Program-made: the position numbers and the translations under genes
Assembly: GCF_000006985.1 (NCBI RefSeq)
Contig: NC_002932.3
Coordinates: forward strand, 1,964,877-2,028,876
DNA from: Chlorobaculum tepidum TLS
Lineage (GTDB): Bacteria > Bacteroidota > Chlorobiia > Chlorobiales > Chlorobiaceae
Direction of reading: 5' to 3'
Length of the DNA stretch: 64,000 nt
The notes under the pieces: generated by a model
What the model saw: only the letters and a program-made list of their open reading frames with translations
What the model was told of the DNA's origin: nothing
Database searches by the model: none
Part shown: piece by piece, positions 1 through 64,000 of the stretch
How the letters are laid out: every line of letters starts with the position of its first letter
Numbering within the stretch: the stretch's first letter is position 1

Positions 1-411
1 CATCATCTCGACAAACAACACCGTTGCCCAGAACGGCCCGATTCTTCGAGAAACAAATCGATAGAGGCGATTGTCACGTTTTTCTGTACACATCGCGTCG
101 CCATCCTTCGAGCCGCGGTTATTCCACCAGTTCCAAACAAGATAGAGCAGATAGAGACCACCAAAAGGCCTGAGCCACCATGCACTGACCAAAAAAGCAG
201 CAAAAAACAAGAAAAGGCCCCGAAAAAGATAAGCACCTAAAATACCATATGTTAAAGCTGCTGGACGCTGTTTCTGGGGTAAATCAAGAACCATGGTCGC
301 AAGTACTGCCGCGTTGTCCACCGACAGTAGACCTTCGATCACAATGAGGTTGAAAATGACAAGCAGTGACGAAGCCGGGTGCTCAATGATATGCTGGACA
401 AGTTCTTGCAT
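1..411 (-). CDS. TerC-family integral membrane protein (3' part cut by window edge)
   Basis: Reading the minus strand from an ATG at 411-409 gives 137 open codons running off the left edge. The visible part has a short N-terminus (MQELVQ), then a hydrophobic segment containing the family signature EGLLSVDNAAVLATMV, then LPQKQRPAALTYGILGAYLF. The E..LSVDNA core and the R..AL.YG..GA stretch are typical of TerC/YkoY-type proteins, multi-pass inner-membrane proteins linked to tellurite resistance or metal (Mn) export. The gene follows kup on the same strand after an 87-base gap, so co-transcription is possible. Its 3' end lies outside the window, so full length and completeness are unknown. Family call is firm; substrate is not shown by the sequence. 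Confidence 0.8.
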   Translation of the reverse strand, partial: MQELVQHIIEHPASSLLVIFNLIVIEGLLSVDNAAVLATMVLDLPQKQRPAALTYGILGAYLFRGLFLFFAAFLVSAWWLRPFGGLYLLYLVWNWWNNRGSKDGDAMCTEKRDNRLYRFVSRRIGPFWATVLFVEMM

Positions 412-498
412 CAAAATACAGAAAGCTCTTTTCCCTTTCTCTATATCAATATAGAGAATAGTATACAGAAGACAAATACAAGCGCGGGAAAAGCAGTA

Positions 499-2412
499 TT
501 AAATCTGTACCTGCACACCTATTTCGATAACCTGCCCCGAGGGAAGATCGTAGTAAGCCGTAGCGCTCAGTGCATTGCGGGCCATAAGCGCGAACAATTT
601 TTTTCGCCAGACGCTCATTTTCGATTTCATACCCGTAACGATCTTTTCCCGATTGATAAAATAGCTGATTGCATCAGTCCTGAAATGCATTCCCTGCTGG
701 TTAGCAAGAGCAAGCACCTGCCTGATGTTGGGATACTCCATGAAGCCATACCGGGCGATAATCTTGTACATCCCGTAATTGAGCTGAATGACTTCCACTT
801 TTTTGCTGTTCGGCACACGAGGCACACGCTCGGTGGAGAAATGCAACAGGCCTACCTCTGAATGCAGAATCTTGTTGTGGCGCATATTGTGTAACAGAGC
901 CATCGGCACCACATCAGGGTTGGCCGTCAGATAGATTGCCTGCCCCTTGACCCGCTGCGGCTGCTGAATGGCGAGGCTTTCGGTGAACTCGCTGACCGTG
1001 AGCGTACGATCCTGAATCTGCTTCATCAGAAGCAAACGCCCCTGCTTCCAGGTCAGCATGAGGGTGAACAGCGCAAACCCGATAACCAGCGGGAACCAGG
1101 CGCCGTGGAAAAGCTTGCTGACGCTGGCCCCGAAAAACGACAGATCGATCAGCATGAACATGCCCATCAACAGATTGAGGCCAAGACGGTTCCAGTTCCA
1201 GAGATCACGAGCGACATAGTAAAATAGCACGGCAGAAATCAGCATGGTCGCCGTCACGGCCACACCGTAAGCCGAGGCAAGTTTACTCGAGGAGCCGAAC
1301 CCGGCGACAAGGGCAATCGTCGAGAACATCAGCGCCCAGTTGGCCGCTGGAACGTAAATCTGGCCAATATGACTGGCTGAGGTATGCTGTACGGTGAGCC
1401 TCGGAATATAACCGAGCTGGATACCCTGCTGGGTCAGCGAAAAGATCCCCGTGATAAGCGCCTGAGAAGCGATGATGGTGGCAAGCGTGGCCAGAATGAC
1501 CATCGGAATGATGCCCCATGACGGAACCAGGGCATAGAATGGATTCCAGGACTTGGCTGGTTCGGAGAGCAGCACCGCCCCCTGGCCGAAATAATTCAAC
1601 AACAAAGCCGGCAACACCAGCAGGCTCCAGGTCAGCCGGATCGGCCGCCGTCCAAAATGGCCCATATCGGCATACAGCGCCTCGGCGCCGGTAACGGCAA
1701 GAAAGACAGCGCCAAGCACCAGAAAGCCTTTAGCGTGATTGTTTACGAGAAACTCCAGCCCATACCAGGGAAATACCGCCTTCAGAATCGCCGGATACTT
1801 GACAATCTCTACCAGACCGCACAGCCCGATCGAGGTGAACCAGAGCAAAATAATCGGGCCGAAAAATGAACCAACCTTGGCCGTGCCATGATGCTGAAAA
1901 AGGAACAGCCCGGCAAGGATGGCGATGGTCACGGGAATAACCAGCGGACCGAAGCTGGGGGCGATGATCTGGATACCCTCGACAGCGCTGAGCACCGAGA
2001 TCGACGGCGTAATCATACCGTCGCCATAGAGCAGCGCCGCACCAAACAGGCCGAGACTGACCAGAATCCACCGTTCGCTTTTGTTCTTCTTGCTGTGGGA
2101 AATGATCAGAGCGGTCAGTGCCAGAATCCCCCCCTCCCCTTCGTTATCAGCCTTCATAATAAAGGTCAGGTACTTCAGGGTAACAATCAGGAGTAGTGCC
2201 CAGATCAGCAGAGAAAGTACTCCGAGCACGTTGGGAGTGTTCACGGGAATGCTGAATTCGCCATGAAAACATTCGCGGATGGCATAGAGAGGACTGGTAC
2301 CAATATCCCCAAACACCACGCCAAGCGCGGCAAGCGACAAGGTAACAAGACGCTTGAAATCAAAATTATCGGAGGAGAAAGATAAATGGGATTCGTCTGA
2401 CGTCGTTGACAT
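499..2412 (-). CDS. kup: Kup-family low-affinity potassium uptake protein
   Basis: 637 residues, the usual length for Kup/TrkD/HAK potassium-proton symporters of the inner membrane. The family hallmark GVVFGDIGTSPLYA lies at residues 31-44, followed by about twelve hydrophobic segments over residues 25-455. A soluble C-terminal domain of about 180 residues follows. GDGMITPSISVLSA and TGAEALYADMGHFG are further family motifs. The start at 2412 gives a short hydrophilic N-terminus before the first membrane helix. A TPR-protein gene lies 197 bases upstream on the same strand and a TerC-type gene lies just downstream. No K-responsive riboswitch was recognised in the 197-base leader. Confidence 0.93.
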   Translation of the reverse strand: MSTTSDESHLSFSSDNFDFKRLVTLSLAALGVVFGDIGTSPLYAIRECFHGEFSIPVNTPNVLGVLSLLIWALLLIVTLKYLTFIMKADNEGEGGILALTALIISHSKKNKSERWILVSLGLFGAALLYGDGMITPSISVLSAVEGIQIIAPSFGPLVIPVTIAILAGLFLFQHHGTAKVGSFFGPIILLWFTSIGLCGLVEIVKYPAILKAVFPWYGLEFLVNNHAKGFLVLGAVFLAVTGAEALYADMGHFGRRPIRLTWSLLVLPALLLNYFGQGAVLLSEPAKSWNPFYALVPSWGIIPMVILATLATIIASQALITGIFSLTQQGIQLGYIPRLTVQHTSASHIGQIYVPAANWALMFSTIALVAGFGSSSKLASAYGVAVTATMLISAVLFYYVARDLWNWNRLGLNLLMGMFMLIDLSFFGASVSKLFHGAWFPLVIGFALFTLMLTWKQGRLLLMKQIQDRTLTVSEFTESLAIQQPQRVKGQAIYLTANPDVVPMALLHNMRHNKILHSEVGLLHFSTERVPRVPNSKKVEVIQLNYGMYKIIARYGFMEYPNIRQVLALANQQGMHFRTDAISYFINREKIVTGMKSKMSVWRKKLFALMARNALSATAYYDLPSGQVIEIGVQVQI

Positions 2413-2609
2413 AGGGCAGGAAAAGTCTTGTTACCACAAAGGGTTCACCGGAAAACCGGTTACGGCGAGATAAGCCCTTCGCGAATGGATCGTCGTTTCT
2501 GGCTGACAGCTTTGGGTGATAACAGACGATCTCATAAGCTTCTGGATAATGCGAACGAAAGAATATACACATTCGCTTCCAATTGCAAACAAGCACCACC
2601 CGACGCGGT

Positions 2610-3581
2610 TCAGGGCGGCATGCTATCCCGGCTCGTTATCTCCCTGAGCGCCTCGACAGCCAAAGAATCGCCAAACGCCGCAGCCCGCCGGAGATCTTCA
2701 ATGGCACCCTGCCGGTCACCAGCGAGCTTCCGGACGACGCCCCGGTTGTACCAGCCCGCAGCATCTTGCGGAGACTTCGATATGACGAGGTTCAAGTCTT
2801 CCAGAGCCCCTTTATAGTCTCCCAGTGAAAGCCGAGCGAAAGCCCGGTTATTCCGGGCGACAAGCATACCAGGATCGAGCACAAGAACCTTCGAGTAATC
2901 CTCAACGGCCTCTTTTGCATCTCCGAGGGAGATGTGCGCATTGCCCAAATTGTACCAGGCGACCTTGTAACGAGGATCGATCCGAACCGCTTCGCGGTAA
3001 TCAGCGACCGCACCTTGAAGCTGGCCAGAGAGATTTCTGGCAAGCCCGCGATTGTTGTACGCACCGGCAAGCAACGGATCAAGCGCTATGGCTCTGGTGA
3101 AATCGGCGATCGCAAGCGCATATGCCTTTATGGACATCCTGATCGTGCCTCGATTGTTATACAATTGAGCCATGTCCGGCCGGAGAGCTATCGCTCGTGA
3201 CATGTCCGCGAGGGCTTCCGCATATCTGCCAAGAGCCGCCAGGGCAAATCCGCGGTTATTGTATGCTCCGGATGAACGGGGATCAAGGCTTATGCTCATG
3301 CTATAATCGGCAATCGCGCCTGTCAGGTCGCCAATTGAAACACGGGCAAGACCCCGGTTGTAAAAAGCATCTGCATTGCGGGGAGTAAGACGTATCGCGC
3401 GGCTGAAATGATCGATCGCGTCCTGATAATTGCCTTCAAGCCCCCTCCGGATACCCTGATCGATCAATTCTTCAGCAGGTCCGGCGGCGGACACAAACGG
3501 CATGGTCAACAGCAGATACAACGCCATCAGAATGGCGCCAGTCACCCGTGTGACGGCAAGCCAGGTTCGTTTGTGTCCCAC
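2610..3581 (-). CDS. exported tetratricopeptide-repeat protein
   Basis: 323 residues. The N-terminus is positively charged (MGHKRTWLAVTR) and followed by a hydrophobic stretch ending in SAAGPAEE, a likely signal peptide cleaved near residue 32. The rest is about eight consecutive 34-residue TPR units, recognisable by repeated A.YNNRG.A/AWYNLGN.. and AI.DY..AI.LDP motifs. TPR arrays act as protein-interaction scaffolds; nothing in the sequence names a partner. Export suggests a periplasmic or outer-membrane-associated role. kup lies downstream on the same strand. Confidence 0.85.
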   Translation of the reverse strand: MGHKRTWLAVTRVTGAILMALYLLLTMPFVSAAGPAEELIDQGIRRGLEGNYQDAIDHFSRAIRLTPRNADAFYNRGLARVSIGDLTGAIADYSMSISLDPRSSGAYNNRGFALAALGRYAEALADMSRAIALRPDMAQLYNNRGTIRMSIKAYALAIADFTRAIALDPLLAGAYNNRGLARNLSGQLQGAVADYREAVRIDPRYKVAWYNLGNAHISLGDAKEAVEDYSKVLVLDPGMLVARNNRAFARLSLGDYKGALEDLNLVISKSPQDAAGWYNRGVVRKLAGDRQGAIEDLRRAAAFGDSLAVEALREITSRDSMPP

Positions 3582-4046
3582 GTGCTGACTCTACTGGATA
3601 TGTTTGATCTGAATGCTCAATATCCTGACTCAACCGCAATGGAGGCTAAAAAGCTTCCCGCACCCGGCGACACACCCCGGACCGCGCAGGCCAGCAAAAT
3701 GAAAAATGGGCACATAATCAGAAGCAGATACAACGCGCATCCGACACATTTCTCGCAGTTCTTTTACTCAAAACGGCGTTCATTTCAAAACAGGAAATCA
3801 AACAGAATGGCGGCCTAACTGTCTTTACTATAAATAGTTAATAAAAAATCAAAAACAATTACCTCTGGCTATCGGCATTCAGATCGACAGGATTTCGCAC
3901 TTTAAAAACATTTTTCTTATATTTTCAGTCAAGCATCAATACTACAAAAAGAAACAGCGCTCTACCAGAAACATTCACATGAAAAAAACCAAAACCATAC
4001 ACAGCACCAGACCGAGTAGACGCGCGTTAAACAACAGTATGCGATT
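3582..4046. other. AT-rich divergent intergenic region
   Basis: 465 bases between the divergently transcribed TPR gene (minus) and rlpA-like gene (plus). Composition shifts to AT-rich after about 3820, as expected for promoter DNA. No open frame longer than chance that resembles a protein, no tRNA and no strong hairpin was seen. Promoters for both neighbours presumably lie here, but no box pair stands out. Confidence 0.5.
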
Positions 4047-4529
4047 ATGAAAAAACGCTTTATTTTGTACAGCCACCTTGTATTGGCATTATCCTTCTTC
4101 ATGTCAGTTTCTCCGTTCAACGCTTTTGCAAGCCAAAACGGAGCCATAGCTCAATCCTCACCACAGAAAAACAGTTCATCCCGGAACGCAGTATTAAAAT
4201 TCACAACTGCAAAGCCGCTGGACAACGGCAACCGGTTTATGGTTGCAATCGGAAAAGCATCCTATTACACCAACAGATTCCGCGGCCAGACAACAGCAAA
4301 CGGCGAAACGTTTGACATGAAAGAATTCACCGCTGCCCATCGTTCTCTGCCGTTCGGAACTATCGTCAGGGTAACCAATCTCAACAACGGAAAAATGGTC
4401 TTCGTAAAGATCAACGATCGGGGGCCCTATGTCAAAAACCGGATCATCGACCTCTCGAAAGCTGCAGCCAAACAGCTCGACCTTGTTGACAGTGGCGTCG
4501 GCAGAGTCAAGATAGAAGCGTATAACTAA
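4047..4529 (+). CDS. RlpA-like double-psi beta-barrel protein (septal ring lytic transglycosylase family)
   Basis: 160 residues. A signal peptide covers roughly residues 1-29 ([17 protein letters not shown]... ending at NAFAS). The mature part has a RlpA double-psi beta-barrel: [19 protein letters not shown], then [17 protein letters not shown], then VKINDRGPY and [19 protein letters not shown] and the LPFGT motif are diagnostic. RlpA proteins cleave or bind peptidoglycan strands lacking stem peptides, in the periplasm or at the outer membrane. There is no lipobox cysteine and no SPOR domain, unlike E. coli RlpA, so this is the short soluble form. It is followed by a strong terminator and stands alone. 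Confidence 0.88.
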
Positions 4530-4567
4530 CTCTCACATCAGGCTTTCATAAACTCCCTCAGTTTGTT

Positions 4568-4603
4568 CAGGCAATCGAAGGTTTTCGATTGCCTGTTTTT
4601 TTT
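4568..4603 (+). terminator. Rho-independent terminator of the rlpA-like gene
   Basis: Perfect 12-bp stem CAGGCAATCGAA / TTCGATTGCCTG with a four-base loop (GGTT), followed directly by eight T residues. Confidence 0.93.
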
Positions 4604-4741
4604 ATCTGAGGATTTTCATCGATTCCGCTTATCCCCTTCTATTCGTTACACGCCCGTAAATCGTTCAGAAAAGCTTGTCGTTCTCCCAACAATAGTGTAA
4701 TTAGGTGCGGTTTTTTCCCAACTCTTTTCCCAAGAAAAATT

Positions 4742-6100
4742 ATGAACAAACAGGTCGATGTTCTTGTCATTGGCGGCAGCGCGGCTGGCATTGTCGCCGC
4801 CACCACCGGCAAGGCATTCTATGCATCCAAATCGTTTCTCATCGTCCGCAAGGAACCCGAAGCGGTCGTGCCGTGCGGGATTCCCTATATTTTCGGCACC
4901 CTCGATGGCGTACACCAGAACATCGTTCCCACCGCGCCGCTGGCCAACGCTGACGTCGAGCTGCTCATCGACGAAGTCGTTTCAATTGACCGCGAAGCCA
5001 AGTCAGCCACCACCGCCGGAGGCGTGGTCATCTCGTGGGACAAGCTCGTGCTCGCGACCGGCTCCGAACCGAAAACCCCCGACTGGCTCGAAGGGCGCGA
5101 CCTCGACGGCGTGTTCGTCATCCCGAAAAACCGCGACTACCTGTGCCGTCTCCGCTCGCGGCTCGAAGAGCCTCGCCGGGTGGCCATCATCGGCGGCGGC
5201 TTCATCGGCGTCGAACTGGCCGACGAGCTGGCCAAAAAGGGCCATGACGTGACCCTCGTCGAAATTCTTCCGCATGTCCTCAGCATGGCCTTCGACAGCG
5301 ACCTCTCGCTCAAGGCCGAGGAGCTGCTCGTCAAGAGAGGCGTGAAGCTGAAAACCGGCGAGAAGCTCAAGAAGCTCGCAGGTCAGGCGAGCGTCTCAAA
5401 GGTCATCCTCGAAAGCGGCGAAGAGATCGAGGTCGACATCGTCATTCTGGCCACCGGCTACGCGCCCAACGTCGAGCTGGCTCGCTCGGCGGGCATCAAG
5501 ATCAATGAACTCGGCGCCATCCGGGTTGACGAGTACATGCGCACCGAAGACAAGAATATCTTCGCCGTCGGCGACTGCGCCGAAAAGTTCTCCTTCATCA
5601 CCCGCATCGTCAAGGGGCTGATGCTCGCCTCGACCGCCTGCTCGGAGGCGCGAATCGCGGGCATGAACCTGTTCGGCCTCTCCCGGCTGCGCACCTTCAG
5701 CGGCACCATCGCCATCTTCTCGACGGCCATCGGCGGCACCACCTTCGCCGCCGCCGGAGTCACCGAACAGCTCGCCCGCGAGCGCGGCTTCGAGGTCGTT
5801 TCGGCAGGCTTCACCGGCATCGACAAGCACCCCGGCACCCTGCCCGAAACCTCCAACCAGTACGTCAAGCTGATCGTCAACAGCGAAAACGGCCTGGTGC
5901 TCGGCGGCGCGGTCATGGGCGGACAGAGCGCTGGCGAGCTGATTAACGTCATTGGCGTCATCATCGAAACCAAGATGACCGTCAACGAACTGCTCACGCT
6001 CCAGTTCGGCACCCATCCGCTGCTCACCGGCCCGCCGACCGCCTACGCCCTCATCAAGGCCGCTGAAGCCGTCGAAATGAAGCTCCGCCACTTCAAGTAA
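4742..6100 (+). CDS. FAD/NAD(P)-dependent disulfide oxidoreductase, CoA-disulfide reductase / NADH-dependent sulfur reductase type
   Basis: 452 residues, the length of CoA-disulfide reductases and NADH oxidases. The N-terminal FAD motif VIGGSAAGIVAA sits at residues 9-20. A single active-site-type cysteine follows in VVPCGIPYIFG (Cys45), where CoADR and Nox enzymes have their redox Cys in NCGLPY. The NAD(P) motif VAIIGGGFIGVELA lies near residue 145, and the second FAD motif NIFAVGDCAE near residue 275. The C-terminal dimerisation domain is complete. The family reduces CoA disulfides, CoA persulfides/polysulfides or oxygen. Placement just before the sulfide dehydrogenase genes suggests a sulfur role, which is inference. 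A strong GC hairpin without a T-run follows at 6122-6156. Confidence 0.85.
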   Translation: MNKQVDVLVIGGSAAGIVAATTGKAFYASKSFLIVRKEPEAVVPCGIPYIFGTLDGVHQNIVPTAPLANADVELLIDEVVSIDREAKSATTAGGVVISWDKLVLATGSEPKTPDWLEGRDLDGVFVIPKNRDYLCRLRSRLEEPRRVAIIGGGFIGVELADELAKKGHDVTLVEILPHVLSMAFDSDLSLKAEELLVKRGVKLKTGEKLKKLAGQASVSKVILESGEEIEVDIVILATGYAPNVELARSAGIKINELGAIRVDEYMRTEDKNIFAVGDCAEKFSFITRIVKGLMLASTACSEARIAGMNLFGLSRLRTFSGTIAIFSTAIGGTTFAAAGVTEQLARERGFEVVSAGFTGIDKHPGTLPETSNQYVKLIVNSENGLVLGGAVMGGQSAGELINVIGVIIETKMTVNELLTLQFGTHPLLTGPPTAYALIKAAEAVEMKLRHFK

Positions 6101-6121
6101 AGCCAGCCGAAAACCCACCAT

Positions 6122-6156
6122 CCCCCCGGATCACGCCTGATCGGCAATCCGGGGGA
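6122..6156 (+). terminator. strong hairpin downstream of the CoADR-like gene
   Basis: CCCCCGGAT (6123-6131) pairs with ATCCGGGGG (6147-6155) around a 15-base loop. There is no T-tract after it, so it may be a weak terminator or a 3'-end stabiliser rather than a classic intrinsic terminator. Confidence 0.45.
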
Positions 6157-6289
6157 AGCCTGGCCTGCCATGCCTGCGCGACCCCCCTGAGAACGATTTT
6201 CCAGCTATCGACTACCGCTCCCTTTCTTTGTTTTCAAATAACAGGTCACCAAAAGACGAGACTCTCGTCAATTCAGATTTTGCAAACAA

Positions 6290-6568
6290 TTAACAATAGT
6301 TTGCATTTAGATTATATTTTGATGCAATTTGCTCAGAAAAACTTGCCTGCAACGGCTTATCGTCTGATTGAATAACAACGCCCGATCGGCAAGCTTTACC
6401 CTCATCCTTCCATTTTTTTGTGATCCGCCTGCCAAGGGCACGCCACAATGCCTCGGTGCTGATTGCTCGGCGTTCGATTGATTTTTGGATTGCGTCCTGC
6501 TCGTCATTGTTTTCGATGGCATCAAGCGGTTCGCGGGTACTTCGGTATTCAACATTGTTGTTCGCCAT
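6290..6568 (-). CDS. small hypothetical protein, divergent from fccA
   Basis: 92 residues from the ATG at 6568 ([18 protein letters not shown]...), with a weak GGAAAA ribosome-binding-like stretch just upstream. An alternative ATG lies four codons earlier. The protein is hydrophilic and rich in charged residues ([28 protein letters not shown]), with no membrane segment or recognisable motif. Composition looks protein-like rather than random, and it fills the otherwise empty stretch between the CoADR-like gene and fccA. I do not recognise the family. If not a gene, this is 513 bases of plain intergenic DNA. Confidence 0.4.
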
Positions 6569-6613
6569 TTTTTCCAACAATCTTTACGTCAAGTAAATAC
6601 AGGAGGAATTTTT

Positions 6614-6976
6614 ATGCCACGAACGAAAAAACACGTGTTGGCCATGCTTGCCGCCGCGCCCTTGCTGCTTGCCTCGGGCAACGGATTTGCGACCACGGGG
6701 CCGGCAGCAAAACCCGCCGTCAAGCCCGTAACCGAATCGCGCGGCGAAATCCTCTCGCTTTCGTGCGCCGGATGCCACGGCACCGACGGCAACAGCTCCA
6801 GCGTCATTCCGTCGATCTACGGCAAATCGCCGGAGTATATCGAAACCGCGCTGATCGACTTCAAGAACGGCAGCCGGACATCAACCGTCATGGGCCGTCA
6901 CGCCAAAGGATATACCGGCGAGGAGATTCACCTCATCGCCGAATATTTCGGAAATCTTTCCAAAAAGAACCACTAA
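6614..6976 (+). CDS. fccA: flavocytochrome c sulfide dehydrogenase, cytochrome c subunit
   Basis: 120 residues from the ATG at 6614, chosen because a good AGGAGG lies at 6601-6606 and the N-terminus then reads as a signal peptide ([23 protein letters not shown]). An upstream in-frame extension would destroy this. The mature protein has one CAGCH haem c motif and a distal-Met region ([12 protein letters not shown]), typical of the small monohaem FccA of green sulfur bacteria. It accepts electrons from the FAD of FccB during periplasmic sulfide oxidation to sulfur. fccB follows after 16 bases, with its own GGAGG. Confidence 0.9.
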
Positions 6977-6992
6977 CCCGAAGGAGGCGGAT

Positions 6993-8278
6993 ATGAGCAT
7001 TTCAAGACGTGATTTCAACAAGCTGCTCCTGGCCGGCGCGGCAGGCTCGGCGTTCGGGTTATTCGGCAGCGGCAACACGGCGTTCGCGGCCAGAAAACGG
7101 GTGGTGGTTATCGGCGGCGGATTTGGCGGCGCAGCTACGGCCAAGTATCTCAAAAAGCTCGACCCGACGCTCGCGGTCACGCTCATCGAACCGAAACCGG
7201 CTTTCGTGACCTGCCCCTTCAGCAACTGGGTGCTTGGCGGGTTGAGAACCATGAAGGATATCACTCACACCTACACGGCTCTCCGTACCAGACATGGAGT
7301 GAATGTCATTGCCGACAGGGTCGTTTCTGTCGATGCCGCAAAAGGCACGCTCAGGCTTGCGGGTGGCCGGGTTATCGGATATGATCGTCTCGTCGTCTCT
7401 CCCGGTATCGATTTCAAGTATGACACAATTCCGGGATACAGCCAGAAAATCGCCAAGTCAAAAATGCCTCATGCCTGGCAGGCTGGCCCGCAGACGATTC
7501 TCCTGCATCGCCAGCTTCAGGCGATGAAAAATGGCGGCACCGTCGTCATCTGCCCGCCTGACAATCCGTTCCGTTGCCCTCCCGGCCCGTACGAGCGCGC
7601 AAGCCTGATCGCTTACTACCTGAAACAGCACAAACCGAAATCGAAGATCGTCATCCTCGACGCCAAGGAGAAGTTCTCCAAGCAGGGACTCTTCACCAAA
7701 GGGTGGGAGAGCCGCTATCCCGGCATGATCGAGTTGCGCGGCTCAACCGGAGGCGGAAAAGTTCTTGGCGTTGACGCCAAAGCCATGACGGTCGAAACTG
7801 ATCTCGGCGCGGTGAAGGGTGACGTCATCAACGTCATCCCGGCGCAGAAAGCAGGCAAAATCGCTTTCGAGGCAGGACTTACCAATGAAAAAGGGTGGTG
7901 CCCGGTCAATCCTTCATCCTTCGAATCGACGATTCACCAAGGAATTCACGTCATCGGAGACGCTTGCATCGCCGGCGCGATGCCGAAATCCGGCTTCGCG
8001 GCCAGCAGCCAGGGTAAGGTTGCCGCAGTGGCGATCATCAACCTGCTTCGCGGACAGGAACCAGCTCCGCCGTCTCTGGTCAATACCTGCTACAGCCTGA
8101 TCGGGCCGAAATACGGCGTTTCCGTTGCGGGCGTTTATCAGCTGTCTCCCACCGGAATCGTTGAAATACCGGGATCGGGCGGCCGACTCCGGCCGATGCC
8201 AGCGACGAACAGCTGGAACAGGAGGCGATTTTCGCCGAAGGCTGGTACACCAATATCAGCAAGGATATCTGGGGATAA
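6993..8278 (+). CDS. fccB: flavocytochrome c sulfide dehydrogenase, flavoprotein subunit (frameshifted near the C-terminus)
   Basis: The flavoprotein partner of FccA, oxidising sulfide in the periplasm. It begins with a twin-arginine signal ([15 protein letters not shown]), then an FAD-binding [14 protein letters not shown]. The VTCPFSN cysteine matches the site of covalent FAD attachment. Cysteines in [10 protein letters not shown] and in [18 protein letters not shown] match the redox disulfide region. The frame is intact to about 8183. After [10 protein letters not shown] it goes out of register: the -1 frame continues with a family-like tail (TPADASDEQ... ending ISKDIWG) and stops at 8276-8278. 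As sequenced, the 0 frame instead runs through unrelated residues to a stop at 8367-8369 (458 residues). One missing base near 8181-8186 explains this. It is either a sequence error or a real mutation replacing about 30 terminal residues. Confidence 0.85.
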
Positions 8279-8351
8279 ACCATTGGACAGCTGCGGAGTA
8301 CCGGCTGTCAACCATCAAGCGCCATTACCCCTCACGCACAAGGCAACTCCT

Positions 8352-8416
8352 GATTGCCGTAAGCGCTAATAGATTACAAACTCTGGCGCTACGGCAATCG
8401 GTGAGATGTTTTTTTT
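8352..8416 (+). terminator. Rho-independent terminator of fccAB
   Basis: GATTGCCGTAAGCGC (8352-8366) pairs with GCGCTACGGCAATC (8386-8399) with one bulged A. A run of eight T begins at 8409. It lies 73 bases after the restored fccB stop and inside the 0-frame tail, which would make the end of the frameshifted reading frame overlap the terminator. Confidence 0.75.
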
Positions 8417-8640
8417 GATGAAAACCCGCAAGAATAATTCTGACCGCACCAAGTATCCCCCCTTTGATGTTCCATCTCTTCATGCACATCAAGAAACGCT
8501 GTTGAAAATGTGTCCTGTCTTGATCTTTCAAGAAGCGCTTTGGGCGGTCGAGTGAAGCTATCCAAGTGTTCAATACGCTACATTTTTGCACATTGCATCT
8601 CAAGTCGCAATACTCGCCGATTTTCCCTATGAAGTATTTA

Positions 8641-8793
8641 TGAGTGCAGACCCGATCACGATCTTCCGCAAAACCTGGGGCACCTACCAGAAAGTCATCA
8701 GTCACAACCTCATGTTCCACAGGAGGGAGATCACGACTGCCGTGGCAAAGCTGTTCGAAAGCCGCAATGCTAAAAGGTATGATCGCAACGTTT
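8641..8793 (+). pseudogene. remnant resembling the N-terminus of a SAM-dependent methyltransferase
   Basis: A short open frame begins ATG at 8641 and reads SADPITIFRKTWGTYQKVI then SHNLMFHRREITTAVAKLF before a stop near 8793. This looks like the N-terminal helix region of class I methyltransferases, upstream of the SAM-binding motif, which is absent. No continuation was found in the other plus frames before the CIA30-like gene. The rest of 8417-9049 shows nothing recognisable. Family assignment comes from memory of similar N-termini and is weak. It could also be a small intact gene of unknown role. Confidence 0.35.
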
Positions 8794-9049
8794 AAACAGA
8801 GGTTAACTCAAAATCAAAATTCCATAAAAACACCCATGAAATACCGGATCACATCACAGGAACAGAGGGGTTCCGCAAAACGGCCAGACCAAAATCAACG
8901 ACTGACAAGCAGATGCGGTTCATTGCAAGAACCATAGCGACGCGGGAACCATCATAAAAAGATTGTTTTTTCAGTCAGTTCTGTTATTGACATGGCGCTA
9001 TCGTTTCAAAGCTGCCGATACATAGCTTAACCCCAGGCAATTTTACAAG

Positions 9050-9565
9050 CTACCTGAATGACGATGCAACGGTATCCGCCCGGTACGCCTCGATCCACGC
9101 AATCTCAAGCCAGAACGCCCCCGCCTGTTTGTTCGAGACAAGCAGCCCGATCTGCACGATATTGCTGCTATCGAGCGGCGGAACATCGACAAGCGTTCTG
9201 CCCCGAAATGACGGAATGAAGCCTGCAAAAGAAAGATCGATCTCCATCCATTCGTCCGGCACGGTCTCGAAATCGAATTTATAGACGACGCCGTCAAACC
9301 GCTCGTCATTCCTCGCCCTGAAGCTGTAGCGCTTGCCGTCGCCCTTTACCCTGATCCGAAACCCGGCAAAATCCGCATAGTTCCGCCGCTCCAGCACCGT
9401 CCGCACCGAAGCGAACCCGCCGGAGTTTTCGAGCGACAGATTCCCGGCAAACACAGCGGTTCCGTCCTGGGTCAACTGCATCGCGCTGTTCGATACACCG
9501 CCCATCACGACATCATCGACATTCACCCAGTTCAGGCAGGTGGTTTTGAAATCACAAACAAGCAT
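9050..9565 (-). CDS. CIA30-family (NADH:ubiquinone oxidoreductase intermediate-associated protein 30-like) protein
   Basis: 171 residues forming one CIA30/NDUFAF1-like jelly-roll domain. The start reads DFKTTCLNWVNVDDVVMGGVSNS; the W..V.D.VMGG.S motif is the family signature. GGFASVRT and FRIRVKGDGKRYSFRAR are further conserved stretches, and the end reads QIGLLVSNKQAGAFWLEI. In eukaryotes the family helps assemble complex I; the bacterial role is not established, and the fold resembles carbohydrate-binding domains. It lies 27 bases after mnmE on the same strand, so it is probably the last gene of the SDR-mnmE operon. Confidence 0.85.
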   Translation of the reverse strand: MLVCDFKTTCLNWVNVDDVVMGGVSNSAMQLTQDGTAVFAGNLSLENSGGFASVRTVLERRNYADFAGFRIRVKGDGKRYSFRARNDERFDGVVYKFDFETVPDEWMEIDLSFAGFIPSFRGRTLVDVPPLDSSNIVQIGLLVSNKQAGAFWLEIAWIEAYRADTVASSFR

Positions 9566-9592
9566 GGTGGTAAAGTCGTAAATGTTCTTTGT

Positions 9593-11014
9593 CTATTTCC
9601 CGATACAAAACTTGTCAAAAATCGTATTCAAGACCTCTTCATTCACCACCTTTCCAGTGATTTGGCCGACGTAGTCGAGGGCGGCTCGGAGTTCGAAGGC
9701 GATGAGTTCGGTCTCGCTCTCATGCGCGATGAGTTCGAGGGCGTTTTGCAGAGCATCGGAGGCGTTGCGCAGGGCTTCGTAGTGGCGGAGGCTGGTAACG
9801 AGCACGCTCGCTTCGTGGAGTTTGTCGAGGTTTTTGACGAGATCGCCCATGTGCTGCTTGAGCGTGTCGATACCGTCTCCGTTGAGTGCGGAGATACCGA
9901 TGACTTCCGTGCCGGTACCGTCGGCGATGGCGCGGATGAGGGCGTCTGCGTTTGCGGCGCGGTCGAGCTTGTTGGCGACGGTGAGGAATTTCGCTGCGGG
10001 GTGAGCCGCTTTCAGTTCGCGGATTTCGGTAAGTTCATCGTCGAGCCGCTCCGTGCCGAGGTCGAGCAGGTAGAGAATCAGGTCGGCTTCGGCCATCTTC
10101 ATGCGGCTGCGGCGGATGCCTTCGTGCTCGATCTCTTCGCCCGCTTCGCGCAGTCCGGCGGTGTCGGTGAGGCGAAACATGGTCTTGTCGTGAATGAAAC
10201 ACTCCTCGATGTAGTCGCGCGTGGTGCCGGGCATGTGGCTGACGATGGCGCGTTCCTGACCAAGTAACGTGTTGAGCAGCGTGGACTTACCGGCGTTCGG
10301 CTTCCCGGCGATGACCGTCGAGACCCCTTCGCTGACAATCCGGCCGTGCTGGTAGGAGTCGATGAGCCGGTTCACTTCGCTACGGAGCGTTTCGATTTGC
10401 ATGGTCAGTTCGTCGCGGCTCTGGAATTCTACATCTTCCTCGCTGAAGTCGAGTTCGAGTTCAATGAGGGCGCAGGAGCGGATGAGCTGTTCGCGCAATC
10501 CACCGAGCCTCACCGAGAGGTCGCCCTTCATCTGGCTGACCGCCGTGCGGTAGGCCGATTCGGTGCGGGCGTGGATCATTTCGCCGATCGCTTCAGCCTG
10601 CAGCAGATCGATGCGCCCGTTGAGGAAGGCGCGGCGCGTGAACTCACCCGGCTCGGCCAGGCGGCAGCCGTTGTCGAGCATCAGCCGCAGCACGCGCCCC
10701 ACCACCACCGGCCCGCCATGGCAAGTAAACTCCACCATCTGTTCGGCGGTGAATGAGCGCGGCGCGCGGAACACCAGCGCAATCACCTCATCCACCATCT
10801 CCTCGCCGTCGTAGAGCCGTCCGAAGTGCGCGGTGTACCCGGCGGCCTCGGCGAGCTTGCCGCTGCCGTGCACTTTGCGGAACACGCGGTCGGCCAGGTC
10901 GAGTACCCCCGCGCCGCTGATGCGCACGATGGCGAGCGCCCCGACACCGACCGGCGTGGCAATGGCGGCGATGGGGTGGCCGGGAACGGGAAGATGAAGA
11001 TCGGAAGGTGACAT
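9593..11014 (-). CDS. mnmE: tRNA uridine-5-carboxymethylaminomethyl(34) synthesis GTPase MnmE
   Basis: 473 residues, standard length. An N-terminal formyl-THF-binding domain (PIAAIATPVGVGALAIVRISG; CHGGPVVVGR; GEFTRRAFLNGRIDL) precedes a helical region. A G domain follows with GKPNAGKST (P-loop), the GTTRD switch, DTAGLRE and NKLD. The protein ends in the family's C-terminal FCIGK, whose Cys is conserved. MnmE works with MnmG in the cytoplasm to modify the wobble uridine of several tRNAs. It is preceded at 21 bases by an SDR gene and followed by the CIA30-like gene. Confidence 0.97.
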   Translation of the reverse strand: MSPSDLHLPVPGHPIAAIATPVGVGALAIVRISGAGVLDLADRVFRKVHGSGKLAEAAGYTAHFGRLYDGEEMVDEVIALVFRAPRSFTAEQMVEFTCHGGPVVVGRVLRLMLDNGCRLAEPGEFTRRAFLNGRIDLLQAEAIGEMIHARTESAYRTAVSQMKGDLSVRLGGLREQLIRSCALIELELDFSEEDVEFQSRDELTMQIETLRSEVNRLIDSYQHGRIVSEGVSTVIAGKPNAGKSTLLNTLLGQERAIVSHMPGTTRDYIEECFIHDKTMFRLTDTAGLREAGEEIEHEGIRRSRMKMAEADLILYLLDLGTERLDDELTEIRELKAAHPAAKFLTVANKLDRAANADALIRAIADGTGTEVIGISALNGDGIDTLKQHMGDLVKNLDKLHEASVLVTSLRHYEALRNASDALQNALELIAHESETELIAFELRAALDYVGQITGKVVNEEVLNTIFDKFCIGK

Positions 11015-11035
11015 AAGTCATAACAAAATTATGAG

Positions 11036-11707
11036 TTACAAAGGGCGAACGGTCATTTCGTCGGGAAGCATGCCGTCTGGCAATGCAACAAGCGAGACGA
11101 TCAGCTGGGCGAGGTCATCCGATTGCATATGCTTTTTCGGTTCGATACCGGCGTGATCGAAAAACTCCGTCATGACAGAACCGGGATTGATGCACGACAC
11201 GCGGATGCCAAAGCCGCGCAGCTCCTCCATGAGTGATTCGGAGAAGCCGTTAACCGCGAATTTCGAGGCGCAATAGGCCGTGCCACCCCTGATGCCGCGC
11301 TTGCCCGCCACCGAGCCGATGTTGACGATCATGCCGCGTCCGGCGGCTTTCATCGACGGCACGACCTTGCGCGTGCAGAGGAACATGGCGGTCAGGTTGG
11401 TGTCGATCAACCGCCGCCACTCCACCGGATCGATGGATTCGATGTCGCGGAAAAAGCCGATTCCAGCATTGTTGACCAGCAGATCGATGCGCCCGCTCTC
11501 GGCGAACACAGCCTCGAACGCCTGGTCGATCTCGGCTTCGACGGTCACGTCAGTCTTAAGCCAGCGGAACCGCTCGTGCGCGATGGGCGTCTCGCGGCGG
11601 CTGAGGCCAAACACCGAAGCTCCGGCGTCGAGCAAGGCGCGGCAGATGGCCAGACCGATGCCGGAGCTGGAGCCGGTCACAACGGCAGTTGAGTCTGCAA
11701 GGTTCAT
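11036..11707 (-). CDS. short-chain dehydrogenase/reductase
   Basis: 223 residues, a classical SDR. The NAD(P)-binding TGSSSGIGLAI is at residues 11-21, NNAG in LLVNNAGIGF near residue 80, the catalytic Ser in NIGSVAGKRG and Tyr/Lys in YCASKFAVNGF. SDRs of this length are cytoplasmic oxidoreductases of many substrates, and the sequence does not reveal which. It is the first gene of the SDR-mnmE-CIA30 run, opposite mazG across a divergent 229-base region. Confidence 0.88.
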   Translation of the reverse strand: MNLADSTAVVTGSSSGIGLAICRALLDAGASVFGLSRRETPIAHERFRWLKTDVTVEAEIDQAFEAVFAESGRIDLLVNNAGIGFFRDIESIDPVEWRRLIDTNLTAMFLCTRKVVPSMKAAGRGMIVNIGSVAGKRGIRGGTAYCASKFAVNGFSESLMEELRGFGIRVSCINPGSVMTEFFDHAGIEPKKHMQSDDLAQLIVSLVALPDGMLPDEMTVRPL

Positions 11708-11731
11708 GGGCTGGATGCTGATTCAAGCGCT

Positions 11732-11850
11732 GGGAGCGCCGGGCTCCACAGCTTTCTGTTTTAGAATATTCTGCGTTTCACAATAGTCTAATGCAAATCG
11801 TTGCACGAGTTAACTACAAATAAGATGCTGAGCTGAAGCCCGGCGCTCCC
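11732..11850. repeat. 14-bp perfect inverted repeat with AT-rich spacer
   Basis: GGGAGCGCCGGGCT (11732-11745) recurs as its reverse complement AGCCCGGCGCTCCC (11837-11850). The 91-base spacer is AT-rich and lies in the divergent promoter region between the SDR gene and mazG. It could be a remnant mobile repeat, a pair of operator sites or a large stem. Confidence 0.6.
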
Positions 11851-11936
11851 CGGGTAAAACGCTTCGTCATTTTAATAGTAAGAATTCTGCACGCGAAAGA
11901 GTAACTTCCGGCACATCACAACAAGCCCCCGACATC

Positions 11937-12755
11937 ATGAAGCACGAAGCGAACCCATCCATTGAAACACTGAAGGAGTCCGTTCTCAAACACAACGCGG
12001 TCACGCCCGCCGAGCATTTCGAACGGGTGGTGAACCTGGTGCGGGTGCTGCGCTCGGAGTGTCCGTGGGATCGCAAACAGACACCGGAATCGCTGGCGCA
12101 CCTCTTGCTCGAAGAGAGCTACGAGCTGGTGCATGCCATCGACACGGGGGACGATCCTGAGCTGAAAAAGGAGCTGGGCGACCTCTTTTTGCACGTCTGC
12201 TTTCAGGTGCTGCTGGCCGATGAGGCAAAGAAGTTCTCCTTCATCGATGTCTTCGAGGCGCTCTGCCACAAGCTCATCAGCCGCCATCCGCATGTGTTTG
12301 GCGACGTGAAAGCTGAAACCGAGCAGGATGTACTCGGCAACTGGGAAAACCTCAAGATGAAGGAGGGGCGCACAAGCCTGCTCGACGGTGTGCCGAAGGC
12401 GATGTCGGAGCTGCTTCGCGCCTACCGGGTGCAGAAAAAGGTGGCGGGCATCGGTTTCGACTGGCCAAGCGACGAAGGAGTGCTCGACAAACTCACCGAG
12501 GAGATCGGCGAGCTGCGCAACGCGGCCAGCAAGCAGGAGCGCGAGGAGGAGTTCGGCGACCTGCTCTTCACGATCGTCAACTACAGCCGCTTCATCGACA
12601 CCAACCCCGAAGACGCCCTGCGCAAGGCGACCAACAAATTCATGGATCGCTTCAGGAAGGTCGAAGCCTCTGTTCTGGCTTCAGGAAAAAGCTGGAAGGA
12701 GTTCTCGGCTGAGGAGCTGAACGGCTTGTGGAACGAGGCGAAGAAGGCGAAGTAA
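11937..12755 (+). CDS. mazG: nucleoside triphosphate pyrophosphohydrolase MazG
   Basis: 272 residues, like E. coli MazG with two MazG domains. The first carries CPWDRKQTPESLAHLLLEE then EESYELVHAID ... ELGDLFLHVCFQ, which is the EExxE ... ExxD magnesium-binding pattern. The second half repeats it in degenerate form (EEIGELRNAASKQEREEEFGDLLFTIVNYSRF). The enzyme hydrolyses NTPs/dNTPs to monophosphates and pyrophosphate in the cytoplasm. It begins at an ATG preceded by the inverted-repeat region and is convergent with the esterase gene. Confidence 0.95.
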   Translation: MKHEANPSIETLKESVLKHNAVTPAEHFERVVNLVRVLRSECPWDRKQTPESLAHLLLEESYELVHAIDTGDDPELKKELGDLFLHVCFQVLLADEAKKFSFIDVFEALCHKLISRHPHVFGDVKAETEQDVLGNWENLKMKEGRTSLLDGVPKAMSELLRAYRVQKKVAGIGFDWPSDEGVLDKLTEEIGELRNAASKQEREEEFGDLLFTIVNYSRFIDTNPEDALRKATNKFMDRFRKVEASVLASGKSWKEFSAEELNGLWNEAKKAK

Positions 12756-12811
12756 GCGAAGTCATACGTCGGGCGAAGAATGACCGCAGGGGCAACCCAG
12801 GTGCCGTTAAT

Positions 12812-13459
12812 TCACCCTCTCCCTATCTTGTTTAGAAACCTTCCCGCAGCATCAAAATACTCAGCCGTTGGCCCATGCCCTCCCCGGAACTGGCTCACCA
12901 CCGGCTCAATCCCCGCCTCTCGTAAGCGGGCAACATCGGCCTCGAAACGCTTCTGCGGATAGAACCGGTCACGATCGCCCCGCCCAATGTGCACGGCGCG
13001 CATCCTTGAGCAGTCGGCGATTTCCGGCGGGATATCGCCGCCGAGGAGCATCACGCCTACAACCGGATGGCACCCAAGCACGGCGGTTCGACAGGCCATT
13101 CCCGCGCCTTGCGAAAAGCCGTGGAGCACGAGGCGACCATCGACCGGCTGCTCCGCCATCACACGCCCGATCACCGCATCGACATAACGCACATTTTCGG
13201 CGATGCGTCGGTCGCGGTCGCGCCGGGTCATCCAGCTCGAGCCGGGCTGGCCTTTGGCATTGATGAACGGATGCAGCGCCTCTATCGGCAAGCGGATCCA
13301 TCTGTCCGAGCCGGGGATGTTCCGCAGCAGTTCCAGCTCGTCTTCGGCGGTCTGGCCGTAGCCGTGAAATCCGGCGAGCAGCGGAAACGGACCGCTGCCG
13401 GGTGGCGATTCAACCAGATAGCAGCCGCTGACCGTGGTTTCGAGATAGTATTCATTCAT
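12812..13459 (-). CDS. alpha/beta-hydrolase (phospholipase/carboxylesterase-like)
   Basis: 215 residues from the ATG at 13459 (MNEYYLETTVSG). A start 13 codons earlier would lie inside the treS terminator hairpin, so the shorter one is preferred. The nucleophile elbow is HGFSQGAGMA, an oxyanion-type AGFHGYG lies near the N-terminus, GRGDRDRFYP holds the likely acid and the GGHGP histidine completes the triad. This matches the YpfH/Est-type carboxylesterase or phospholipase family. No signal peptide was seen, so it is presumably cytoplasmic. Convergent with mazG. Substrate unknown. Confidence 0.8.
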   Translation of the reverse strand: MNEYYLETTVSGCYLVESPPGSGPFPLLAGFHGYGQTAEDELELLRNIPGSDRWIRLPIEALHPFINAKGQPGSSWMTRRDRDRRIAENVRYVDAVIGRVMAEQPVDGRLVLHGFSQGAGMACRTAVLGCHPVVGVMLLGGDIPPEIADCSRMRAVHIGRGDRDRFYPQKRFEADVARLREAGIEPVVSQFRGGHGPTAEYFDAAGRFLNKIGRG

Positions 13460-13472
13460 GGAATCGCGTGGC

Positions 13473-13511
13473 AAAAAAAGCCTGTCTCGCGTTTGCAAGC
13501 GCGAGACAGGC
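13473..13511 (-). terminator. Rho-independent terminator of the glgE-treS operon
   Basis: On the minus strand, a 12-bp perfect stem GCCTGTCTCGCG / CGCGAGACAGGC with an 8-base loop is followed by seven T residues (plus-strand A-run at 13473-13479). It lies 18 bases after the treS stop. Confidence 0.93.
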
Positions 13512-13529
13512 GTGAATAGTGCGGATGGG

Positions 13530-16856
<3,327 letters not shown>

Positions 16857-16880
16857 TGGTGGTAAAAAAGGTGCTTTAGG

Positions 16881-18893
16881 TTATGATGGGAGATTGACCC
16901 TGAAAATATGTGCCGGCATCTGGTGCGGATTCAGCTCGACGTAGTTCCACTCGCCGTTCCACTCAAAGGTGCGTCCCGAAATCAGGTCTTCGACCGTGAA
17001 GCGCTCGGTGTGCGGGCGCCCGAACTTTTCAAGCGGAAAGCGCAGCCAGCCGCCCTGCGTGTTCCGGTCGTCGAGCGTCACCACGGTGAGGATGATGTTC
17101 GCGCCATCGGGCGAGCACTTGACGTAGCCCATGAGCTGGTCGTGCTCCTGACCTTGCGACACCTCGATCTTCACGAAGGTGATGTCGCTGGTCTGCTGGA
17201 GCGCGGGATTGTTGTGGCGAATGCGGTTGACCATCGCAATCTCGGAGCGGATGTTACCAGGGCGGTCAAGATCCCACTGCTTGATTTCGTACTTCTCCGA
17301 ATCGAGGTACTCCTCCTTGCCGGGATACGGCACGTGCTCGCACAGTTCGTAGGCCGGGCCGTATATGCCGTAGTTCGACGAGAGCGTGGCGGCGAGCACG
17401 AAGCGGATGATAAAGCGTGCGCGGCTGCCACCCTGCAACTCCTCGTGCAGAATGTCCGGCGTGTTGGGCCAGAAGTTCGGGCGCATGTACTCGCGCAGCT
17501 CGGTCTGGGTCAGCTCGGTGAGGTACTCTTGCAACTCGTGCTTGGTGTTGCGCCAGGTGAAGTAGGTGTAGGAATGGGTGTAGCCGCCCTTCGCGAGCCG
17601 CGCCATCAGCTTCGGGCGGGTGAACGCCTCGGCGAGGAACATCGTCTCGGGATACTGCTCGCGGATCGAGCCGAGCGCCCATTCCCAGAAACCGAACGCC
17701 TTGGTGTGCGGATTGTCCACGCGGAAAATCTTGACGCCCTTGCCGATCCAGAAAAGAAATACCTCGCGCAGCGCGATCCAGAGGTTCTGCCAGTCCTCCG
17801 ACTCGAAGTCGATGGGAAGGATGTCCTCGTAGCGCTTCGGCGGATTCTCGGCGAACTGCACCGTGCCGTCGGGACGCCAGCGGAACCACTGCGGATGCTC
17901 TTTCACCCAGGGATGGTCGGGCGAGCACTGGAAGGCAATGTCGAGCGCCACCGAAATCCCCTGCGCTTCGGCCTCCTGCACGAAGGCCTCGAACTCCTCC
18001 ATCGTGCCGAGTTCGGGATGCACCGAGGTGTGGCCACCGTCAGCGCTGCCGATGGCCCAGCAGCTTCCCGGATCGTCCGGCCCGGCAACGAGCGCGTTGT
18101 TCTTGCCCTTGCGCTTGGTGAGGCCAATGGGGTGGATCGGCGGCAGGTAGATGACGTCGAAGCCCATTCGTGCAATGCGCGGCAGGAGTTTTATGCAGTC
18201 GCGGAAGGTGCCGTGCTTGCCCGGCTCCTCCGACCACGAGCGCGGGAAAAATTCGTACCAGGTGCTGAATCCGGCCTTTTTCTGGTCGATCTGAAGCAGC
18301 AAAATCTTGTCGTACAGCGTCGCCATCGCTTTTTCGGGCGAACGCCGCATGGCCGCCAGAAGCCCCTCGCTCAAGGCCGCCTCGACTGCGGCATCGCTGC
18401 CGCCAACCGAGAGCAAACCGACGTAGTGGTGCAGCGTGCCCGCATCCTCATCCTTCGCCCGCGCCGCGCCTAACTCAACGATGGTCGCGCCGATGCGCAA
18501 GTCAAGCGACACATCCTGCCCCGCATCGAGCTTCTTTTGCAGCCCCTTCCGCCAGGTCTCGAAATGGTCAACCCAGCCCTGCACGGTATATTCACACATG
18601 CCCGGCGCACCCACCTCGAACGACGCCTTCCAGCGGTCGTTGCCAATGTGTGTCATCGGAACCGCGCTCCACGCCGCCTCGCCCTTCCGGCGGTACAGCA
18701 GCTCGGCGACAATGGTATCCGCCCCATCGGTGAAAATATCGGCCTCGACGGTCATCCGGTCGCCCTCAACTCTTTTGACAGGAAAGCGGCCTCCATCGAT
18801 TTCAGGAAATACACGATCGATCACAACGCGTCGGCGGCCGTCAAAAGGGCGGTCTAAACGAATCGGAGCTGGCAGAACAAACTCTGGCTTCAT
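16881..18893 (-). CDS. glgE: alpha-1,4-glucan:maltose-1-phosphate maltosyltransferase GlgE
   Basis: 670 residues, a normal GlgE length, with an N-terminal beta-rich domain then a GH13_3 barrel. Diagnostic stretches are DVIYLPPIHPIG, NNALVAGPDDPGS, DIAFQCSPDHPWVKEHP with QWFRWRPDGTVQ, and PPKRYEDI. The nucleophile Asp is in KIFRVDNPHTK and the acid Glu in FLAEAFTRP. GlgE adds maltosyl units from maltose 1-phosphate to alpha-1,4-glucan. With the downstream TreS-maltokinase it forms a trehalose-to-glucan route. The gene is divergent from prfB across a 267-base region where I see no clear regulatory motif. Confidence 0.96.
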   Translation of the reverse strand: MKPEFVLPAPIRLDRPFDGRRRVVIDRVFPEIDGGRFPVKRVEGDRMTVEADIFTDGADTIVAELLYRRKGEAAWSAVPMTHIGNDRWKASFEVGAPGMCEYTVQGWVDHFETWRKGLQKKLDAGQDVSLDLRIGATIVELGAARAKDEDAGTLHHYVGLLSVGGSDAAVEAALSEGLLAAMRRSPEKAMATLYDKILLLQIDQKKAGFSTWYEFFPRSWSEEPGKHGTFRDCIKLLPRIARMGFDVIYLPPIHPIGLTKRKGKNNALVAGPDDPGSCWAIGSADGGHTSVHPELGTMEEFEAFVQEAEAQGISVALDIAFQCSPDHPWVKEHPQWFRWRPDGTVQFAENPPKRYEDILPIDFESEDWQNLWIALREVFLFWIGKGVKIFRVDNPHTKAFGFWEWALGSIREQYPETMFLAEAFTRPKLMARLAKGGYTHSYTYFTWRNTKHELQEYLTELTQTELREYMRPNFWPNTPDILHEELQGGSRARFIIRFVLAATLSSNYGIYGPAYELCEHVPYPGKEEYLDSEKYEIKQWDLDRPGNIRSEIAMVNRIRHNNPALQQTSDITFVKIEVSQGQEHDQLMGYVKCSPDGANIILTVVTLDDRNTQGGWLRFPLEKFGRPHTERFTVEDLISGRTFEWNGEWNYVELNPHQMPAHIFRVNLPS

Positions 18894-19160
18894 AGGCTGT
18901 AATGAGTGGAACTTCAGACCGTGCCTCCGGAGACCGGCAGCACTATCCGGGAACAGGCTTCGGCCATCATCATAAAGCTGAGCAATACCGAAAACCCCTG
19001 TTTTTCATTCATGAAAATATGAAATGTACCACTCTTTCCCCCGCCGGTAAGCATCTTATTTCTGCCACTGCGAACTACACTGCCTGCCGGATTTGTTTTC
19101 ATTGAAAAAAATGATTCTTTTCGTGAGCACAGTTTCAACCACAACCTGAATTTTACGACC

Positions 19161-20256
19161 ATGTTTGACGCCGAAAAAGATCGCCTGCACCAGATCGAGC
19201 ACCGCCTGAACCAGTTACGGGGGTATCTTTAACATCGATGAACGCAAAGAAAAGATAAGCGACCTGGAGAAGATTTCGGCAGCTCCCGATTTCTGGAACG
19301 ACCAGAAAACGGCCAACGCGCTGATTCTGGAGCTGAAAGAACACAAGTCGTGGATCGATGAGTTCGACGAACTCAGCACCGCGGTGCGCAATGCAAGCGA
19401 GGAGATCGAGATCGCCATCGAGCTCGAGGATGAATCACTTGTGTCTGACCTCGACGCCACGCTCGACCGCATCGAGGAGAAGCTGGGCAAGATGGAGTTC
19501 CGCAAAATGCTTTCCGGCAAGGACGACGCAGGCAACGCCATGATTATCATTCACGCCGGTGCGGGCGGCACCGAGGCGCAGGACTGGGCGGAGATGCTCT
19601 ACCGCATGTACATGCGATGGGCCGAGCGCAAGGGCTTCAAGGTTTTTACCGACGACTACCAGGAGGGTGAGGGCGCGGGCATCAAGAGTGCAACGCTTGA
19701 AATTATCGGACCTTACGCCTACGGCTATCTCAAAGCGGAGAATGGCGTGCACCGGCTTGTCCGGGTGTCGCCCTACGACTCGAACGCCCGTCGCCACACC
19801 TCGTTCGCCAGCGTCTTCACCTACCCGGAAGCACCGCCGGACGTTGACATCGAGGTGCGCAAGGAGGACCTCGAACTCTCCACCTTCCGCAGCGGCGGCA
19901 AAGGCGGCCAGAACGTCAACAAGGTCGAAACCGCCGTGCGCATCAAGCATATTCCGTCGGGCATCGTCGTCAGCTGCCAGGAGGAGCGCTCGCAGCTCCA
20001 GAACCGCGAGCGGGCGATGAAGATGCTCATGGCCCAGCTCTACCAGCGCAGGCGTGAAGAGGAGGAGGCTAAAAAGCGCGAGATCGAGGGCAAGAAAAAG
20101 AAGATCGAGTGGGGCAGCCAGATTCGCAGCTACGTGCTCGACGACCGCCGCATCAAGGATCACCGCACCAACTACGAGCGCTTCGACGTCGAAAACGTGC
20201 TCGACGGCGACATCGACGACTACATCCAGCGCTACCTCTCCGAATTCGGCGACTGA
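19161..20256 (+). CDS. prfB: peptide chain release factor 2, with programmed +1 frameshift (UAA type)
   Basis: The first segment reads from ATG 19161 to the leucine codon CTT at 19227-19229, then meets an in-frame TAA at 19230-19232. Skipping the T at 19230 continues the RF2 frame (AAC ATC GAT GAA ...) to the stop ending at 20256, giving 364 residues. The site CGG GGG TAT CTT TAA C has the usual layout of the RF2 autoregulatory site: a G-rich Shine-Dalgarno-like element, then CUU, stop, C. Here the stop is UAA rather than the common UGA. The main part carries the GGQ motif ([13 protein letters not shown]) and a domain typical of RF2. RF2 releases peptides at UGA and UAA on ribosomes. Confidence 0.95.
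19215..19233 (+). promoter_or_regulatory. prfB: prfB +1 recoding site
   Basis: TTACGGGGGTATCTTTAAC: an internal G5 element three bases ahead of CTT, with the CTT-T slip and the TAA stop immediately after. Low RF2 would favour slippage. UAA can also be read by RF1, so feedback should be less specific than at a UGA site. Confidence 0.88.
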
Positions 20257-20267
20257 GCAACGAAGCG

Positions 20268-21095
20268 ATGAGCGAGACAAAACACGACACGCTCCGGTTC
20301 GGCATCGTCACCGACATTCACTACAACCCCGAAAGCAAGACCGGCAACCAGACGCAAGCCGGTCTCGAACGATGCATTGAGCACTGGACGCGCGAGGGCG
20401 CGGAGTTTGTCATCCAGCTCGGCGACCTCATCAGCCGCGAAGGCCCCGAAGCCGAGTCGGATTTGATTGCCGTGCGCGACATGCTCGCCCGTTTCCCCGG
20501 TAAGGTTTATCACGTCGCAGGCAACCACTGCCTGGCCGTGCCGCCCGAACGTTACAAAACGATCATGGGGCTCGACAGCCTCTACTACACCTTCAGCTCG
20601 CACGGCATCCGCTTTATCGTGCTCAACGGCATGGATGTCTCAGCCGTCAACGATCCCCAAACTAAAGCCGACCGCCATCTGCTCGAATACTACCGCGACA
20701 ATGTCAAAGCCCCCTTCTACTGCGGCGCCATCGGCGCGCGCCAGCTCGAATGGCTCGTGAACGAACTCGACCTTGCGCTGAAAAACGAGGAACCCGTCAT
20801 CATCCTCAGCCATTTACCGCTTCTCGAAGAGACCACCGACGAAAAACACGGCCTGTTGTGGAACCACGAAGAGCTCACCGCTATCCTGTTCCGCTACCCG
20901 AACATCCGCGCCTGCCTCAGCGGTCACTACCACTCTGCTGCCCATGCCCGCAGTGATGGCATCCACTTCATCGTTCTTCCAGCTTTTGCAGGATGGCCGC
21001 CGGGGGAATGCTGTCTGACCGTAAAGATCACCGGAGAGAACATCAACATCGGCAGACAAGACGCTCCTCCCCTCTTCGACATTCCTCTTCCCTGA
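20268..21095 (+). CDS. calcineurin-like metallophosphoesterase (ADP-ribose/CDP-alcohol diphosphatase-like)
   Basis: 275 residues from ATG 20268, 11 bases after prfB. Metal-binding motifs appear in the standard order: GIVTDIHYN (DxH), QLGDLISRE (GDxx), VAGNHCL (GNHx), ILSHLPL and SGHYHSAAH (GHxH). The spacing and the GNH. and HLPL variants recall Mn-dependent ADP-ribose/CDP-alcohol pyrophosphatases, but the exact substrate is not shown. No signal peptide, so cytoplasmic. The tight spacing suggests co-transcription with prfB. Confidence 0.82.
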   Translation: MSETKHDTLRFGIVTDIHYNPESKTGNQTQAGLERCIEHWTREGAEFVIQLGDLISREGPEAESDLIAVRDMLARFPGKVYHVAGNHCLAVPPERYKTIMGLDSLYYTFSSHGIRFIVLNGMDVSAVNDPQTKADRHLLEYYRDNVKAPFYCGAIGARQLEWLVNELDLALKNEEPVIILSHLPLLEETTDEKHGLLWNHEELTAILFRYPNIRACLSGHYHSAAHARSDGIHFIVLPAFAGWPPGECCLTVKITGENINIGRQDAPPLFDIPLP

Positions 21096-21214
21096 CCGGT
21101 TGCGACCGGGCGACTGCGAAACTATGGGAAATTATCAGAAATGGCAGGGCATTGTTCGGCAAGAGATGCCGGAAACTCCCCCCAGAACTTCCCGCCATCC
21201 GAAACCAGCGCACC

Positions 21215-21995
21215 ATGAAACCAGCACGGCATCTGCTTCTTCTCCTGTTCAGTATGCTTTTGCCAGTAGTCACAACGGCCGCCCGAACTCCCACGCCGTC
21301 GATGACCGTCGAACAACCTTCGAAAGCCCAGGGGCAGTTCTTCGTTATCACGGTCTCGGATGCCCTCTGGCAGACCAGAGCTCTTTTTCGGCGGCGAGGA
21401 GTACCCGATGTTCCTCCAGAAAACGGTGAATAACCGGGCGCTCGTCCCTGTGGAAAACCTTATGAAACCAGGCGATTACGCGATCCTGGCTCGACGAGAA
21501 AAAACAGGGCCTGACGGCGACCGAAGAGAAGAAAGCGCAGGTGAAAGAGGCGATCCATACCCTGAGCAATCTGAGGCTCTGGACAGGAACGCTCCCCTAT
21601 TCATGCAAAGGAAGGAGATCGAGTCCGTTCGGCGTCAAGCGCTCCTGCAACGGCGCCCCGGTTTCGAGTTACCACAAGGGAATCGACATCGCGGCACCAT
21701 CCCCCCCCCGGTACGAAATCCGGCAGCAGGGTTCGTGGTGCTGACCGGCTATGAAAACAAACGGTTCCACGTCTATGATGGCAACACCGCGGTCATCGAC
21801 CACGGCCAGAGGCTCACCTCGATCTCCATGCACCTGAAGAGTATCGACGTCAATCCGGGCGACCGGCTCGCCAAGGGGGAGATCATCGGCACCGTGGGCA
21901 GCACTGGCATTTCAACCGCCCCCACCTTCACTGGGGGCACCTGCCTCTACGGCACCAGCGTCGATCCGGAGCTGTTCGGCAGGAAGGAATACTGA
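21215..21995 (+). pseudogene. decayed M23-family peptidase (LytM-type murein endopeptidase)
   Basis: The ATG at 21215 gives a signal peptide (KPARHLLLLLFSMLLPVV) and VEQPSKAQGQFFVITVS. The family-like sequence then jumps frame: ELFFGGEEYPMFLQ and ALVPVENLMKPGDYAI are in a second frame from about 21360, SWLDEKKQGLTATEE to SSYHKGIDIAAPS in a third from about 21483, and VVLTGYENKRFHVYDGN onward back in the second from about 21725. A paired indel at 21919-21935 (one C short, one G extra) turns the expected PHLHWGT catalytic motif into PTFTGGT. With at least four indels and the HxH motif lost, the gene is non-functional as sequenced. Several indels sit in C or G runs, so sequencing error must be excluded. 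Confidence 0.8.
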
Positions 21996-22047
21996 GCCGG
22001 GTTGTTGCAACAGTGACTTGACACAAGAGAAACCGAACTGATGCCCT

Positions 22048-23115
22048 TTACGCTCCTCGTTCGAGCACTTCGGCTATGCGCTTTGATGCCGCGCCGTCCC
22101 ATTTCTCGGGAATCAACGTCTTTTTCAACTGTTTGCCGGAGAGGATGGCCGTGGCACGTTCGAGAATCTCCGCTTCATCGGGATCAATCAGCACGTTGGT
22201 ACCGAGTTCGACGGTCGAGGGGCGGGCGGTGCTCTGACGCAGGGTGATGCAGGGCACGTTCATCACAGTCAGTTCAGCCTCGAACTCGGCGCTGTCGGTA
22301 AGTACGAGCGCCGACTCCTTGAGCAGGCGCAGGAGGTCGATGTAGCCCGGCATATCGATCATCCGGAGCCCCGAAACGCCAACGAGCGCATCTTCGGGCG
22401 ACTGACTGCCCGGAAGCAGCACGGTCGATGTGGCGGCAAGCGATTCGAGCACCTTGCAGAGCAGGTCGCGATTTCCGAAGGGCTCCGGCTTGAGCAGAAC
22501 GGTGACGAACTTTTTCGGGGCAAGCGAGAGCGTTTCGAGCACACCGGATTGGTTAGCCTGCGCCATCAGCGTCACAAGGCTGTCGATGGCCGTGTTGCCA
22601 ACGAAAAGGATGCGCTCATCGGCGACGCCTTCGTTCATGAGGTTGTAGATGCCGCTGTGCTCGCTGACGAAGTGAAGCGCGGCGACCGAGTCGATGACGA
22701 GGCGGCTGATCTCTTCGGGTTCGGCGCGGTCGTAACTGCGCAGGCCTGCGTCGAGGCTGACCACCGGGATGCCCATTTTCGCGGCGGCAAACGCACCGGC
22801 AAGGCTGGCGCTGTCGTGGCCGCCGGGCACAACAAAGGCTGGTTCAAGTTCACTGAGCACCCGCTCTAACGCAAGCATAAGCGAAGCGGTCTCGGCAACC
22901 GGCGTGCATGGCTCCAGTTCGATGGTGCGGAGTTCATCCGACAAGCCGAATGCAGCGGCAAGCGCGTCGTGTTCGGCGCGGTTGCCAGGAGTCAGTACCC
23001 GGACAAGCACGGACTCGAAAACACCATTTTTTCTGAAAACGCTGACAAGCGGAGCGACATGGAGAAACGCCGCACGATCCTGGGCAATCAAGACTATTTT
23101 TTTCACAGAGGACAC
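22048..23115 (-). CDS. wecB: UDP-N-acetylglucosamine 2-epimerase-like protein
   Basis: 355 residues with the two-Rossmann GT-B-like fold of WecB epimerases. Landmarks are PLVSVFRKNG near the start, a VVPGGHDSASLAGAFAA stretch corresponding to the family's HGD region, VVSLDAGLRSYDRAEPEEISR (family HVEAGLRS....PEE..R), ERILFVGNTAIDSL, and a C-terminal VLTDSAEFEAELTVMNVPCITLR (family TDSGG.QEEA...G.P....R). WecB interconverts UDP-GlcNAc and UDP-ManNAc for cell-surface glycans. Several usually conserved residues differ (GGHD for HGD, DSAEFEAE for DSGGxQEE), so activity or substrate may have diverged. Divergent from the LptA/OstA-like gene. Confidence 0.75.
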   Translation of the reverse strand: MSSVKKIVLIAQDRAAFLHVAPLVSVFRKNGVFESVLVRVLTPGNRAEHDALAAAFGLSDELRTIELEPCTPVAETASLMLALERVLSELEPAFVVPGGHDSASLAGAFAAAKMGIPVVSLDAGLRSYDRAEPEEISRLVIDSVAALHFVSEHSGIYNLMNEGVADERILFVGNTAIDSLVTLMAQANQSGVLETLSLAPKKFVTVLLKPEPFGNRDLLCKVLESLAATSTVLLPGSQSPEDALVGVSGLRMIDMPGYIDLLRLLKESALVLTDSAEFEAELTVMNVPCITLRQSTARPSTVELGTNVLIDPDEAEILERATAILSGKQLKKTLIPEKWDGAASKRIAEVLERGA

Positions 23116-23178
23116 CGGAAAGCTTTATTACATTGATAAATTGAACGATAACCTTCGGAGCAAACCCGAACCAGCCGC

Positions 23179-24102
23179 ATGACAACAAGACGATCGATCG
23201 CAATAGCCGCATGGTGCCTGCTGCCGGTGGCCCTATGGGTAACTTCCCTGCCGGATAATACGGTCTCTGCGGAAAATAAGAAAACAATCCTTGAACACGC
23301 CGACCAGATCGAAGGCGGTGAAAAAGCCGGCCCGTCCGGCACGGCAATTCCTTACCGCTCGGCGGTCGGCAACGTCAAGTTTCTACACGCAGAGACGACG
23401 CTGGAGTGCGACCGGGCGACCGACTGGCCCGACAGCGAACGTATCGATCTCGAAGGGCATATCATCATCAAAGACAAAAACGTCGAAACCCGGGCTGATC
23501 GAGGCGTTTACCACACCGACAGCGAAACCGGCGAACTGTCGGGCAACGTCCGCGGGCGGGTGACCGGCGACAGCCTCACGATAAAATCGGGACGGGCGGC
23601 ATTCGACCAGCACAAAAATGAACTCTGGCTTTTCGACGATGCCGTGGCCTGGCAACTCGGGCGCCAGCTCAGCGGGGACTCGATCCGGGTGCACTTCCAC
23701 GAGGTCGGCGGGAAAAAGAAGGTGGATGAAATCCAGGTGTTCGGCCACGCTTTTCTTGCTGTCCGGGACACGCTCTCCGCCTCGCCTGCGCTGCATGACC
23801 AGCTTTCCGGCAAAAAACTGACAGCGAACCTCGACGACAATTCCCGCCTGCAGAAGGTCATCGCCATCGGTAAAGCCAGAAGCCTCTACCATATCTATGA
23901 CGACAAAAATCAGCCATCGGGAGTAAACTTCACCTCCGGCGAAAGGATTCGCATGTTCTTCGCCGAGGGCAAACTCGACCGGATCCTCGTCACCGGCGGC
24001 CCGCTCGGCAAGGAGTACCCGAACTACATGCGTAATGATCCAGAGATCAACCTGCCCGGCTTCCGGTTGCGTGACAAGGAGAAGCCGGTTTTCGCACCCT
24101 GA
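23179..24102 (+). CDS. LptA/OstA-like lipopolysaccharide-transport protein
   Basis: 307 residues. A signal peptide or anchor covers about residues 1-30 (RRSIAIAAWCLLPVALW). Then follows a beta-jellyroll OstA-type domain: RIDLEGHIIIKDKNVETRADRGVY and SGNVRGRVTGDSLTIKSGRAAF show the repeating strand pattern of LptA/LptC. A second half (FGHAFLAVRD to VIAIGKARSLYHIYDD) resembles a second OstA unit. Such proteins bridge the periplasm to pass LPS to the outer membrane. It is larger than E. coli LptA (about 185 residues) and stands alone, followed by a bidirectional terminator. Confidence 0.75.
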   Translation: MTTRRSIAIAAWCLLPVALWVTSLPDNTVSAENKKTILEHADQIEGGEKAGPSGTAIPYRSAVGNVKFLHAETTLECDRATDWPDSERIDLEGHIIIKDKNVETRADRGVYHTDSETGELSGNVRGRVTGDSLTIKSGRAAFDQHKNELWLFDDAVAWQLGRQLSGDSIRVHFHEVGGKKKVDEIQVFGHAFLAVRDTLSASPALHDQLSGKKLTANLDDNSRLQKVIAIGKARSLYHIYDDKNQPSGVNFTSGERIRMFFAEGKLDRILVTGGPLGKEYPNYMRNDPEINLPGFRLRDKEKPVFAP

Positions 24103-24113
24103 GCCTGACAAAG

Positions 24114-24146
24114 AAAAAGCCTTCCCGTTTTTCGAGAAGGCTTTTT
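24114..24146. terminator. bidirectional terminator between the OstA-like gene and fmdB
   Basis: AAAAAGCCTTC (24114-24124) pairs perfectly with GAAGGCTTTTT (24136-24146). It has T-runs on both strands and serves the two convergent genes. Confidence 0.9.
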
Positions 24147-24171
24147 GCTGTTCTATGAAATCACCGCCCAG

Positions 24172-24426
24172 TCACTTGGTGAAGGGGCAGGAGCCGGTGG
24201 AGCATCCGCCGCCGGACTCCGAGCCTTTGGACGACGATTTGCTGCCACAGTAGTCGGTGCTGTAGAAGCCTGAACCTTTGAGCACGAAACCGCCATCGGC
24301 ACTGATGACTCGCTCGTACGACTCCGCACCGCACTTGGGACACTTGGTCAGGGCGTTATCGGTCATGCGCTGAAAAACCTCTTCTTCATGGCCACACTGG
24401 CTACAGCGGTAATGATAGGTTGGCAT
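24172..24426 (-). CDS. FmdB-family zinc-ribbon protein
   Basis: 84 residues. The N-terminus [21 protein letters not shown] with a second CPKCGAES pair is the FmdB/CxxC zinc-ribbon regulatory domain. [12 protein letters not shown] stretch follows, typical of the family, and then a Gly/Ser-rich tail with cysteines ([13 protein letters not shown]). The family was named from a putative regulator of formamidase genes, and its function is generally unknown. It is monocistronic and convergent with the OstA-like gene. Confidence 0.85.
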
Positions 24427-24548
24427 ATTCTATTCCTCCATTGAGAATCTTTTTCGTGTATGTTGTTTTGGTATCTTCGGGTCGTGAAAACCCTGTAATA
24501 TTGGACTCTGTATATAAGTATATTTAATGTCAAAAAAAAGTTTCACCG

Positions 24549-25331
24549 GTGATCGTAAAAACCCGGGCGGTGGTGCTCCGCGACATCAAGTATCGTGACC
24601 AGTCCAAGATCTGCCTGCTGCTGACGCGGGAGTACGGACAGGTGTCGGTAATCCTGAAAGGCGGACGCAGCGCAAAAAGCCGCATCGGCCCGCTCTTCTC
24701 GCCGGGCAACGTGATCGACGCCGTGCTCTACAAAAAAGGCAACCGCGACATCCAGTTCCTGAGCGACGCCAGCCTCGTGCTCAGTCCGCTCTCCGAATCG
24801 CCTGACCTCGACCGCTTCGGCGTACTCTACCGGGTGCTCGACCTCATCCGCTACGCCTCGACGCACGAGGAGAAGAACGTGCCGCTCTTCACCATCACGC
24901 ACTCGGCCATCTGGCGGCTCTGCCACGCGGAGCGCAACTTCCAGACGATTCTCGCCTGGTTCCTGTTGCGCCTCGTCGGCGTGCTCGGTTTCGCGCCGTC
25001 GCTCGACCGCTGCGTCTTCAGCAACGCCGACCTCGCGAGCAGCATCGAGGAGATGAAGCTCGACGAGCTGCTTTTCGTGCACGACCCCGGCGGCTTCGCC
25101 CTGCCCGGCAGCGCCGTGACGATGGGCGCGGCCATCCAGACGGTGCCGGTCAACCGCTACCATTTTATCCGCAACCTCGCCGCCACCGGCGGCAACGCGC
25201 CATGCCCGGCAGCGCCGGCAGACGACATTGCAGCGGTCACGGCGCTCTTGCAGGAGTACTGCGCCCGCCACCTCGACCGGATGCCACACCGCAAGCACCT
25301 CGACATTGTCTCGCGCCTGATTTCCGCATGA
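24549..25331 (+). CDS. recO: DNA repair protein RecO
   Basis: 260 residues starting at a GTG codon (24549). The N-terminal OB fold reads VIVKTRAVVLRDIKYRDQSKI then LLTREYGQVSVILKGGR, the classic RecO start, where 'GY.E.SKI...LT...G' is the family pattern. A helical C-terminal domain follows (FLLRLVGVLGFAPSLDRCVF); the usual zinc Cys cluster is mostly missing. RecO loads RecA on SSB-coated gaps with RecR. Gene order is recO then hemL. Confidence 0.92.
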   Translation: MIVKTRAVVLRDIKYRDQSKICLLLTREYGQVSVILKGGRSAKSRIGPLFSPGNVIDAVLYKKGNRDIQFLSDASLVLSPLSESPDLDRFGVLYRVLDLIRYASTHEEKNVPLFTITHSAIWRLCHAERNFQTILAWFLLRLVGVLGFAPSLDRCVFSNADLASSIEEMKLDELLFVHDPGGFALPGSAVTMGAAIQTVPVNRYHFIRNLAATGGNAPCPAAPADDIAAVTALLQEYCARHLDRMPHRKHLDIVSRLISA

Positions 25332-25438
25332 ACGGCGCGACATGCGGCATGCCTGTTTTCAATCTTCGGGACTATTTTCTATCTTGACCAGTCATTTAAA
25401 GCCATAACCCTCGACTAATTCAAACCGAACGATTCGAC

Positions 25439-26734
25439 ATGCCTGTACTTACCCGTTCTGCCGAGCTTTTTGAAAAAGCCAAAAAGTTCATCCCCGGTGG
25501 CGTCAACTCCCCAGTTCGCGCCTTCAAATCCGTCGGTGGCACCCCGATCTACATGGCCAAGGGCCAGGGCGCTTACATGACCGACGTTGACGGCAACACC
25601 TACCTGGACTATGTCGGATCGTGGGGGCCGTTCATTCTCGGCAGCATGCATCCCCGCGTGACCGCCGCGATTGAATACACCCTGCGCAATATCGGCACCA
25701 GCTTCGGCACGCCGATCGAACTCGAGATCGAAATCGCCGAGCTGCTTTGCAAGATCGTGCCGTCGCTCGAAATGGTGCGCATGGTCAACAGCGGCACCGA
25801 AGCCACCATGTCCGCCGTCCGCCTCGCCCGCGGCTACACCGGCAAGGACAAGATCATCAAATTCGAGGGCTGCTACCACGGCCACGGCGACAGCTTCCTC
25901 ATCAAGGCCGGTTCCGGCGTGCTCACCCTCGGCGATCCCGACAGCCCGGGCGTCACCAAAGGTACCGCCAACGACACCCTCAACGCCACCTACAACGACA
26001 TCGAGTCGGTCAAGGCGATCGTCAACGAGAACAAAGGCCAGGTCGCTGCAATCATCATCGAGCCGGTTGCTGGCAACACCGGCGTCATTCCGGCCAAGAA
26101 AGAGTTCCTCGTCGCCCTCCGCGAGCTGTGCGACGCTGAAGGCATCGTGCTGATTTTCGACGAGGTGATGTGCGGTTTTCGTGTGGCCCTCGGCGGCGCT
26201 CAGGAGCTGTACGGCGTCACCCCTGACCTCACCACGATGGGCAAAATCATCGGCGGCGGTCTGCCGGTCGGCGCATTCGGCGGCAAACGCCACATCATGG
26301 AGAACATCGCTCCGCTCGGCTCGGTCTATCAGGCAGGCACCCTCTCGGGCAACCCGCTCGCGCTGACCGCCGGTCTCGAAACCCTGAAAATCCTCATGGA
26401 GGAGAATCCCTATCCGGAGCTCGAAAGAAAGGCTGCGTTCCTCGAAGCAGGATTCAAGGCCAACATGGAGAAGCTCGGCCTGAACTACACGCAGAACCGC
26501 GTCGGTTCGATGGCCTGCCTCTTCTTCACCGAGACCCCGGTCGTGGACTACAAGAGCGCCATCACCGCTGACACGGCCAAGTACGGCAAGTACTTCCACT
26601 CCATGCTCGACCAGGGCATCTACCTCGCCCCGTCGCAGTTCGAGGCCATGTTCACCAGCTTCGCCCACACCGACGAGGATCTGGAGAAGACCGTCAAGGC
26701 AAACTACAACGCCCTCGTCGCTGCTACCAAATAA
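25439..26734 (+). CDS. hemL: glutamate-1-semialdehyde 2,1-aminomutase
   Basis: 431 residues, full length. SAELFEKAKKFIPGGVNSPVRAF is the conserved N-terminus, and the PLP lysine is in TTMGKIIGGGLPVGAFGG. MVNSGTEATMSAVRLARG and FEGCYHGHGDSFLIKAGSG are further hallmarks. The enzyme makes 5-aminolevulinate from glutamate semialdehyde in the C5 pathway, the entry to haem and bacteriochlorophyll in green sulfur bacteria. It is followed by its own terminator. Confidence 0.97.
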   Translation: MPVLTRSAELFEKAKKFIPGGVNSPVRAFKSVGGTPIYMAKGQGAYMTDVDGNTYLDYVGSWGPFILGSMHPRVTAAIEYTLRNIGTSFGTPIELEIEIAELLCKIVPSLEMVRMVNSGTEATMSAVRLARGYTGKDKIIKFEGCYHGHGDSFLIKAGSGVLTLGDPDSPGVTKGTANDTLNATYNDIESVKAIVNENKGQVAAIIIEPVAGNTGVIPAKKEFLVALRELCDAEGIVLIFDEVMCGFRVALGGAQELYGVTPDLTTMGKIIGGGLPVGAFGGKRHIMENIAPLGSVYQAGTLSGNPLALTAGLETLKILMEENPYPELERKAAFLEAGFKANMEKLGLNYTQNRVGSMACLFFTETPVVDYKSAITADTAKYGKYFHSMLDQGIYLAPSQFEAMFTSFAHTDEDLEKTVKANYNALVAATK

Positions 26735-26759
26735 GTTGCAAGAGGACGCACAGAAACGC

Positions 26760-26803
26760 AAAAGCGGCTATCTCGAATTACCGTGAGAGCCGCTTTTCCT
26801 TTT
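26760..26803 (+). terminator. Rho-independent terminator of hemL
   Basis: AAAAGCGGCT (26760-26769) pairs with AGCCGCTTTT (26788-26797), followed by CCTTTTTC. Confidence 0.88.
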
Positions 26804-27185
26804 TCATAAAAAACCTTTGGTTCTTCGCAGAAGATCGTGGGTAAATGGTGACTATGGGTCAATCGACTGAAGCACGGCCAAAACGAATGCACTCTGCAAA
26901 GAGTGTCCGGCCAAAGGATAAATCACTTTAACGCTTTATCATATGATGAGTTATAAATGTCTTTGACCGAACTGTTAAACTTGTTCATCAGGGATGGTCA
27001 TGTGAGCATCCTTCATGCCACCCACCAAATTTTGCGAAGAACCAACTTTTTTAATATTGAGTAGTTCATTCTTCAAATCTAACACAGTACAGAAAATCCC
27101 TTCCATCAAAATAGGGAAATAATAAGCTTGGCGGTATAGCTTTAATTTCTACGCACAAAGGTTACACACGATTTTCAAGGTACCT
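26804..27185. other. AT-rich intergenic stretch with nested hairpin; no convincing gene
   Basis: About 380 bases between the hemL terminator and the 3' end of the DUF190 gene. It contains a 6-bp stem with a GCAA tetraloop (CACTCT-GCAA-AGAGTG, 26890-26905) inside a GGCC/GGCC pair (26876-26879, 26909-26912). A 6-bp GATAAA/TTTATC stem follows. A 43-codon minus-strand frame (26975-27106, starting MEGIFCTVLDLKNELLN) is the only protein-like stretch; I do not recognise it. Confidence 0.4.
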
Positions 27186-27521
27186 CTACGTCGTCCACTG
27201 CCGTACTGCCTCTCGCGTCACCAGTGATTGCGCGCCGGAGTCCCGCAGCAGCGCCTCCACAACCGGCAGGAACTCTTCGATCTTTTCGGTGATGTCCACG
27301 ATTTCGATCACCATCGGCAGTTCACCGGCGAGCTCGAAAATCTTGGAGGTGTGCACTTTGTGGCGCAGGCCGAAGGAGAGGAGGCCGCGGAAAACCGTCG
27401 CTCCAGCCATGCCGCGTTCGAGGGCTTCACTGACCAGAAGTTCGTAGAGCGGGCGGTGGTGCAGCTTTTCCTGCTCACCGACGAAGATCCGCAGGAGTTC
27501 AGATTCGATGAAGTTCATCAT
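27186..27521 (-). CDS. DUF190-domain protein
   Basis: 111 residues, a single DUF190 domain with a PII-like ferredoxin fold: ELLRIFVGEQEKLHHRPLYELLVSEA near the start, then GMAGATVFRGLLSFG and ELPMVIEIVDITEKI. DUF190 proteins are commonly encoded beside crcB, as here, where the start overlaps the crcB stop by four bases. The function is not established. Because the fold is PII-like, a regulatory or ligand-sensing role with the fluoride channel is plausible. Confidence 0.88.
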   Translation of the reverse strand: MMNFIESELLRIFVGEQEKLHHRPLYELLVSEALERGMAGATVFRGLLSFGLRHKVHTSKIFELAGELPMVIEIVDITEKIEEFLPVVEALLRDSGAQSLVTREAVRQWTT

Positions 27522-27898
27522 TGCCAGAGTTTTGCAAGAAGGGTTCCGGAAAAAAGACAGGCAAGGCCACCGGCAAGACTACCCGCGACATACAGGCTGG
27601 CGTAAAGCGCCTCGCCATCGCGCATGAGGCCGCCGGTTTCGTACATGGCGGTTGAAAAGGTGGTGAAACCGCCACAGAAGCCGGTCGTGAGCAACAGGCG
27701 GGCTTCGGGAGAGAGCAGCGTGGTCGAAAGCGCCAGTTCGCTGATGAAGCCGATCAGAAACGAGCCCAGAAGATTAACCGCAAAGGTTGCAAAAGGAAAG
27801 CCCGTACCCGAAAACGGTACGGCAAGCGCCACGAGGTAGCGCGCCACCGATCCGGCAAATCCGCCCGCGCCGACCAGCAAAACGTTCTTCATCACCAC
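27518..27898 (-). CDS. crcB: Fluc/CrcB fluoride ion channel
   Basis: 126 residues with four hydrophobic segments. VGAGGFAGSVARYLVAL is the N-terminal signature with the conserved GG..G...RY, and GFCGGFTTFSTAMYE carries the TTFST fluoride-pathway motif. Fluc channels form dual-topology dimers in the inner membrane and export fluoride. The upstream small membrane protein gene ends one base before this start, and the DUF190 gene overlaps downstream. I saw no fluoride riboswitch in the upstream 80 bases. Confidence 0.93.
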   Translation of the reverse strand: MVMKNVLLVGAGGFAGSVARYLVALAVPFSGTGFPFATFAVNLLGSFLIGFISELALSTTLLSPEARLLLTTGFCGGFTTFSTAMYETGGLMRDGEALYASLYVAGSLAGGLACLFSGTLLAKLWQ

Positions 27899-28138
27899 TC
27901 AGCCCCCCCCGCAACGGTCATGACCGGTCTGCCGACCCTCGATGCGCTTGTGCGCGCAGCACATCTCGTCGTGGATGTTCATGAGGATGTTGAAAATACC
28001 GAGGCAGATGATGGTTGGAGCCCAGAGGCCAATAAAGATCGCGACAAGCTGGCTGTTCGCCCATGTGCCGAAAATGAACACATAAATGGAAAGCATGATC
28101 GACAGGGCCGCAGCCACGAGGTAATACATCGGCTTCAT
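27899..28138 (-). CDS. small two-helix membrane protein upstream of crcB
   Basis: 79 residues. Two hydrophobic segments (YYLVAAALSIMLSIYVFIF and LVAIFIGLWAPTIICLGIF) are followed by a short tail with Cys, His and charged residues (HDEMCCAHKRIEG ... DRCGGG). The stop abuts the crcB start, indicating translational coupling in one operon with crcB and the DUF190 gene. I do not recognise a named family. The tail cysteines and histidines could bind a metal, but this is only a possibility. Confidence 0.65.
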   Translation of the reverse strand: MKPMYYLVAAALSIMLSIYVFIFGTWANSQLVAIFIGLWAPTIICLGIFNILMNIHDEMCCAHKRIEGRQTGHDRCGGG

Positions 28139-28221
28139 AACGGGTGCTGGTTGGTTGATCGGGTCTGTTCAATGAATGTAACAATTTGCCCCTTTTCCAT
28201 AAATCCCGGCAGCGACACTGT

Positions 28222-29040
28222 TCAGCACTCTGCCCGGCGGGCCTTTCCGGCTCCGAAAAGCGCATTCACCAGGAAAACCAGCGCGGCCACCAGAATGATG
28301 GTTGCTCCCGAGGCCAGGTTAAATACCCATGAAAGCCACAGTCCGGCAATACTGAAAAGAGCGGCCAGCAAAGCGCCGATAACCATTATCCGGTAAAGGT
28401 TGTGGCTGAAACTCCGGGCGACGGCGGCGGGAATGGTCAGAAGCGCGATCACCATGACGATGCCGACAATCCGCACCATGATGACGACGGTGAGGGCAAT
28501 CAGGCAGAGCATCAGCAGGTCGAGGGCCAGTGTCTTCAGACCGGAAATCCGCGCATACTCCTCGTCGAACGAGATGGCGAGGAACTCCTTGTCGAAAAGC
28601 CAGACCACGGCGATGATCAGACAATCGAGTCCCAAAATGAGTTGCAGATCGGAGTCGGGCACGGTCAGGATGTTGCCAAAAAGATAGCTGAAGAGGTTCG
28701 GAGCGTAGCCCGGCGTCAGGCCGATGAGAATGACACCGATCGACATGCCTGCCGCCCAGAACGCCCCGATGGCCGTGTCTTCGGCAACCTTCGCCTTGCG
28801 AGAAAGCAGCCCGATGCCAATGGCGGCGGCGAGGCTGAAGGGAATGATGCCCGTAAGCGGATTCAGTCCGAGGTAGTAGCTCAGGCCGATGCCGCCGAAG
28901 GCCGTGTGGGCAATGCCGCCGCTGATGAAGCCGAGACGCCGGATAACGACATAAGTGCCGATAATGCCGCAGGCGACGCTCGACAGAATAGCCGCCAGAA
29001 AGGCGTTGCGCATGAACTCGAAGTGCAGGATGTCAGGCAT
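28222..29040 (-). CDS. zinc/manganese-type ABC transporter permease
   Basis: 272 residues from ATG 29040 (MPDILHFEFMRNAFLAAIL). Earlier in-frame starts would lie deep inside the ATPase gene, and this one overlaps its stop by eight bases. Eight to nine membrane helices give the ABC-3 (ZnuB/TroC) fold: CGIIGTYVVIRRLGFISGGIAHTAFGGIGLSYYLG is split by the family motif R...FISGGIAH, and DEEYARISG is the coupling region. It forms the membrane part of a metal importer with the two upstream genes. Confidence 0.9.
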   Translation of the reverse strand: MPDILHFEFMRNAFLAAILSSVACGIIGTYVVIRRLGFISGGIAHTAFGGIGLSYYLGLNPLTGIIPFSLAAAIGIGLLSRKAKVAEDTAIGAFWAAGMSIGVILIGLTPGYAPNLFSYLFGNILTVPDSDLQLILGLDCLIIAVVWLFDKEFLAISFDEEYARISGLKTLALDLLMLCLIALTVVIMVRIVGIVMVIALLTIPAAVARSFSHNLYRIMVIGALLAALFSIAGLWLSWVFNLASGATIILVAALVFLVNALFGAGKARRAEC

Positions 29041-29803
29041 GGCGGTGATTCTGGTGGGTTGCGTGTCCTTGAGGCGCGCGATGCTCGACCACATCGACCG
29101 GATAGCCGTAAAGCTTGTCGAGGGCCGAACGGCCCAGCGTCGAGCCGGGTTCGTGCATGTCAAGCGTGCAGTTCAGGCAGGCGATGCGCGAGACGTGCCG
29201 CCCGATGGTGCCGGTGTCGTGTGTGACCAGCACGATGGTGTGGCTCTTTTTGAGCTGATCGAGGAGGTCGTAGATGGTGGTTTTCATGTCGGGATCGACG
29301 CTGGCCGTCGGTTCGTCGAGCAGCAGCAGTTCCGGCTCTCCGGCGAGCGCGCGGGCGATCAGGACGCGCTGGAGTTCGCCGCCCGAAAGCGCGCCGATCC
29401 GCCGCTGGGCAAGCTCGGCGAGACCGGTGGTTTCAAGCGCTTCGAGCGCCTTCCGGCGATCTTCGTGCCCGTAGCGCTGCAACAACCGCTTGCGTGAAAG
29501 GCGGCCCATCAGTACCACCTCCATCGCGCTGATCGGGAAGGTGCGGTCGAAATCGAGGCGCTGCGGCACATAGCCGATGCGCCTGGAAGCGTACCCCGGC
29601 TCCTTGCCGAATACCCTGACGGTGCCAGTCGTGGGTTTGACCAGACCAAGTATTACCTTGAGCAGCGTGGTTTTGCCGCCGCCGTTCGGCCCGAGCACGG
29701 CAAGAAAGTCCCCCTCGTATACCGAAAGAGAAAGACCCTGCAAGATTTTTGCGCCGCCGAGATTGACGCAGAGCTGCTCGCAAACGATTAACGGTTCGCT
29801 CAT
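29033..29803 (-). CDS. zinc/manganese-type ABC transporter ATP-binding protein
   Basis: 256 residues. Walker A is GPNGGGKTTLLK near residue 38, the Q-loop lies in RIGYVPQRLDFD, the signature is LSGGELQRVLIARAL, Walker B is LLLLDEPTASVD, and the H-loop is VTHD. The sequence is most like ZnuC/TroB ATPases. It overlaps the solute-binding gene by four bases and the permease gene by eight, so the three genes are translated as a unit. The C-terminus is His-rich (HRAPQGHATHQNHRHA), plausibly metal-interacting. Confidence 0.92.
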   Translation of the reverse strand: MSEPLIVCEQLCVNLGGAKILQGLSLSVYEGDFLAVLGPNGGGKTTLLKVILGLVKPTTGTVRVFGKEPGYASRRIGYVPQRLDFDRTFPISAMEVVLMGRLSRKRLLQRYGHEDRRKALEALETTGLAELAQRRIGALSGGELQRVLIARALAGEPELLLLDEPTASVDPDMKTTIYDLLDQLKKSHTIVLVTHDTGTIGRHVSRIACLNCTLDMHEPGSTLGRSALDKLYGYPVDVVEHRAPQGHATHQNHRHA

Positions 29804-30735
29804 TGCATGCTCTGGACAAATGCGGCAGTCGCCTTGCGAAGATTGGCCGCGTAGTCGTGCGCGAGCGGATCGACCGTCACGGTTTGGCCTCCAATATCAC
29901 CGGCAATCGCATCGGCCTGCGCCGAGCTGAACTGCGGCGAAACAAATACCACCCGGATACCCGCACTCCGCGCCTCGCCGATCACCCGCTCCATCTGGCG
30001 CGGCGTCAGCGTCTTGCCCTCCTCCTCGGCAGCGATCTGCTCCAAACCGTACTCGTGGGCGAAATAGCCCCATGCCGGGTGGAAAACGAGGAAGCGACGG
30101 TTCTTCACAACGCTGAGTTGCTTGCGAATCTCGCTGTCGAGAGCCTGAAGCTCCCTGTCAAGCGCCGCAGCGTTGGCCGCATAATACTCCTTCCCTGCCG
30201 GATCAATCGCCGCCAGCGAGCGTTCGACGTTCTTGGCGATTAGCCTGGCGTTCGCTGGCGAAAGCCAAAAGTGTGGATCGAAATTGCCGTGATCGTGATG
30301 CTCCTCGGCAGGCACCGCATGCTCGTACTTCTCCGCGCTCATCGGCAGCAACGTCACTCCTTCGGAAGCGTTGCACACCGTCATGCTTTTGTTGAGATCG
30401 ACGAGGCGCGGCATCCAGTCAAGTTCGAACTCGACGCCCGAACCAGCCTTCACGAAAAGCGCCGCATGGCTGACCTGGGCCATCTGCTTCGGCGTCGGCT
30501 CATAGGTGTGTGGATTGCCCCCGGAAGGCACCATAACCGAAACTGACACCCTGTCACCGCCGATGCGCTCCGCGAACCACGCCAGCGGCTCGATGGAGGC
30601 CACGACCTGCAACTTGTCCGACTCTGTTTTGCCGGCGCATCCATTCAGCAATGGTATGAACAGCAACAACAGGAGGACAAGAGGTCGGATGGGATAAAAA
30701 AAAGAAGAGATGAAGCGGCTTTGTCTGGTCGTCAT
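29800..30735 (-). CDS. zinc/manganese-type ABC transporter substrate-binding lipoprotein
   Basis: 311 residues from ATG 30735, chosen because it gives a clean lipoprotein signal: PIRPLVLLLLLFIPLLNGC, with the lipobox Cys in LLNGC. The ZnuA/TroA cluster A-1 fold is evident in VVASIEPLAWFAERIGG and VMVPSGGNPHTYEPTPKQM (metal His). Further metal-binding sites are the HHDHGNFDPHFWLSP stretch with a His-rich loop, and FHPAWGYFAHEYGLE. It captures Zn or Mn in the periplasm for the downstream ATPase and permease. The His/Asp loop favours zinc. No clear Zur box was recognised; a 12-bp inverted repeat lies about 80 bases upstream. Confidence 0.9.
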   Translation of the reverse strand: MTTRQSRFISSFFYPIRPLVLLLLLFIPLLNGCAGKTESDKLQVVASIEPLAWFAERIGGDRVSVSVMVPSGGNPHTYEPTPKQMAQVSHAALFVKAGSGVEFELDWMPRLVDLNKSMTVCNASEGVTLLPMSAEKYEHAVPAEEHHDHGNFDPHFWLSPANARLIAKNVERSLAAIDPAGKEYYAANAAALDRELQALDSEIRKQLSVVKNRRFLVFHPAWGYFAHEYGLEQIAAEEEGKTLTPRQMERVIGEARSAGIRVVFVSPQFSSAQADAIAGDIGGQTVTVDPLAHDYAANLRKATAAFVQSMQ

Positions 30736-30816
30736 GTCTGGATTCCCGGTTGATGGAAAAAAGTGTCTCTTTTGTAAAAAAAGAATAACAGCAGAGAATC
30801 CAAAACGTTGGAGAGG

Positions 30817-30847
30817 GTCAGGCTTCCCCATCATCGGGAAGCCTGAC
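30817..30847. repeat. 12-bp perfect inverted repeat between leuA and the metal ABC operon
   Basis: GTCAGGCTTCCC (30817-30828) and GGGAAGCCTGAC (30836-30847) flank a 7-base loop. On the coding (minus) strand the T-run lies before, not after, the stem, so it is not a canonical terminator. It could still be a hairpin ending leuA transcripts or an operator site. Confidence 0.55.
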
Positions 30848-30858
30848 GAAAAAAACGA

Positions 30859-32547
30859 TCAAGCCTTTTTGTAGCGGTTCAGCGCACTGACGATGGCCTT
30901 GATGGAGGCAAGGCTGATGTTCGAGTCGATACCGGAACCGCACACCAGCGCCACGTCATCGAACGAGAGGCGAATGTAGGCGATGGCCATCGCGTCCGAG
31001 CTGTGGCCGATGGCGTGCTCCGCGTATTCGTCGACATGGAAATCGATGCCGGTGTGGCTCACCATGCCGCGCACGAAGGCGTCCAGCGGGCCGTTGCCTT
31101 TGGCCCTGAAGCTGAACTCGCCCTGTGGCCCAACCATCGAGGCGCTGACGATCGTCGCCACCTCGTCGTTGCGATCCGGGTCTTCGTCGCTCCAGCTGAT
31201 GGTGCACTTCTTCATCAGATAGGGCTCGGTTGCGCCGATGTACTCCTTCTGGAACAGCTCGTGAATCTGCTCGGCGCTCAGCTCCTCGCCGGTGCGGTCG
31301 GTCACCTCCTGAACAACCGCACCGAAATCTGGCTGCATCCACTTCGGGATCTGAATACCATACTCCTTTTCGAGCACATAGGCTATGCCTCCCTTGCCCG
31401 ACTGGCTGTTGATCCGGACGATGGCCTCGTAGTTGCAACCAACATCCTCGGGATCGATCGGCAGATAGGGCACGTCCCACACGCCGTCGGCAGCCCGCTG
31501 GTGCGCTTTCATTCCCTTGCTGATCGCGTCCTGGTGCGAACCGGAAAAGGCGGTGTAGACCAGATCGCCCGAGTAGGGATGGCGCGGATGCACCGTCATG
31601 CGGGTGCAGCGAGAGTAGACCTGCTTGATATGCGGCAGGTTGGAGAAATCGAGCTCCGGATCGACACCTTGCGTCATCAGGTTCAGCGCCATGATGATAA
31701 TGTCCATGTTGCCACACCGCTCGCCGTTGCCGAACAGGGCACCTTCGATGCGATCCGCCCCGGCCATCACCGCCAGCTCGGAGGTCGCCACCGCCGTGCC
31801 GCGGTCGTTATGGGCATGCACACTGAGGAGCACCGCGTCGCGATTCTTGATGTGGCGGCAAAACCACTCGATGCGGTCGGCATAGACGTTCGGCGTCGAA
31901 AGCTCGACCGTCGAAGGCAGGTTCAGGATCACCTTGTTGGTGGCCGATGCGCCCCACTCGTCCATCACCGCGTGGCACACGTCCAGCGCGTACTCCAGCT
32001 CGGTGCCAGTGAAGCTTTCAGGGCTGTACTCGAAGCGGATGCCTGGATTGCCGCTCGCCTCCTTCAGCTCGCGCACCAGCCGCGTTCCGGCGACGGCGAT
32101 GGTGATGATCTCCTCGCGGCTCATGCGGAACACTATGTCGCGCTGCTGGCGCGAGGTGGAGTTGTAGAGGTGCACGATGGCGTTCTTCGCGCCCTTGATC
32201 GCCTCGAAGGTGCGGCGGATGAGGTGCTCGCGCGACTGCGTCAACACCTGGATGCTCACGTCGTCAGGAATGAGATTGTTTTCGATCAGCTTGCGCACAA
32301 AGGCGAACTCCGTGGCCGAAGCCGACGGGAAGCCCACCTCGATCTCCTTGAAGCCAACCGATACCAGCAGCCTGAAAAACTCCACCTTCTCATCGACGCT
32401 CATCGGAATCGGAAGCGCCTGGTTGCCATCGCGCAGATCGACGCTGCACCAGATCGGCGCTTTGGTAATGGTCTTGTCCGGCCAGGTTCTGTCTTTCAGC
32501 CCAACCGTCGGATAGGGTGCGTATTTCTTATAATTCATCGTACTCAT
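30859..32547 (-). CDS. leuA: 2-isopropylmalate synthase (long form)
   Basis: 562 residues, the long LeuA type found in actinobacteria and fungi. It has a DmpG/HMGL-like TIM barrel (KAPIWCSVDLRDGNQALPIPM with catalytic RDGNQ), the metal-binding HAHNDRGTAVATSELA and a GALFGNGERCGN loop. A C-terminal LeuA regulatory domain (from about residue 425) binds leucine for feedback inhibition. It condenses 2-oxoisovalerate and acetyl-CoA in leucine synthesis. A start at 32547 or at the ATG three codons later are both possible. The leader region upstream carries a leucine-rich ORF and a terminator, indicating attenuation. Confidence 0.96.
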   Translation of the reverse strand: MSTMNYKKYAPYPTVGLKDRTWPDKTITKAPIWCSVDLRDGNQALPIPMSVDEKVEFFRLLVSVGFKEIEVGFPSASATEFAFVRKLIENNLIPDDVSIQVLTQSREHLIRRTFEAIKGAKNAIVHLYNSTSRQQRDIVFRMSREEIITIAVAGTRLVRELKEASGNPGIRFEYSPESFTGTELEYALDVCHAVMDEWGASATNKVILNLPSTVELSTPNVYADRIEWFCRHIKNRDAVLLSVHAHNDRGTAVATSELAVMAGADRIEGALFGNGERCGNMDIIIMALNLMTQGVDPELDFSNLPHIKQVYSRCTRMTVHPRHPYSGDLVYTAFSGSHQDAISKGMKAHQRAADGVWDVPYLPIDPEDVGCNYEAIVRINSQSGKGGIAYVLEKEYGIQIPKWMQPDFGAVVQEVTDRTGEELSAEQIHELFQKEYIGATEPYLMKKCTISWSDEDPDRNDEVATIVSASMVGPQGEFSFRAKGNGPLDAFVRGMVSHTGIDFHVDEYAEHAIGHSSDAMAIAYIRLSFDDVALVCGSGIDSNISLASIKAIVSALNRYKKA

Positions 32548-32592
32548 GAGAGAGTCTCCATTTAAAACACTTGATAGTAAAAGTCCCTTAAT

Positions 32593-32629
32593 GAAAAAAA
32601 GCCGCTTACCCTGAGAGGATCGCGGCTTT
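32593..32629 (-). terminator. leuA leader terminator (candidate attenuator)
   Basis: On the minus strand AAAGCCGC (32629-32622) pairs with GCGGCTTT (32605-32598), followed by a run of T. It sits 46 bases before the leuA start and 28 bases after the stop of the leucine-rich leader ORF. Its loop contains CCTCTCAGG, which can pair with leader sequence (see the leader entry). Confidence 0.85.
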
Positions 32630-32657
32630 GAATCTCAATTCCATGCAGTCAACGAAA

Positions 32658-32735
32658 CTACAATGCGCTCCCCCTCAGGCAGGTAAGGCCTGTTAGCGAT
32701 AGCGCAAGAAGAAGCATGTTGCTGACCGTGTTCAT
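32658..32735 (-). CDS. leuA leader peptide (leucine attenuator)
   Basis: A 25-codon frame, ATG at 32735-32733, stop TAG at 32660-32658. Eight of the 25 residues are leucine, including three consecutive CTT codons at residues 8-10 and two CTA codons. The peptide begins MNTVSNMLLLALSL. A promoter-like pair lies upstream and a Rho-independent terminator 28 bases downstream, before leuA. CCTGAGGGG inside leader codons 19-22 (32679-32671) can form nine pairs (one G-U) with CCTCTCAGG (32618-32610) in the terminator loop, a possible antiterminator. Ribosome stalling at leucine codons would then allow leuA transcription. The peptide also resembles a short hydrophobic signal sequence, so attenuation is inference from the arrangement. 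Confidence 0.7.
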   Translation of the reverse strand: MNTVSNMLLLALSLTGLTCLRGSAL

Positions 32736-32779
32736 ACAAGATAGAGTACCGTTCAATCGGCTGTACGAAAAGTTGGGAC

Positions 32780-32807
32780 AATATAAACAATTCTTTTACC
32801 TCTGCAA
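32780..32807 (-). promoter_or_regulatory. candidate promoter of the leuA leader
   Basis: On the minus strand TTGCAG (32807-32802), a 16-base spacer and TATATT (32785-32780). Transcription would start near 32772, about 37 bases before the leader ATG. Sigma-70-like match by eye only. Confidence 0.5.
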
Positions 32808-32903
32808 TGTTCCGGCTTGATCGACGCTGATTGTGCCGACTGATGACAAGCATCTGGCAAAAGAACCGTGAACCTGCTCCGGACGTTCCCCGCTACGCCC
32901 GCA

Positions 32904-33341
32904 TCATCGGAACGGAACCGCCATGAAGCGCAGCACCTCGTGCCCCGTGCGGTCATACATCGTCAACCGGCGGCCCCTGACGATATAGCTGCTGCTCTTG
33001 CGAAGCGCGCTGATCAACGCCCGTTCCCGCGACATCACCACCGGCTGGCACATCATTTTCGACGAAGTGATCGCGCCAAAACGGATGCGACCTGGCGACT
33101 GAGCGAATGAACCACTGATCTGGTTACAGCCGCCCGAGCCTACCATCTTGCGCGAAGCGTACAGGATGATATGCATGTCCCGCCGCTGCCCGTGGATAAA
33201 CTCAGCCTTCCGCCCATCGACCTCCTCGACTCGCCACCACGTTCTGAACAGTTCCTGGGTTTTCGCATCCGGCGCCGCCGCATAACGAGAGGCGCAAGCT
33301 GTCAGGGCAGTAAGGAAGAAGATGAAGAGGTACCGGAGCAT
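32904..33341 (-). CDS. META-domain (HslJ-like) lipoprotein
   Basis: 145 residues. The N-terminus RYLFIFFLTALTAC gives a lipobox (LTAC, Cys16). The mature protein carries a META domain: a W.V..VDG...E start (WWRVEEVDGRKAE) and the conserved VGSGGCNQISGSF loop, then SSKMMCQP and a C-terminal RRLTMYDRTG strand. META/HslJ proteins are periplasmic or outer-membrane lipoproteins linked to heat or novobiocin resistance and adhesion; the exact role is unknown. Downstream lies the leuA leader region. Confidence 0.82.
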   Translation of the reverse strand: MLRYLFIFFLTALTACASRYAAAPDAKTQELFRTWWRVEEVDGRKAEFIHGQRRDMHIILYASRKMVGSGGCNQISGSFAQSPGRIRFGAITSSKMMCQPVVMSRERALISALRKSSSYIVRGRRLTMYDRTGHEVLRFMAVPFR

Positions 33342-33444
33342 GACGGCAGAAGTTTGGTTCGTGAGGAGGATTATGGCTCCGGGAGTAGTATAATAATACT
33401 AGGGGGAGATAACTGTGTAAGGGCGGATGGCAGGGGTATAAAAC

Positions 33445-33483
33445 AAAAAAGGAAGCACCGCATACTCAAGCACTTCCTTTTTT
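33445..33483 (-). terminator. terminator of tRNA-Asn
   Basis: AAAAAAGGAAG (33445-33455) and CTTCCTTTTTT (33473-33483) form an 11-bp stem with T-runs on both strands. It lies 37 bases downstream of the minus-strand tRNA gene. Confidence 0.8.
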
Positions 33484-33519
33484 AAACTTTTGAGCAGGTT
33501 TGAAACCAACTTTTTTTTG

Positions 33520-33591
<72 letters not shown>

Positions 33592-33759
33592 ATGCGACCC
33601 TTCCTGAGCGAAGAGATGCAAATATAAGGCTGCGATTCGAAATTCCAAACTCACAACGATATTTTTTAATAATTTTTCCGTCTGACTGGCGGGTTCTGGC
33701 TTTTCTTTTTCGAATATTATTTTTGTACATTGATGCTCTTTTATGGAAAAGAGGTGGTT

Positions 33760-34290
33760 ATGTCCAAAGAAAAAGCGCTGATCGAAATTCGTCTCGCGGG
33801 TCTTGCACAGGGAACGCACGAGTTCGATTTCACCTGCAAAGCGGCTGATTTTGCCGATCCGGCTCTCGCCGGGGCTGGATTTTCAAGGGACGTGTCGGTC
33901 AATGTAAGCGTCGAGAAGCTGGATGGCGAGATGATTGTCACCCTGAATACTTCGGCGACAGCCAATCTGACCTGCGATCTGTGCCTTGCACCGATCACCT
34001 CCGAGCTGAAAGGTTCGTACCGGATTTATTATGGCTACGAACAGGCTGGCGAACCGCAGGAAGAACGTGACGAGGAGTATCGGCTTATCGACAGGAATAC
34101 GCTTGCGCTCGATCTAACCGAGGATGTCCGCGAGACACTGCTGCTCTCCGTTCCCATGAAAGTCACCTGCAAGGACAATCCCGATTGCCGGGTGTTCCAT
34201 CAGGAAAAATTGAGTGAACCGGGCGAAGACCATCTGCCCGACAGCGACTGGCAGGAGTCGCTCGAAAAACTGAAAAACAAGTATCGTTAA
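33760..34290 (+). CDS. YceD/DUF177-family 23S rRNA accumulation protein
   Basis: 176 residues from ATG 33760, preceded by GAGGTGG five bases upstream; an earlier ATG lacks a ribosome site. The DUF177 core is ANLTCDLCLAPITSELKGSY, with later acidic LDLTEDVRETLLLSVPMK and a CKDNPDC cysteine pair. YceD proteins are implicated in 23S rRNA accumulation and almost always precede rpmF, as here. It begins the rpmF-plsX-fab cluster. Confidence 0.88.
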   Translation: MSKEKALIEIRLAGLAQGTHEFDFTCKAADFADPALAGAGFSRDVSVNVSVEKLDGEMIVTLNTSATANLTCDLCLAPITSELKGSYRIYYGYEQAGEPQEERDEEYRLIDRNTLALDLTEDVRETLLLSVPMKVTCKDNPDCRVFHQEKLSEPGEDHLPDSDWQESLEKLKNKYR

Positions 34291-34315
34291 CCGTTGATTC
34301 TAAACTGAATAGATT

Positions 34316-34507
34316 ATGGCCAACCCGAAAGCCAAGATGTCCAAGTCCAGAAGGGACAAGAGAAGAGCACAGTTCAACGCGCGCACCAAGGCTGCCGTTA
34401 CGGTTGTCTGTCCGAACTGCGGCGAGCCGACCCTTCCGCATCGCGCCTGCCGTCACTGCGGCCACTACAAAGGCCGTCAGGTCACCGGCAAGAGCGTCGT
34501 CGCGTAA
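34316..34507 (+). CDS. rpmF: 50S ribosomal protein L32
   Basis: 63 residues. [20 protein letters not shown] is the usual L32 N-terminus, and the zinc ribbon [23 protein letters not shown] keeps all four cysteines (zinc-dependent form). Lies 25 bases after yceD and 30 before plsX, the conserved order. Confidence 0.97.
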
Positions 34508-34537
34508 GCAGTTTCACGTAAACAAGACAGCACCGCC

Positions 34538-35557
34538 ATGTTGACCATTGTCGTGGATGCCATGGGTGGCGACAATGCGCCTGCCTGCGTTGTCGAGGGG
34601 GTGATCGATGCCCTCAGGGAGAGCGGAAACCGCTTTGAAATCCTGCTTATCGGGCAGGAGGAAAAGGTCGCCCCGCTTCTGCAGCAGTATGATACCGGAG
34701 CCCTCAAGCTCCGCTTCGTGCACGCGCCCGAGGTCATCACCATGGAGGATGTTCCCGCCACCGCCGTCAAGGCGAAGCAGGAGTCGTCACTTGTCCGCGG
34801 CCTGAAGCTCTGCAAGGCGAAAGATGCCGATGCCTTTGTGAGCGCTGGAAACACCGGCGCAATGATGGCCGCTTCGCTTTTTGTCCTTGGCCGTATTCCC
34901 GGTGTACTGCGCCCGACCATCTACGCTTACTTCCCGCGCCTTGGCGAGGGCCTCACCAACCTCGTCGATGTCGGTGCCAATGTGGACTGCAAGCCGGAAA
35001 ACCTGGTGCAGTTCGCCGAGATGCTGACGATCTACCAGCGCTACGCGGCAAAAATCGAACAGCCCGTAGTCGGCCTGCTCAACATTGGAGAGGAGGAGGG
35101 CAAGGGTCCCGACTATCTCAAGCAGGCATGGAAAATGTTGCAGAAGGCGCACGAGGAGCAGAAAATCAACTTCATCGGCAACATCGAGGGTCACGATATT
35201 CTTGCAGGCAAAGCCACTATTGTCGTCTGCGACGGGCTTGTCGGCAACACCATCCTCAAGTTTGGCGAGAGCATTCCACACTTTCTGGGAGCCATCTTCA
35301 AACCGGCGCTCGAAAAGCTGGTCAAGGAAGGAAAGCTCGACCAGAACTCGGCGGTGCTGGCCGGTCAGACATTCAAAGGGATATTCGAGCCGTTCGATGT
35401 CGAAAAGTTTGGCGGCGTGCCGTTCCTCGGCGTCGATGGCATTTCGATTGTCGGCCACGGACGCTCGTCGGCGCGCGCCATCAAGAACATGATCTACATG
35501 GCGGAGCATATGATCGAGCAACGCGTCAACGAACGCATCGCGAAAATGCTCGCCTGA
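34538..35557 (+). CDS. plsX: phosphate acyltransferase PlsX
   Basis: 339 residues, full length. [23 protein letters not shown] is the PlsX start, [23 protein letters not shown] the conserved active-site loop, and [17 protein letters not shown] follows. [17 protein letters not shown] is typical of the C-terminal half. PlsX makes acyl-phosphate from acyl-ACP for phospholipid synthesis at the membrane surface. It is part of the fab cluster. Confidence 0.96.
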
Positions 35558-35684
35558 CGGCCTGAATTTTCCATGCAGACCCAGAGATGCTCCTGAATGT
35601 CTATTCCCTGTCCTTTGCTATTGGCCGAAGAGACTCCGATACAATCTTCGCATTTTCCGTCCGCTTATCAAGAGAAACCACACT

Positions 35685-36674
35685 ATGAAAGCAGCCATAA
35701 CGACGACCGCCAAGTATCTGCCTGAAGAGATAATGTCCAATCAGGACCTCGAACGAATTCTTGATACAAACGACGAGTGGATAACGACCCGGACCGGCAT
35801 CAAGGAGCGGAGAATTCTCCGGGATCCGAAAAAGGCCACATCATATATGTGCACCGAGGTTGCCCGGCAGTTGCTTGAAAAGCGGGGCATCTCCGCCGAC
35901 GAGATCGATCTGATCATCGTGGCGACCATGTCTCCCGACATGCTCTTTCCCTCGACGGCATGTCTGGTTCAGGGCAATATCCAGGCAAAAAACGCCTGGG
36001 GCTTCGACCTTTCCGCCGCCTGCTCGGGTTTCGTCTATGGCCTCTACACCGGCGCCCAGTTCATTGAATCGGGCAACTGCAAGAAGGTGATGGTGATCGG
36101 CGCGGACAAGATGTCCTCCATTCTCGATTACGAAGACCGGACGACCGCCATCCTGTTTGGTGACGGAGCGGGCGGCGTTATTCTCGAAGCTGCGAATGAA
36201 GAGGGGTACGGCGTGCTCGACGCCCGTCTCTACTCCGACGGCCTCAATGGCAGGGAGCACCTCCTGATGCCGGGCGGCGGAAGCCTTCATCCGGCGTCGC
36301 ATGAAACGGTCGATCAGCACATGCACTTCATCCAGCAGGATGGCAAGCAGGTCTTCAAGGCTGCGGTCATAGCCATGGCCGATGTGGCCGAAGAGATCAT
36401 GCAGCGCAACAATCTGACTGCGGAAACCATCGACTGGCTCGTGCCACACCAGGCCAACCAGCGTATCATTCACGCCACCGCCGAGCGTATGGGGATCACC
36501 GAAGAAAAGGTAATGATGAACATCGCGCGCTATGGCAACACCACGGCAGGCACGGTGCCGATCTGCCTCGCCGAGCTGGACGAGCAGGGCAAACTGCACA
36601 AAGGCTCGAACCTCGTGCTGGTGAGCTTCGGAGCAGGCTACACCTGGGGCGGCGTTTACGTCCGCTGGCAGTAA
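35685..36674 (+). CDS. fabH: beta-ketoacyl-ACP synthase III
   Basis: 329 residues. The thiolase-fold catalytic triad is visible: Cys in [13 protein letters not shown], His in [10 protein letters not shown] and Asn in [28 protein letters not shown] is the FabH-specific N-terminal motif. FabH condenses acetyl-CoA with malonyl-ACP to begin fatty-acid synthesis. The 127-base gap from plsX contains no obvious terminator. Confidence 0.96.
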
Positions 36675-36702
36675 GCCAAACCATTCAAAGGAATTACAGG
36701 AT

Positions 36703-37620
36703 ATGAAAGCATTTGTTTTCCCCGGTCAGGGTTCGCAGTACTGCGGCATGGGCCGCGATCTGTACGAGCGCTTCCCGGAAGCGCAGGAGCTCATGGACAA
36801 GGCCGACTCAATTCTCGGATTCTCGATCACCAATATCATGTTCAACGGCAGCGAGGATGAGCTGAAACAGACACGCTATACCCAGCTCGCTATCTTCCTG
36901 CACAGCTTCGCGGCGGCCACCCTTCTCGGACGTGAGGGCGTTAAGATGGCAGCGGGCCACAGCCTTGGCGAATACACGGCGCTCTGCTTCTCGGGTGCGA
37001 TTTCGTTCGAGGATGCGGTGAGGCTCGTGGCCAAGCGCGGCGAACTGATGCAGAACGCCGGACAGCAGAATCCCGGCACGATGGCCGCGATCATCGGCAT
37101 GGCCGACGACGCGCTCGACGCGCTCCTGGAAGAGGCGAGTGCAAGCGGCATCGTGCAGGCGGCAAACTTCAACTCGCCCGGCCAGATTGTCATCTCCGGC
37201 GACGTCGATGCAGTACGCAAGGCGGTCGAACTCGCGTCGTCGAAAGGCGCGCGCATGGCCAAGGAGCTGGTCGTCTCAGGCGCTTTCCACTCGCCGCTGA
37301 TGAAACCCGCCGAAAAGGAGTTTGCCGAAACGCTCGACACCATCGCGATCCGCGACGCCGAAATTCCGGTCTGCATGAACGTGGTCGCCAAACCGGTCAC
37401 GGCGGCAACGGAAATCCGCGCGAACCTCATCAGCCAGCTCACCAGCTCGGTGCTCTGGAGCCAGTCGGTGCAGGCGATGGTGGACGCGGGCATCACCGAA
37501 TTTGTCGAGGTCGGCCCCCAGAAAGTGCTGCAGGGCCTCATTAAAAGAATCAGCAAATCCACTATGTGCTCGGGAGTCGATACCGCCGATCAGGTGGATG
37601 CGATGCGCACTCCGGCCTAA
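36703..37620 (+). CDS. fabD: malonyl-CoA:ACP transacylase
   Basis: 305 residues. [17 protein letters not shown] is the N-terminal signature, [10 protein letters not shown] carries the catalytic Ser, and [13 protein letters not shown] carries the catalytic His. FabD transfers malonyl from CoA to ACP. It starts 28 bases after fabH and is followed 26 bases later by fabG. Confidence 0.96.
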
Positions 37621-37646
37621 CCATAGAAAAACGCAAAGAAACGATT

Positions 37647-38390
37647 ATGACCATGTTCACAGGAAAAACCGCCGTCGTCACCGGCGCGGCACGAGGCATC
37701 GGCCAGTCGATCGCCCTCGATCTCGCCGCCAAAGGCGCTGATCTTGTTATTGGCGACATCAAGGCGGAGTGGCTGACCGAAACCGAAGAGGCGCTCAAAC
37801 AGCTCGGCGCAAAAGTGAGCTGCAAGGAGCTCGATGTCACCAGCACCGACGCGTGCCAGAAGGTTTTCGACGAAGTGGCTAAAGAGAATGGCCGCATCGA
37901 CATTCTCGTCAACAACGCAGGCATCACCCGCGACGGCCTTCTGATGCGTATGAGCGAAGAGGACTGGGACGCCGTGCTGACGGTGAACCTCAAGGGCGTC
38001 TTCAACTGCACCAAGGCGGTCACGCGCACCATGATGAAGCAGCGTTCCGGCTCGATCATCAACATCGCCTCGATCATCGGCCTCATGGGCAACGCCGGAC
38101 AGGCCAACTACGCGGCTTCGAAAGGCGGCGTCATCGCCTTCACCAAGTCGATTGCCAGGGAGCTGGCTTCGCGCAATGTGCGGGCCAACGCTATCGCCCC
38201 CGGCTTCATTTCATCGAAAATGACCGACGCCCTCTCCGAAGAGGTGCGCCAGAAGATGCTCGAAGCCATTCCGCTCGGCGTTTTTGGCACGCCCCAGCAT
38301 GTTGCCGACGCGGTGGCATTTCTCGCCAGCGACCAGTCAGCCTACATCACCGGTCAGGTGCTGAGCGTCAACGGCGGCATGTACATGTAA
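37647..38390 (+). CDS. fabG: 3-oxoacyl-ACP reductase
   Basis: 247 residues from ATG 37647 ([20 protein letters not shown]); earlier in-frame codons lie within the fabD end. NADPH-binding [12 protein letters not shown], catalytic Ser in NIASIIG and YAASKGG supply the triad. The C-terminal [15 protein letters not shown] is typical FabG. It reduces 3-oxoacyl-ACP in chain elongation. Confidence 0.96.
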
Positions 38391-38410
38391 CCGTAACCTT
38401 TTGAGAATCA

Positions 38411-38463
38411 GAGACTTGGCGGAACCTGACCGTTCCGGAAAGTCTCCGGTTCTCCAGCCGGAG
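38411..38463 (+). terminator. two stacked hairpins between fabG and acpP
   Basis: First, GAGACTT (38411-38417) pairs with AAGTCTC (38440-38446), with an inner GGAAC/GTTCC stem. The second is CTCCGG/CCGGAG (38444-38449, 38458-38463). No T-run follows at once. They may attenuate fab transcription or protect mRNA ends ahead of acpP. Confidence 0.45.
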
Positions 38464-38470
38464 CATAGCT

Positions 38471-38498
38471 TTGCTCAGCTGCTTTTTCTTTTTATATT
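38471..38498 (+). promoter_or_regulatory. candidate promoter of acpP
   Basis: TTGCTC (38471-38476), a 16-base spacer and TATATT (38493-38498) in an AT-rich stretch 55 bases before the acpP start. ACP is needed in large amounts, so an own promoter is expected. By-eye match only. Confidence 0.45.
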
Positions 38499-38552
38499 AG
38501 TGAACTTGCTTTTTTTTAATTGTTTCCAACCACAAACCCGGAGAACAGTGCC

Positions 38553-38798
38553 ATGAGCGCAGCCGAAATCAAAGATAAAGTGTACGATATCATCGTCAGC
38601 AAGATGGGTGTCAACAAGGATCAGATCAAGCCGGAATCGAAGTTTGCCGATGACCTCGGTGCCGATTCGCTCGATACGGTCGAACTGATCATGGAGCTCG
38701 AAAACGAGTTCGGCGTCCAGATTCCTGATGAAGATGCCGAGAAGATCGGTACCGTGCAGCAGGCCATTGACTACATCGTCAACAAGAAAGTAAGCTAA
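38553..38798 (+). CDS. acpP: acyl carrier protein
   Basis: 81 residues from ATG 38553. The phosphopantetheine site [10 protein letters not shown] has its Ser at residue 39, and the acidic helical composition is typical. The protein carries acyl chains for the adjacent FabD/G/H/F enzymes in the cytoplasm. Confidence 0.97.
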
Positions 38799-38812
38799 AA
38801 GCATTCTCTTCG

Positions 38813-38831
38813 GGCAGGGCTTGGCCCTGCC
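38813..38831 (+). other. GC hairpin between acpP and fabF
   Basis: GGCAGGGC and GCCCTGCC form an 8-bp stem with a TTG loop, just after the acpP stop and before the fabF ATG. It has no T-run. It could protect the abundant acpP message or lower fabF expression. Confidence 0.55.
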
Positions 38832-38856
38832 TAAAACCAACGTTAAATCTGAACAG

Positions 38857-40110
38857 ATGGATCTGGAAATGAAAAGAGTCGTCGTCACCGGAATCGGGGT
38901 TCTGTCGCCAATCGGCCTTTCGGCTGGGGCATTCTGGAACGCCCTCATGGAGGGAAAAAGCGGCGCTGCACCGATCACCTATTTCGATACGACCAATTTC
39001 GCGACCACCTTCGCCTGCGAGCTCAAGAATTTCAAGGCCGATGAGTACATCGACCGGAAATCCGCGGATCGCATGGATCCATACTGTCAGTACGGCGTTA
39101 TCTCTGCCGAACAGGCGCTGAAAGATTCCGGGCTTGACCTGACCGCGATCGATCCGACCAGGATCGGCGTCGTGCACGGCTCGGGCATCGGCGGCATGAC
39201 GGTCTACGACCAGCAGTTTCGCCAGTATCTGGAACGCGGCCCCCGCAGGGTCAGCCCGTTCTTCATTCCGATGCTCATTCCCGACATCGCCGCCGGACAG
39301 ATTTCGATCCGCAACGGTCTGATGGGGCCAAACTATGCGACAGCATCCGCCTGCGCGACCTCCCTGCACGCTATCATGGACGCCGTCATGCTCCTGCAGA
39401 TGGGCATGGCCGACTACATGGTCTGCGGCGGCTCGGAAGCACCGATCACGCAGATGAGCGTGGCTGGCTTCAACTCGGCCAAAGCGCTCTCGACCCGCAA
39501 CGACGCTCCGACAAAAGCCTCACGCCCGTACGATGTGGATCGCGACGGTTTCGTCATGGGTGAAGGCGCCGGTTCGCTGGTGATCGAAACCTACGAGTCG
39601 GCTGTGAAGCGCGGCGCAAAAATCTACGCAGAGATCGTCGGCATGGGCGCGTCTGCCGATGCGTATCACCTCACCGCTCCGCACCCGGAGGGTCTTGGCG
39701 CTTGCAGCGCGATGACCACCGCCCTGAACATGGCGGGCATCACCCCGGACAAGATCGACTACATCAACACCCACGGCACCGCCACGCCGCTTGGCGATCT
39801 GGCGGAAATCAAGGCAATCAAGAAGGTGTTCGGCGAGCACGCATCAAAACTCAGCATCAGCTCGACCAAGTCGATGACCGGTCACCTGCTTGGTGCGGCG
39901 GGCGTGGTCGAATCGATCGCCTGCATCCTTGCGCTGCAGAACCAGACCGTTCCTCCAACCATCAACCTCGACAATGTCGATCCCGAGATCGATGTGGATG
40001 TGACGCCGAACGTCCCGAAACAGCGCTCGATTGAGTATGCGCTGAACAACGGTTTCGGATTCGGCGGGCACAACGGCTGCCTGATCTTCAGGAAGGCTCC
40101 GGCCGCCTGA
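38857..40110 (+). CDS. fabF: beta-ketoacyl-ACP synthase II
   Basis: 417 residues from ATG 38857 ([20 protein letters not shown]); a TTG upstream would start in the GC hairpin. Catalytic Cys is in [10 protein letters not shown], and the histidines are in [11 protein letters not shown] and [11 protein letters not shown]. FabF elongates acyl-ACPs with malonyl-ACP. It sits between acpP and rnc, the common arrangement. Confidence 0.96.
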
Positions 40111-40127
40111 CCGGGAATGGCTCGACG

Positions 40128-40970
40128 ATGGCGCACCTGTGGCAAAAACTGATGTCACTTCAGTTCCTTCGTTCAGAAGCGTCCGACGGTGCCGGTGAAA
40201 CTTCGGACGCCAGCTCCGCTGACTTTCTTCTCGACCCACAAACAGCAACGCACCTCGCACGCCTGACCGGGCGTCCGTGCAACCGGCTGATCTACCGCAC
40301 CGCCCTGACGCATCGCTCCGTCCTGCACGACCACCACAGCGAAGAGCATAAGCCCGAGTCAAACCAGCGCCTCGAATTTCTCGGCGACGCGGTGCTCGAC
40401 CTGCTGATCTCCGAGCACCTCTTCAAGCAATTTCCCGGAAGTGACGAGGGGCACCTGTCGAGCAACCGGGCCAAAATCGTCAACCGCAAATCCCTTGCGG
40501 CATTTGCCCTTGAACTGCAACTCGGCGAGCACCTTATCATAGGCGAATCCGCCGACAAGCAGAAGATACGCACCAGCGAATCGGCGCTTGCCGATGCCTT
40601 GGAGGCGTTGGTCGGCGCCATCTACCTCGACCAGGGCCTCGCCGGAGCTGAGCGTTTCATCACGAACCACGTCATCGCAAAGGTCGATCTGCACAAGCTT
40701 GTCGAAGCGGAATACAACTACAAAAGCCGCCTGATCGAGTACACCCAGTCGCGCCAGCTTCCCCCGCCGCTTTATACGGTCATCACCGAAGAGGGGGCAG
40801 AGCACGAAAAGACGTTCGTCGTCGAAGTCTCCTGCAACGGTCAGCCGCTCGGCAGAGGAACCGCGCCGAGAAAAAAAGATGCCGAACAGCTCGCCGCCAA
40901 AGAGGCCATGAAGAGACTGGAAAGCGGGGATTTGGGCAACCTGAACGAACCATCTCCACAGAACAGCTAA
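40128..40970 (+). CDS. rnc: ribonuclease III
   Basis: 280 residues. The RNase III signature NQRLEFLGDAVLDLLISEHLF precedes EALVGAIYLDQG with the second acidic pair. A double-stranded RNA-binding domain lies at the C-terminus (PPPLYTVITEEGAEHEKTF; KDAEQLAAKEAMKRLE). About 35 extra residues precede the catalytic domain. An ATG eight codons in would shorten this slightly. The enzyme processes rRNA and other duplex RNA. It follows fabF as in many bacteria. Confidence 0.95.
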   Translation: MAHLWQKLMSLQFLRSEASDGAGETSDASSADFLLDPQTATHLARLTGRPCNRLIYRTALTHRSVLHDHHSEEHKPESNQRLEFLGDAVLDLLISEHLFKQFPGSDEGHLSSNRAKIVNRKSLAAFALELQLGEHLIIGESADKQKIRTSESALADALEALVGAIYLDQGLAGAERFITNHVIAKVDLHKLVEAEYNYKSRLIEYTQSRQLPPPLYTVITEEGAEHEKTFVVEVSCNGQPLGRGTAPRKKDAEQLAAKEAMKRLESGDLGNLNEPSPQNS

Positions 40971-40980
40971 CACGAACCTC

Positions 40981-41626
40981 ATGCAGATCGACCAGTACAA
41001 AGAGATTCACCGCAATCATGCCGGTTATGGACAGGGCGGCAATGCGCACCATGGCTACCTTGCAACCATCATGTATGCGCTGGCTTTGCACGACGCCATC
41101 GATTTTGGATGCGGCAAAGGCCGGCTGGCCGATCAGTTGGGCGGCAACCCCGGATTCACCTGCGACCGTTACGATCCGGCAATTCCAGGCATCGACGTGC
41201 TGCCGCAAAAAAACCTTCGACGTCGTCGTCAACACCGATGTGCTGGAGCACGTCCCCGAAGCGGAACTGGACTGCGTGCTGCGCGATTTCCGGAAACTCT
41301 CGACCAACGCAATCATCATCCCGCATCTGGCCAAGGCAACACGGATTCTGCCCAACGGCGAGAACGCTCACTGCACGATCAAGACGCCTTCAGAATGGGC
41401 TCAGGTTTTCAAGCGCCACTACGCACACGTTTACGAGCTGCCGCACCACTCCGCTGTTCACGCCCTCTTCCTCTGCGGCGATCAGGAGCGTGATGTTACG
41501 GCCCTGCGCGGCATTCTGGAGCAGTATGTCGCCGCCAAAAATGAGGTGCGCCACCACCTGCTGCCATTGGGCAAACGCATCGAAAAAGCGATCCGGTTGA
41601 TCCGGGGAAAGGATATCAACCGTTAA
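40981..41626 (+). pseudogene. SAM-dependent methyltransferase, frameshifted in an A7 run
   Basis: The first frame from ATG 40981 reads MQIDQYKEIHRNHAGYGQG, then the SAM motif AIDFGCGKGRLADQL, then GIDVLPQ. After seven A residues at 41207-41213 the family-like sequence continues in the +1 frame: KTFDVVVNTDVLEHVPEAEL to the stop at 41626. Six A would restore one frame of about 215 residues. VLEHVPE is typical of class I methyltransferase motif II. Either an extra A (sequence error or mutation), or slippage at the poly-A run, is needed for a full product. It lies 10 bases after rnc and upstream of a second methyltransferase. Confidence 0.8.
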
Positions 41627-41684
41627 CGGCGTTTTCGGGCAAAAACCGCTGGCTCCCTGCGCCAGCAACACAACAATCGTGCCC

Positions 41685-42404
41685 ATGTCATTCTATTCGA
41701 AATTCTCGGAATACTACGAGCGGGTCTTTCCGTTCAGGGAGGATGTCTGGCAATTTCTGAAAAGATATGCCGGAAGTCCCGGCAATGCGCTGCTCGACGT
41801 GGGATGCGGGCCGGGGCACTACTGTGGACGGTTTGCCAGCGATGGCTTCAACGCACTTGGCATCGACCTCGACGAAGCAATGATCGACGAAGCACAGCGC
41901 CGCTATCCCGAAGCTGCATTCCGCTGCCTCGACATGCGGCGGCTGGAGAAGACTGAGGGGCGATTCGACTGCGTCTGGTCAATCGGCAACGTCCTGGCCC
42001 ACCTCCCCACCGAAGCACTCGCCCCGTTCATCTCGAAAATCCACAATCTGCTCAAACCGGGCGGCTACTGGATCATGCAGGTGATGAACTGGGACACCCT
42101 CGCAGAATTGACGAACTACGACTTCCCGGTGCGCACCATCGAAGCCAACGGTTCAACCGCCACCTTCCACCGCCACTATTCATCGATCACGCCTGAGTCG
42201 TTGCAGTTCACCTTTTCGCTCAAGGATGAAGATTCGGTGCTATTTGAAGAATCGGTAACGCTCTATCCGGTCGCGATTGAGCGCTACCTGAAGCTGCACG
42301 AGGATGCCGGATTTCTGTACGAAGGAATGTACTCGGATTTCAGTGGATCGGCGTTAAGGAGTGTGCCCGGCACAGGTTTGGCGCTGGTGTTTGGGCGGGG
42401 GTGA
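41685..42404 (+). CDS. class I SAM-dependent methyltransferase
   Basis: 239 residues from ATG 41685 (a GTG two codons earlier is possible). Motif I is ALLDVGCGPGHYCGRFA, the acidic residue follows in LGIDLDEAMID, and motif II is FDCVWSIGNVLAHLP, with LLKPGGYWIMQV after. This is the ubiquinone/menaquinone or small-molecule methyltransferase type; the substrate is not evident. A possible partner is the frameshifted methyltransferase 58 bases upstream. Confidence 0.85.
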   Translation: MSFYSKFSEYYERVFPFREDVWQFLKRYAGSPGNALLDVGCGPGHYCGRFASDGFNALGIDLDEAMIDEAQRRYPEAAFRCLDMRRLEKTEGRFDCVWSIGNVLAHLPTEALAPFISKIHNLLKPGGYWIMQVMNWDTLAELTNYDFPVRTIEANGSTATFHRHYSSITPESLQFTFSLKDEDSVLFEESVTLYPVAIERYLKLHEDAGFLYEGMYSDFSGSALRSVPGTGLALVFGRG

Positions 42405-42441
42405 GGAGAGAATCTTCGGAAAAGCTTTTTTTAAAGACAAT

Positions 42442-42620
42442 TACGAGAGAATACTTTCCCATATCTTGCCGGGATCATTGATCGAAATACTCCGTCCGGC
42501 TTTAATGTCCGCTTTCCCCTTGAGGATCGAATCAAGGACTTCCGGTTGTTCAAAATAAGCGTCGTACCTTTTTTTATTGCAGCGGAATGAGGCAACCGAT
42601 GAACGTTCATGATTTTCTGG
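42442..42620 (-). pseudogene. remnant resembling the C-terminus of a toxin-antitoxin antitoxin or similar small protein
   Basis: A minus-strand frame without a start codon ends at 42442. Its last 45 or so residues look like real protein: YDAYFEQPEVLDSILKGKAD followed by AGRSISINDPGKIWESILS. Upstream residues are less protein-like and reach a stop at 42621. I have the impression of an antitoxin C-terminus but cannot name the family. It lies between a methyltransferase gene and a restriction-nuclease remnant. Confidence 0.35.
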
Positions 42621-42696
42621 TTACTGCTATGATTCATCTCTGCTTGATTTTCAAGAATTGACGAGCAAGCTTGATGATGTTTGTTGAATGATATTT

Positions 42697-43122
42697 TCAG
42701 CTCCTTTTACGTGGTTTTTCCACCAGAGTTTTCACTTCGCCCAGGAATCCCTCAAGCGTCATGATCTCCGAACGAATATCCTTGTGGTACAATTTGATGA
42801 TGTCGGCAGGAACGACGAGTTGCACATCATGCGCACGCATTTCACGAAACTGGTTCAGTGAAATACCTTGCTGAACGGTCAGGAGGTGTTTTTTGCCAAT
42901 TCGGTTCGCCTCGTTGAGTACCTGCCGCCACCTGTCCTTGCAGGTGGTTTTGACTGCCAGCATTCGCAGGTTTTCAGATGGAAATGCCCCATCATGAGAG
43001 TTCTTCGCAGACGGAAAGATGAAGTCTGGCTGCTTGCCGAGTTCGGATATGGGCTGGTAAGAAAAATCTGTCTCTTCCCTGAGTGATTCCTCCCAAGTTT
43101 TACATTCATCCCCCGCCCCTCT
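42697..43122 (-). pseudogene. 5'-truncated EcoRII-type restriction endonuclease (C-terminal nuclease domain)
   Basis: Open from 43122 to the stop at 42697 with no good start; an internal ATG at 42963 would give only 88 residues. Translated upstream of that ATG the frame reads ELGKQPDFIFPSAKNS, and then MLAVKTTCKDRWRQVLNEA with KKHLLTVQQGISLNQFREM and VQLVVPADIIKLY. These match the catalytic domain of EcoRII-like enzymes, where K and R six residues apart in K..CKDR are catalytic. The tyrosine expected about 16 residues before the lysine appears replaced (SHD for YHD). The N-terminal effector part and a matching DNA cytosine methylase are absent nearby, so this is a relic. Confidence 0.72.
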
Positions 43123-43255
43123 TTACACGCGCCCCAAAATGCGTATATTGCAAGCCTTCCGGCCAGACTGTCCGGCCGGGAACATCGTTAATCCATGCAG
43201 GTTGCGGCGCTTTGCGCTGGCGATGCACTGAATGCCTATCAATCAAGGCCTGTCC

Positions 43256-44716
43256 ATGAAAGAACAACTGATCTTTGACCTTTCCCGCAGCGGTCGCAAG
43301 GGCTACAGCCTCTCGCCGCTCGACATTCCCGAACGCCCGGCGGATGAACTGCTGCCGTCGAAATTCCTGCGCAAAGAGCCGGCTGAACTGCCGGAAATGG
43401 CGGAGAGCGAGGTGGTGCGCCACTTCATTCGGCTGTCAAACCTGAACTACCACGTTGACAAGAACATGTACCCGCTTGGGAGCTGTACCATGAAGTACAA
43501 TCCCAAGATCAACGACTACACCTGCGACCTGCCGGGCTTCGCGTCGATGCACCCGTTGCAGCCAGAATCGACGTCGCAGGGCGCGTTGCAGCTCATGTAC
43601 GAGCTGGCGGAGATGCTCAAGGAGATCGCGGGCATGAAGGCGGTGACGCTGCAACCGGCGGCGGGCGCGCATGGCGAGCTGACCGGCATTCTGCTCATCA
43701 AGAAGTATCACGAAAAGCTTGGCAACAAGCGCCACAAGTTGCTCGTGGTCGATTCGGCCCACGGCACCAACCCGGCATCTGCGGCGCTCGGCGGATACGA
43801 GTGCGTGTCGGTCAAGTGCGATGAATCGGGCTGCACCGACATGGGTGACCTCCGCGCCAAGCTCGATGGCGAGGTGGCGGCGCTGATGCTCACCAATCCG
43901 AACACGGTCGGCATTTTCGAGAAGCAGATTCCCGAAATCGAGAAGCTGGTGCACGGCAACGGCAGCCTGCTTTACATGGACGGCGCGAACATGAACGCGC
44001 TGCTCGGCATCACCCGTCCCGGCGATATGGGCTTCGACGTGATGCACTACAATCTGCACAAAACCTTCTCCGCGCCCCACGGCGGCGGCGGCCCCGGCAG
44101 CGGCCCGGTCGGCGTCAGCGAGCGCCTTGTGGAGTTCCTGCCGGTGCCGGTGATCGAGAAATTCGAGAAAGACGGCCAGACGCGCTACCGCCTGAACTCC
44201 AGCAAGCCCAACACGATTGGCCGCATGATGAACTTCTACGGCAACTTCTCGGTGCTGGTGCGCGCCTACACCTACATCCGGATGCTCGGCGCGGATGGAT
44301 TACGCCGCGTGTCGGAGAACGCCATCATCAACGCCAACTACCTGCTCCAGCGGCTCGTCGAGCACTACGCGCTGCCCTACCCGCGCCCGGTGATGCACGA
44401 GTTCTGCCTGTCGGGCGACCGCCAGAAAAAGGAGCACGGCGTCCGCACGCTCGACATCGCCAAGCGGCTGCTCGACTACGGCTACCACGCGCCGACGGTC
44501 TACTTCCCGCTCATCGTCAGCGAAGCGCTCATGATCGAGCCGACCGAGACCGAGGCAAAAGAGACGCTCAACGCCTTCGCCGACGCCATGATCGCCATTG
44601 CCGAAGAGGCCAAGTCGAATCCCGACCTCATCAAATCCGCGCCGACAACCACGCCGGTCAAGCGCCTCGACGAAGCGCAGGCCTCGCGCCAGCTCAACAT
44701 CTGCTGCCAGCACTGA
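43256..44716 (+). CDS. gcvPB: glycine dehydrogenase (aminomethyl-transferring) subunit 2, P-protein beta
   Basis: 486 residues from the second in-frame ATG (43256, [20 protein letters not shown]), which matches the GcvPB start; a start at 43232 is possible. The conserved [18 protein letters not shown] stretch is followed by [13 protein letters not shown]. The PLP lysine is in [19 protein letters not shown]. GcvPB with GcvPA forms glycine decarboxylase of the glycine cleavage system. gcvPA is not in this window. A terminator follows. Confidence 0.95.
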
Positions 44717-44744
44717 AGCGGCAGATTGCGGCAAGGCATTCCCC

Positions 44745-44788
44745 AAAAAAAGCTGTTCCGGAAAAACTCCGGAGCAGCTTTTTTTTTG
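44745..44788 (+). terminator. terminator of gcvPB
   Basis: AAAGCTGTTCCGGA and TCCGGAGCAGCTTT pair over 14 positions (one G-U) around a short A-rich loop and end in a T-run of nine. Confidence 0.9.
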
Positions 44789-44791
44789 ACC

Positions 44792-44827
44792 AGTCCGATC
44801 AGACCGATCAGCCCGATCCGTCCGATC
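44792..44827. repeat. four 9-bp tandem repeats
   Basis: AGTCCGATC, AGACCGATC, AGCCCGATC, CGTCCGATC: the CCGATC core repeats with period nine immediately after the gcvPB terminator. Confidence 0.8.
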
Positions 44828-44903
44828 GGTTTTCGGTCTCCGGAATTTGTTTCATAGATTAACCCCTGAAACACCGAGATTTTCAGCCAGACCGGAACAA
44901 ACC

Positions 44904-46670
44904 ATGCGTTTTTTTCATAGACCGTTCATAGCACTTTTTCTCTTTTCGCTCTTTTCCGCCGGGCCTCGACCAGCAATGGCAAACGGCGTCGATTCGGGAA
45001 CAGGCACTTTTCCGAAACCGTGGTCCGCACAGACCGTTTTCTCGAACCGGGAGCCGTGGGTCGAGCGCACGCTGCGCAACATGAGCGTCCGGGAAAAGGT
45101 GGGCCAGATGATCGTAGCGAAGGTTGACGCGGTTTACAAAAACGATGACGATCCGCAATACCAGCTTATTTCGCGACTTGTCTCCGAAGGAAAAATCGGC
45201 GGCATCATGTTCCTGAAAGGCGATGTTCAGAGCGCGGGTATTCTGGCCAACCACTTTCAGGAGCTCTCGAAAGTACCGCTGCTGGTCAGCGCCGACATGG
45301 AAAAAGGGGTGGCGATGCGGCTGGACGGGGCAACAAAATTCTCGCCAGCCATGGCGATCTCCGCGGCGGGAAATCCGGCGCTTGCCCGACGCATGGCCGA
45401 AATCGTGGCACGTGAAGCGCGCGCCATCGGCATTCACCAGAACTACGCGCCAACGGTCGATCTGAATATCAACCCGGCCAATCCGGTCATCAACACCCGC
45501 TCGTTCGGCGACCGCATTCCCTTGGTCAACGCCATGTCGGCGGCGGTCATCGACGGACTGCAATCCAACGGCGTCGCAGCCACCGCAAAGCACTTTCCCG
45601 GCCACGGCGACGTAACCGTGGACAGCCACCTTGCCCTTCCGGTGCTCGAAGGCGACCGGCGGCGACTCGAAAACTATGAACTCAAGCCCTTCCGTTCGGC
45701 GATTGCAAACGGCGTGCTGAGCGTCATGGTGGGCCATCTGGCCGTGCCGAAGCTGACCGGCACGATGGAACCGGCCTCGCTCTCCAGAACCATCGTCACC
45801 GGCCTGCTCCGGAATGAGCTCGGGTTCAAGGGACTGATCGTGACCGACGCGCTCAACATGAAAGCGCTGCAAAGCAACGGCCTGACGCCGGGCGAGGTTG
45901 CTGTCAGGGCCGTGCAGGCGGGCAACGACATGCTGCTCTTTCCCGAAGACCCTGAGCTGGTTTTCGATGCGGTTTGCGCCGCCGTCGAAAACGGAGAAAT
46001 CTCCGAACAGCAGATCGACCACTCGGTGCAAAGGATTCTTCAGATGAAACACTGGCTCGGTCTCGACCGGCGCAAGCTCGTCGATCTCTCCCGGCTGAGC
46101 GAACGGGTCGGCACGAAGGAGAACAAACGCATCGCCGAACAGATCGCCGAACAGTCGCTGACGCTGCTTCGCGACCGCAACCGCACTATACCGCTGCGGT
46201 TTCCGCAGAACGGCCAGCTGGTCAATATCATCCTGAATGACCGCCCCGGCCAGAAAGTGGGCCGCGAGTTCGTCGATACGCTTCGCACGAGCTACAACGT
46301 CACCTCGCTCCGGCTCACGCCGCAAAGCCAGCCGGAGTTTTTCCAGGAGGCATCCAGGGCGGTCGCCCACGCATCCGCCGTGATTCTGACCACCGGCATC
46401 CAGGCCTGGTCGAAATCGGTACCATCGGGCCTCAGTCAGCTGCAATGTGATTTCGTCCGCAGCCTGCCCTCGATGGCACCCAAAGGAACACCAATCCTGT
46501 TCATCTCTTTCGGCACGCCATACATCCTCGACGCCTTTCCCGAGATCGGCTCGGCCCTGTGCGCCTACAGCGAAAACGAAGAGACCGATGCGGCAATCCT
46601 CAAAGCACTGAAAGGCGAACTTGTTCCGAGAGGTACGCTTCCGGTATCGCTCGAAAGCGTTAAACCTTGA
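44904..46670 (+). CDS. glycoside hydrolase family 3 (beta-N-acetylhexosaminidase NagZ-like), exported
   Basis: 588 residues from ATG 44904, giving a signal peptide (MRFFHRPFIALFLFSLFSAGPRPAMA). The GH3 N-domain includes VREKVGQMIVAKVDAVY. KHFPGHGDVTVDSHLALP carries the NagZ-type His/Asp catalytic loop, and the nucleophile Asp lies in GLIVTDALNMKAL. A GH3 C-terminal domain (about residues 420-588) follows, which E. coli NagZ lacks; long forms exist in Bacteroidota and Bacillus. Export suggests cell-wall fragment turnover in the periplasm. Alone between gcvPB and bchZ. Confidence 0.88.
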   Translation: MRFFHRPFIALFLFSLFSAGPRPAMANGVDSGTGTFPKPWSAQTVFSNREPWVERTLRNMSVREKVGQMIVAKVDAVYKNDDDPQYQLISRLVSEGKIGGIMFLKGDVQSAGILANHFQELSKVPLLVSADMEKGVAMRLDGATKFSPAMAISAAGNPALARRMAEIVAREARAIGIHQNYAPTVDLNINPANPVINTRSFGDRIPLVNAMSAAVIDGLQSNGVAATAKHFPGHGDVTVDSHLALPVLEGDRRRLENYELKPFRSAIANGVLSVMVGHLAVPKLTGTMEPASLSRTIVTGLLRNELGFKGLIVTDALNMKALQSNGLTPGEVAVRAVQAGNDMLLFPEDPELVFDAVCAAVENGEISEQQIDHSVQRILQMKHWLGLDRRKLVDLSRLSERVGTKENKRIAEQIAEQSLTLLRDRNRTIPLRFPQNGQLVNIILNDRPGQKVGREFVDTLRTSYNVTSLRLTPQSQPEFFQEASRAVAHASAVILTTGIQAWSKSVPSGLSQLQCDFVRSLPSMAPKGTPILFISFGTPYILDAFPEIGSALCAYSENEETDAAILKALKGELVPRGTLPVSLESVKP

Positions 46671-46756
46671 TCCGTAGGCACATATTATTGTAAATTAGGC
46701 GCTTCATCCGTGCTTTCCGGATGAGCTTCGATCAACCCAGCTTACGCCCACCGATC

Positions 46757-48163
46757 ATGGCAAAAACCATCCGGGACGAATCCACCGCAAGCGCCTACTG
46801 GGCGGCGGTCAATACCTTCTGCGCACTCAAAGACGTGCACGTCATCGCCGATGCCCCCGTGGGCTGCTACAACCTGGCTGGCGTGGCCGTCATGGACTAC
46901 ACCGACGCCATTCCCTACCTCGAAAACCTCACGCCCACAAGCCTTACCGAGCGGGAGATATCCTCGTCGGGCAGCTCCCAAATCGTGCAGGAGACCATCG
47001 AAAAGCTGATGGGTTCCGGCAAGCAGCTCATCCTCGTTTCGAGCGCAGAGAGCGAAATGATCGGCAGTGATCACCAGCACATGCTCGCCATGAAGTACCC
47101 GTCGGTGCGCTTTTTCGCCTCCGACTCGCTCGGCGAGAACGAATGGCAAGGGCGCGACCGGGCGCTTGCGTGGCTCTTCGACCAGTTCGACGACGGCCAA
47201 CCGTCACAGATCGAGCCCGGCACGGTGAGCATCATCGGCCCGACCTACGGCTGCTTCAACAGCCCTGCCGATCTGGCGGAAGTAAAACGCCTCGTCACCG
47301 GCGCGGGCGGTAGAGTCGCCCATGTCTATCCCTTCGAGTCGAAGGCGGCAGAGATCACAAAGCTGAAAAACTCGGCGGCAATTGTGGTGATGTACCGCGA
47401 ATTCGGCGCGGCGCTCGCCGAAAAGCTCGGGCGTCCGGTACTCTATGCGCCATTCGGCATCGAGGAAACCGACCGTTTCATCGGGAAGATTGGACGCCTT
47501 TGCGGAACGCCGGAGCAGGCGACACGCTTCATTGCGGAGGAAAAGCGCACGACGCTCAGCCCGGTGTGGGACTTGTGGCGCGGGCCGCAGTCGGAGTGGT
47601 TCCCGACCATCCGCTTCGGGGTGGTCGCGAGCAAAAGCTACGCCGACGGTATCAAGCACGTGCTGGGGGACGAGCTTGGGATGCAGTGCCTCTTCAGCCT
47701 CGATTCAGCAGAAGTGGACAACAACGCCGTTCGCAAGGAGATCGTGCAGAAGCAGCCACAATTTCTCTACGGCCGGATGCCCGACAAGATTTACCTCGCC
47801 GAAGCCGACGCCAAAAGCCGCTTCATCCCGGCAGGCTTCCCAGGCCCCATCGTGCGCCGCGCGCTCGGCACGCCATTCATGGGCCACAGCGGCGTGGTCT
47901 GGCTGGTGCAGGAGATCGTCAACGCGCTCTATGACACGCTCTTCAACTTCCTGCCTATCACCCGGCGGCAGCAGGCAGCGGCCCCGACCAAGCCGCTCAA
48001 ATGGACACCCGAAGCCAATGCGATTCTGGACGGTATCGTCAGAAAAGCCCCCTTCATCAGCCAGATATCCTTTGGTCGAGAGCTGAAACGCAAAGCTGAA
48101 AATCTAGCCGCCTCACGCGGAGCTGACACCGTAACGCCGGATATTCTGCAACAGTTGGGCTGA
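46757..48163 (+). CDS. bchZ: chlorophyllide a oxidoreductase subunit Z
   Basis: 468 residues from ATG 46757 (MAKTIRDESTASAYWAAV); a start at 46721 is possible. The family pattern is clear: DAPVGCYNLAGVAVMDYTDAIPYLENLTPTSLTE, split by the conserved Cys, then SSGSSQIV, VSSAESEMIGSDH, GPTYGCFNSPADLAEVKRLV and VWDLWRGPQSEWF. The C-terminus has the PF.SQISF.R..K..AE pattern shared by BchZ and BchB. With BchX and BchY it reduces ring B of chlorophyllide for bacteriochlorophyll a. BchX and BchY are not in this window. This gene marks the organism as a phototroph. Confidence 0.95.
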   Translation: MAKTIRDESTASAYWAAVNTFCALKDVHVIADAPVGCYNLAGVAVMDYTDAIPYLENLTPTSLTEREISSSGSSQIVQETIEKLMGSGKQLILVSSAESEMIGSDHQHMLAMKYPSVRFFASDSLGENEWQGRDRALAWLFDQFDDGQPSQIEPGTVSIIGPTYGCFNSPADLAEVKRLVTGAGGRVAHVYPFESKAAEITKLKNSAAIVVMYREFGAALAEKLGRPVLYAPFGIEETDRFIGKIGRLCGTPEQATRFIAEEKRTTLSPVWDLWRGPQSEWFPTIRFGVVASKSYADGIKHVLGDELGMQCLFSLDSAEVDNNAVRKEIVQKQPQFLYGRMPDKIYLAEADAKSRFIPAGFPGPIVRRALGTPFMGHSGVVWLVQEIVNALYDTLFNFLPITRRQQAAAPTKPLKWTPEANAILDGIVRKAPFISQISFGRELKRKAENLAASRGADTVTPDILQQLG

Positions 48164-48181
48164 AACCCAGCTCCTTGTCCG

Positions 48182-48212
48182 GGGCAGGCCTCGCGCCTGC
48201 CCTTTCCTTTCC
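48182..48212 (+). terminator. terminator of bchZ
   Basis: GGGCAGGC (48182-48189) pairs with GCCTGCCC (48195-48202), followed by TTTCCTTTCCTT. Confidence 0.7.
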
Positions 48213-48268
48213 TTCCACATCATCCATCGCATTACCACCAGCTCAAGCACCAGCCTTACAAATCTTGC

Positions 48269-48297
48269 TTGCATAATTGCAGGATTTTTTGCATTAT
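48269..48297 (+). promoter_or_regulatory. candidate promoter of the thrS operon
   Basis: TTGCAT (48269-48274), a 17-base spacer and CATTAT (48292-48297), 183 bases before thrS. The leader between holds a GC hairpin (around 48330-48352, CGCCG...CGGCG with inner CTGA/CAG) and a 20-codon frame without threonine codons. So I see structure but no threonine attenuator or T-box motif. Confidence 0.5.
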
Positions 48298-48479
48298 GCC
48301 TAACTTCTTATCGGTACGGGGAAACAGAAACGCCGCTGATTTTCAGCACGGCGCCTAGAACAGCCCTCCCGACCGGCGAATACTGACAAAAAGCGGCTGT
48401 CAAGGATTTTTCCCTGCTGAGGGGAGGGGCTGGTCTCAAGACCTTCACCCCGAAAACATGATTATGGACAACAAATTCA

Positions 48480-50453
48480 ATGTCTGAAATAACGGATGAC
48501 CGTCAACAGGTGATTATCACCTTGCCCGACGGTTCTGAAAGAACCTACTCTTCCGGCGTTACCGGCCTCGAAATCGCTGAATCCATTGGCAAAAAACTTG
48601 CCGAAGCAGCACTCGCCTTCACCATCGACGGCAAACCGCGTGACCTCGATACGCCCGTCACTGAGAATGCGAGGGTCTCGATCATCACCTTCGATTCTCC
48701 GGAAGGCAAAGAGATTTTCTGGCACAGTTCGAGCCACCTGATGGCCCACGCCATTGAGGAGCTGTTCCCCGGTGCGAAGTTCGGCGCTGGCCCGGCCATC
48801 GAGCAGGGCTTTTATTACGACATCGCCTGCGAGCACCGCTTCAACGAAGAGGATCTCCGTGCCATCGAAGCGAAAATGCTGGAGATCAGCAAGCGCAACC
48901 TTAGCATCAACCGCGAGGAGATGCCGCGCGAACAGGCCATCGAATACTTCTCGAACGAGCGCAAAGACCCGTACAAGGTCGAAATTCTCGAAGACACGCT
49001 GAAGGATGTCCCGACGGTTTCGGTCTATCACCAGGACGGTTTCGCTGACCTGTGCAGCGGCCCGCACCTGCCCTCGACCGGCAAGGTCAAGGCGGTTCTG
49101 CTGACTAATATTTCGTCATCGTACTGGCGTGGCGACTCGTCGCGTGAAACGATGCAGCGCATCTACGGCATCACCTTTCCGAGTGACAAGCTGCTCAAGG
49201 AGCACATCGCCCGGCTGGAAGAGGCCCGCAAGCGCGACCACCGCAAGCTCGGCGCGGAGCTGGGGCTATTCATGCTGACCCCGGAAGTCGGCAGCGGCCT
49301 GCCGATCTGGCTGCCAAACGGCGCGATCATTCGCAACGAACTCGAAACCTTTCTGAAAGCCGAGCAGCGCAAGCGCGGCTACGTGCCGGTGTACACGCCG
49401 CACATCGGCAACATCGAGCTATACAAGCGTTCGGGCCACTACCCGTATTACAGCGACTCGCAGTTCCCGCCGCTCACCTACAAGGACGAGACGGGTCGCG
49501 AGGAGCAGTACCTGCTCAAGCCGATGAACTGCCCGCATCATCACCTGATCTACAGCCAGACGCTGCGCAGCTATCGCGACCTGCCGATCCGGCTGACCGA
49601 GTTCGGTACCGTCTATCGCCACGAGCAGTCCGGCGAGCTGAACGGCCTGGTTCGCGCCCGCGGCTTCACGCAGGACGACTCGCACATCTACTGCCGTCCC
49701 GACCAGCTCGTTGACGAAATCTGCAACGCCATCGACCTGACCCGCTTCGTCTTCAATACGCTCGGCTTCGACGAGGTCGAAACGCGCCTGTCGCTGCACG
49801 ATCCGGAGAACCAGTCCAAGTACGGCGGCACCGCCGAGGTGTGGGGGCAGGCCGAAAAGGATGTGAAGGAAGCCGCCGACCGCATGGGCATCAAATACTT
49901 CATCGGCATCGGCGAAGCGAGCTTTTACGGTCCGAAGATCGACTTCATCGTGCGCGACGCGATTGGCCGCAAGTGGCAGCTCGGCACCGTGCAGGTCGAC
50001 TACGTCATGCCAGAGCGCTTCGACCTCAGCTACATCGGCAGTGACGGCCAGAAGCACCGCCCGGTGGTGATCCACCGCGCACCGTTTGGTTCGATGGAGC
50101 GCTTCATCGGCGTCCTGATCGAGCACACGGCAGGCAACTTCCCGCTCTGGCTCGCGCCCGTGCAGGCGGTCGTGCTGCCCATCGCCGAGGAGGTGCACGA
50201 CTACGCCCGCGAGGTGTACGCCAAGCTGCACGAAGCGGGCATCCGCACCGAACTCGACTTGCGCAGCGAGAAGATTGGCAAGAAAATCCGCGAGGCGGAA
50301 CTCTCCAAAATCCCCGCCATGCTCGTCATCGGCAGGAACGAGCAGGAGAAGGGCGAGGTCTCGCTACGCCGTCACCGCAAGGGCGACGAAGGCAGCTTCG
50401 GCGTTGACGAGCTGATCGCCAGGCTCTGTGAGGAAAGAGATCGACGATTCTGA
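48480..50453 (+). CDS. thrS: threonyl-tRNA synthetase
   Basis: 657 residues, full length with N-terminal TGS domain (VIITLPDGSERTYSSGVTGLEIA). The editing domain (HSSSHLMAHAIEELFPGAKFG) and the class II core follow. PMNCPHHHLIYSQTLRSYRDLPI carries the catalytic zinc cysteine and histidine region, and VIHRAPFGSMERFIG is motif 3. A C-terminal anticodon-binding domain ends the protein. It heads thrS-infC-rpmI-rplT-pheS. Confidence 0.98.
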   Translation: MSEITDDRQQVIITLPDGSERTYSSGVTGLEIAESIGKKLAEAALAFTIDGKPRDLDTPVTENARVSIITFDSPEGKEIFWHSSSHLMAHAIEELFPGAKFGAGPAIEQGFYYDIACEHRFNEEDLRAIEAKMLEISKRNLSINREEMPREQAIEYFSNERKDPYKVEILEDTLKDVPTVSVYHQDGFADLCSGPHLPSTGKVKAVLLTNISSSYWRGDSSRETMQRIYGITFPSDKLLKEHIARLEEARKRDHRKLGAELGLFMLTPEVGSGLPIWLPNGAIIRNELETFLKAEQRKRGYVPVYTPHIGNIELYKRSGHYPYYSDSQFPPLTYKDETGREEQYLLKPMNCPHHHLIYSQTLRSYRDLPIRLTEFGTVYRHEQSGELNGLVRARGFTQDDSHIYCRPDQLVDEICNAIDLTRFVFNTLGFDEVETRLSLHDPENQSKYGGTAEVWGQAEKDVKEAADRMGIKYFIGIGEASFYGPKIDFIVRDAIGRKWQLGTVQVDYVMPERFDLSYIGSDGQKHRPVVIHRAPFGSMERFIGVLIEHTAGNFPLWLAPVQAVVLPIAEEVHDYAREVYAKLHEAGIRTELDLRSEKIGKKIREAELSKIPAMLVIGRNEQEKGEVSLRRHRKGDEGSFGVDELIARLCEERDRRF

Positions 50454-50479
50454 TCTGACTATCAACCAAAAAAGATCGA

Positions 50480-51121
50480 ATGAAAAAACAGAAAACATCC
50501 GGCAACCAGAAGCCCAAAGTTTCTTACAGGATCAACGAACAGATCCGTGTACCAGAAGTCAGGGTCGTGTTTCCCGAGGGAGGCATGCAGGTCATGAAAA
50601 CCCAGGACGCTCGCAGAATGGCCGAAGAGCGAGGGATCGACCTTATCGAGGTGCAGCCGAATGCTCAGCCGCCCGTATGCAAGCTTGAGAACTACGGAAA
50701 GCTGATCTACAAAATGGACAAGAAGGACAAGGACCTCAAGAAAAAACAGAAAACCACGTCGCTCAAAGAGCTGAGGTTCCATCCCAACACCGACAAGCAC
50801 GACTTCGACTTCAAAACCGCGCATCTCGAAGAGTTCCTCCGCAAAGGCAACCGCGTCCGTGCGACCATTGTATTCCTCGGCCGTTCGATCATTTACAAAG
50901 ACAAAGGTTTCGAGCTTGCCGACCGCCTGACCGAACGGCTCAGTACGGTCGCCAACCGGGATGGCGAGCCCAAGTTCGAGGGCAAAAAGCTCTTCGTTTA
51001 TTTCGAGCCAGACAAGAAAAAAATCGAGCAGTTCGAAAAGCAGAGGGCTATGGCTGAAAAGATTGCGTCATTGCCGCCGCTACCGCCGGATAATTCCGGA
51101 GAGCCGGAAGACGACGAATAA
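50480..51121 (+). CDS. infC: translation initiation factor IF-3
   Basis: 213 residues, starting at ATG rather than the rare AUU/AUC start used for feedback in E. coli; the codons just upstream contain no ATT start in frame. [39 protein letters not shown]-type and [19 protein letters not shown] stretches are typical of both IF-3 domains. It has a longer acidic C-terminal tail than E. coli IF3. Lies 26 bases after thrS. Confidence 0.96.
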
Positions 51122-51168
51122 ACGAACAACACTGATAAGCACGACTTTTATCATTTAAACCGACGACC

Positions 51169-51363
51169 ATGCCTAAAATGAAATCACATCGCGGTGCCTG
51201 CAAGAGGTTCAAGGCCACCGCATCCGGAAAAGTCAAACGCGAGCGTATGAACGGCTCTCATAACCTTGAGCACAAGAACAGGAAACGCACCCGCCGCCTG
51301 CACCAGTCCACGCTGGTCGATTCGACAAAAGAGAAGCAGATCAAGAGAATGATCCTCGCCTGA
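51169..51363 (+). CDS. rpmI: 50S ribosomal protein L35
   Basis: 64 residues with the usual L35 core: MPKMKSHRGACKRFKATASGKV, then RRLHQSTLVDST. It lies between infC and rplT, the standard operon order. Confidence 0.97.
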   Translation: MPKMKSHRGACKRFKATASGKVKRERMNGSHNLEHKNRKRTRRLHQSTLVDSTKEKQIKRMILA

Positions 51364-51395
51364 GACAAGTCTATAAACATTAATTCGATACCACG

Positions 51396-51743
51396 ATGCC
51401 TAAATCAACCAATTCGGTAGCTTCCAAAGCAAGAAGGAAGAGGATTCTCAAGAAAGCCAAAGGATACTGGGGTTCACGCGGAAACGTGCTGACCGTCGTC
51501 AAGCACGCTGTGGACAAGGCCGAGCAGTACGCCTACCGCGACCGCCGCGTCAAGAAAAGAAACTTCCGCTCCCTGTGGATCATGCGCATCAACGCCGCTG
51601 CTCGTCAGAACGGCGTCTCCTACTCGCGCCTGATGGATGCCATCCACAAAAAGAACATCGAGATCGACCGCAAGGCGCTGGCCGAAATCGCCGTGAAGGA
51701 TCCGGCAGCATTCTCTCTGATCGTCAAAACGGCTCTCGATTAA
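51396..51743 (+). CDS. rplT: 50S ribosomal protein L20
   Basis: 115 residues: [20 protein letters not shown], then [20 protein letters not shown] and [16 protein letters not shown], all diagnostic of L20, an early assembly protein of the large subunit and regulator of its own operon in other bacteria. Confidence 0.97.
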
Positions 51744-51762
51744 TATTTTGTACAACGGCCCT

Positions 51763-52788
51763 ATGGAGACAAGCATTCAGCAACTGCAGCAGGAGATTGA
51801 CGGATACCAGATCCGGAACGCAAAGGAACTCGAGGCCTTCAAGCTCGAGTTCACGGTGCGTAAGGGCAAAATCGCCGGCCTGTTCGGCCAGCTCAAAACC
51901 GTCGATTCCGCTGACAGGCCTCGCATAGGGCAGTTGCTCAACGCGCTCAAGCTCTCGGCAGAAGCGAAAGTTGCCGATGCCGAAAGCCTCTTCGCGCAAA
52001 ACGCGGAGACTGAGGCACCAGCACTCGACCTCTCCCTGCCGGGACGCCGCTCGTTCCTCGGCTCGGAACATCCCGTGCAGAAGGTGCTGGGCGACATGAA
52101 GCGCATCTTCACCGCGATGGGGTTCGGCATCGCCACCGGCCCGGAGCTTGAACTCGACGAGTATAACTTCGACCGCCTGAACTTTCCGCCGAACCACCCG
52201 GCCCGCGACATGCAGGACACCTTCTTCATCACGCGAGGCCAGGAAGAGGGGGACGTGCTGCTCCGCACGCACACCTCACCGGTACAGGTGCGGGTGATGC
52301 TCGACGAGAAGCCGCCGATTCGGGTGATCTGCCCCGGCAAGGTGTATCGCAACGAAGCGATCAGCGCACGGAGCTACTGCGTCTTCCACCAGCTCGAAGG
52401 CCTGTACATCGACAAAAACGTGTCGTTCGCCGACCTGAAGGCCACAATCTACTCGTTCGCCCGCCAGATGTTCGGCAGCGACGTGAAGCTCAGATTCCGA
52501 CCGAGCTTTTTCCCCTTCACCGAACCATCGGCTGAAGTGGACGTCACCTGCTACCTCTGTGGTGGTAAGGGATGCCGCGTCTGCAAGAAGTCCGGCTGGC
52601 TCGAAATCATGGGCTGCGGCATGGTGCATCCGAACGTGATGCGCAACTGCGGCATCGATCCGGAGGAGTGGACCGGCTACGCCTTCGGCATGGGGGTCGA
52701 TCGCACGGCGCTGTTGCGCTACAAGATCGACGACATCCGGCTCTTTTTCGAAAACGACGTCCGGATGCTCAGCCAGTTCATGGCGTGA
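51763..52788 (+). CDS. pheS: phenylalanyl-tRNA synthetase alpha subunit
   Basis: 341 residues from ATG 51763; a TTG start five codons earlier is possible. Class II motifs are visible: [45 protein letters not shown] Cys-rich segment [20 protein letters not shown] precedes the motif 3 region. It lies 19 bases after rplT and ends the operon; pheT is not adjacent. Confidence 0.97.
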
Positions 52789-52806
52789 AGCCTGGTTTGA
52801 TAGAAT

Positions 52807-52844
52807 AAAAAAGCCTCGTGAACATTGCGCTCGCGAGGCTTTTT
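52807..52844. terminator. bidirectional terminator after pheS
   Basis: AAAAAGCCTCG (52808-52818) pairs with CGAGGCTTTTT (52834-52844). It serves pheS and the convergent small gene. Confidence 0.9.
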
Positions 52845-52865
52845 CATTTCCGTCAGACTCCTGAA

Positions 52866-53267
52866 TCAGGCGGACACGGGGTTTTTCAGCGCCAGCGTCC
52901 ACTCCTCCATCGAAGCGTTGGCCGCAGGATTCGGCGCTTCGAGGAAGCTGATGACAAAGTGCCCGTCCATCTCGGCCACGCCAATGGAGCGCGGACGAAC
53001 AGCCAGCATCTTGGGGTTCATCAACTCTTTACCGAAACAGAACACGATGTTTTTGGCGGCGGTAATCCCCTCGCCTATCTGCCCCTCTGGCAAAAGAGAG
53101 GTGTGACCGTAATGGTCGAACTCGCCGATAAGCACCGCGAATGGATGCGATTCGACTTTTTCGCGAAAGTAGGCCACAATATCATCGACGCTACCGAAAG
53201 AGGTCTCTTCTTTTTCAAGTTCGAGAATGTAGATAGGGTATTTTTCCTGAAGAAGAGTTTGTTTCAT
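52866..53267 (-). CDS. small conserved protein (DUF6858-like)
   Basis: 133 residues from ATG 53267 (MKQTLLQEKYPIYILELEKEE); an ATG 15 codons earlier adds an unlikely tail. It contains PFAVLIGEFDHYGHT, AAKNIVFCFGKEL, LAVRPRSIGVAEMDGHFVISF and LEAPNPAANASMEEW. I associate this pattern with a domain of unknown function seen in sulfur-oxidising bacteria, by memory only. No membrane segment or signal peptide is visible. Two conserved-looking histidines and a cysteine might bind a ligand. Confidence 0.65.
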   Translation of the reverse strand: MKQTLLQEKYPIYILELEKEETSFGSVDDIVAYFREKVESHPFAVLIGEFDHYGHTSLLPEGQIGEGITAAKNIVFCFGKELMNPKMLAVRPRSIGVAEMDGHFVISFLEAPNPAANASMEEWTLALKNPVSA

Positions 53268-53385
53268 GGGGCGCTCCCTGGATTGGGTTTGGCTGGATAC
53301 TGCACAAAGCACGGCTCGATTTGAAGAGATGCCGTCTTAAGAGTAATGGTACGCCAGACCCGAAGATTTTACAACAGAGAAACAT

Positions 53386-53418
53386 AAAAAAAGCCTCATG
53401 ACACAGAGGTCATAAGGC
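53386..53418 (-). terminator. terminator of the rpsF-ssb-rpsR-rplI operon
   Basis: On the minus strand GCCTTATGAC pairs with GTCATGAGGC (one wobble), followed by seven T. Confidence 0.88.
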
Positions 53419-53476
53419 GTATTTTGCTCGATATGCCAGGATCACAAAATCGATCCGCGGAGGCTGCGAAGTGAGA

Positions 53477-53935
53477 TTACTCCTCGCTTGCGCCTTCTGC
53501 TTCAACCTCGATGCTAAGCTTTGCCGTAATATCCATGAAAAGCTTCGCATCGGCCTCGTACTTGCCGAGAGCCTTGATCGGAGCTTCGAGATGGATTTTG
53601 CGACGGTCGATATCAACCCCCTGCGCTTTGAGCGCTTCGGCAATGTCCCCGGCGGTCACGGTGCCAAATAGCTTGCCCGACTCACCAGCCTTGGCAAGCA
53701 CCTTCAGCGTCATCTGCTCGATCTTCGCGGCAAGTTCGCGAGCATTTGTGCGCTGAAGCTCGATTTTGCGAGCCTGCTGTTTCTTTTCGGTTTCAAGCGC
53801 CTTGAGCGTGCCTTCGGTAGCACGGATGGCATAGCCCTGCGGAATCAGGTAGTTATTGGCATACCCGTTCTTGACGGTGACCACTTCACCGGCATCGCCA
53901 AGGGTTGCCACATCTTTTCTTAAAATTATTTTCAC
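53477..53935 (-). CDS. rplI: 50S ribosomal protein L9
   Basis: 152 residues: [19 protein letters not shown], then [16 protein letters not shown], a long central helix and the C-terminal domain. Standard L9. Last gene of the S6-SSB-S18-L9 operon. Confidence 0.97.
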
Positions 53936-53981
53936 GGTCTGTTTCCTCGTTCTGAATAATTAATTTTTCGTGGACAACCAC

Positions 53982-54245
53982 TTACTTGTATTCGTCGGCA
54001 ACGTAAGGAATAATAGCCAGAAACCTTGCCCATTTGATCGAATGGGTCAGAAGGCTCTGCTCTTTGGCCGACAGGCCGGTAATACGGCGGGGGATGATTT
54101 TTCCCTGGTCGTTGATGAAGCGTTTCAATTTGCGCTCATCGCGATAGTCAAAGAAAACCACCTGGTTTTTCGACACTTTCTTCTTCGATGCCAGAGCATT
54201 GCTCAATGATTTGCTGCCCTGCGACGGTGATGATTTCTGTCTCAT
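53982..54245 (-). CDS. rpsR: 30S ribosomal protein S18
   Basis: 87 residues. FFDYRDERKLKRFINDQGKIIPRRITGLSAKEQ contains the S18 core split around KIIPRR. It has a longer basic N-terminus than E. coli S18. Between ssb and rplI. Confidence 0.96.
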   Translation of the reverse strand: MRQKSSPSQGSKSLSNALASKKKVSKNQVVFFDYRDERKLKRFINDQGKIIPRRITGLSAKEQSLLTHSIKWARFLAIIPYVADEYK

Positions 54246-54328
54246 TGATTTTGTTCAGAATTTTGCTTGCATGATCTTGTGACCCATCGTCTGCCTGTTC
54301 CAATTATTGCAGAACAATGTGCCCGTTC

Positions 54329-54790
54329 TCAGTCGGAAGAGAGGTACTTGTATTCGTACATATGCCCGTCATCGTCGAGATGATGGGTTTCATGCGTATC
54401 GTCCTCGATAAAGCCCTCTTCGTCATCCTCTCCGTTTTTCTTCCTCTTGTTGAGGAACTGGATCCTTCTGGCCTTGATTTCAACCACGGTTCTCGACGTG
54501 CCATCCTGAGCTTTCCAGGTGCGGCTCTGCAACTCGCCATCAACCAGCACTGCCGAACTTTTTCTCAGGTTGTCCCGGCAGCTTTCGGCAAGTTTGTTCC
54601 AGGCGACCACGCCGACGTAGCAGACATCTTCCTGCCACTGGTGGTTGCTGTCTCTGAACCTGCGATTGCACGCAATGGAAAAATTGACAACTGGCGTTCC
54701 ACCTGAATTAGTCTGTCTGAAGACAGGGTCTTTGGTAAGGTTGCCGGCAATGATGACGCTGTTGATTTCAGGCATTTTCAGTTCCGCCAT
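54329..54790 (-). CDS. ssb: single-stranded DNA-binding protein
   Basis: 153 residues with an N-terminal OB fold (NSVIIAGNLTKDPVFRQTNSG, then FSIACNRRFRDSN and VGVVAWNKLAESC). The C-terminus is acidic (DDEEGFIEDDTHETH) but ends YEYKYLSSD, lacking the DDDIPF-type tip that binds partner proteins. Its place between rpsF and rpsR is conserved in many bacteria. Confidence 0.93.
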   Translation of the reverse strand: MAELKMPEINSVIIAGNLTKDPVFRQTNSGGTPVVNFSIACNRRFRDSNHQWQEDVCYVGVVAWNKLAESCRDNLRKSSAVLVDGELQSRTWKAQDGTSRTVVEIKARRIQFLNKRKKNGEDDEEGFIEDDTHETHHLDDDGHMYEYKYLSSD

Positions 54791-54862
54791 AGCATCTACT
54801 CCTTTTTGTTCACAAATGGAATCGTTTCGTCATTCACACAATAAACCGGGTGCGATCGGCCG

Positions 54863-55258
54863 TCAGTTCTTGGCGTCAGCGTCAGCCTCAGCTTCAGCCT
54901 GGTCTTCCGGGCTGCCGAGCATGACGCTGTATTTCTCGACGCGCTTGCGCATCTCGAGCAGCGGAGAGCTCAACTGGATGATAAGGAACCGCAAAATAGC
55001 CTCTTCATAGCGGAACACTCGCTCGATCTCGGCGATAACCGACGGCACGGCATCGAACTCGATGTGTGCGTAGTAACCGATGGAGGTCTTGCGGATAAGG
55101 TAGGCCATTTTTCTTCTTCCGACTTCCAGGACATTGTTGATCACGCCGCCTTTGTCGGTAACTGTCTTTTTGACCAGCTCCATGACTGCAGCAATGGCAT
55201 CATCCTGAAGGCCGCCGTCAATGATGACGGTGCATTCATACTGTTTCAGTGTATTCAT
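54863..55258 (-). CDS. rpsF: 30S ribosomal protein S6
   Basis: 131 residues from ATG 55258 ([15 protein letters not shown]). The S6 fold is evident in VVELVKKTV-like helices, [23 protein letters not shown] and the [13 protein letters not shown] stretch. An acidic Ala-rich tail follows ([10 protein letters not shown]). First gene of the operon. The 190-base leader shows no S6:S18 motif that I can confirm. Confidence 0.96.
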
Positions 55259-55449
55259 AGCGCAATTGTTTTTGAGTGAAGTCATACTGTGCAAATGGCG
55301 GAAAACAGGTATTGCGCATCCCTGCTTTCACGGCTTCATGCGGACGCACGAACACCATTCGCGTTTTAGGACACGCAAGGTAAAAATTTTTCTTTTGTTT
55401 TCCAACGCCTCGAATACAGCATTGTTAACAGCCTTTTTACAACCATCAA

Positions 55450-56211
55450 TCACAAAGAGAGTTTGACCGATACCGGCGCGTGGTCGGAGCTTTTCTCGTC
55501 GAGATCAACCGAGACTCCGGAGACTTTTCTGGCAAGAGCGGGGGTAAGATAGATACAATCGATGCGCCAGCCGAGATTGCGCTCGCGGGCGAATTTCCAG
55601 TTGGGCCACCAGGTGAACAGGTCTTTTTTGTCGGGATTCAGCTCTCGGACGATGTCGAGCAGCCCAAGTCCAAGGTGCGCCTCGATAGCCGCCCGCTCTT
55701 CGGGACGAAGACCGATGGCGCCGGGCTTGTTCTGCGAGCGGTGCACGTCGATATCGCGAAGCGCCACGTTGATGTCGCCAAGGAGAATGACCTCGCGCCC
55801 TTCGGTGAGAAGTTCAGCAATAAACGCTTTCAGATCGGCAAGATAGCGGAGCTTCACCGCGTAGCGTTCCTCCCCGTCGCCACGCGGCACGTAGGTTCCG
55901 ATAAGGGTAAACTGCGGGGCGTGCAGCACCAGCGTTCGGTTCTCGATGTCGAACGGTGGCGGCTCGCAGGTGAACTCGTCGAGGCTGCCGTCGCGGACGA
56001 GCAGGCCGACGCCGCTGTACCCTTTTTTGAAGGTCGAACCGTTCCAGAATTTGCGATAACCGGCGAAATCCCTGATTGTTTCGGGAATCTCGCTCACCTG
56101 CGCCTTGATCTCTTCGAGCACGACGATGTCCGGCTTACGGCTGTCGAGCCACGCGGCAAGCGCCTCCTTTCGGGCGCGGATGCCGTTGATGTTCCAGGTA
56201 AAAATATTCAT
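55450..56211 (-). CDS. xthA: exodeoxyribonuclease III
   Basis: 253 residues, the ExoIII/AP endonuclease family: MNIFTWNINGIRARKEALAAW, LEEIKA (metal Glu), TYVPRGD, GDINVALRDIDVH and SDHAPVSVKL (catalytic Asp-His). It removes abasic sites and 3' blocking groups. Its start overlaps the stop of the glycosyltransferase gene by four bases. Confidence 0.95.
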   Translation of the reverse strand: MNIFTWNINGIRARKEALAAWLDSRKPDIVVLEEIKAQVSEIPETIRDFAGYRKFWNGSTFKKGYSGVGLLVRDGSLDEFTCEPPPFDIENRTLVLHAPQFTLIGTYVPRGDGEERYAVKLRYLADLKAFIAELLTEGREVILLGDINVALRDIDVHRSQNKPGAIGLRPEERAAIEAHLGLGLLDIVRELNPDKKDLFTWWPNWKFARERNLGWRIDCIYLTPALARKVSGVSVDLDEKSSDHAPVSVKLSL

Positions 56212-57236
56212 GATGATTTCTCATTGAGCGTTTCAACGATGCGATTCGCGATGCGTTCCGGCCCGATTTCGGTCATGCAGCGGAAGTGCCCTTTCGGGCA
56301 GGCTGCGCGGCCAATGTGCGAGCATGGGCGGCATTTGAGACCCGACGTCTCGAACAGCTCGTACTCCACCCCCCACGGCATGAAACCGAACTCCTTGACC
56401 GACGAGCCGAAAATGACGAAGAGCTTTTTGCCGAATGCCGAAGCGATGTGCATCAGGCCGGTGTCGTTGGTAAGCACCGCATCGACTCCGGAGAGCAGCG
56501 CCGCCGATTGCATGAGCGTTGCCTTTCCAGCGAGCGACAGCACGCGGCTTCGCGCCGCTTCGGGAAGCATCGCGATAAGCTTCGCGGCCTCCGGCTCGTC
56601 CTCCTTGCCGCCGAGCAGCAGAACGCGCGCCGGAGTTTGGGATGTGACCAGCTCGATGATCCGGGCGAAACGTTCGAGCGGATAGCGCTTTGTGAAGTGG
56701 TTCGCCCCAAAGCAGACCGCCAGCACAGGGCCATCAGCGCCGAGCGCTTCGGCGGCGAACGCACGCTCCTCCAGCGACGGATAGAGGGCGCACGGAGCAG
56801 TAATTTTCGGCACAAGACCATCGAGCGCCTCGCCGTAACGCTCGACGACAGAGTAATAGCCAGCCGAAACGTTGATCTTGAACTGCACCAGCAACAGCTT
56901 TTTCCAGTTACGTTTGTGGTAGCGCGTAACCTTGCCTGCCCGGAGTTTCTGGACAAAGGCACGCGAGCGGCGGTTGTTTTGAAGATCGAGCACCAGATCA
57001 TAAGCCGATCCGGCAGCAAGCGACTCCGGCGTCACAACGGAAGCCACAGCAGGATTCGACGCAACGAGCGGCACGAAAGGCGCTTTGGTGCAATAGTCGA
57101 TCCGCGCCTGCGGCAAAGCTTTGTGCAGCTCGGCAAGCACGGGGGTGGTCAGCACGATGTCGCCGATGGCGCTGAGGCGCACGACAAGGATGGTGCGGAC
57201 AGTATCCGGTGCCGTCACGACCAGAACTCCCACCAC
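56208..57236 (-). CDS. glycosyltransferase family 9 (ADP-heptose:LPS heptosyltransferase-like)
   Basis: 342 residues. VVRLSAIGDIVLTTPVLAELHKALP is the family start, FGANHFTKRYPLERFARI the nucleotide region and LTNDTGLMHIASAFGKKLFVIFG the donor-binding loop. GT9 enzymes add heptose to LPS inner core at the cytoplasmic face. It overlaps the exonuclease gene and the upstream TPR gene, so the three are translationally linked. Confidence 0.9.
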   Translation of the reverse strand: MVGVLVVTAPDTVRTILVVRLSAIGDIVLTTPVLAELHKALPQARIDYCTKAPFVPLVASNPAVASVVTPESLAAGSAYDLVLDLQNNRRSRAFVQKLRAGKVTRYHKRNWKKLLLVQFKINVSAGYYSVVERYGEALDGLVPKITAPCALYPSLEERAFAAEALGADGPVLAVCFGANHFTKRYPLERFARIIELVTSQTPARVLLLGGKEDEPEAAKLIAMLPEAARSRVLSLAGKATLMQSAALLSGVDAVLTNDTGLMHIASAFGKKLFVIFGSSVKEFGFMPWGVEYELFETSGLKCRPCSHIGRAACPKGHFRCMTEIGPERIANRIVETLNEKSS

Positions 57237-57739
57237 GCCTTGTAGCCCGGTTTTTTCTGCTGGTTCGACGCGCCGAGTTGAGCGATTCGGTCGATAGCAA
57301 CCTCCATCATCCGCTCCTTGCCCGGCGTTTCGCCCTTGCGTTCCTCAATCATCTCGACCACCTTCTTGAACTCCGGCATCGCTTCCGCGCCGCGCCCGAG
57401 CCCGTCGAGCGCCAGTGCGCGGCTATAGACCGCCGAAATCCAAAGCTTGCCCTCATCCTGATTCAGCTCGCCACGCCGGTTGAAGTAGTGCAACGCCTTG
57501 TCGGCGGAGTGGAGCGCCTCGTCGAACGACCGAAGCCCCGCCAGTGCCTCGGCCAGGCCGGCATGGCAGAACGCATCGAACCCGGCGTGATCGAACGCCT
57601 CCTCCGGCGGCATGGTATGCGAAATTTCCATCGCCCTGCGGCAATTCGCCGCCGCCTCGTCATACTCGCCCGCAACCAGCTGGCGTTGCGCATCCGAAAG
57701 CGCCAGATACGCCCCGACAACCTCTTTGAGTGGTTTCAT
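57215..57739 (-). CDS. small TPR-type protein (DUF3856-like)
   Basis: 174 residues of helical TPR-like repeats: LSDAQRQLVAGEYDEAAANCRRA, ALAGLRSFDEALHSADKAL and RALALDGLGRGAEAMPEFKKVVE, ending KPGYKAWWEFWS. I associate it with DUF3856, a small TPR family described from Chlorobium by structural genomics. No signal peptide. It starts the operon with the glycosyltransferase and exonuclease genes. Function unknown. Confidence 0.75.
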   Translation of the reverse strand: MKPLKEVVGAYLALSDAQRQLVAGEYDEAAANCRRAMEISHTMPPEEAFDHAGFDAFCHAGLAEALAGLRSFDEALHSADKALHYFNRRGELNQDEGKLWISAVYSRALALDGLGRGAEAMPEFKKVVEMIEERKGETPGKERMMEVAIDRIAQLGASNQQKKPGYKAWWEFWS

Positions 57740-57917
57740 AAGCAGATAACAGTAGTGAAAAAAAGATTCACGCTTTCTTCAATGATTCTTGATGATTCTT
57801 GCAGAAATCGTTAACAAATCTTGTAAAAAAGTTTAACAAAAATGAACCGCCCTGTCTTGCTAATGGTTTATTTTATAACTCATTGAGTGTAACAAAATAA
57901 CTAACATTTCTGGCATC

Positions 57918-59054
57918 ATGAAAGAGGTCATAACCTTCAAGTCGGGCAAGTTCATATTCTGCGACCAGTACGACAAGCCTCGCATCGAGAAGCTGCTCGT
58001 CGAGGCGTCAACCCTCAACTCCGCCATCAGCGATTTGCCGATTCTGCCAAAGTGGTCGTCACAGATCGATCCGGAGCTTCTGTACAGTTCAGTCGCCGGA
58101 ACCGCCGCTATCGAAGGAAATTCTCTCAGCGCCGATGAGGTACGGGAACTCGACGATGGGAAAATACCCGATGCGGGCCACACGGCAAAGGACAGGCTCG
58201 AAATTACCAACCTCATCGGCGCATACCGGTGGCTCGACGAGCAGAAGGCGAACTTCGCAACTTCGCGTCTCCTGACCGAAGAGCACATTCGCGACCTCCA
58301 CCGCCAGATCACGAGCGGCCTGCCGTACGAGGACAACATCCCCGGCACGTACCGAAACGGCATGGTCAAGGTCGGCAACAAGGCGCACGGCGGTATCTAC
58401 ACGCCACCGAAAATCATCGAGGATGTCGAGATGCTGATGCGGGAGTTCATCGACTGGATCGACAGCGACGACCTCCTGAACGAGAACGTTTTCGTGCAGG
58501 CGGCGCTGGCGCACTTCCACTTCTCGCTGATCCACCCCTTCTGGGACGGCAACGGACGTACCGCAAGGCTGATCGAGGCGATGCTGCTCCAGGCGGCAGG
58601 GATTCGTTACGTCCCCAAGATGCTCTCGAACTACTATTACCGGCATGTTGACGACTACTACCGCGCCTTCTCCGACACCATCCGCGCAAGCAAGGATGTC
58701 ACGCCGTTTCTCGAATTCAACCTGCACGGCGTGATCGAATCGTTGCAGCAAATGAAAAACCGCATCGCGAATTTCATCCGGGTGCTGGCGATGCGCGATT
58801 ACCTCCATTTTCTCGTTAGCAACAAGGCAATCACGAAGCGGCAAAACGATCTGCTCGCGCTTCTGCTCGACGATCCGTCGGGCAAACCGTTCACACTGCA
58901 CGAGCTTCAGCGGGCGATGCCCTACGCAATGCTATATCGAAAAGTCTCCGAGATGACCGCGCGGCGTGACCTGAAAAATCTGCTCGAACGGAAGCTTCTC
59001 GTCGTCGATGCCGACAATCGTTACTCGCTGAACCTGCGCGGTTTCGATTCGTAA
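57918..59054 (+). CDS. Fic-domain protein, self-inhibited class II type
   Basis: 378 residues. The Fic core HPFWDGNGRTAR lies at 206-217 (catalytic His206). An inhibitory helix motif T62-A-A-I-E66-G67 (pattern S/T-x-x-x-E-G/N) precedes it, as in class II Fic proteins. A C-terminal winged-helix-like segment ends the protein (EMTARRDLKNLLERKLLVVD). Fic proteins add AMP to target Ser/Thr/Tyr. The N-terminal helix keeps this form inactive until relieved. No antitoxin gene is adjacent, consistent with self-inhibition. It is preceded by an AT-rich stretch. Confidence 0.92.
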   Translation: MKEVITFKSGKFIFCDQYDKPRIEKLLVEASTLNSAISDLPILPKWSSQIDPELLYSSVAGTAAIEGNSLSADEVRELDDGKIPDAGHTAKDRLEITNLIGAYRWLDEQKANFATSRLLTEEHIRDLHRQITSGLPYEDNIPGTYRNGMVKVGNKAHGGIYTPPKIIEDVEMLMREFIDWIDSDDLLNENVFVQAALAHFHFSLIHPFWDGNGRTARLIEAMLLQAAGIRYVPKMLSNYYYRHVDDYYRAFSDTIRASKDVTPFLEFNLHGVIESLQQMKNRIANFIRVLAMRDYLHFLVSNKAITKRQNDLLALLLDDPSGKPFTLHELQRAMPYAMLYRKVSEMTARRDLKNLLERKLLVVDADNRYSLNLRGFDS

Positions 59055-59063
59055 ATGCGACGC

Positions 59064-59477
59064 TCACTCGCCCGGCTGCATTAGCGCTTCGAGTTCTGCC
59101 GGAATTTCCGGGCGGCCTCGGCCGTTGAGGGCGGTGCCGATGATTCTGGCTTTGACTGCGGGCTTCATGTCCGGCAGGCGCAGGATGTCCTGGTAAAAAG
59201 CGAATCGCAGCGGTGACTGGCGCACCATGTTCAGGCCGACCCTGAAGCGGTCGCCGCTTTGCAGGGGCAACTTGTAGTCCAACTCGGCGCGGACAACCAC
59301 GAGGTTGATGCCCCGCTCGGTGAACTCCTTGAAATCGATGCCAACCGTTTTGAGATAAACGTGCCGCGCGTGTTCGAGATAGTTCTGATAGACACTGTTG
59401 TTAACGATGCCCTGCATGTCGCACTCGTAGTCGCGCACCTCCATTTCAAGCGTGAAGGCGTAGGTTTGCTGATTCAT
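59064..59477 (-). CDS. hot-dog acyl-CoA thioesterase
   Basis: 137 residues. YECDMQGIVNNSVYQNYLEHAR contains the 4-hydroxybenzoyl-CoA thioesterase Asp motif (D.QG..N...Y..Y.E.AR). Hot-dog fold enzymes hydrolyse acyl-CoA in the cytoplasm. It follows etfA on the same strand after 34 bases, so a role with the ETF system is possible. Confidence 0.88.
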   Translation of the reverse strand: MNQQTYAFTLEMEVRDYECDMQGIVNNSVYQNYLEHARHVYLKTVGIDFKEFTERGINLVVVRAELDYKLPLQSGDRFRVGLNMVRQSPLRFAFYQDILRLPDMKPAVKARIIGTALNGRGRPEIPAELEALMQPGE

Positions 59478-59511
59478 CCGCGTTTTGATTGTCGTTGAAA
59501 AAACTGCCCGC

Positions 59512-60420
59512 TCACCGCCTCGCCCGAATCGCCGCCGTCAGGGCGGACAGGAACTCGGCCACGTCGGCGACGGCGAGCACGTCGGCCACGCTCGTGATGG
59601 GCGTGTCGCGGTCGGTGTTGATGGCGAGCACAAAGCCGGAGCCTTTCATTCCGGCAAGATGCTGGATCGCACCGGAGATGCCGCACGCCACGTAGAGCGC
59701 GGGCGAAACGCTCTGGCCGCTCGACCCCACCTGCCGCGCCCGTTCGAGCCATCCGGCATCGACCACCGGGCGGCTCGCGCCGACTTCGCCGCCGAGCGCA
59801 TCGGCGAGCGCCCGCACCAGCTCGACGCGCTCCGCGCTCCCGACGCCGCGCCCGGCACTGACAATCACCCCTGCGCGAGTCAGATCGATACCCCGCTCAG
59901 GCTGGACGCAATCGAGAAACTCGATGGTCGAATCCGGTTCGACATCGAGAGCGGTCACTTCGGGAATCCCCGCCATCGCCGGAGCATCGAACGCGCCCAG
60001 CTGAAGCGTCAGCACAACGCGGTCGGTCAGCGGCTTGACGGTGCGGCGCATCTTGCCGTTGCAGCTTTCGACCACGTAGCCGCCGTCGTCGAGTCCCACA
60101 ACCCCGGACACCTGAGCCGACTGCATCGCAAACGCCACGCGCGGCGCGAGTTCCCAGCCATGCGAGGAGTGCAGAAACACCACGGCGTCCGGCTGCTCAC
60201 GCTCGACGGCGGCCAGCACAAGCCGTTTGTGACAGGCAAGATCGAACGCGTTCACGCCATCCGCGCGATAGAGCTTTCCCTCGAATGAGGGCAAATCGTC
60301 AGTCGATCCAGCCAGCACCATCGAAACCTCCGCAGAAAAACAAGCTGCGAATCCGAACAACTCGGCGGTTTCGGCGGTGACGCGACCGTCGCGAACTTCG
60401 CCAACAAGCAGCAGCTTCAT
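59512..60420 (-). CDS. etfA: electron transfer flavoprotein alpha subunit
   Basis: 302 residues. The C-terminal FAD domain is clear: [41 protein letters not shown] split by the family SG..V.P.LY pattern, then INTDRDTPI. The usual ADYG..GD ending is ADVLAVADV here. It overlaps etfB by four bases. ETF takes electrons from dehydrogenases. Confidence 0.92.
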
Positions 60421-61208
60421 CGCGCACCTCCTTTGCCGGAAACGAGCCCTTTAGCTTCGAGAATTTCAAGCACCCGAGCAGCCATCGCCCCGGCGTCGCC
60501 CTCGAGAATCACACCCGCACCGTTGGGTTCATGGGGGCGGAAATTGCAGGACAATACTTTCGGCGATTCAAGTCCGACCGATTCCGGAGACAGAACGGTG
60601 AGCATTGTGCGTTTTGATTTCATGATGTTCGGCAGGGTAGGATAGCGCGGCGAGTTGAGACCGAGCTGGCAGGTCATGAGCGCCGGAGCTTTCAGGCGGA
60701 GCCTGCACCTGCGTCCGCCTTCGAGTTCGCGCTCGACCGTCATCGCGCCATCCTGCCACTCGAACGCCGTGATACCCGTCACGGAGGCGATGCCAAGCCG
60801 TTCGGCCACCAGCACGCCGACCTGCGCGGAGCCTCGGTCTTCGGACTGCATACCGGTAAAAATGAGGTCGAACCCGCGCCCGACGGCAAATCCGGCGATC
60901 ATCGAGGCGATCTGCCACGGATCGCGCTCGGGCGCTTCCGGGTCGACGATGTGCACGCCGTCGTCGCATCCCGTCGAGAGCGCCTTGCGAATCGTTTCGA
61001 CCACCCGCGCCGGGCCGACGGAGAGCACCGTCACCCGCGCTTCGCCGCCAAGCTGCTCCTTAAGCCGAATGGCCTCTTCAACCGCAAAGGTGTCATACTC
61101 GTTCATCCGCCAGGCAAGTCCGGCCTCATCGAACCAGCTGCCGGATGAATTCGAAATGAAATGCCCCTCCATATCCGGGACCTGCTTTACACAGACAAGT
61201 ATGTTCAT
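60417..61208 (-). CDS. etfB: electron transfer flavoprotein beta subunit
   Basis: 263 residues. MNILVCVKQVPD, RMNEYDTFAVEEAIRLKE and PALMTCQLGLNSPRYPTLPN with IMKSKR are EtfB signatures. The AMP/FAD-site segment GMQSEDRGSAQVG differs from both mitochondrial and classic bifurcating forms I know, so single-flavin or bifurcating type cannot be assigned here. It is first in the etfB-etfA-thioesterase run. Confidence 0.92.
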   Translation of the reverse strand: MNILVCVKQVPDMEGHFISNSSGSWFDEAGLAWRMNEYDTFAVEEAIRLKEQLGGEARVTVLSVGPARVVETIRKALSTGCDDGVHIVDPEAPERDPWQIASMIAGFAVGRGFDLIFTGMQSEDRGSAQVGVLVAERLGIASVTGITAFEWQDGAMTVERELEGGRRCRLRLKAPALMTCQLGLNSPRYPTLPNIMKSKRTMLTVLSPESVGLESPKVLSCNFRPHEPNGAGVILEGDAGAMAARVLEILEAKGLVSGKGGAR

Positions 61209-61464
61209 GAGGTAAGAAAATCAAACACCTTTCATGGAAACCAGCTCGCAATCCGGCCAACGAACGTACCGGAAAGCCATATCCATGAACAACGTAGTGA
61301 GCAAGTATCGAACTGGCAACTGAAAAACCGTTAAAATACCAATGAAACCGGCAGTTTTCAGGATTCGGCTGCCTGTTGCATAATTGTAATTTTTTTGCAA
61401 GCTTTTGATTGAGCAGTGGCTCATGTTCTGATAAACGATGAAAAAATCAAAACAAAGGACAACC

Positions 61465-62052
61465 ATGAAAAAAATGATTTTCCCCCTGCTGGTGGCAGGA
61501 GTATGCAGCGCGCCGTCATTGGCACAGGCAGCGGAGAGTCCCTACGTCAGCCTTTCAGGCGGCCTCGGATTGCTGAACAACTCGACAGTCAATGGAAATA
61601 ACGATGCGATCAAGTACAAAACCGGCTACCTGATCAACGGCGCTGTCGGTTTGAAAAATCAGGATGTGCGCGTGGAGGCTGAGATTGGCTACCACCGGAA
61701 CAGTGTCGATTCTTCCGACTATGCCGATCCTCGTGGAGCCCATGTGTCCATGTGGACCTTCATGGCCAACGGCTATTACGACATTCCGATGAAGGACTCC
61801 GTCGTATCGCCCTATGTCATGGGTGGGCTTGGAGTTGCCGATGCATCGATCAGCGGCGGCAACATGTCCGGTTCACCTAGCAGCACCGAATTCGCCTGGC
61901 AGCTTGGCGCTGGCGTCGGCATCAAGGCGGCCAAGAACACAACGTTTGACCTGGGGTATCGCTACCTCTCGCCATCCGATGCAAAATTTGACGGAGCCAA
62001 GGTGTCGCTTGCCAGCAGCAATATCCTTGCTGGTATCAGGTACAGCTTCTGA
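61465..62052 (+). CDS. outer-membrane beta-barrel protein (opacity/OmpA-type)
   Basis: 195 residues from ATG 61465 (MKKMIFPLLVAGVCSAPSLAQA, signal peptide cleaved before AESPYVS). Alternating strands follow: YVSLSGGLGLLNNS, VRVEAEIGYHRNSVD, VSMWTFMANGYYD, VSPYVMGGLGVADASI, FAWQLGAGVGIKAAK and a terminal ILAGIRYSF with aromatic end residue, the eight-stranded barrel pattern. Function unknown, perhaps adhesion or a structural porin. Confidence 0.88.
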   Translation: MKKMIFPLLVAGVCSAPSLAQAAESPYVSLSGGLGLLNNSTVNGNNDAIKYKTGYLINGAVGLKNQDVRVEAEIGYHRNSVDSSDYADPRGAHVSMWTFMANGYYDIPMKDSVVSPYVMGGLGVADASISGGNMSGSPSSTEFAWQLGAGVGIKAAKNTTFDLGYRYLSPSDAKFDGAKVSLASSNILAGIRYSF

Positions 62053-62077
62053 GAGGCATTGTCAATACGCCTTATCG

Positions 62078-62106
62078 AGGCTCCGGAAAAACCGGAGCCT
62101 TTTTTA
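62078..62106 (+). terminator. terminator of the outer-membrane barrel gene
   Basis: AGGCTCCGG / CCGGAGCCT with an A5 loop, then TTTTTATT. Confidence 0.92.
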
Positions 62107-62115
62107 TTGCCCGCA

Positions 62116-63282
62116 TCAAAGCTCGACAACTTCGTCGGATAATCCGGTCAGCCGTTCACCGCCATGTTCCGTGACCACGAAGGTGTTCTCGATGCCGATC
62201 GCTCCTTTGCCGGGAATGACGAATTTCGGCTCGACGGCCACCACCTGGCCTGCCTGCAACGGCATGCCAAAACCTTGCGCGAGCAGCGGCAGTTCGTCGA
62301 GCTCGAGGCCAACACCGTGGCCAACGAAGCGCGACTGCTCGCCCGGCATTCCCATGAAGTTACAACCGAGACCTGCCGCTTCGGCCATCGCGGCGGCCTG
62401 CTTGTAAATCTCCTCGCCGATCGCTCCCGGCACCATCGCCCGACGCACCGCCTCCTGGATTTCAAGCGAAACATCGAATGCCCGCTGCAATTCAGGGTCG
62501 AGCCTGCCGATGACAAACATGCGGGTCATATCAATAATGTAACCGTTAAAAACTCCGGCAAAATCGACCAGCACCGGCTCGTTCTCTCGAATTGCATCGA
62601 GAGACGCTCCTTGTGGCGAGGCGCTCGAAAGACCTTTGCCGGTGACAGCCCCATCGAAAAAGCCGTAGCTCGCCGCGCCGCCCGACACCACCATGCCGCC
62701 GAAGAGCTCCTGGTTAAACGCCCGCATCCGCACGTACCCCTCGTGGCCGATCCTGCGCAACCGGTACTCCACTTCGGCGGCGAGATCAACCTCACGCATC
62801 CCCGTTTTCAGGAAAGTCGGCACTTCAAAGAAAATCGAGACCAGCATCTCGGCGCTGTGGCGGAGCATCTCAATTTCGGCAGATGACTTGACCGAGCGCA
62901 GCTCGCGCACAATCATGGTGACGTCGGCGAAAGTACGCCCCGGCAACACCTTCGAGTACCAGGCGTGCTGCGCCATCGGCACGGCGTCGAAGGTCATGCC
63001 AACCTTGTCGCCTTCGCGGCCGAGTAGCGCCGAAAGCTCCTTGCTCGACGGAAAGGGGCGAATGTCGTCGATCAGCCCTTCAGCTTTTGCTCGAACGAGG
63101 CTTTTGCGCACGAGCAGCACCGGCTTACCCTCGGCGGGAACCCAGAGCGCCGAGTTCTGGCGCGTACCGGTGAAGTAGAAAATATCGACGGGCATCAGCA
63201 AAAGCGCTGCCTGCATCCCGCTTTCAGCAAGACGCGCTTGCAGGCGCCTGATACGCTCGCCGATTTCAATGCGTGTCATCAT
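62116..63282 (-). CDS. M24-family Xaa-Pro peptidase
   Basis: 388 residues. An N-terminal creatinase-like domain (about 1-150) precedes the pita-bread domain. Metal ligands appear in order: LVDFAGVFNGYIIDMTRMF (two Asp), GHGVGLELDELP (His), and VVAVEPKFVIPG with GIENTFVVTE (two Glu). It removes N-terminal residues before proline or is a related peptidase. It lies 73 bases downstream of the Fe-S oxidoreductase gene on the same strand. Confidence 0.9.
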   Translation of the reverse strand: MMTRIEIGERIRRLQARLAESGMQAALLLMPVDIFYFTGTRQNSALWVPAEGKPVLLVRKSLVRAKAEGLIDDIRPFPSSKELSALLGREGDKVGMTFDAVPMAQHAWYSKVLPGRTFADVTMIVRELRSVKSSAEIEMLRHSAEMLVSIFFEVPTFLKTGMREVDLAAEVEYRLRRIGHEGYVRMRAFNQELFGGMVVSGGAASYGFFDGAVTGKGLSSASPQGASLDAIRENEPVLVDFAGVFNGYIIDMTRMFVIGRLDPELQRAFDVSLEIQEAVRRAMVPGAIGEEIYKQAAAMAEAAGLGCNFMGMPGEQSRFVGHGVGLELDELPLLAQGFGMPLQAGQVVAVEPKFVIPGKGAIGIENTFVVTEHGGERLTGLSDEVVEL

Positions 63283-63355
63283 AATCCTTTCAAATGGTTA
63301 TCAAAGTTCCGGACTCGGCACAATCCACATCGTGATCGAATGGTAATCTGATCCC

Positions 63356-64000
63356 TCAATGCCGTTCGATCCTCCGGGCGACAATCTCCGCAAGATCGAG
63401 CACGTCAAGCCGGGATTCGGCGGGTTCGCGTTTCAGACCGTCTTCAAACATGCTCAGGCAGAAGGGGCAGGCGGTCGCCACCGTCGATGCACCGGCCATC
63501 TTTGCCATCCGCAAGCGCTCATCAACAATCGGCATGCCCAGCTTCTCCTCGGCAAGAATGCGCCCGCCGCCTGCGCCGCAGCAGAAGGTTTCGCTGCCCG
63601 ACCACTCCATTTCGGTCAGTCTGCCGCCTGCGGCTTCAAGCACAAGACGAGGCGCTTCGATAATATCCTGGTACCGGGCAAGATAGCAGGAGTCGTGATA
63701 GGTGGCGCTGAAGGACTCCTGATGCAGTTTGAGACGCCCCTCGCCGACGAGCCGCCGGATGAAGGTTGAATGGTGTTCGACCGGCACATCCAGCCCGAGT
63801 TCACGGTAATCTCGCACCAACGTGTTGAAACAGTGCGGGCAGGCTGTAACGATGCGCTTCACTTTGGCCGCACGGATGGCGGCGATGTTGCTCCCGGCGA
63901 CCATCCGGTAGAGGTACTCGTTGCCGAGCTTCCTCGCCGGTTCGCCACAGCACCGCTCCGCCTTGCCGAGCATCGCGACGCTGACACCCGCCGCCTCGCA
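63356..64000 (-). CDS. CCG-domain iron-sulfur oxidoreductase (HdrD/GlpC type), 5' end cut by window
   Basis: The frame is open to the right edge; 214 residues are visible. It has two CCG (DUF224) cysteine motifs: ERCCGEPARK with TACPHCFNTL, and HDSCYLARYQ with ETFCCGAGGGR and TACPFCLSMF. These bind [4Fe-4S]-type clusters in heterodisulfide reductase, glycolate oxidase and ETF:quinone oxidoreductase-type proteins. The nearby etfBA pair makes an ETF-linked electron-carrier role plausible. The N-terminus, needed to tell membrane-bound from soluble forms, lies outside the window. Confidence 0.85.
   Translation of the reverse strand, partial: CEAAGVSVAMLGKAERCCGEPARKLGNEYLYRMVAGSNIAAIRAAKVKRIVTACPHCFNTLVRDYRELGLDVPVEHHSTFIRRLVGEGRLKLHQESFSATYHDSCYLARYQDIIEAPRLVLEAAGGRLTEMEWSGSETFCCGAGGGRILAEEKLGMPIVDERLRMAKMAGASTVATACPFCLSMFEDGLKREPAESRLDVLDLAEIVARRIERH

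Follow-up and report, generated by a model that had tools for sequence, protein, structure and literature searches.

A predicted leucine attenuator upstream of leuA in the green sulfur bacterium Chlorobaculum tepidum and its relatives

Upstream of leuA in Chlorobaculum tepidum TLS, a short leucine-rich open reading frame is followed by a T-tailed hairpin, and the question raised by this locus is whether the two belong to a transcription attenuator. The locus lies on the minus strand of the analyzed 64,000-nucleotide stretch of the genome (the window), to which coordinates refer unless stated otherwise. An earlier note, based on the letters of the window alone, had read the layout as ribosome-mediated attenuation; conserved Leu codons, terminator, antiterminator and promoter, together with the use of rare Leu codons, support this reading. 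Judged from sequence comparison, leuA is very probably preceded by a transcription attenuator in which a translating ribosome senses charged tRNA-Leu.

Layout of the region upstream of leuA

The minus-strand order of elements is TTGCAG-16-TATATT (32807-32780), a leader ATG at 32735 with its stop codon at 32660-32658, a terminator (32629-32594) and the leuA ATG at 32547. The gene that the attenuator would regulate, leuA (30859-32547), encodes a 562-residue 2-isopropylmalate synthase whose profile matches to NF002991 and TIGR00970 exceed the curated cut-offs, which identifies a long-type enzyme. Judged by leuA, the closest named organisms belong to Chlorobaculum. The promoter comprises a -35 element TTGCAG (32807-32802), a 16-nt spacer and a -10 element TATATT (32785-32780), and the leader ATG lies 45-72 nt downstream of this pair, as the earlier note had placed it. 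The pattern TTGnn-(15..18)-TATNTT recurs 5' of the leader in 61 of 69 relatives, with about one occurrence expected from shuffles, and the distance from the conserved promoter pair to the leader ATG is usually 36-51 nt (69 regions). This conservation places transcription initiation upstream of the leader, with a predicted start just downstream of 32780. A simple promoter/terminator scanner listed neither the promoter nor the terminator of the leuA leader: it accepts loops of up to 8 nt, and the -35 element shares only three of six positions with TTGACA.

The leader ORF (32658-32735, minus strand; MNTVSNMLLLALSLTGLTCLRGSAL) has 25 codons, eight of which encode Leu, and contains the three consecutive CTT codons reported before. 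Codons 8-14 (CTT CTT CTT GCG CTA TCG CTA; 32694-32714), positioned from the ORF, are the putative control codons. The missing Shine-Dalgarno sequence is the chief oddity of this system. Such a sequence precedes the leader ATG in only two of the 69 regions and is lacking in the other 67. GGAG precedes the leuA start, whereas the ATG at 32735 and its equivalents are mostly without a Shine-Dalgarno sequence.

The T-tailed terminator claimed between leader and leuA is present (32594-32629, minus strand), and it begins, rather than ends, 28 nt after the leader stop codon. Its arms, AAAGCCGC (32629-32622) and GCGGCTTT (32605-32598), enclose a 16-nt loop and are followed by T's down to 32594. The hairpin constitutes segments 3 and 4 of the putative attenuator. 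Segment 3 (32610-32629, minus strand), which spans the 5' arm and loop, doubles as the 3' half of the antiterminator assigned by folding and comparison. Its 5' half is segment 2 (CCTGAGGGGGAGCGC; 32665-32679, minus strand), which lies within the last leader codons. Segment 1 (CAGGC, 32688-32692, minus strand) can pair with GCCTG (32680-32676) in the single-sequence fold and may form an anti-antiterminator hairpin.

Conservation of the leader in the Chlorobiaceae

The comparison used 73 distinct Chlorobiaceae leuA upstream regions, drawn from the class and from a genome collection, of which 72 are complete; many come from related MAGs, so that they are not 73 independent observations. Leader ORFs were picked by position, and Leu content was used only in the three regions where two ORFs fitted. 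A Leu-rich leader occupies the equivalent position in 69 of the 72 complete regions, always as an ATG ORF of 18-37 codons with 4-12 Leu codons and a stop codon 52-82 nt before the terminator end. The alignment proposed in the earlier note thus finds the Leu codons retained. Pooled over the leaders, Leu accounts for 27.8% of codons; the two remaining frames have 10.1% and 3.7%, and ordinary genes (13 genes of the C. tepidum genome) 8.8%. Runs of Leu codons are kept in 67 of 69 leaders, and 62 have three or four in succession. Codon choice is also unusual in the tepidum-like group: CTA, which is scarcely used in genes (0.9% of Leu codons), rises to 24.7% in the leaders, and CTT rises from 14% to 42%. 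Leader peptides are strongly divergent between clades except at Leu (for example, MHQKSLNRLPEGLSLLLLSTEAPGGGAF and MREPVINLCSLLLILLIPALPLCGVGRKSGAL). Variable columns within the tepidum group fall mostly at third codon positions (15, against 6 and 4 at the others).

Within the window, 598 ORFs of 15-40 codons that begin with ATG were screened, both strands included, and this leader, counted twice through an internal ATG, is the only one with at least 28% Leu. In 400 base shuffles, the leader's Leu codon count was never reached (p about 0.0025, the floor of the test). A chance origin is excluded because the leader is conserved in relatives.

The terminator is found in every complete region except L079 (72 regions), and its outer stem is 97% paired in Chlorobium. 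Pair-preserving changes occur at stem pair 7 (G-C, G-U, A-U) and in the upper stem (C-G, T-A, T-G). Three relatives among the 72 complete regions are without a leader. One region (L071) amounts to a natural leader deletion, in which a tRNA-Asn gene (L071:2336-2408) abuts the old leuA terminator. The same tRNA-Asn gene directly precedes the leader in L068 and L058. Region L088 has kept the terminator and lost the leader, and L079 has neither. The leuA-like gene of two Chlorobiales outside the Chlorobiaceae encodes a different enzyme type and is without such a leader. An Elusimicrobia MAG (L095) carries a leuA 60% identical to that of C. tepidum, possibly a result of gene transfer; its upstream region yielded no Leu-rich leader. 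As far as sequences can speak, this comparison of leuA upstream regions is close to decisive in favor of an attenuator.

Competing folds and the predicted response to leucine

The nine-position pairing described earlier between the leader and the terminator loop is found as CCTGAGGGG (32679-32671) with CCTCTCAGG (32618-32610), including one G-U pair. A point missed by the earlier note is that the pairing reaches beyond the loop into the terminator 5' arm, adding CGC with GCG in C. tepidum, and it therefore constitutes a real antiterminator. The Chlorobium equivalent is CTCTAAGGGGAGGTG with CGCCAGCCTCTTAGGG. Folded singly and without the terminator 3' arm, a state like that of a nascent transcript, the sequences paired the end of the leader ORF with the terminator loop and 5' arm. 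The two folds are mutually exclusive, and withholding the 3' arm switches one to the other. Under ribosome constraints, the folds of 66 of 69 regions had 8-9 paired bases in the terminator 3' arm; with the 3' arm unavailable, segments 2 and 3 formed a mean of 16.5 pairs, against 9.5 when the leader tail was shuffled.

The mean energy of the antiterminator duplex is -21.2 kcal/mol across the family, compared with -15.5 kcal/mol for shuffled segments, and cognate segments out-paired swapped ones in 5000 of 5000 permutations, a test that still contains relatedness. For 39 distinct Chlorobium sequences, five others with a shifted register having been left out, 84.8% of cells in a fixed register are standard pairs, against 43-59% after sliding by 1-3 bases. 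Reshuffling segments among sequences gave 83% paired, and 50 of 2000 shuffles reached the observed value. The register is therefore strongly conserved, with no more than moderate true covariation. Of the two stems in which the earlier note proposed to look for compensatory changes, the terminator shows pair-preserving variation; in the antiterminator, covariation adds only modestly to conservation. RNAalifold barely recovered the antiterminator from a MAFFT alignment of the whole family because of gaps between clades; it is seen per clade, per sequence and in the fixed register. The earlier note had named loss of the Leu codons or of the terminator/antiterminator pairing in relatives as evidence against attenuation, and both are conserved across the family. 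The hairpin between segments 1 and 2 (GAGC-n6-GCTC in Chlorobium, CAGGC-GCCTG in C. tepidum) is 80% paired in register against 38-51% slid in Chlorobium; it is energetically weak across the family (mean z -0.54), and its support in all clades is partial.

These elements suggest the following course of events. A ribosome would translate the 25-codon leader on the nascent transcript. With ample leucine it would reach the stop codon and cover segment 2, the terminator (3:4) would form, and most transcripts would end near 32594. With leucine scarce, the ribosome would stall at codons 8-14 and leave segment 2 free to pair with the terminator loop and 5' arm, so that no terminator forms and leuA is transcribed. 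The 1:2 hairpin may hold segment 2 closed when no ribosome is stalled. The footprint of a ribosome extends about 12-13 nt past its A site. For a ribosome decoding codons 8-14, the edge would lie at or before ORF nt 54, leaving segment 2 (nt 57-71) exposed, and a ribosome at the stop codon (nt 76-78) would cover it. Because segment 2 is inside the last leader codons, a ribosome at the stop codon itself could mask it.

Could the leader instead encode a functional small hydrophobic, perhaps membrane, protein, with the hairpin as that small gene's ordinary terminator? A short, Leu-rich peptide such as this would suit that reading, and the preference for third codon positions in the tepidum group (15:6:4) is what such a gene might show. 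This explanation is nevertheless very improbable, as the non-Leu residues diverge between clades, lengths range from 18 to 37, RNA pairing constrains the 3' end of the ORF and rare Leu codons are enriched; the ORF also has no Shine-Dalgarno sequence and its peptide no family match. We regard as similarly implausible that leucine or a regulatory protein binds the RNA directly, as in a riboswitch or protein-binding leader, and that translation of the ORF is incidental. It has a precedent in the actinobacterial LEU elements, which carry Leu-rich leaders and have been argued to be protein-binding sites (PMC1262725). Against it, the first half of the leader conserves Leu codons rather than RNA letters, and the alignment shows no highly conserved unpaired nucleotides beyond the two competing stems. 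A search of Rfam, covering T-box, riboswitch and amino-acid leader families, gave no relevant match at the gathering threshold or at E up to 10, and thus no riboswitch or T-box.

It is scarcely credible that the terminator serves genes further upstream and that the Leu-rich ORF arose by chance. The terminator of L071 directly follows a tRNA-Asn gene, so it can act as an ordinary one. The comparative data already contradict this explanation, however, since conservation across the family extends to ORF, promoter and antiterminator alike, and the ORF is unique in the window. Ribosome-mediated attenuation remains the reading that we prefer for leuA.

Known systems and a second candidate before ilvD

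The enterobacterial attenuator of leuABCD, leuL, is the Rfam family Leu_leader. Like leuL, the Chlorobiaceae element lies before an isopropylmalate synthase gene, has a run of Leu codons in a short leader ORF that uses rare ones, and sets an antiterminator in competition with a terminator. It differs in that the leader has no Rfam match and no Shine-Dalgarno sequence, segment 2 lies within the last leader codons, and the C. tepidum leuA is of the long type and separate from leuBCD, which reside in the ilv operon. Another family in the window did match Rfam, the known S6-S18-Chlorobi ribosomal protein leader (55289-55364, minus strand, 71.8 bits).

A leader ORF with a Leu run also precedes leuA in the actinobacterial LEU element, which has been described as a pseudoknot with a base stem formed by the Leu codons and the Shine-Dalgarno box of leuA (PMC1262725). 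The Chlorobiaceae element is set apart from that published description by its T-tailed terminator between leader and leuA. In Streptomyces, a leuA leader of similar appearance responded to mutation in ways that did not fit classical attenuation (PMC1262725), a warning that anatomy by itself is no proof of attenuation. Outside the Proteobacteria, the ilvB-OMG, ilvB and ilvB-II motifs have leader ORFs rich in branched-chain codons with predicted terminators and antiterminators; in contrast to the leuA leader, they occur at other genes and in other lineages, have other sequences and involve Ile/Val/Leu/Thr rather than Leu alone, and leader-peptide control of ilvB has been discussed for several groups (PMC10272879). 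Leader-peptide attenuation has been proposed from transcriptome data upstream of amino-acid biosynthesis operons in Flavobacterium psychrophilum, of the neighboring phylum Bacteroidota, and the passages of that study consulted here name no such leuA element (PMC9723704). A survey of 2010 stated that leader-peptide attenuation had, to its authors' knowledge, been shown only in Proteobacteria and Actinobacteria, and added Firmicutes (PMC2965389). No description of a leuA attenuator in Chlorobi was found in the accessible literature; subscription papers, for instance one on attenuation regulation by Lopatovskaya et al. (cited in PMC4833913), may contain one. The mechanism is already known, and the proposed leuA case is well supported in the Chlorobiaceae, for which the literature found holds no earlier report of it.

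A leader rich in Ile, Val and Leu codons before the operon ilvD-ilvB-ilvN-ilvC-leuB-leuC-leuD-cimA is probably a second attenuator, and the analogy speaks for attenuation at leuA as well. The main genes of this operon were identified, and ilvN and leuD were assigned by position and size. The leader region, defined by an ORF and a terminator-like hairpin, lies upstream of ilvD on the minus strand (L112:18640-18860; genome C1 about 622640-622860). The ORF, ending in LLSGITLTVSVPLVHVRIIVA, is followed by CCCAAGTCC, a possible antiterminator, and then by the terminator-like GGCTTCGGG-acaggcagg-CCCGGACTTTTG. In most of 30 relatives the leader ORF stops 53-63 nt before the terminator core and its last 24 codons are 38-71% Ile+Leu+Val, contents whose p-values are optimistic because the frame was selected by Ile+Leu+Val content. 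The leader is weak or marginal in L128, L136, L138 and L142, and, outside the tepidum group, scanning whole genomes for the terminator core proved too stringent to be informative. In codon content it is nearer to the ilvB-type motifs (PMC10272879) than the leuA leader is. Elsewhere in the C. tepidum genome, the region upstream of trpE showed no Trp-rich leader and no attenuator, and none was seen at hisG, which begins 27 nt after its neighbor.

On balance we lean slightly towards the view that the Chlorobiaceae possess their own branched-chain attenuation regulon, composed of two attenuators that are unrelated to each other (Leu-only at leuA, Ile/Val/Leu at ilvDBNC-leuBCD-cimA), confined to the family, without relatives among known RNA families and with a leuA leader translated without a Shine-Dalgarno sequence. 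Such a regulon would, if real, point to an independent origin of classical attenuation in this phylum, and the absence of a match to known RNA families fits a repeated independent origin of the mechanism. The conserved leuA attenuator, with the probable ilv one, would place attenuation in another deep lineage and offers a concrete hypothesis for how green sulfur bacteria may control the synthesis of branched-chain amino acids.
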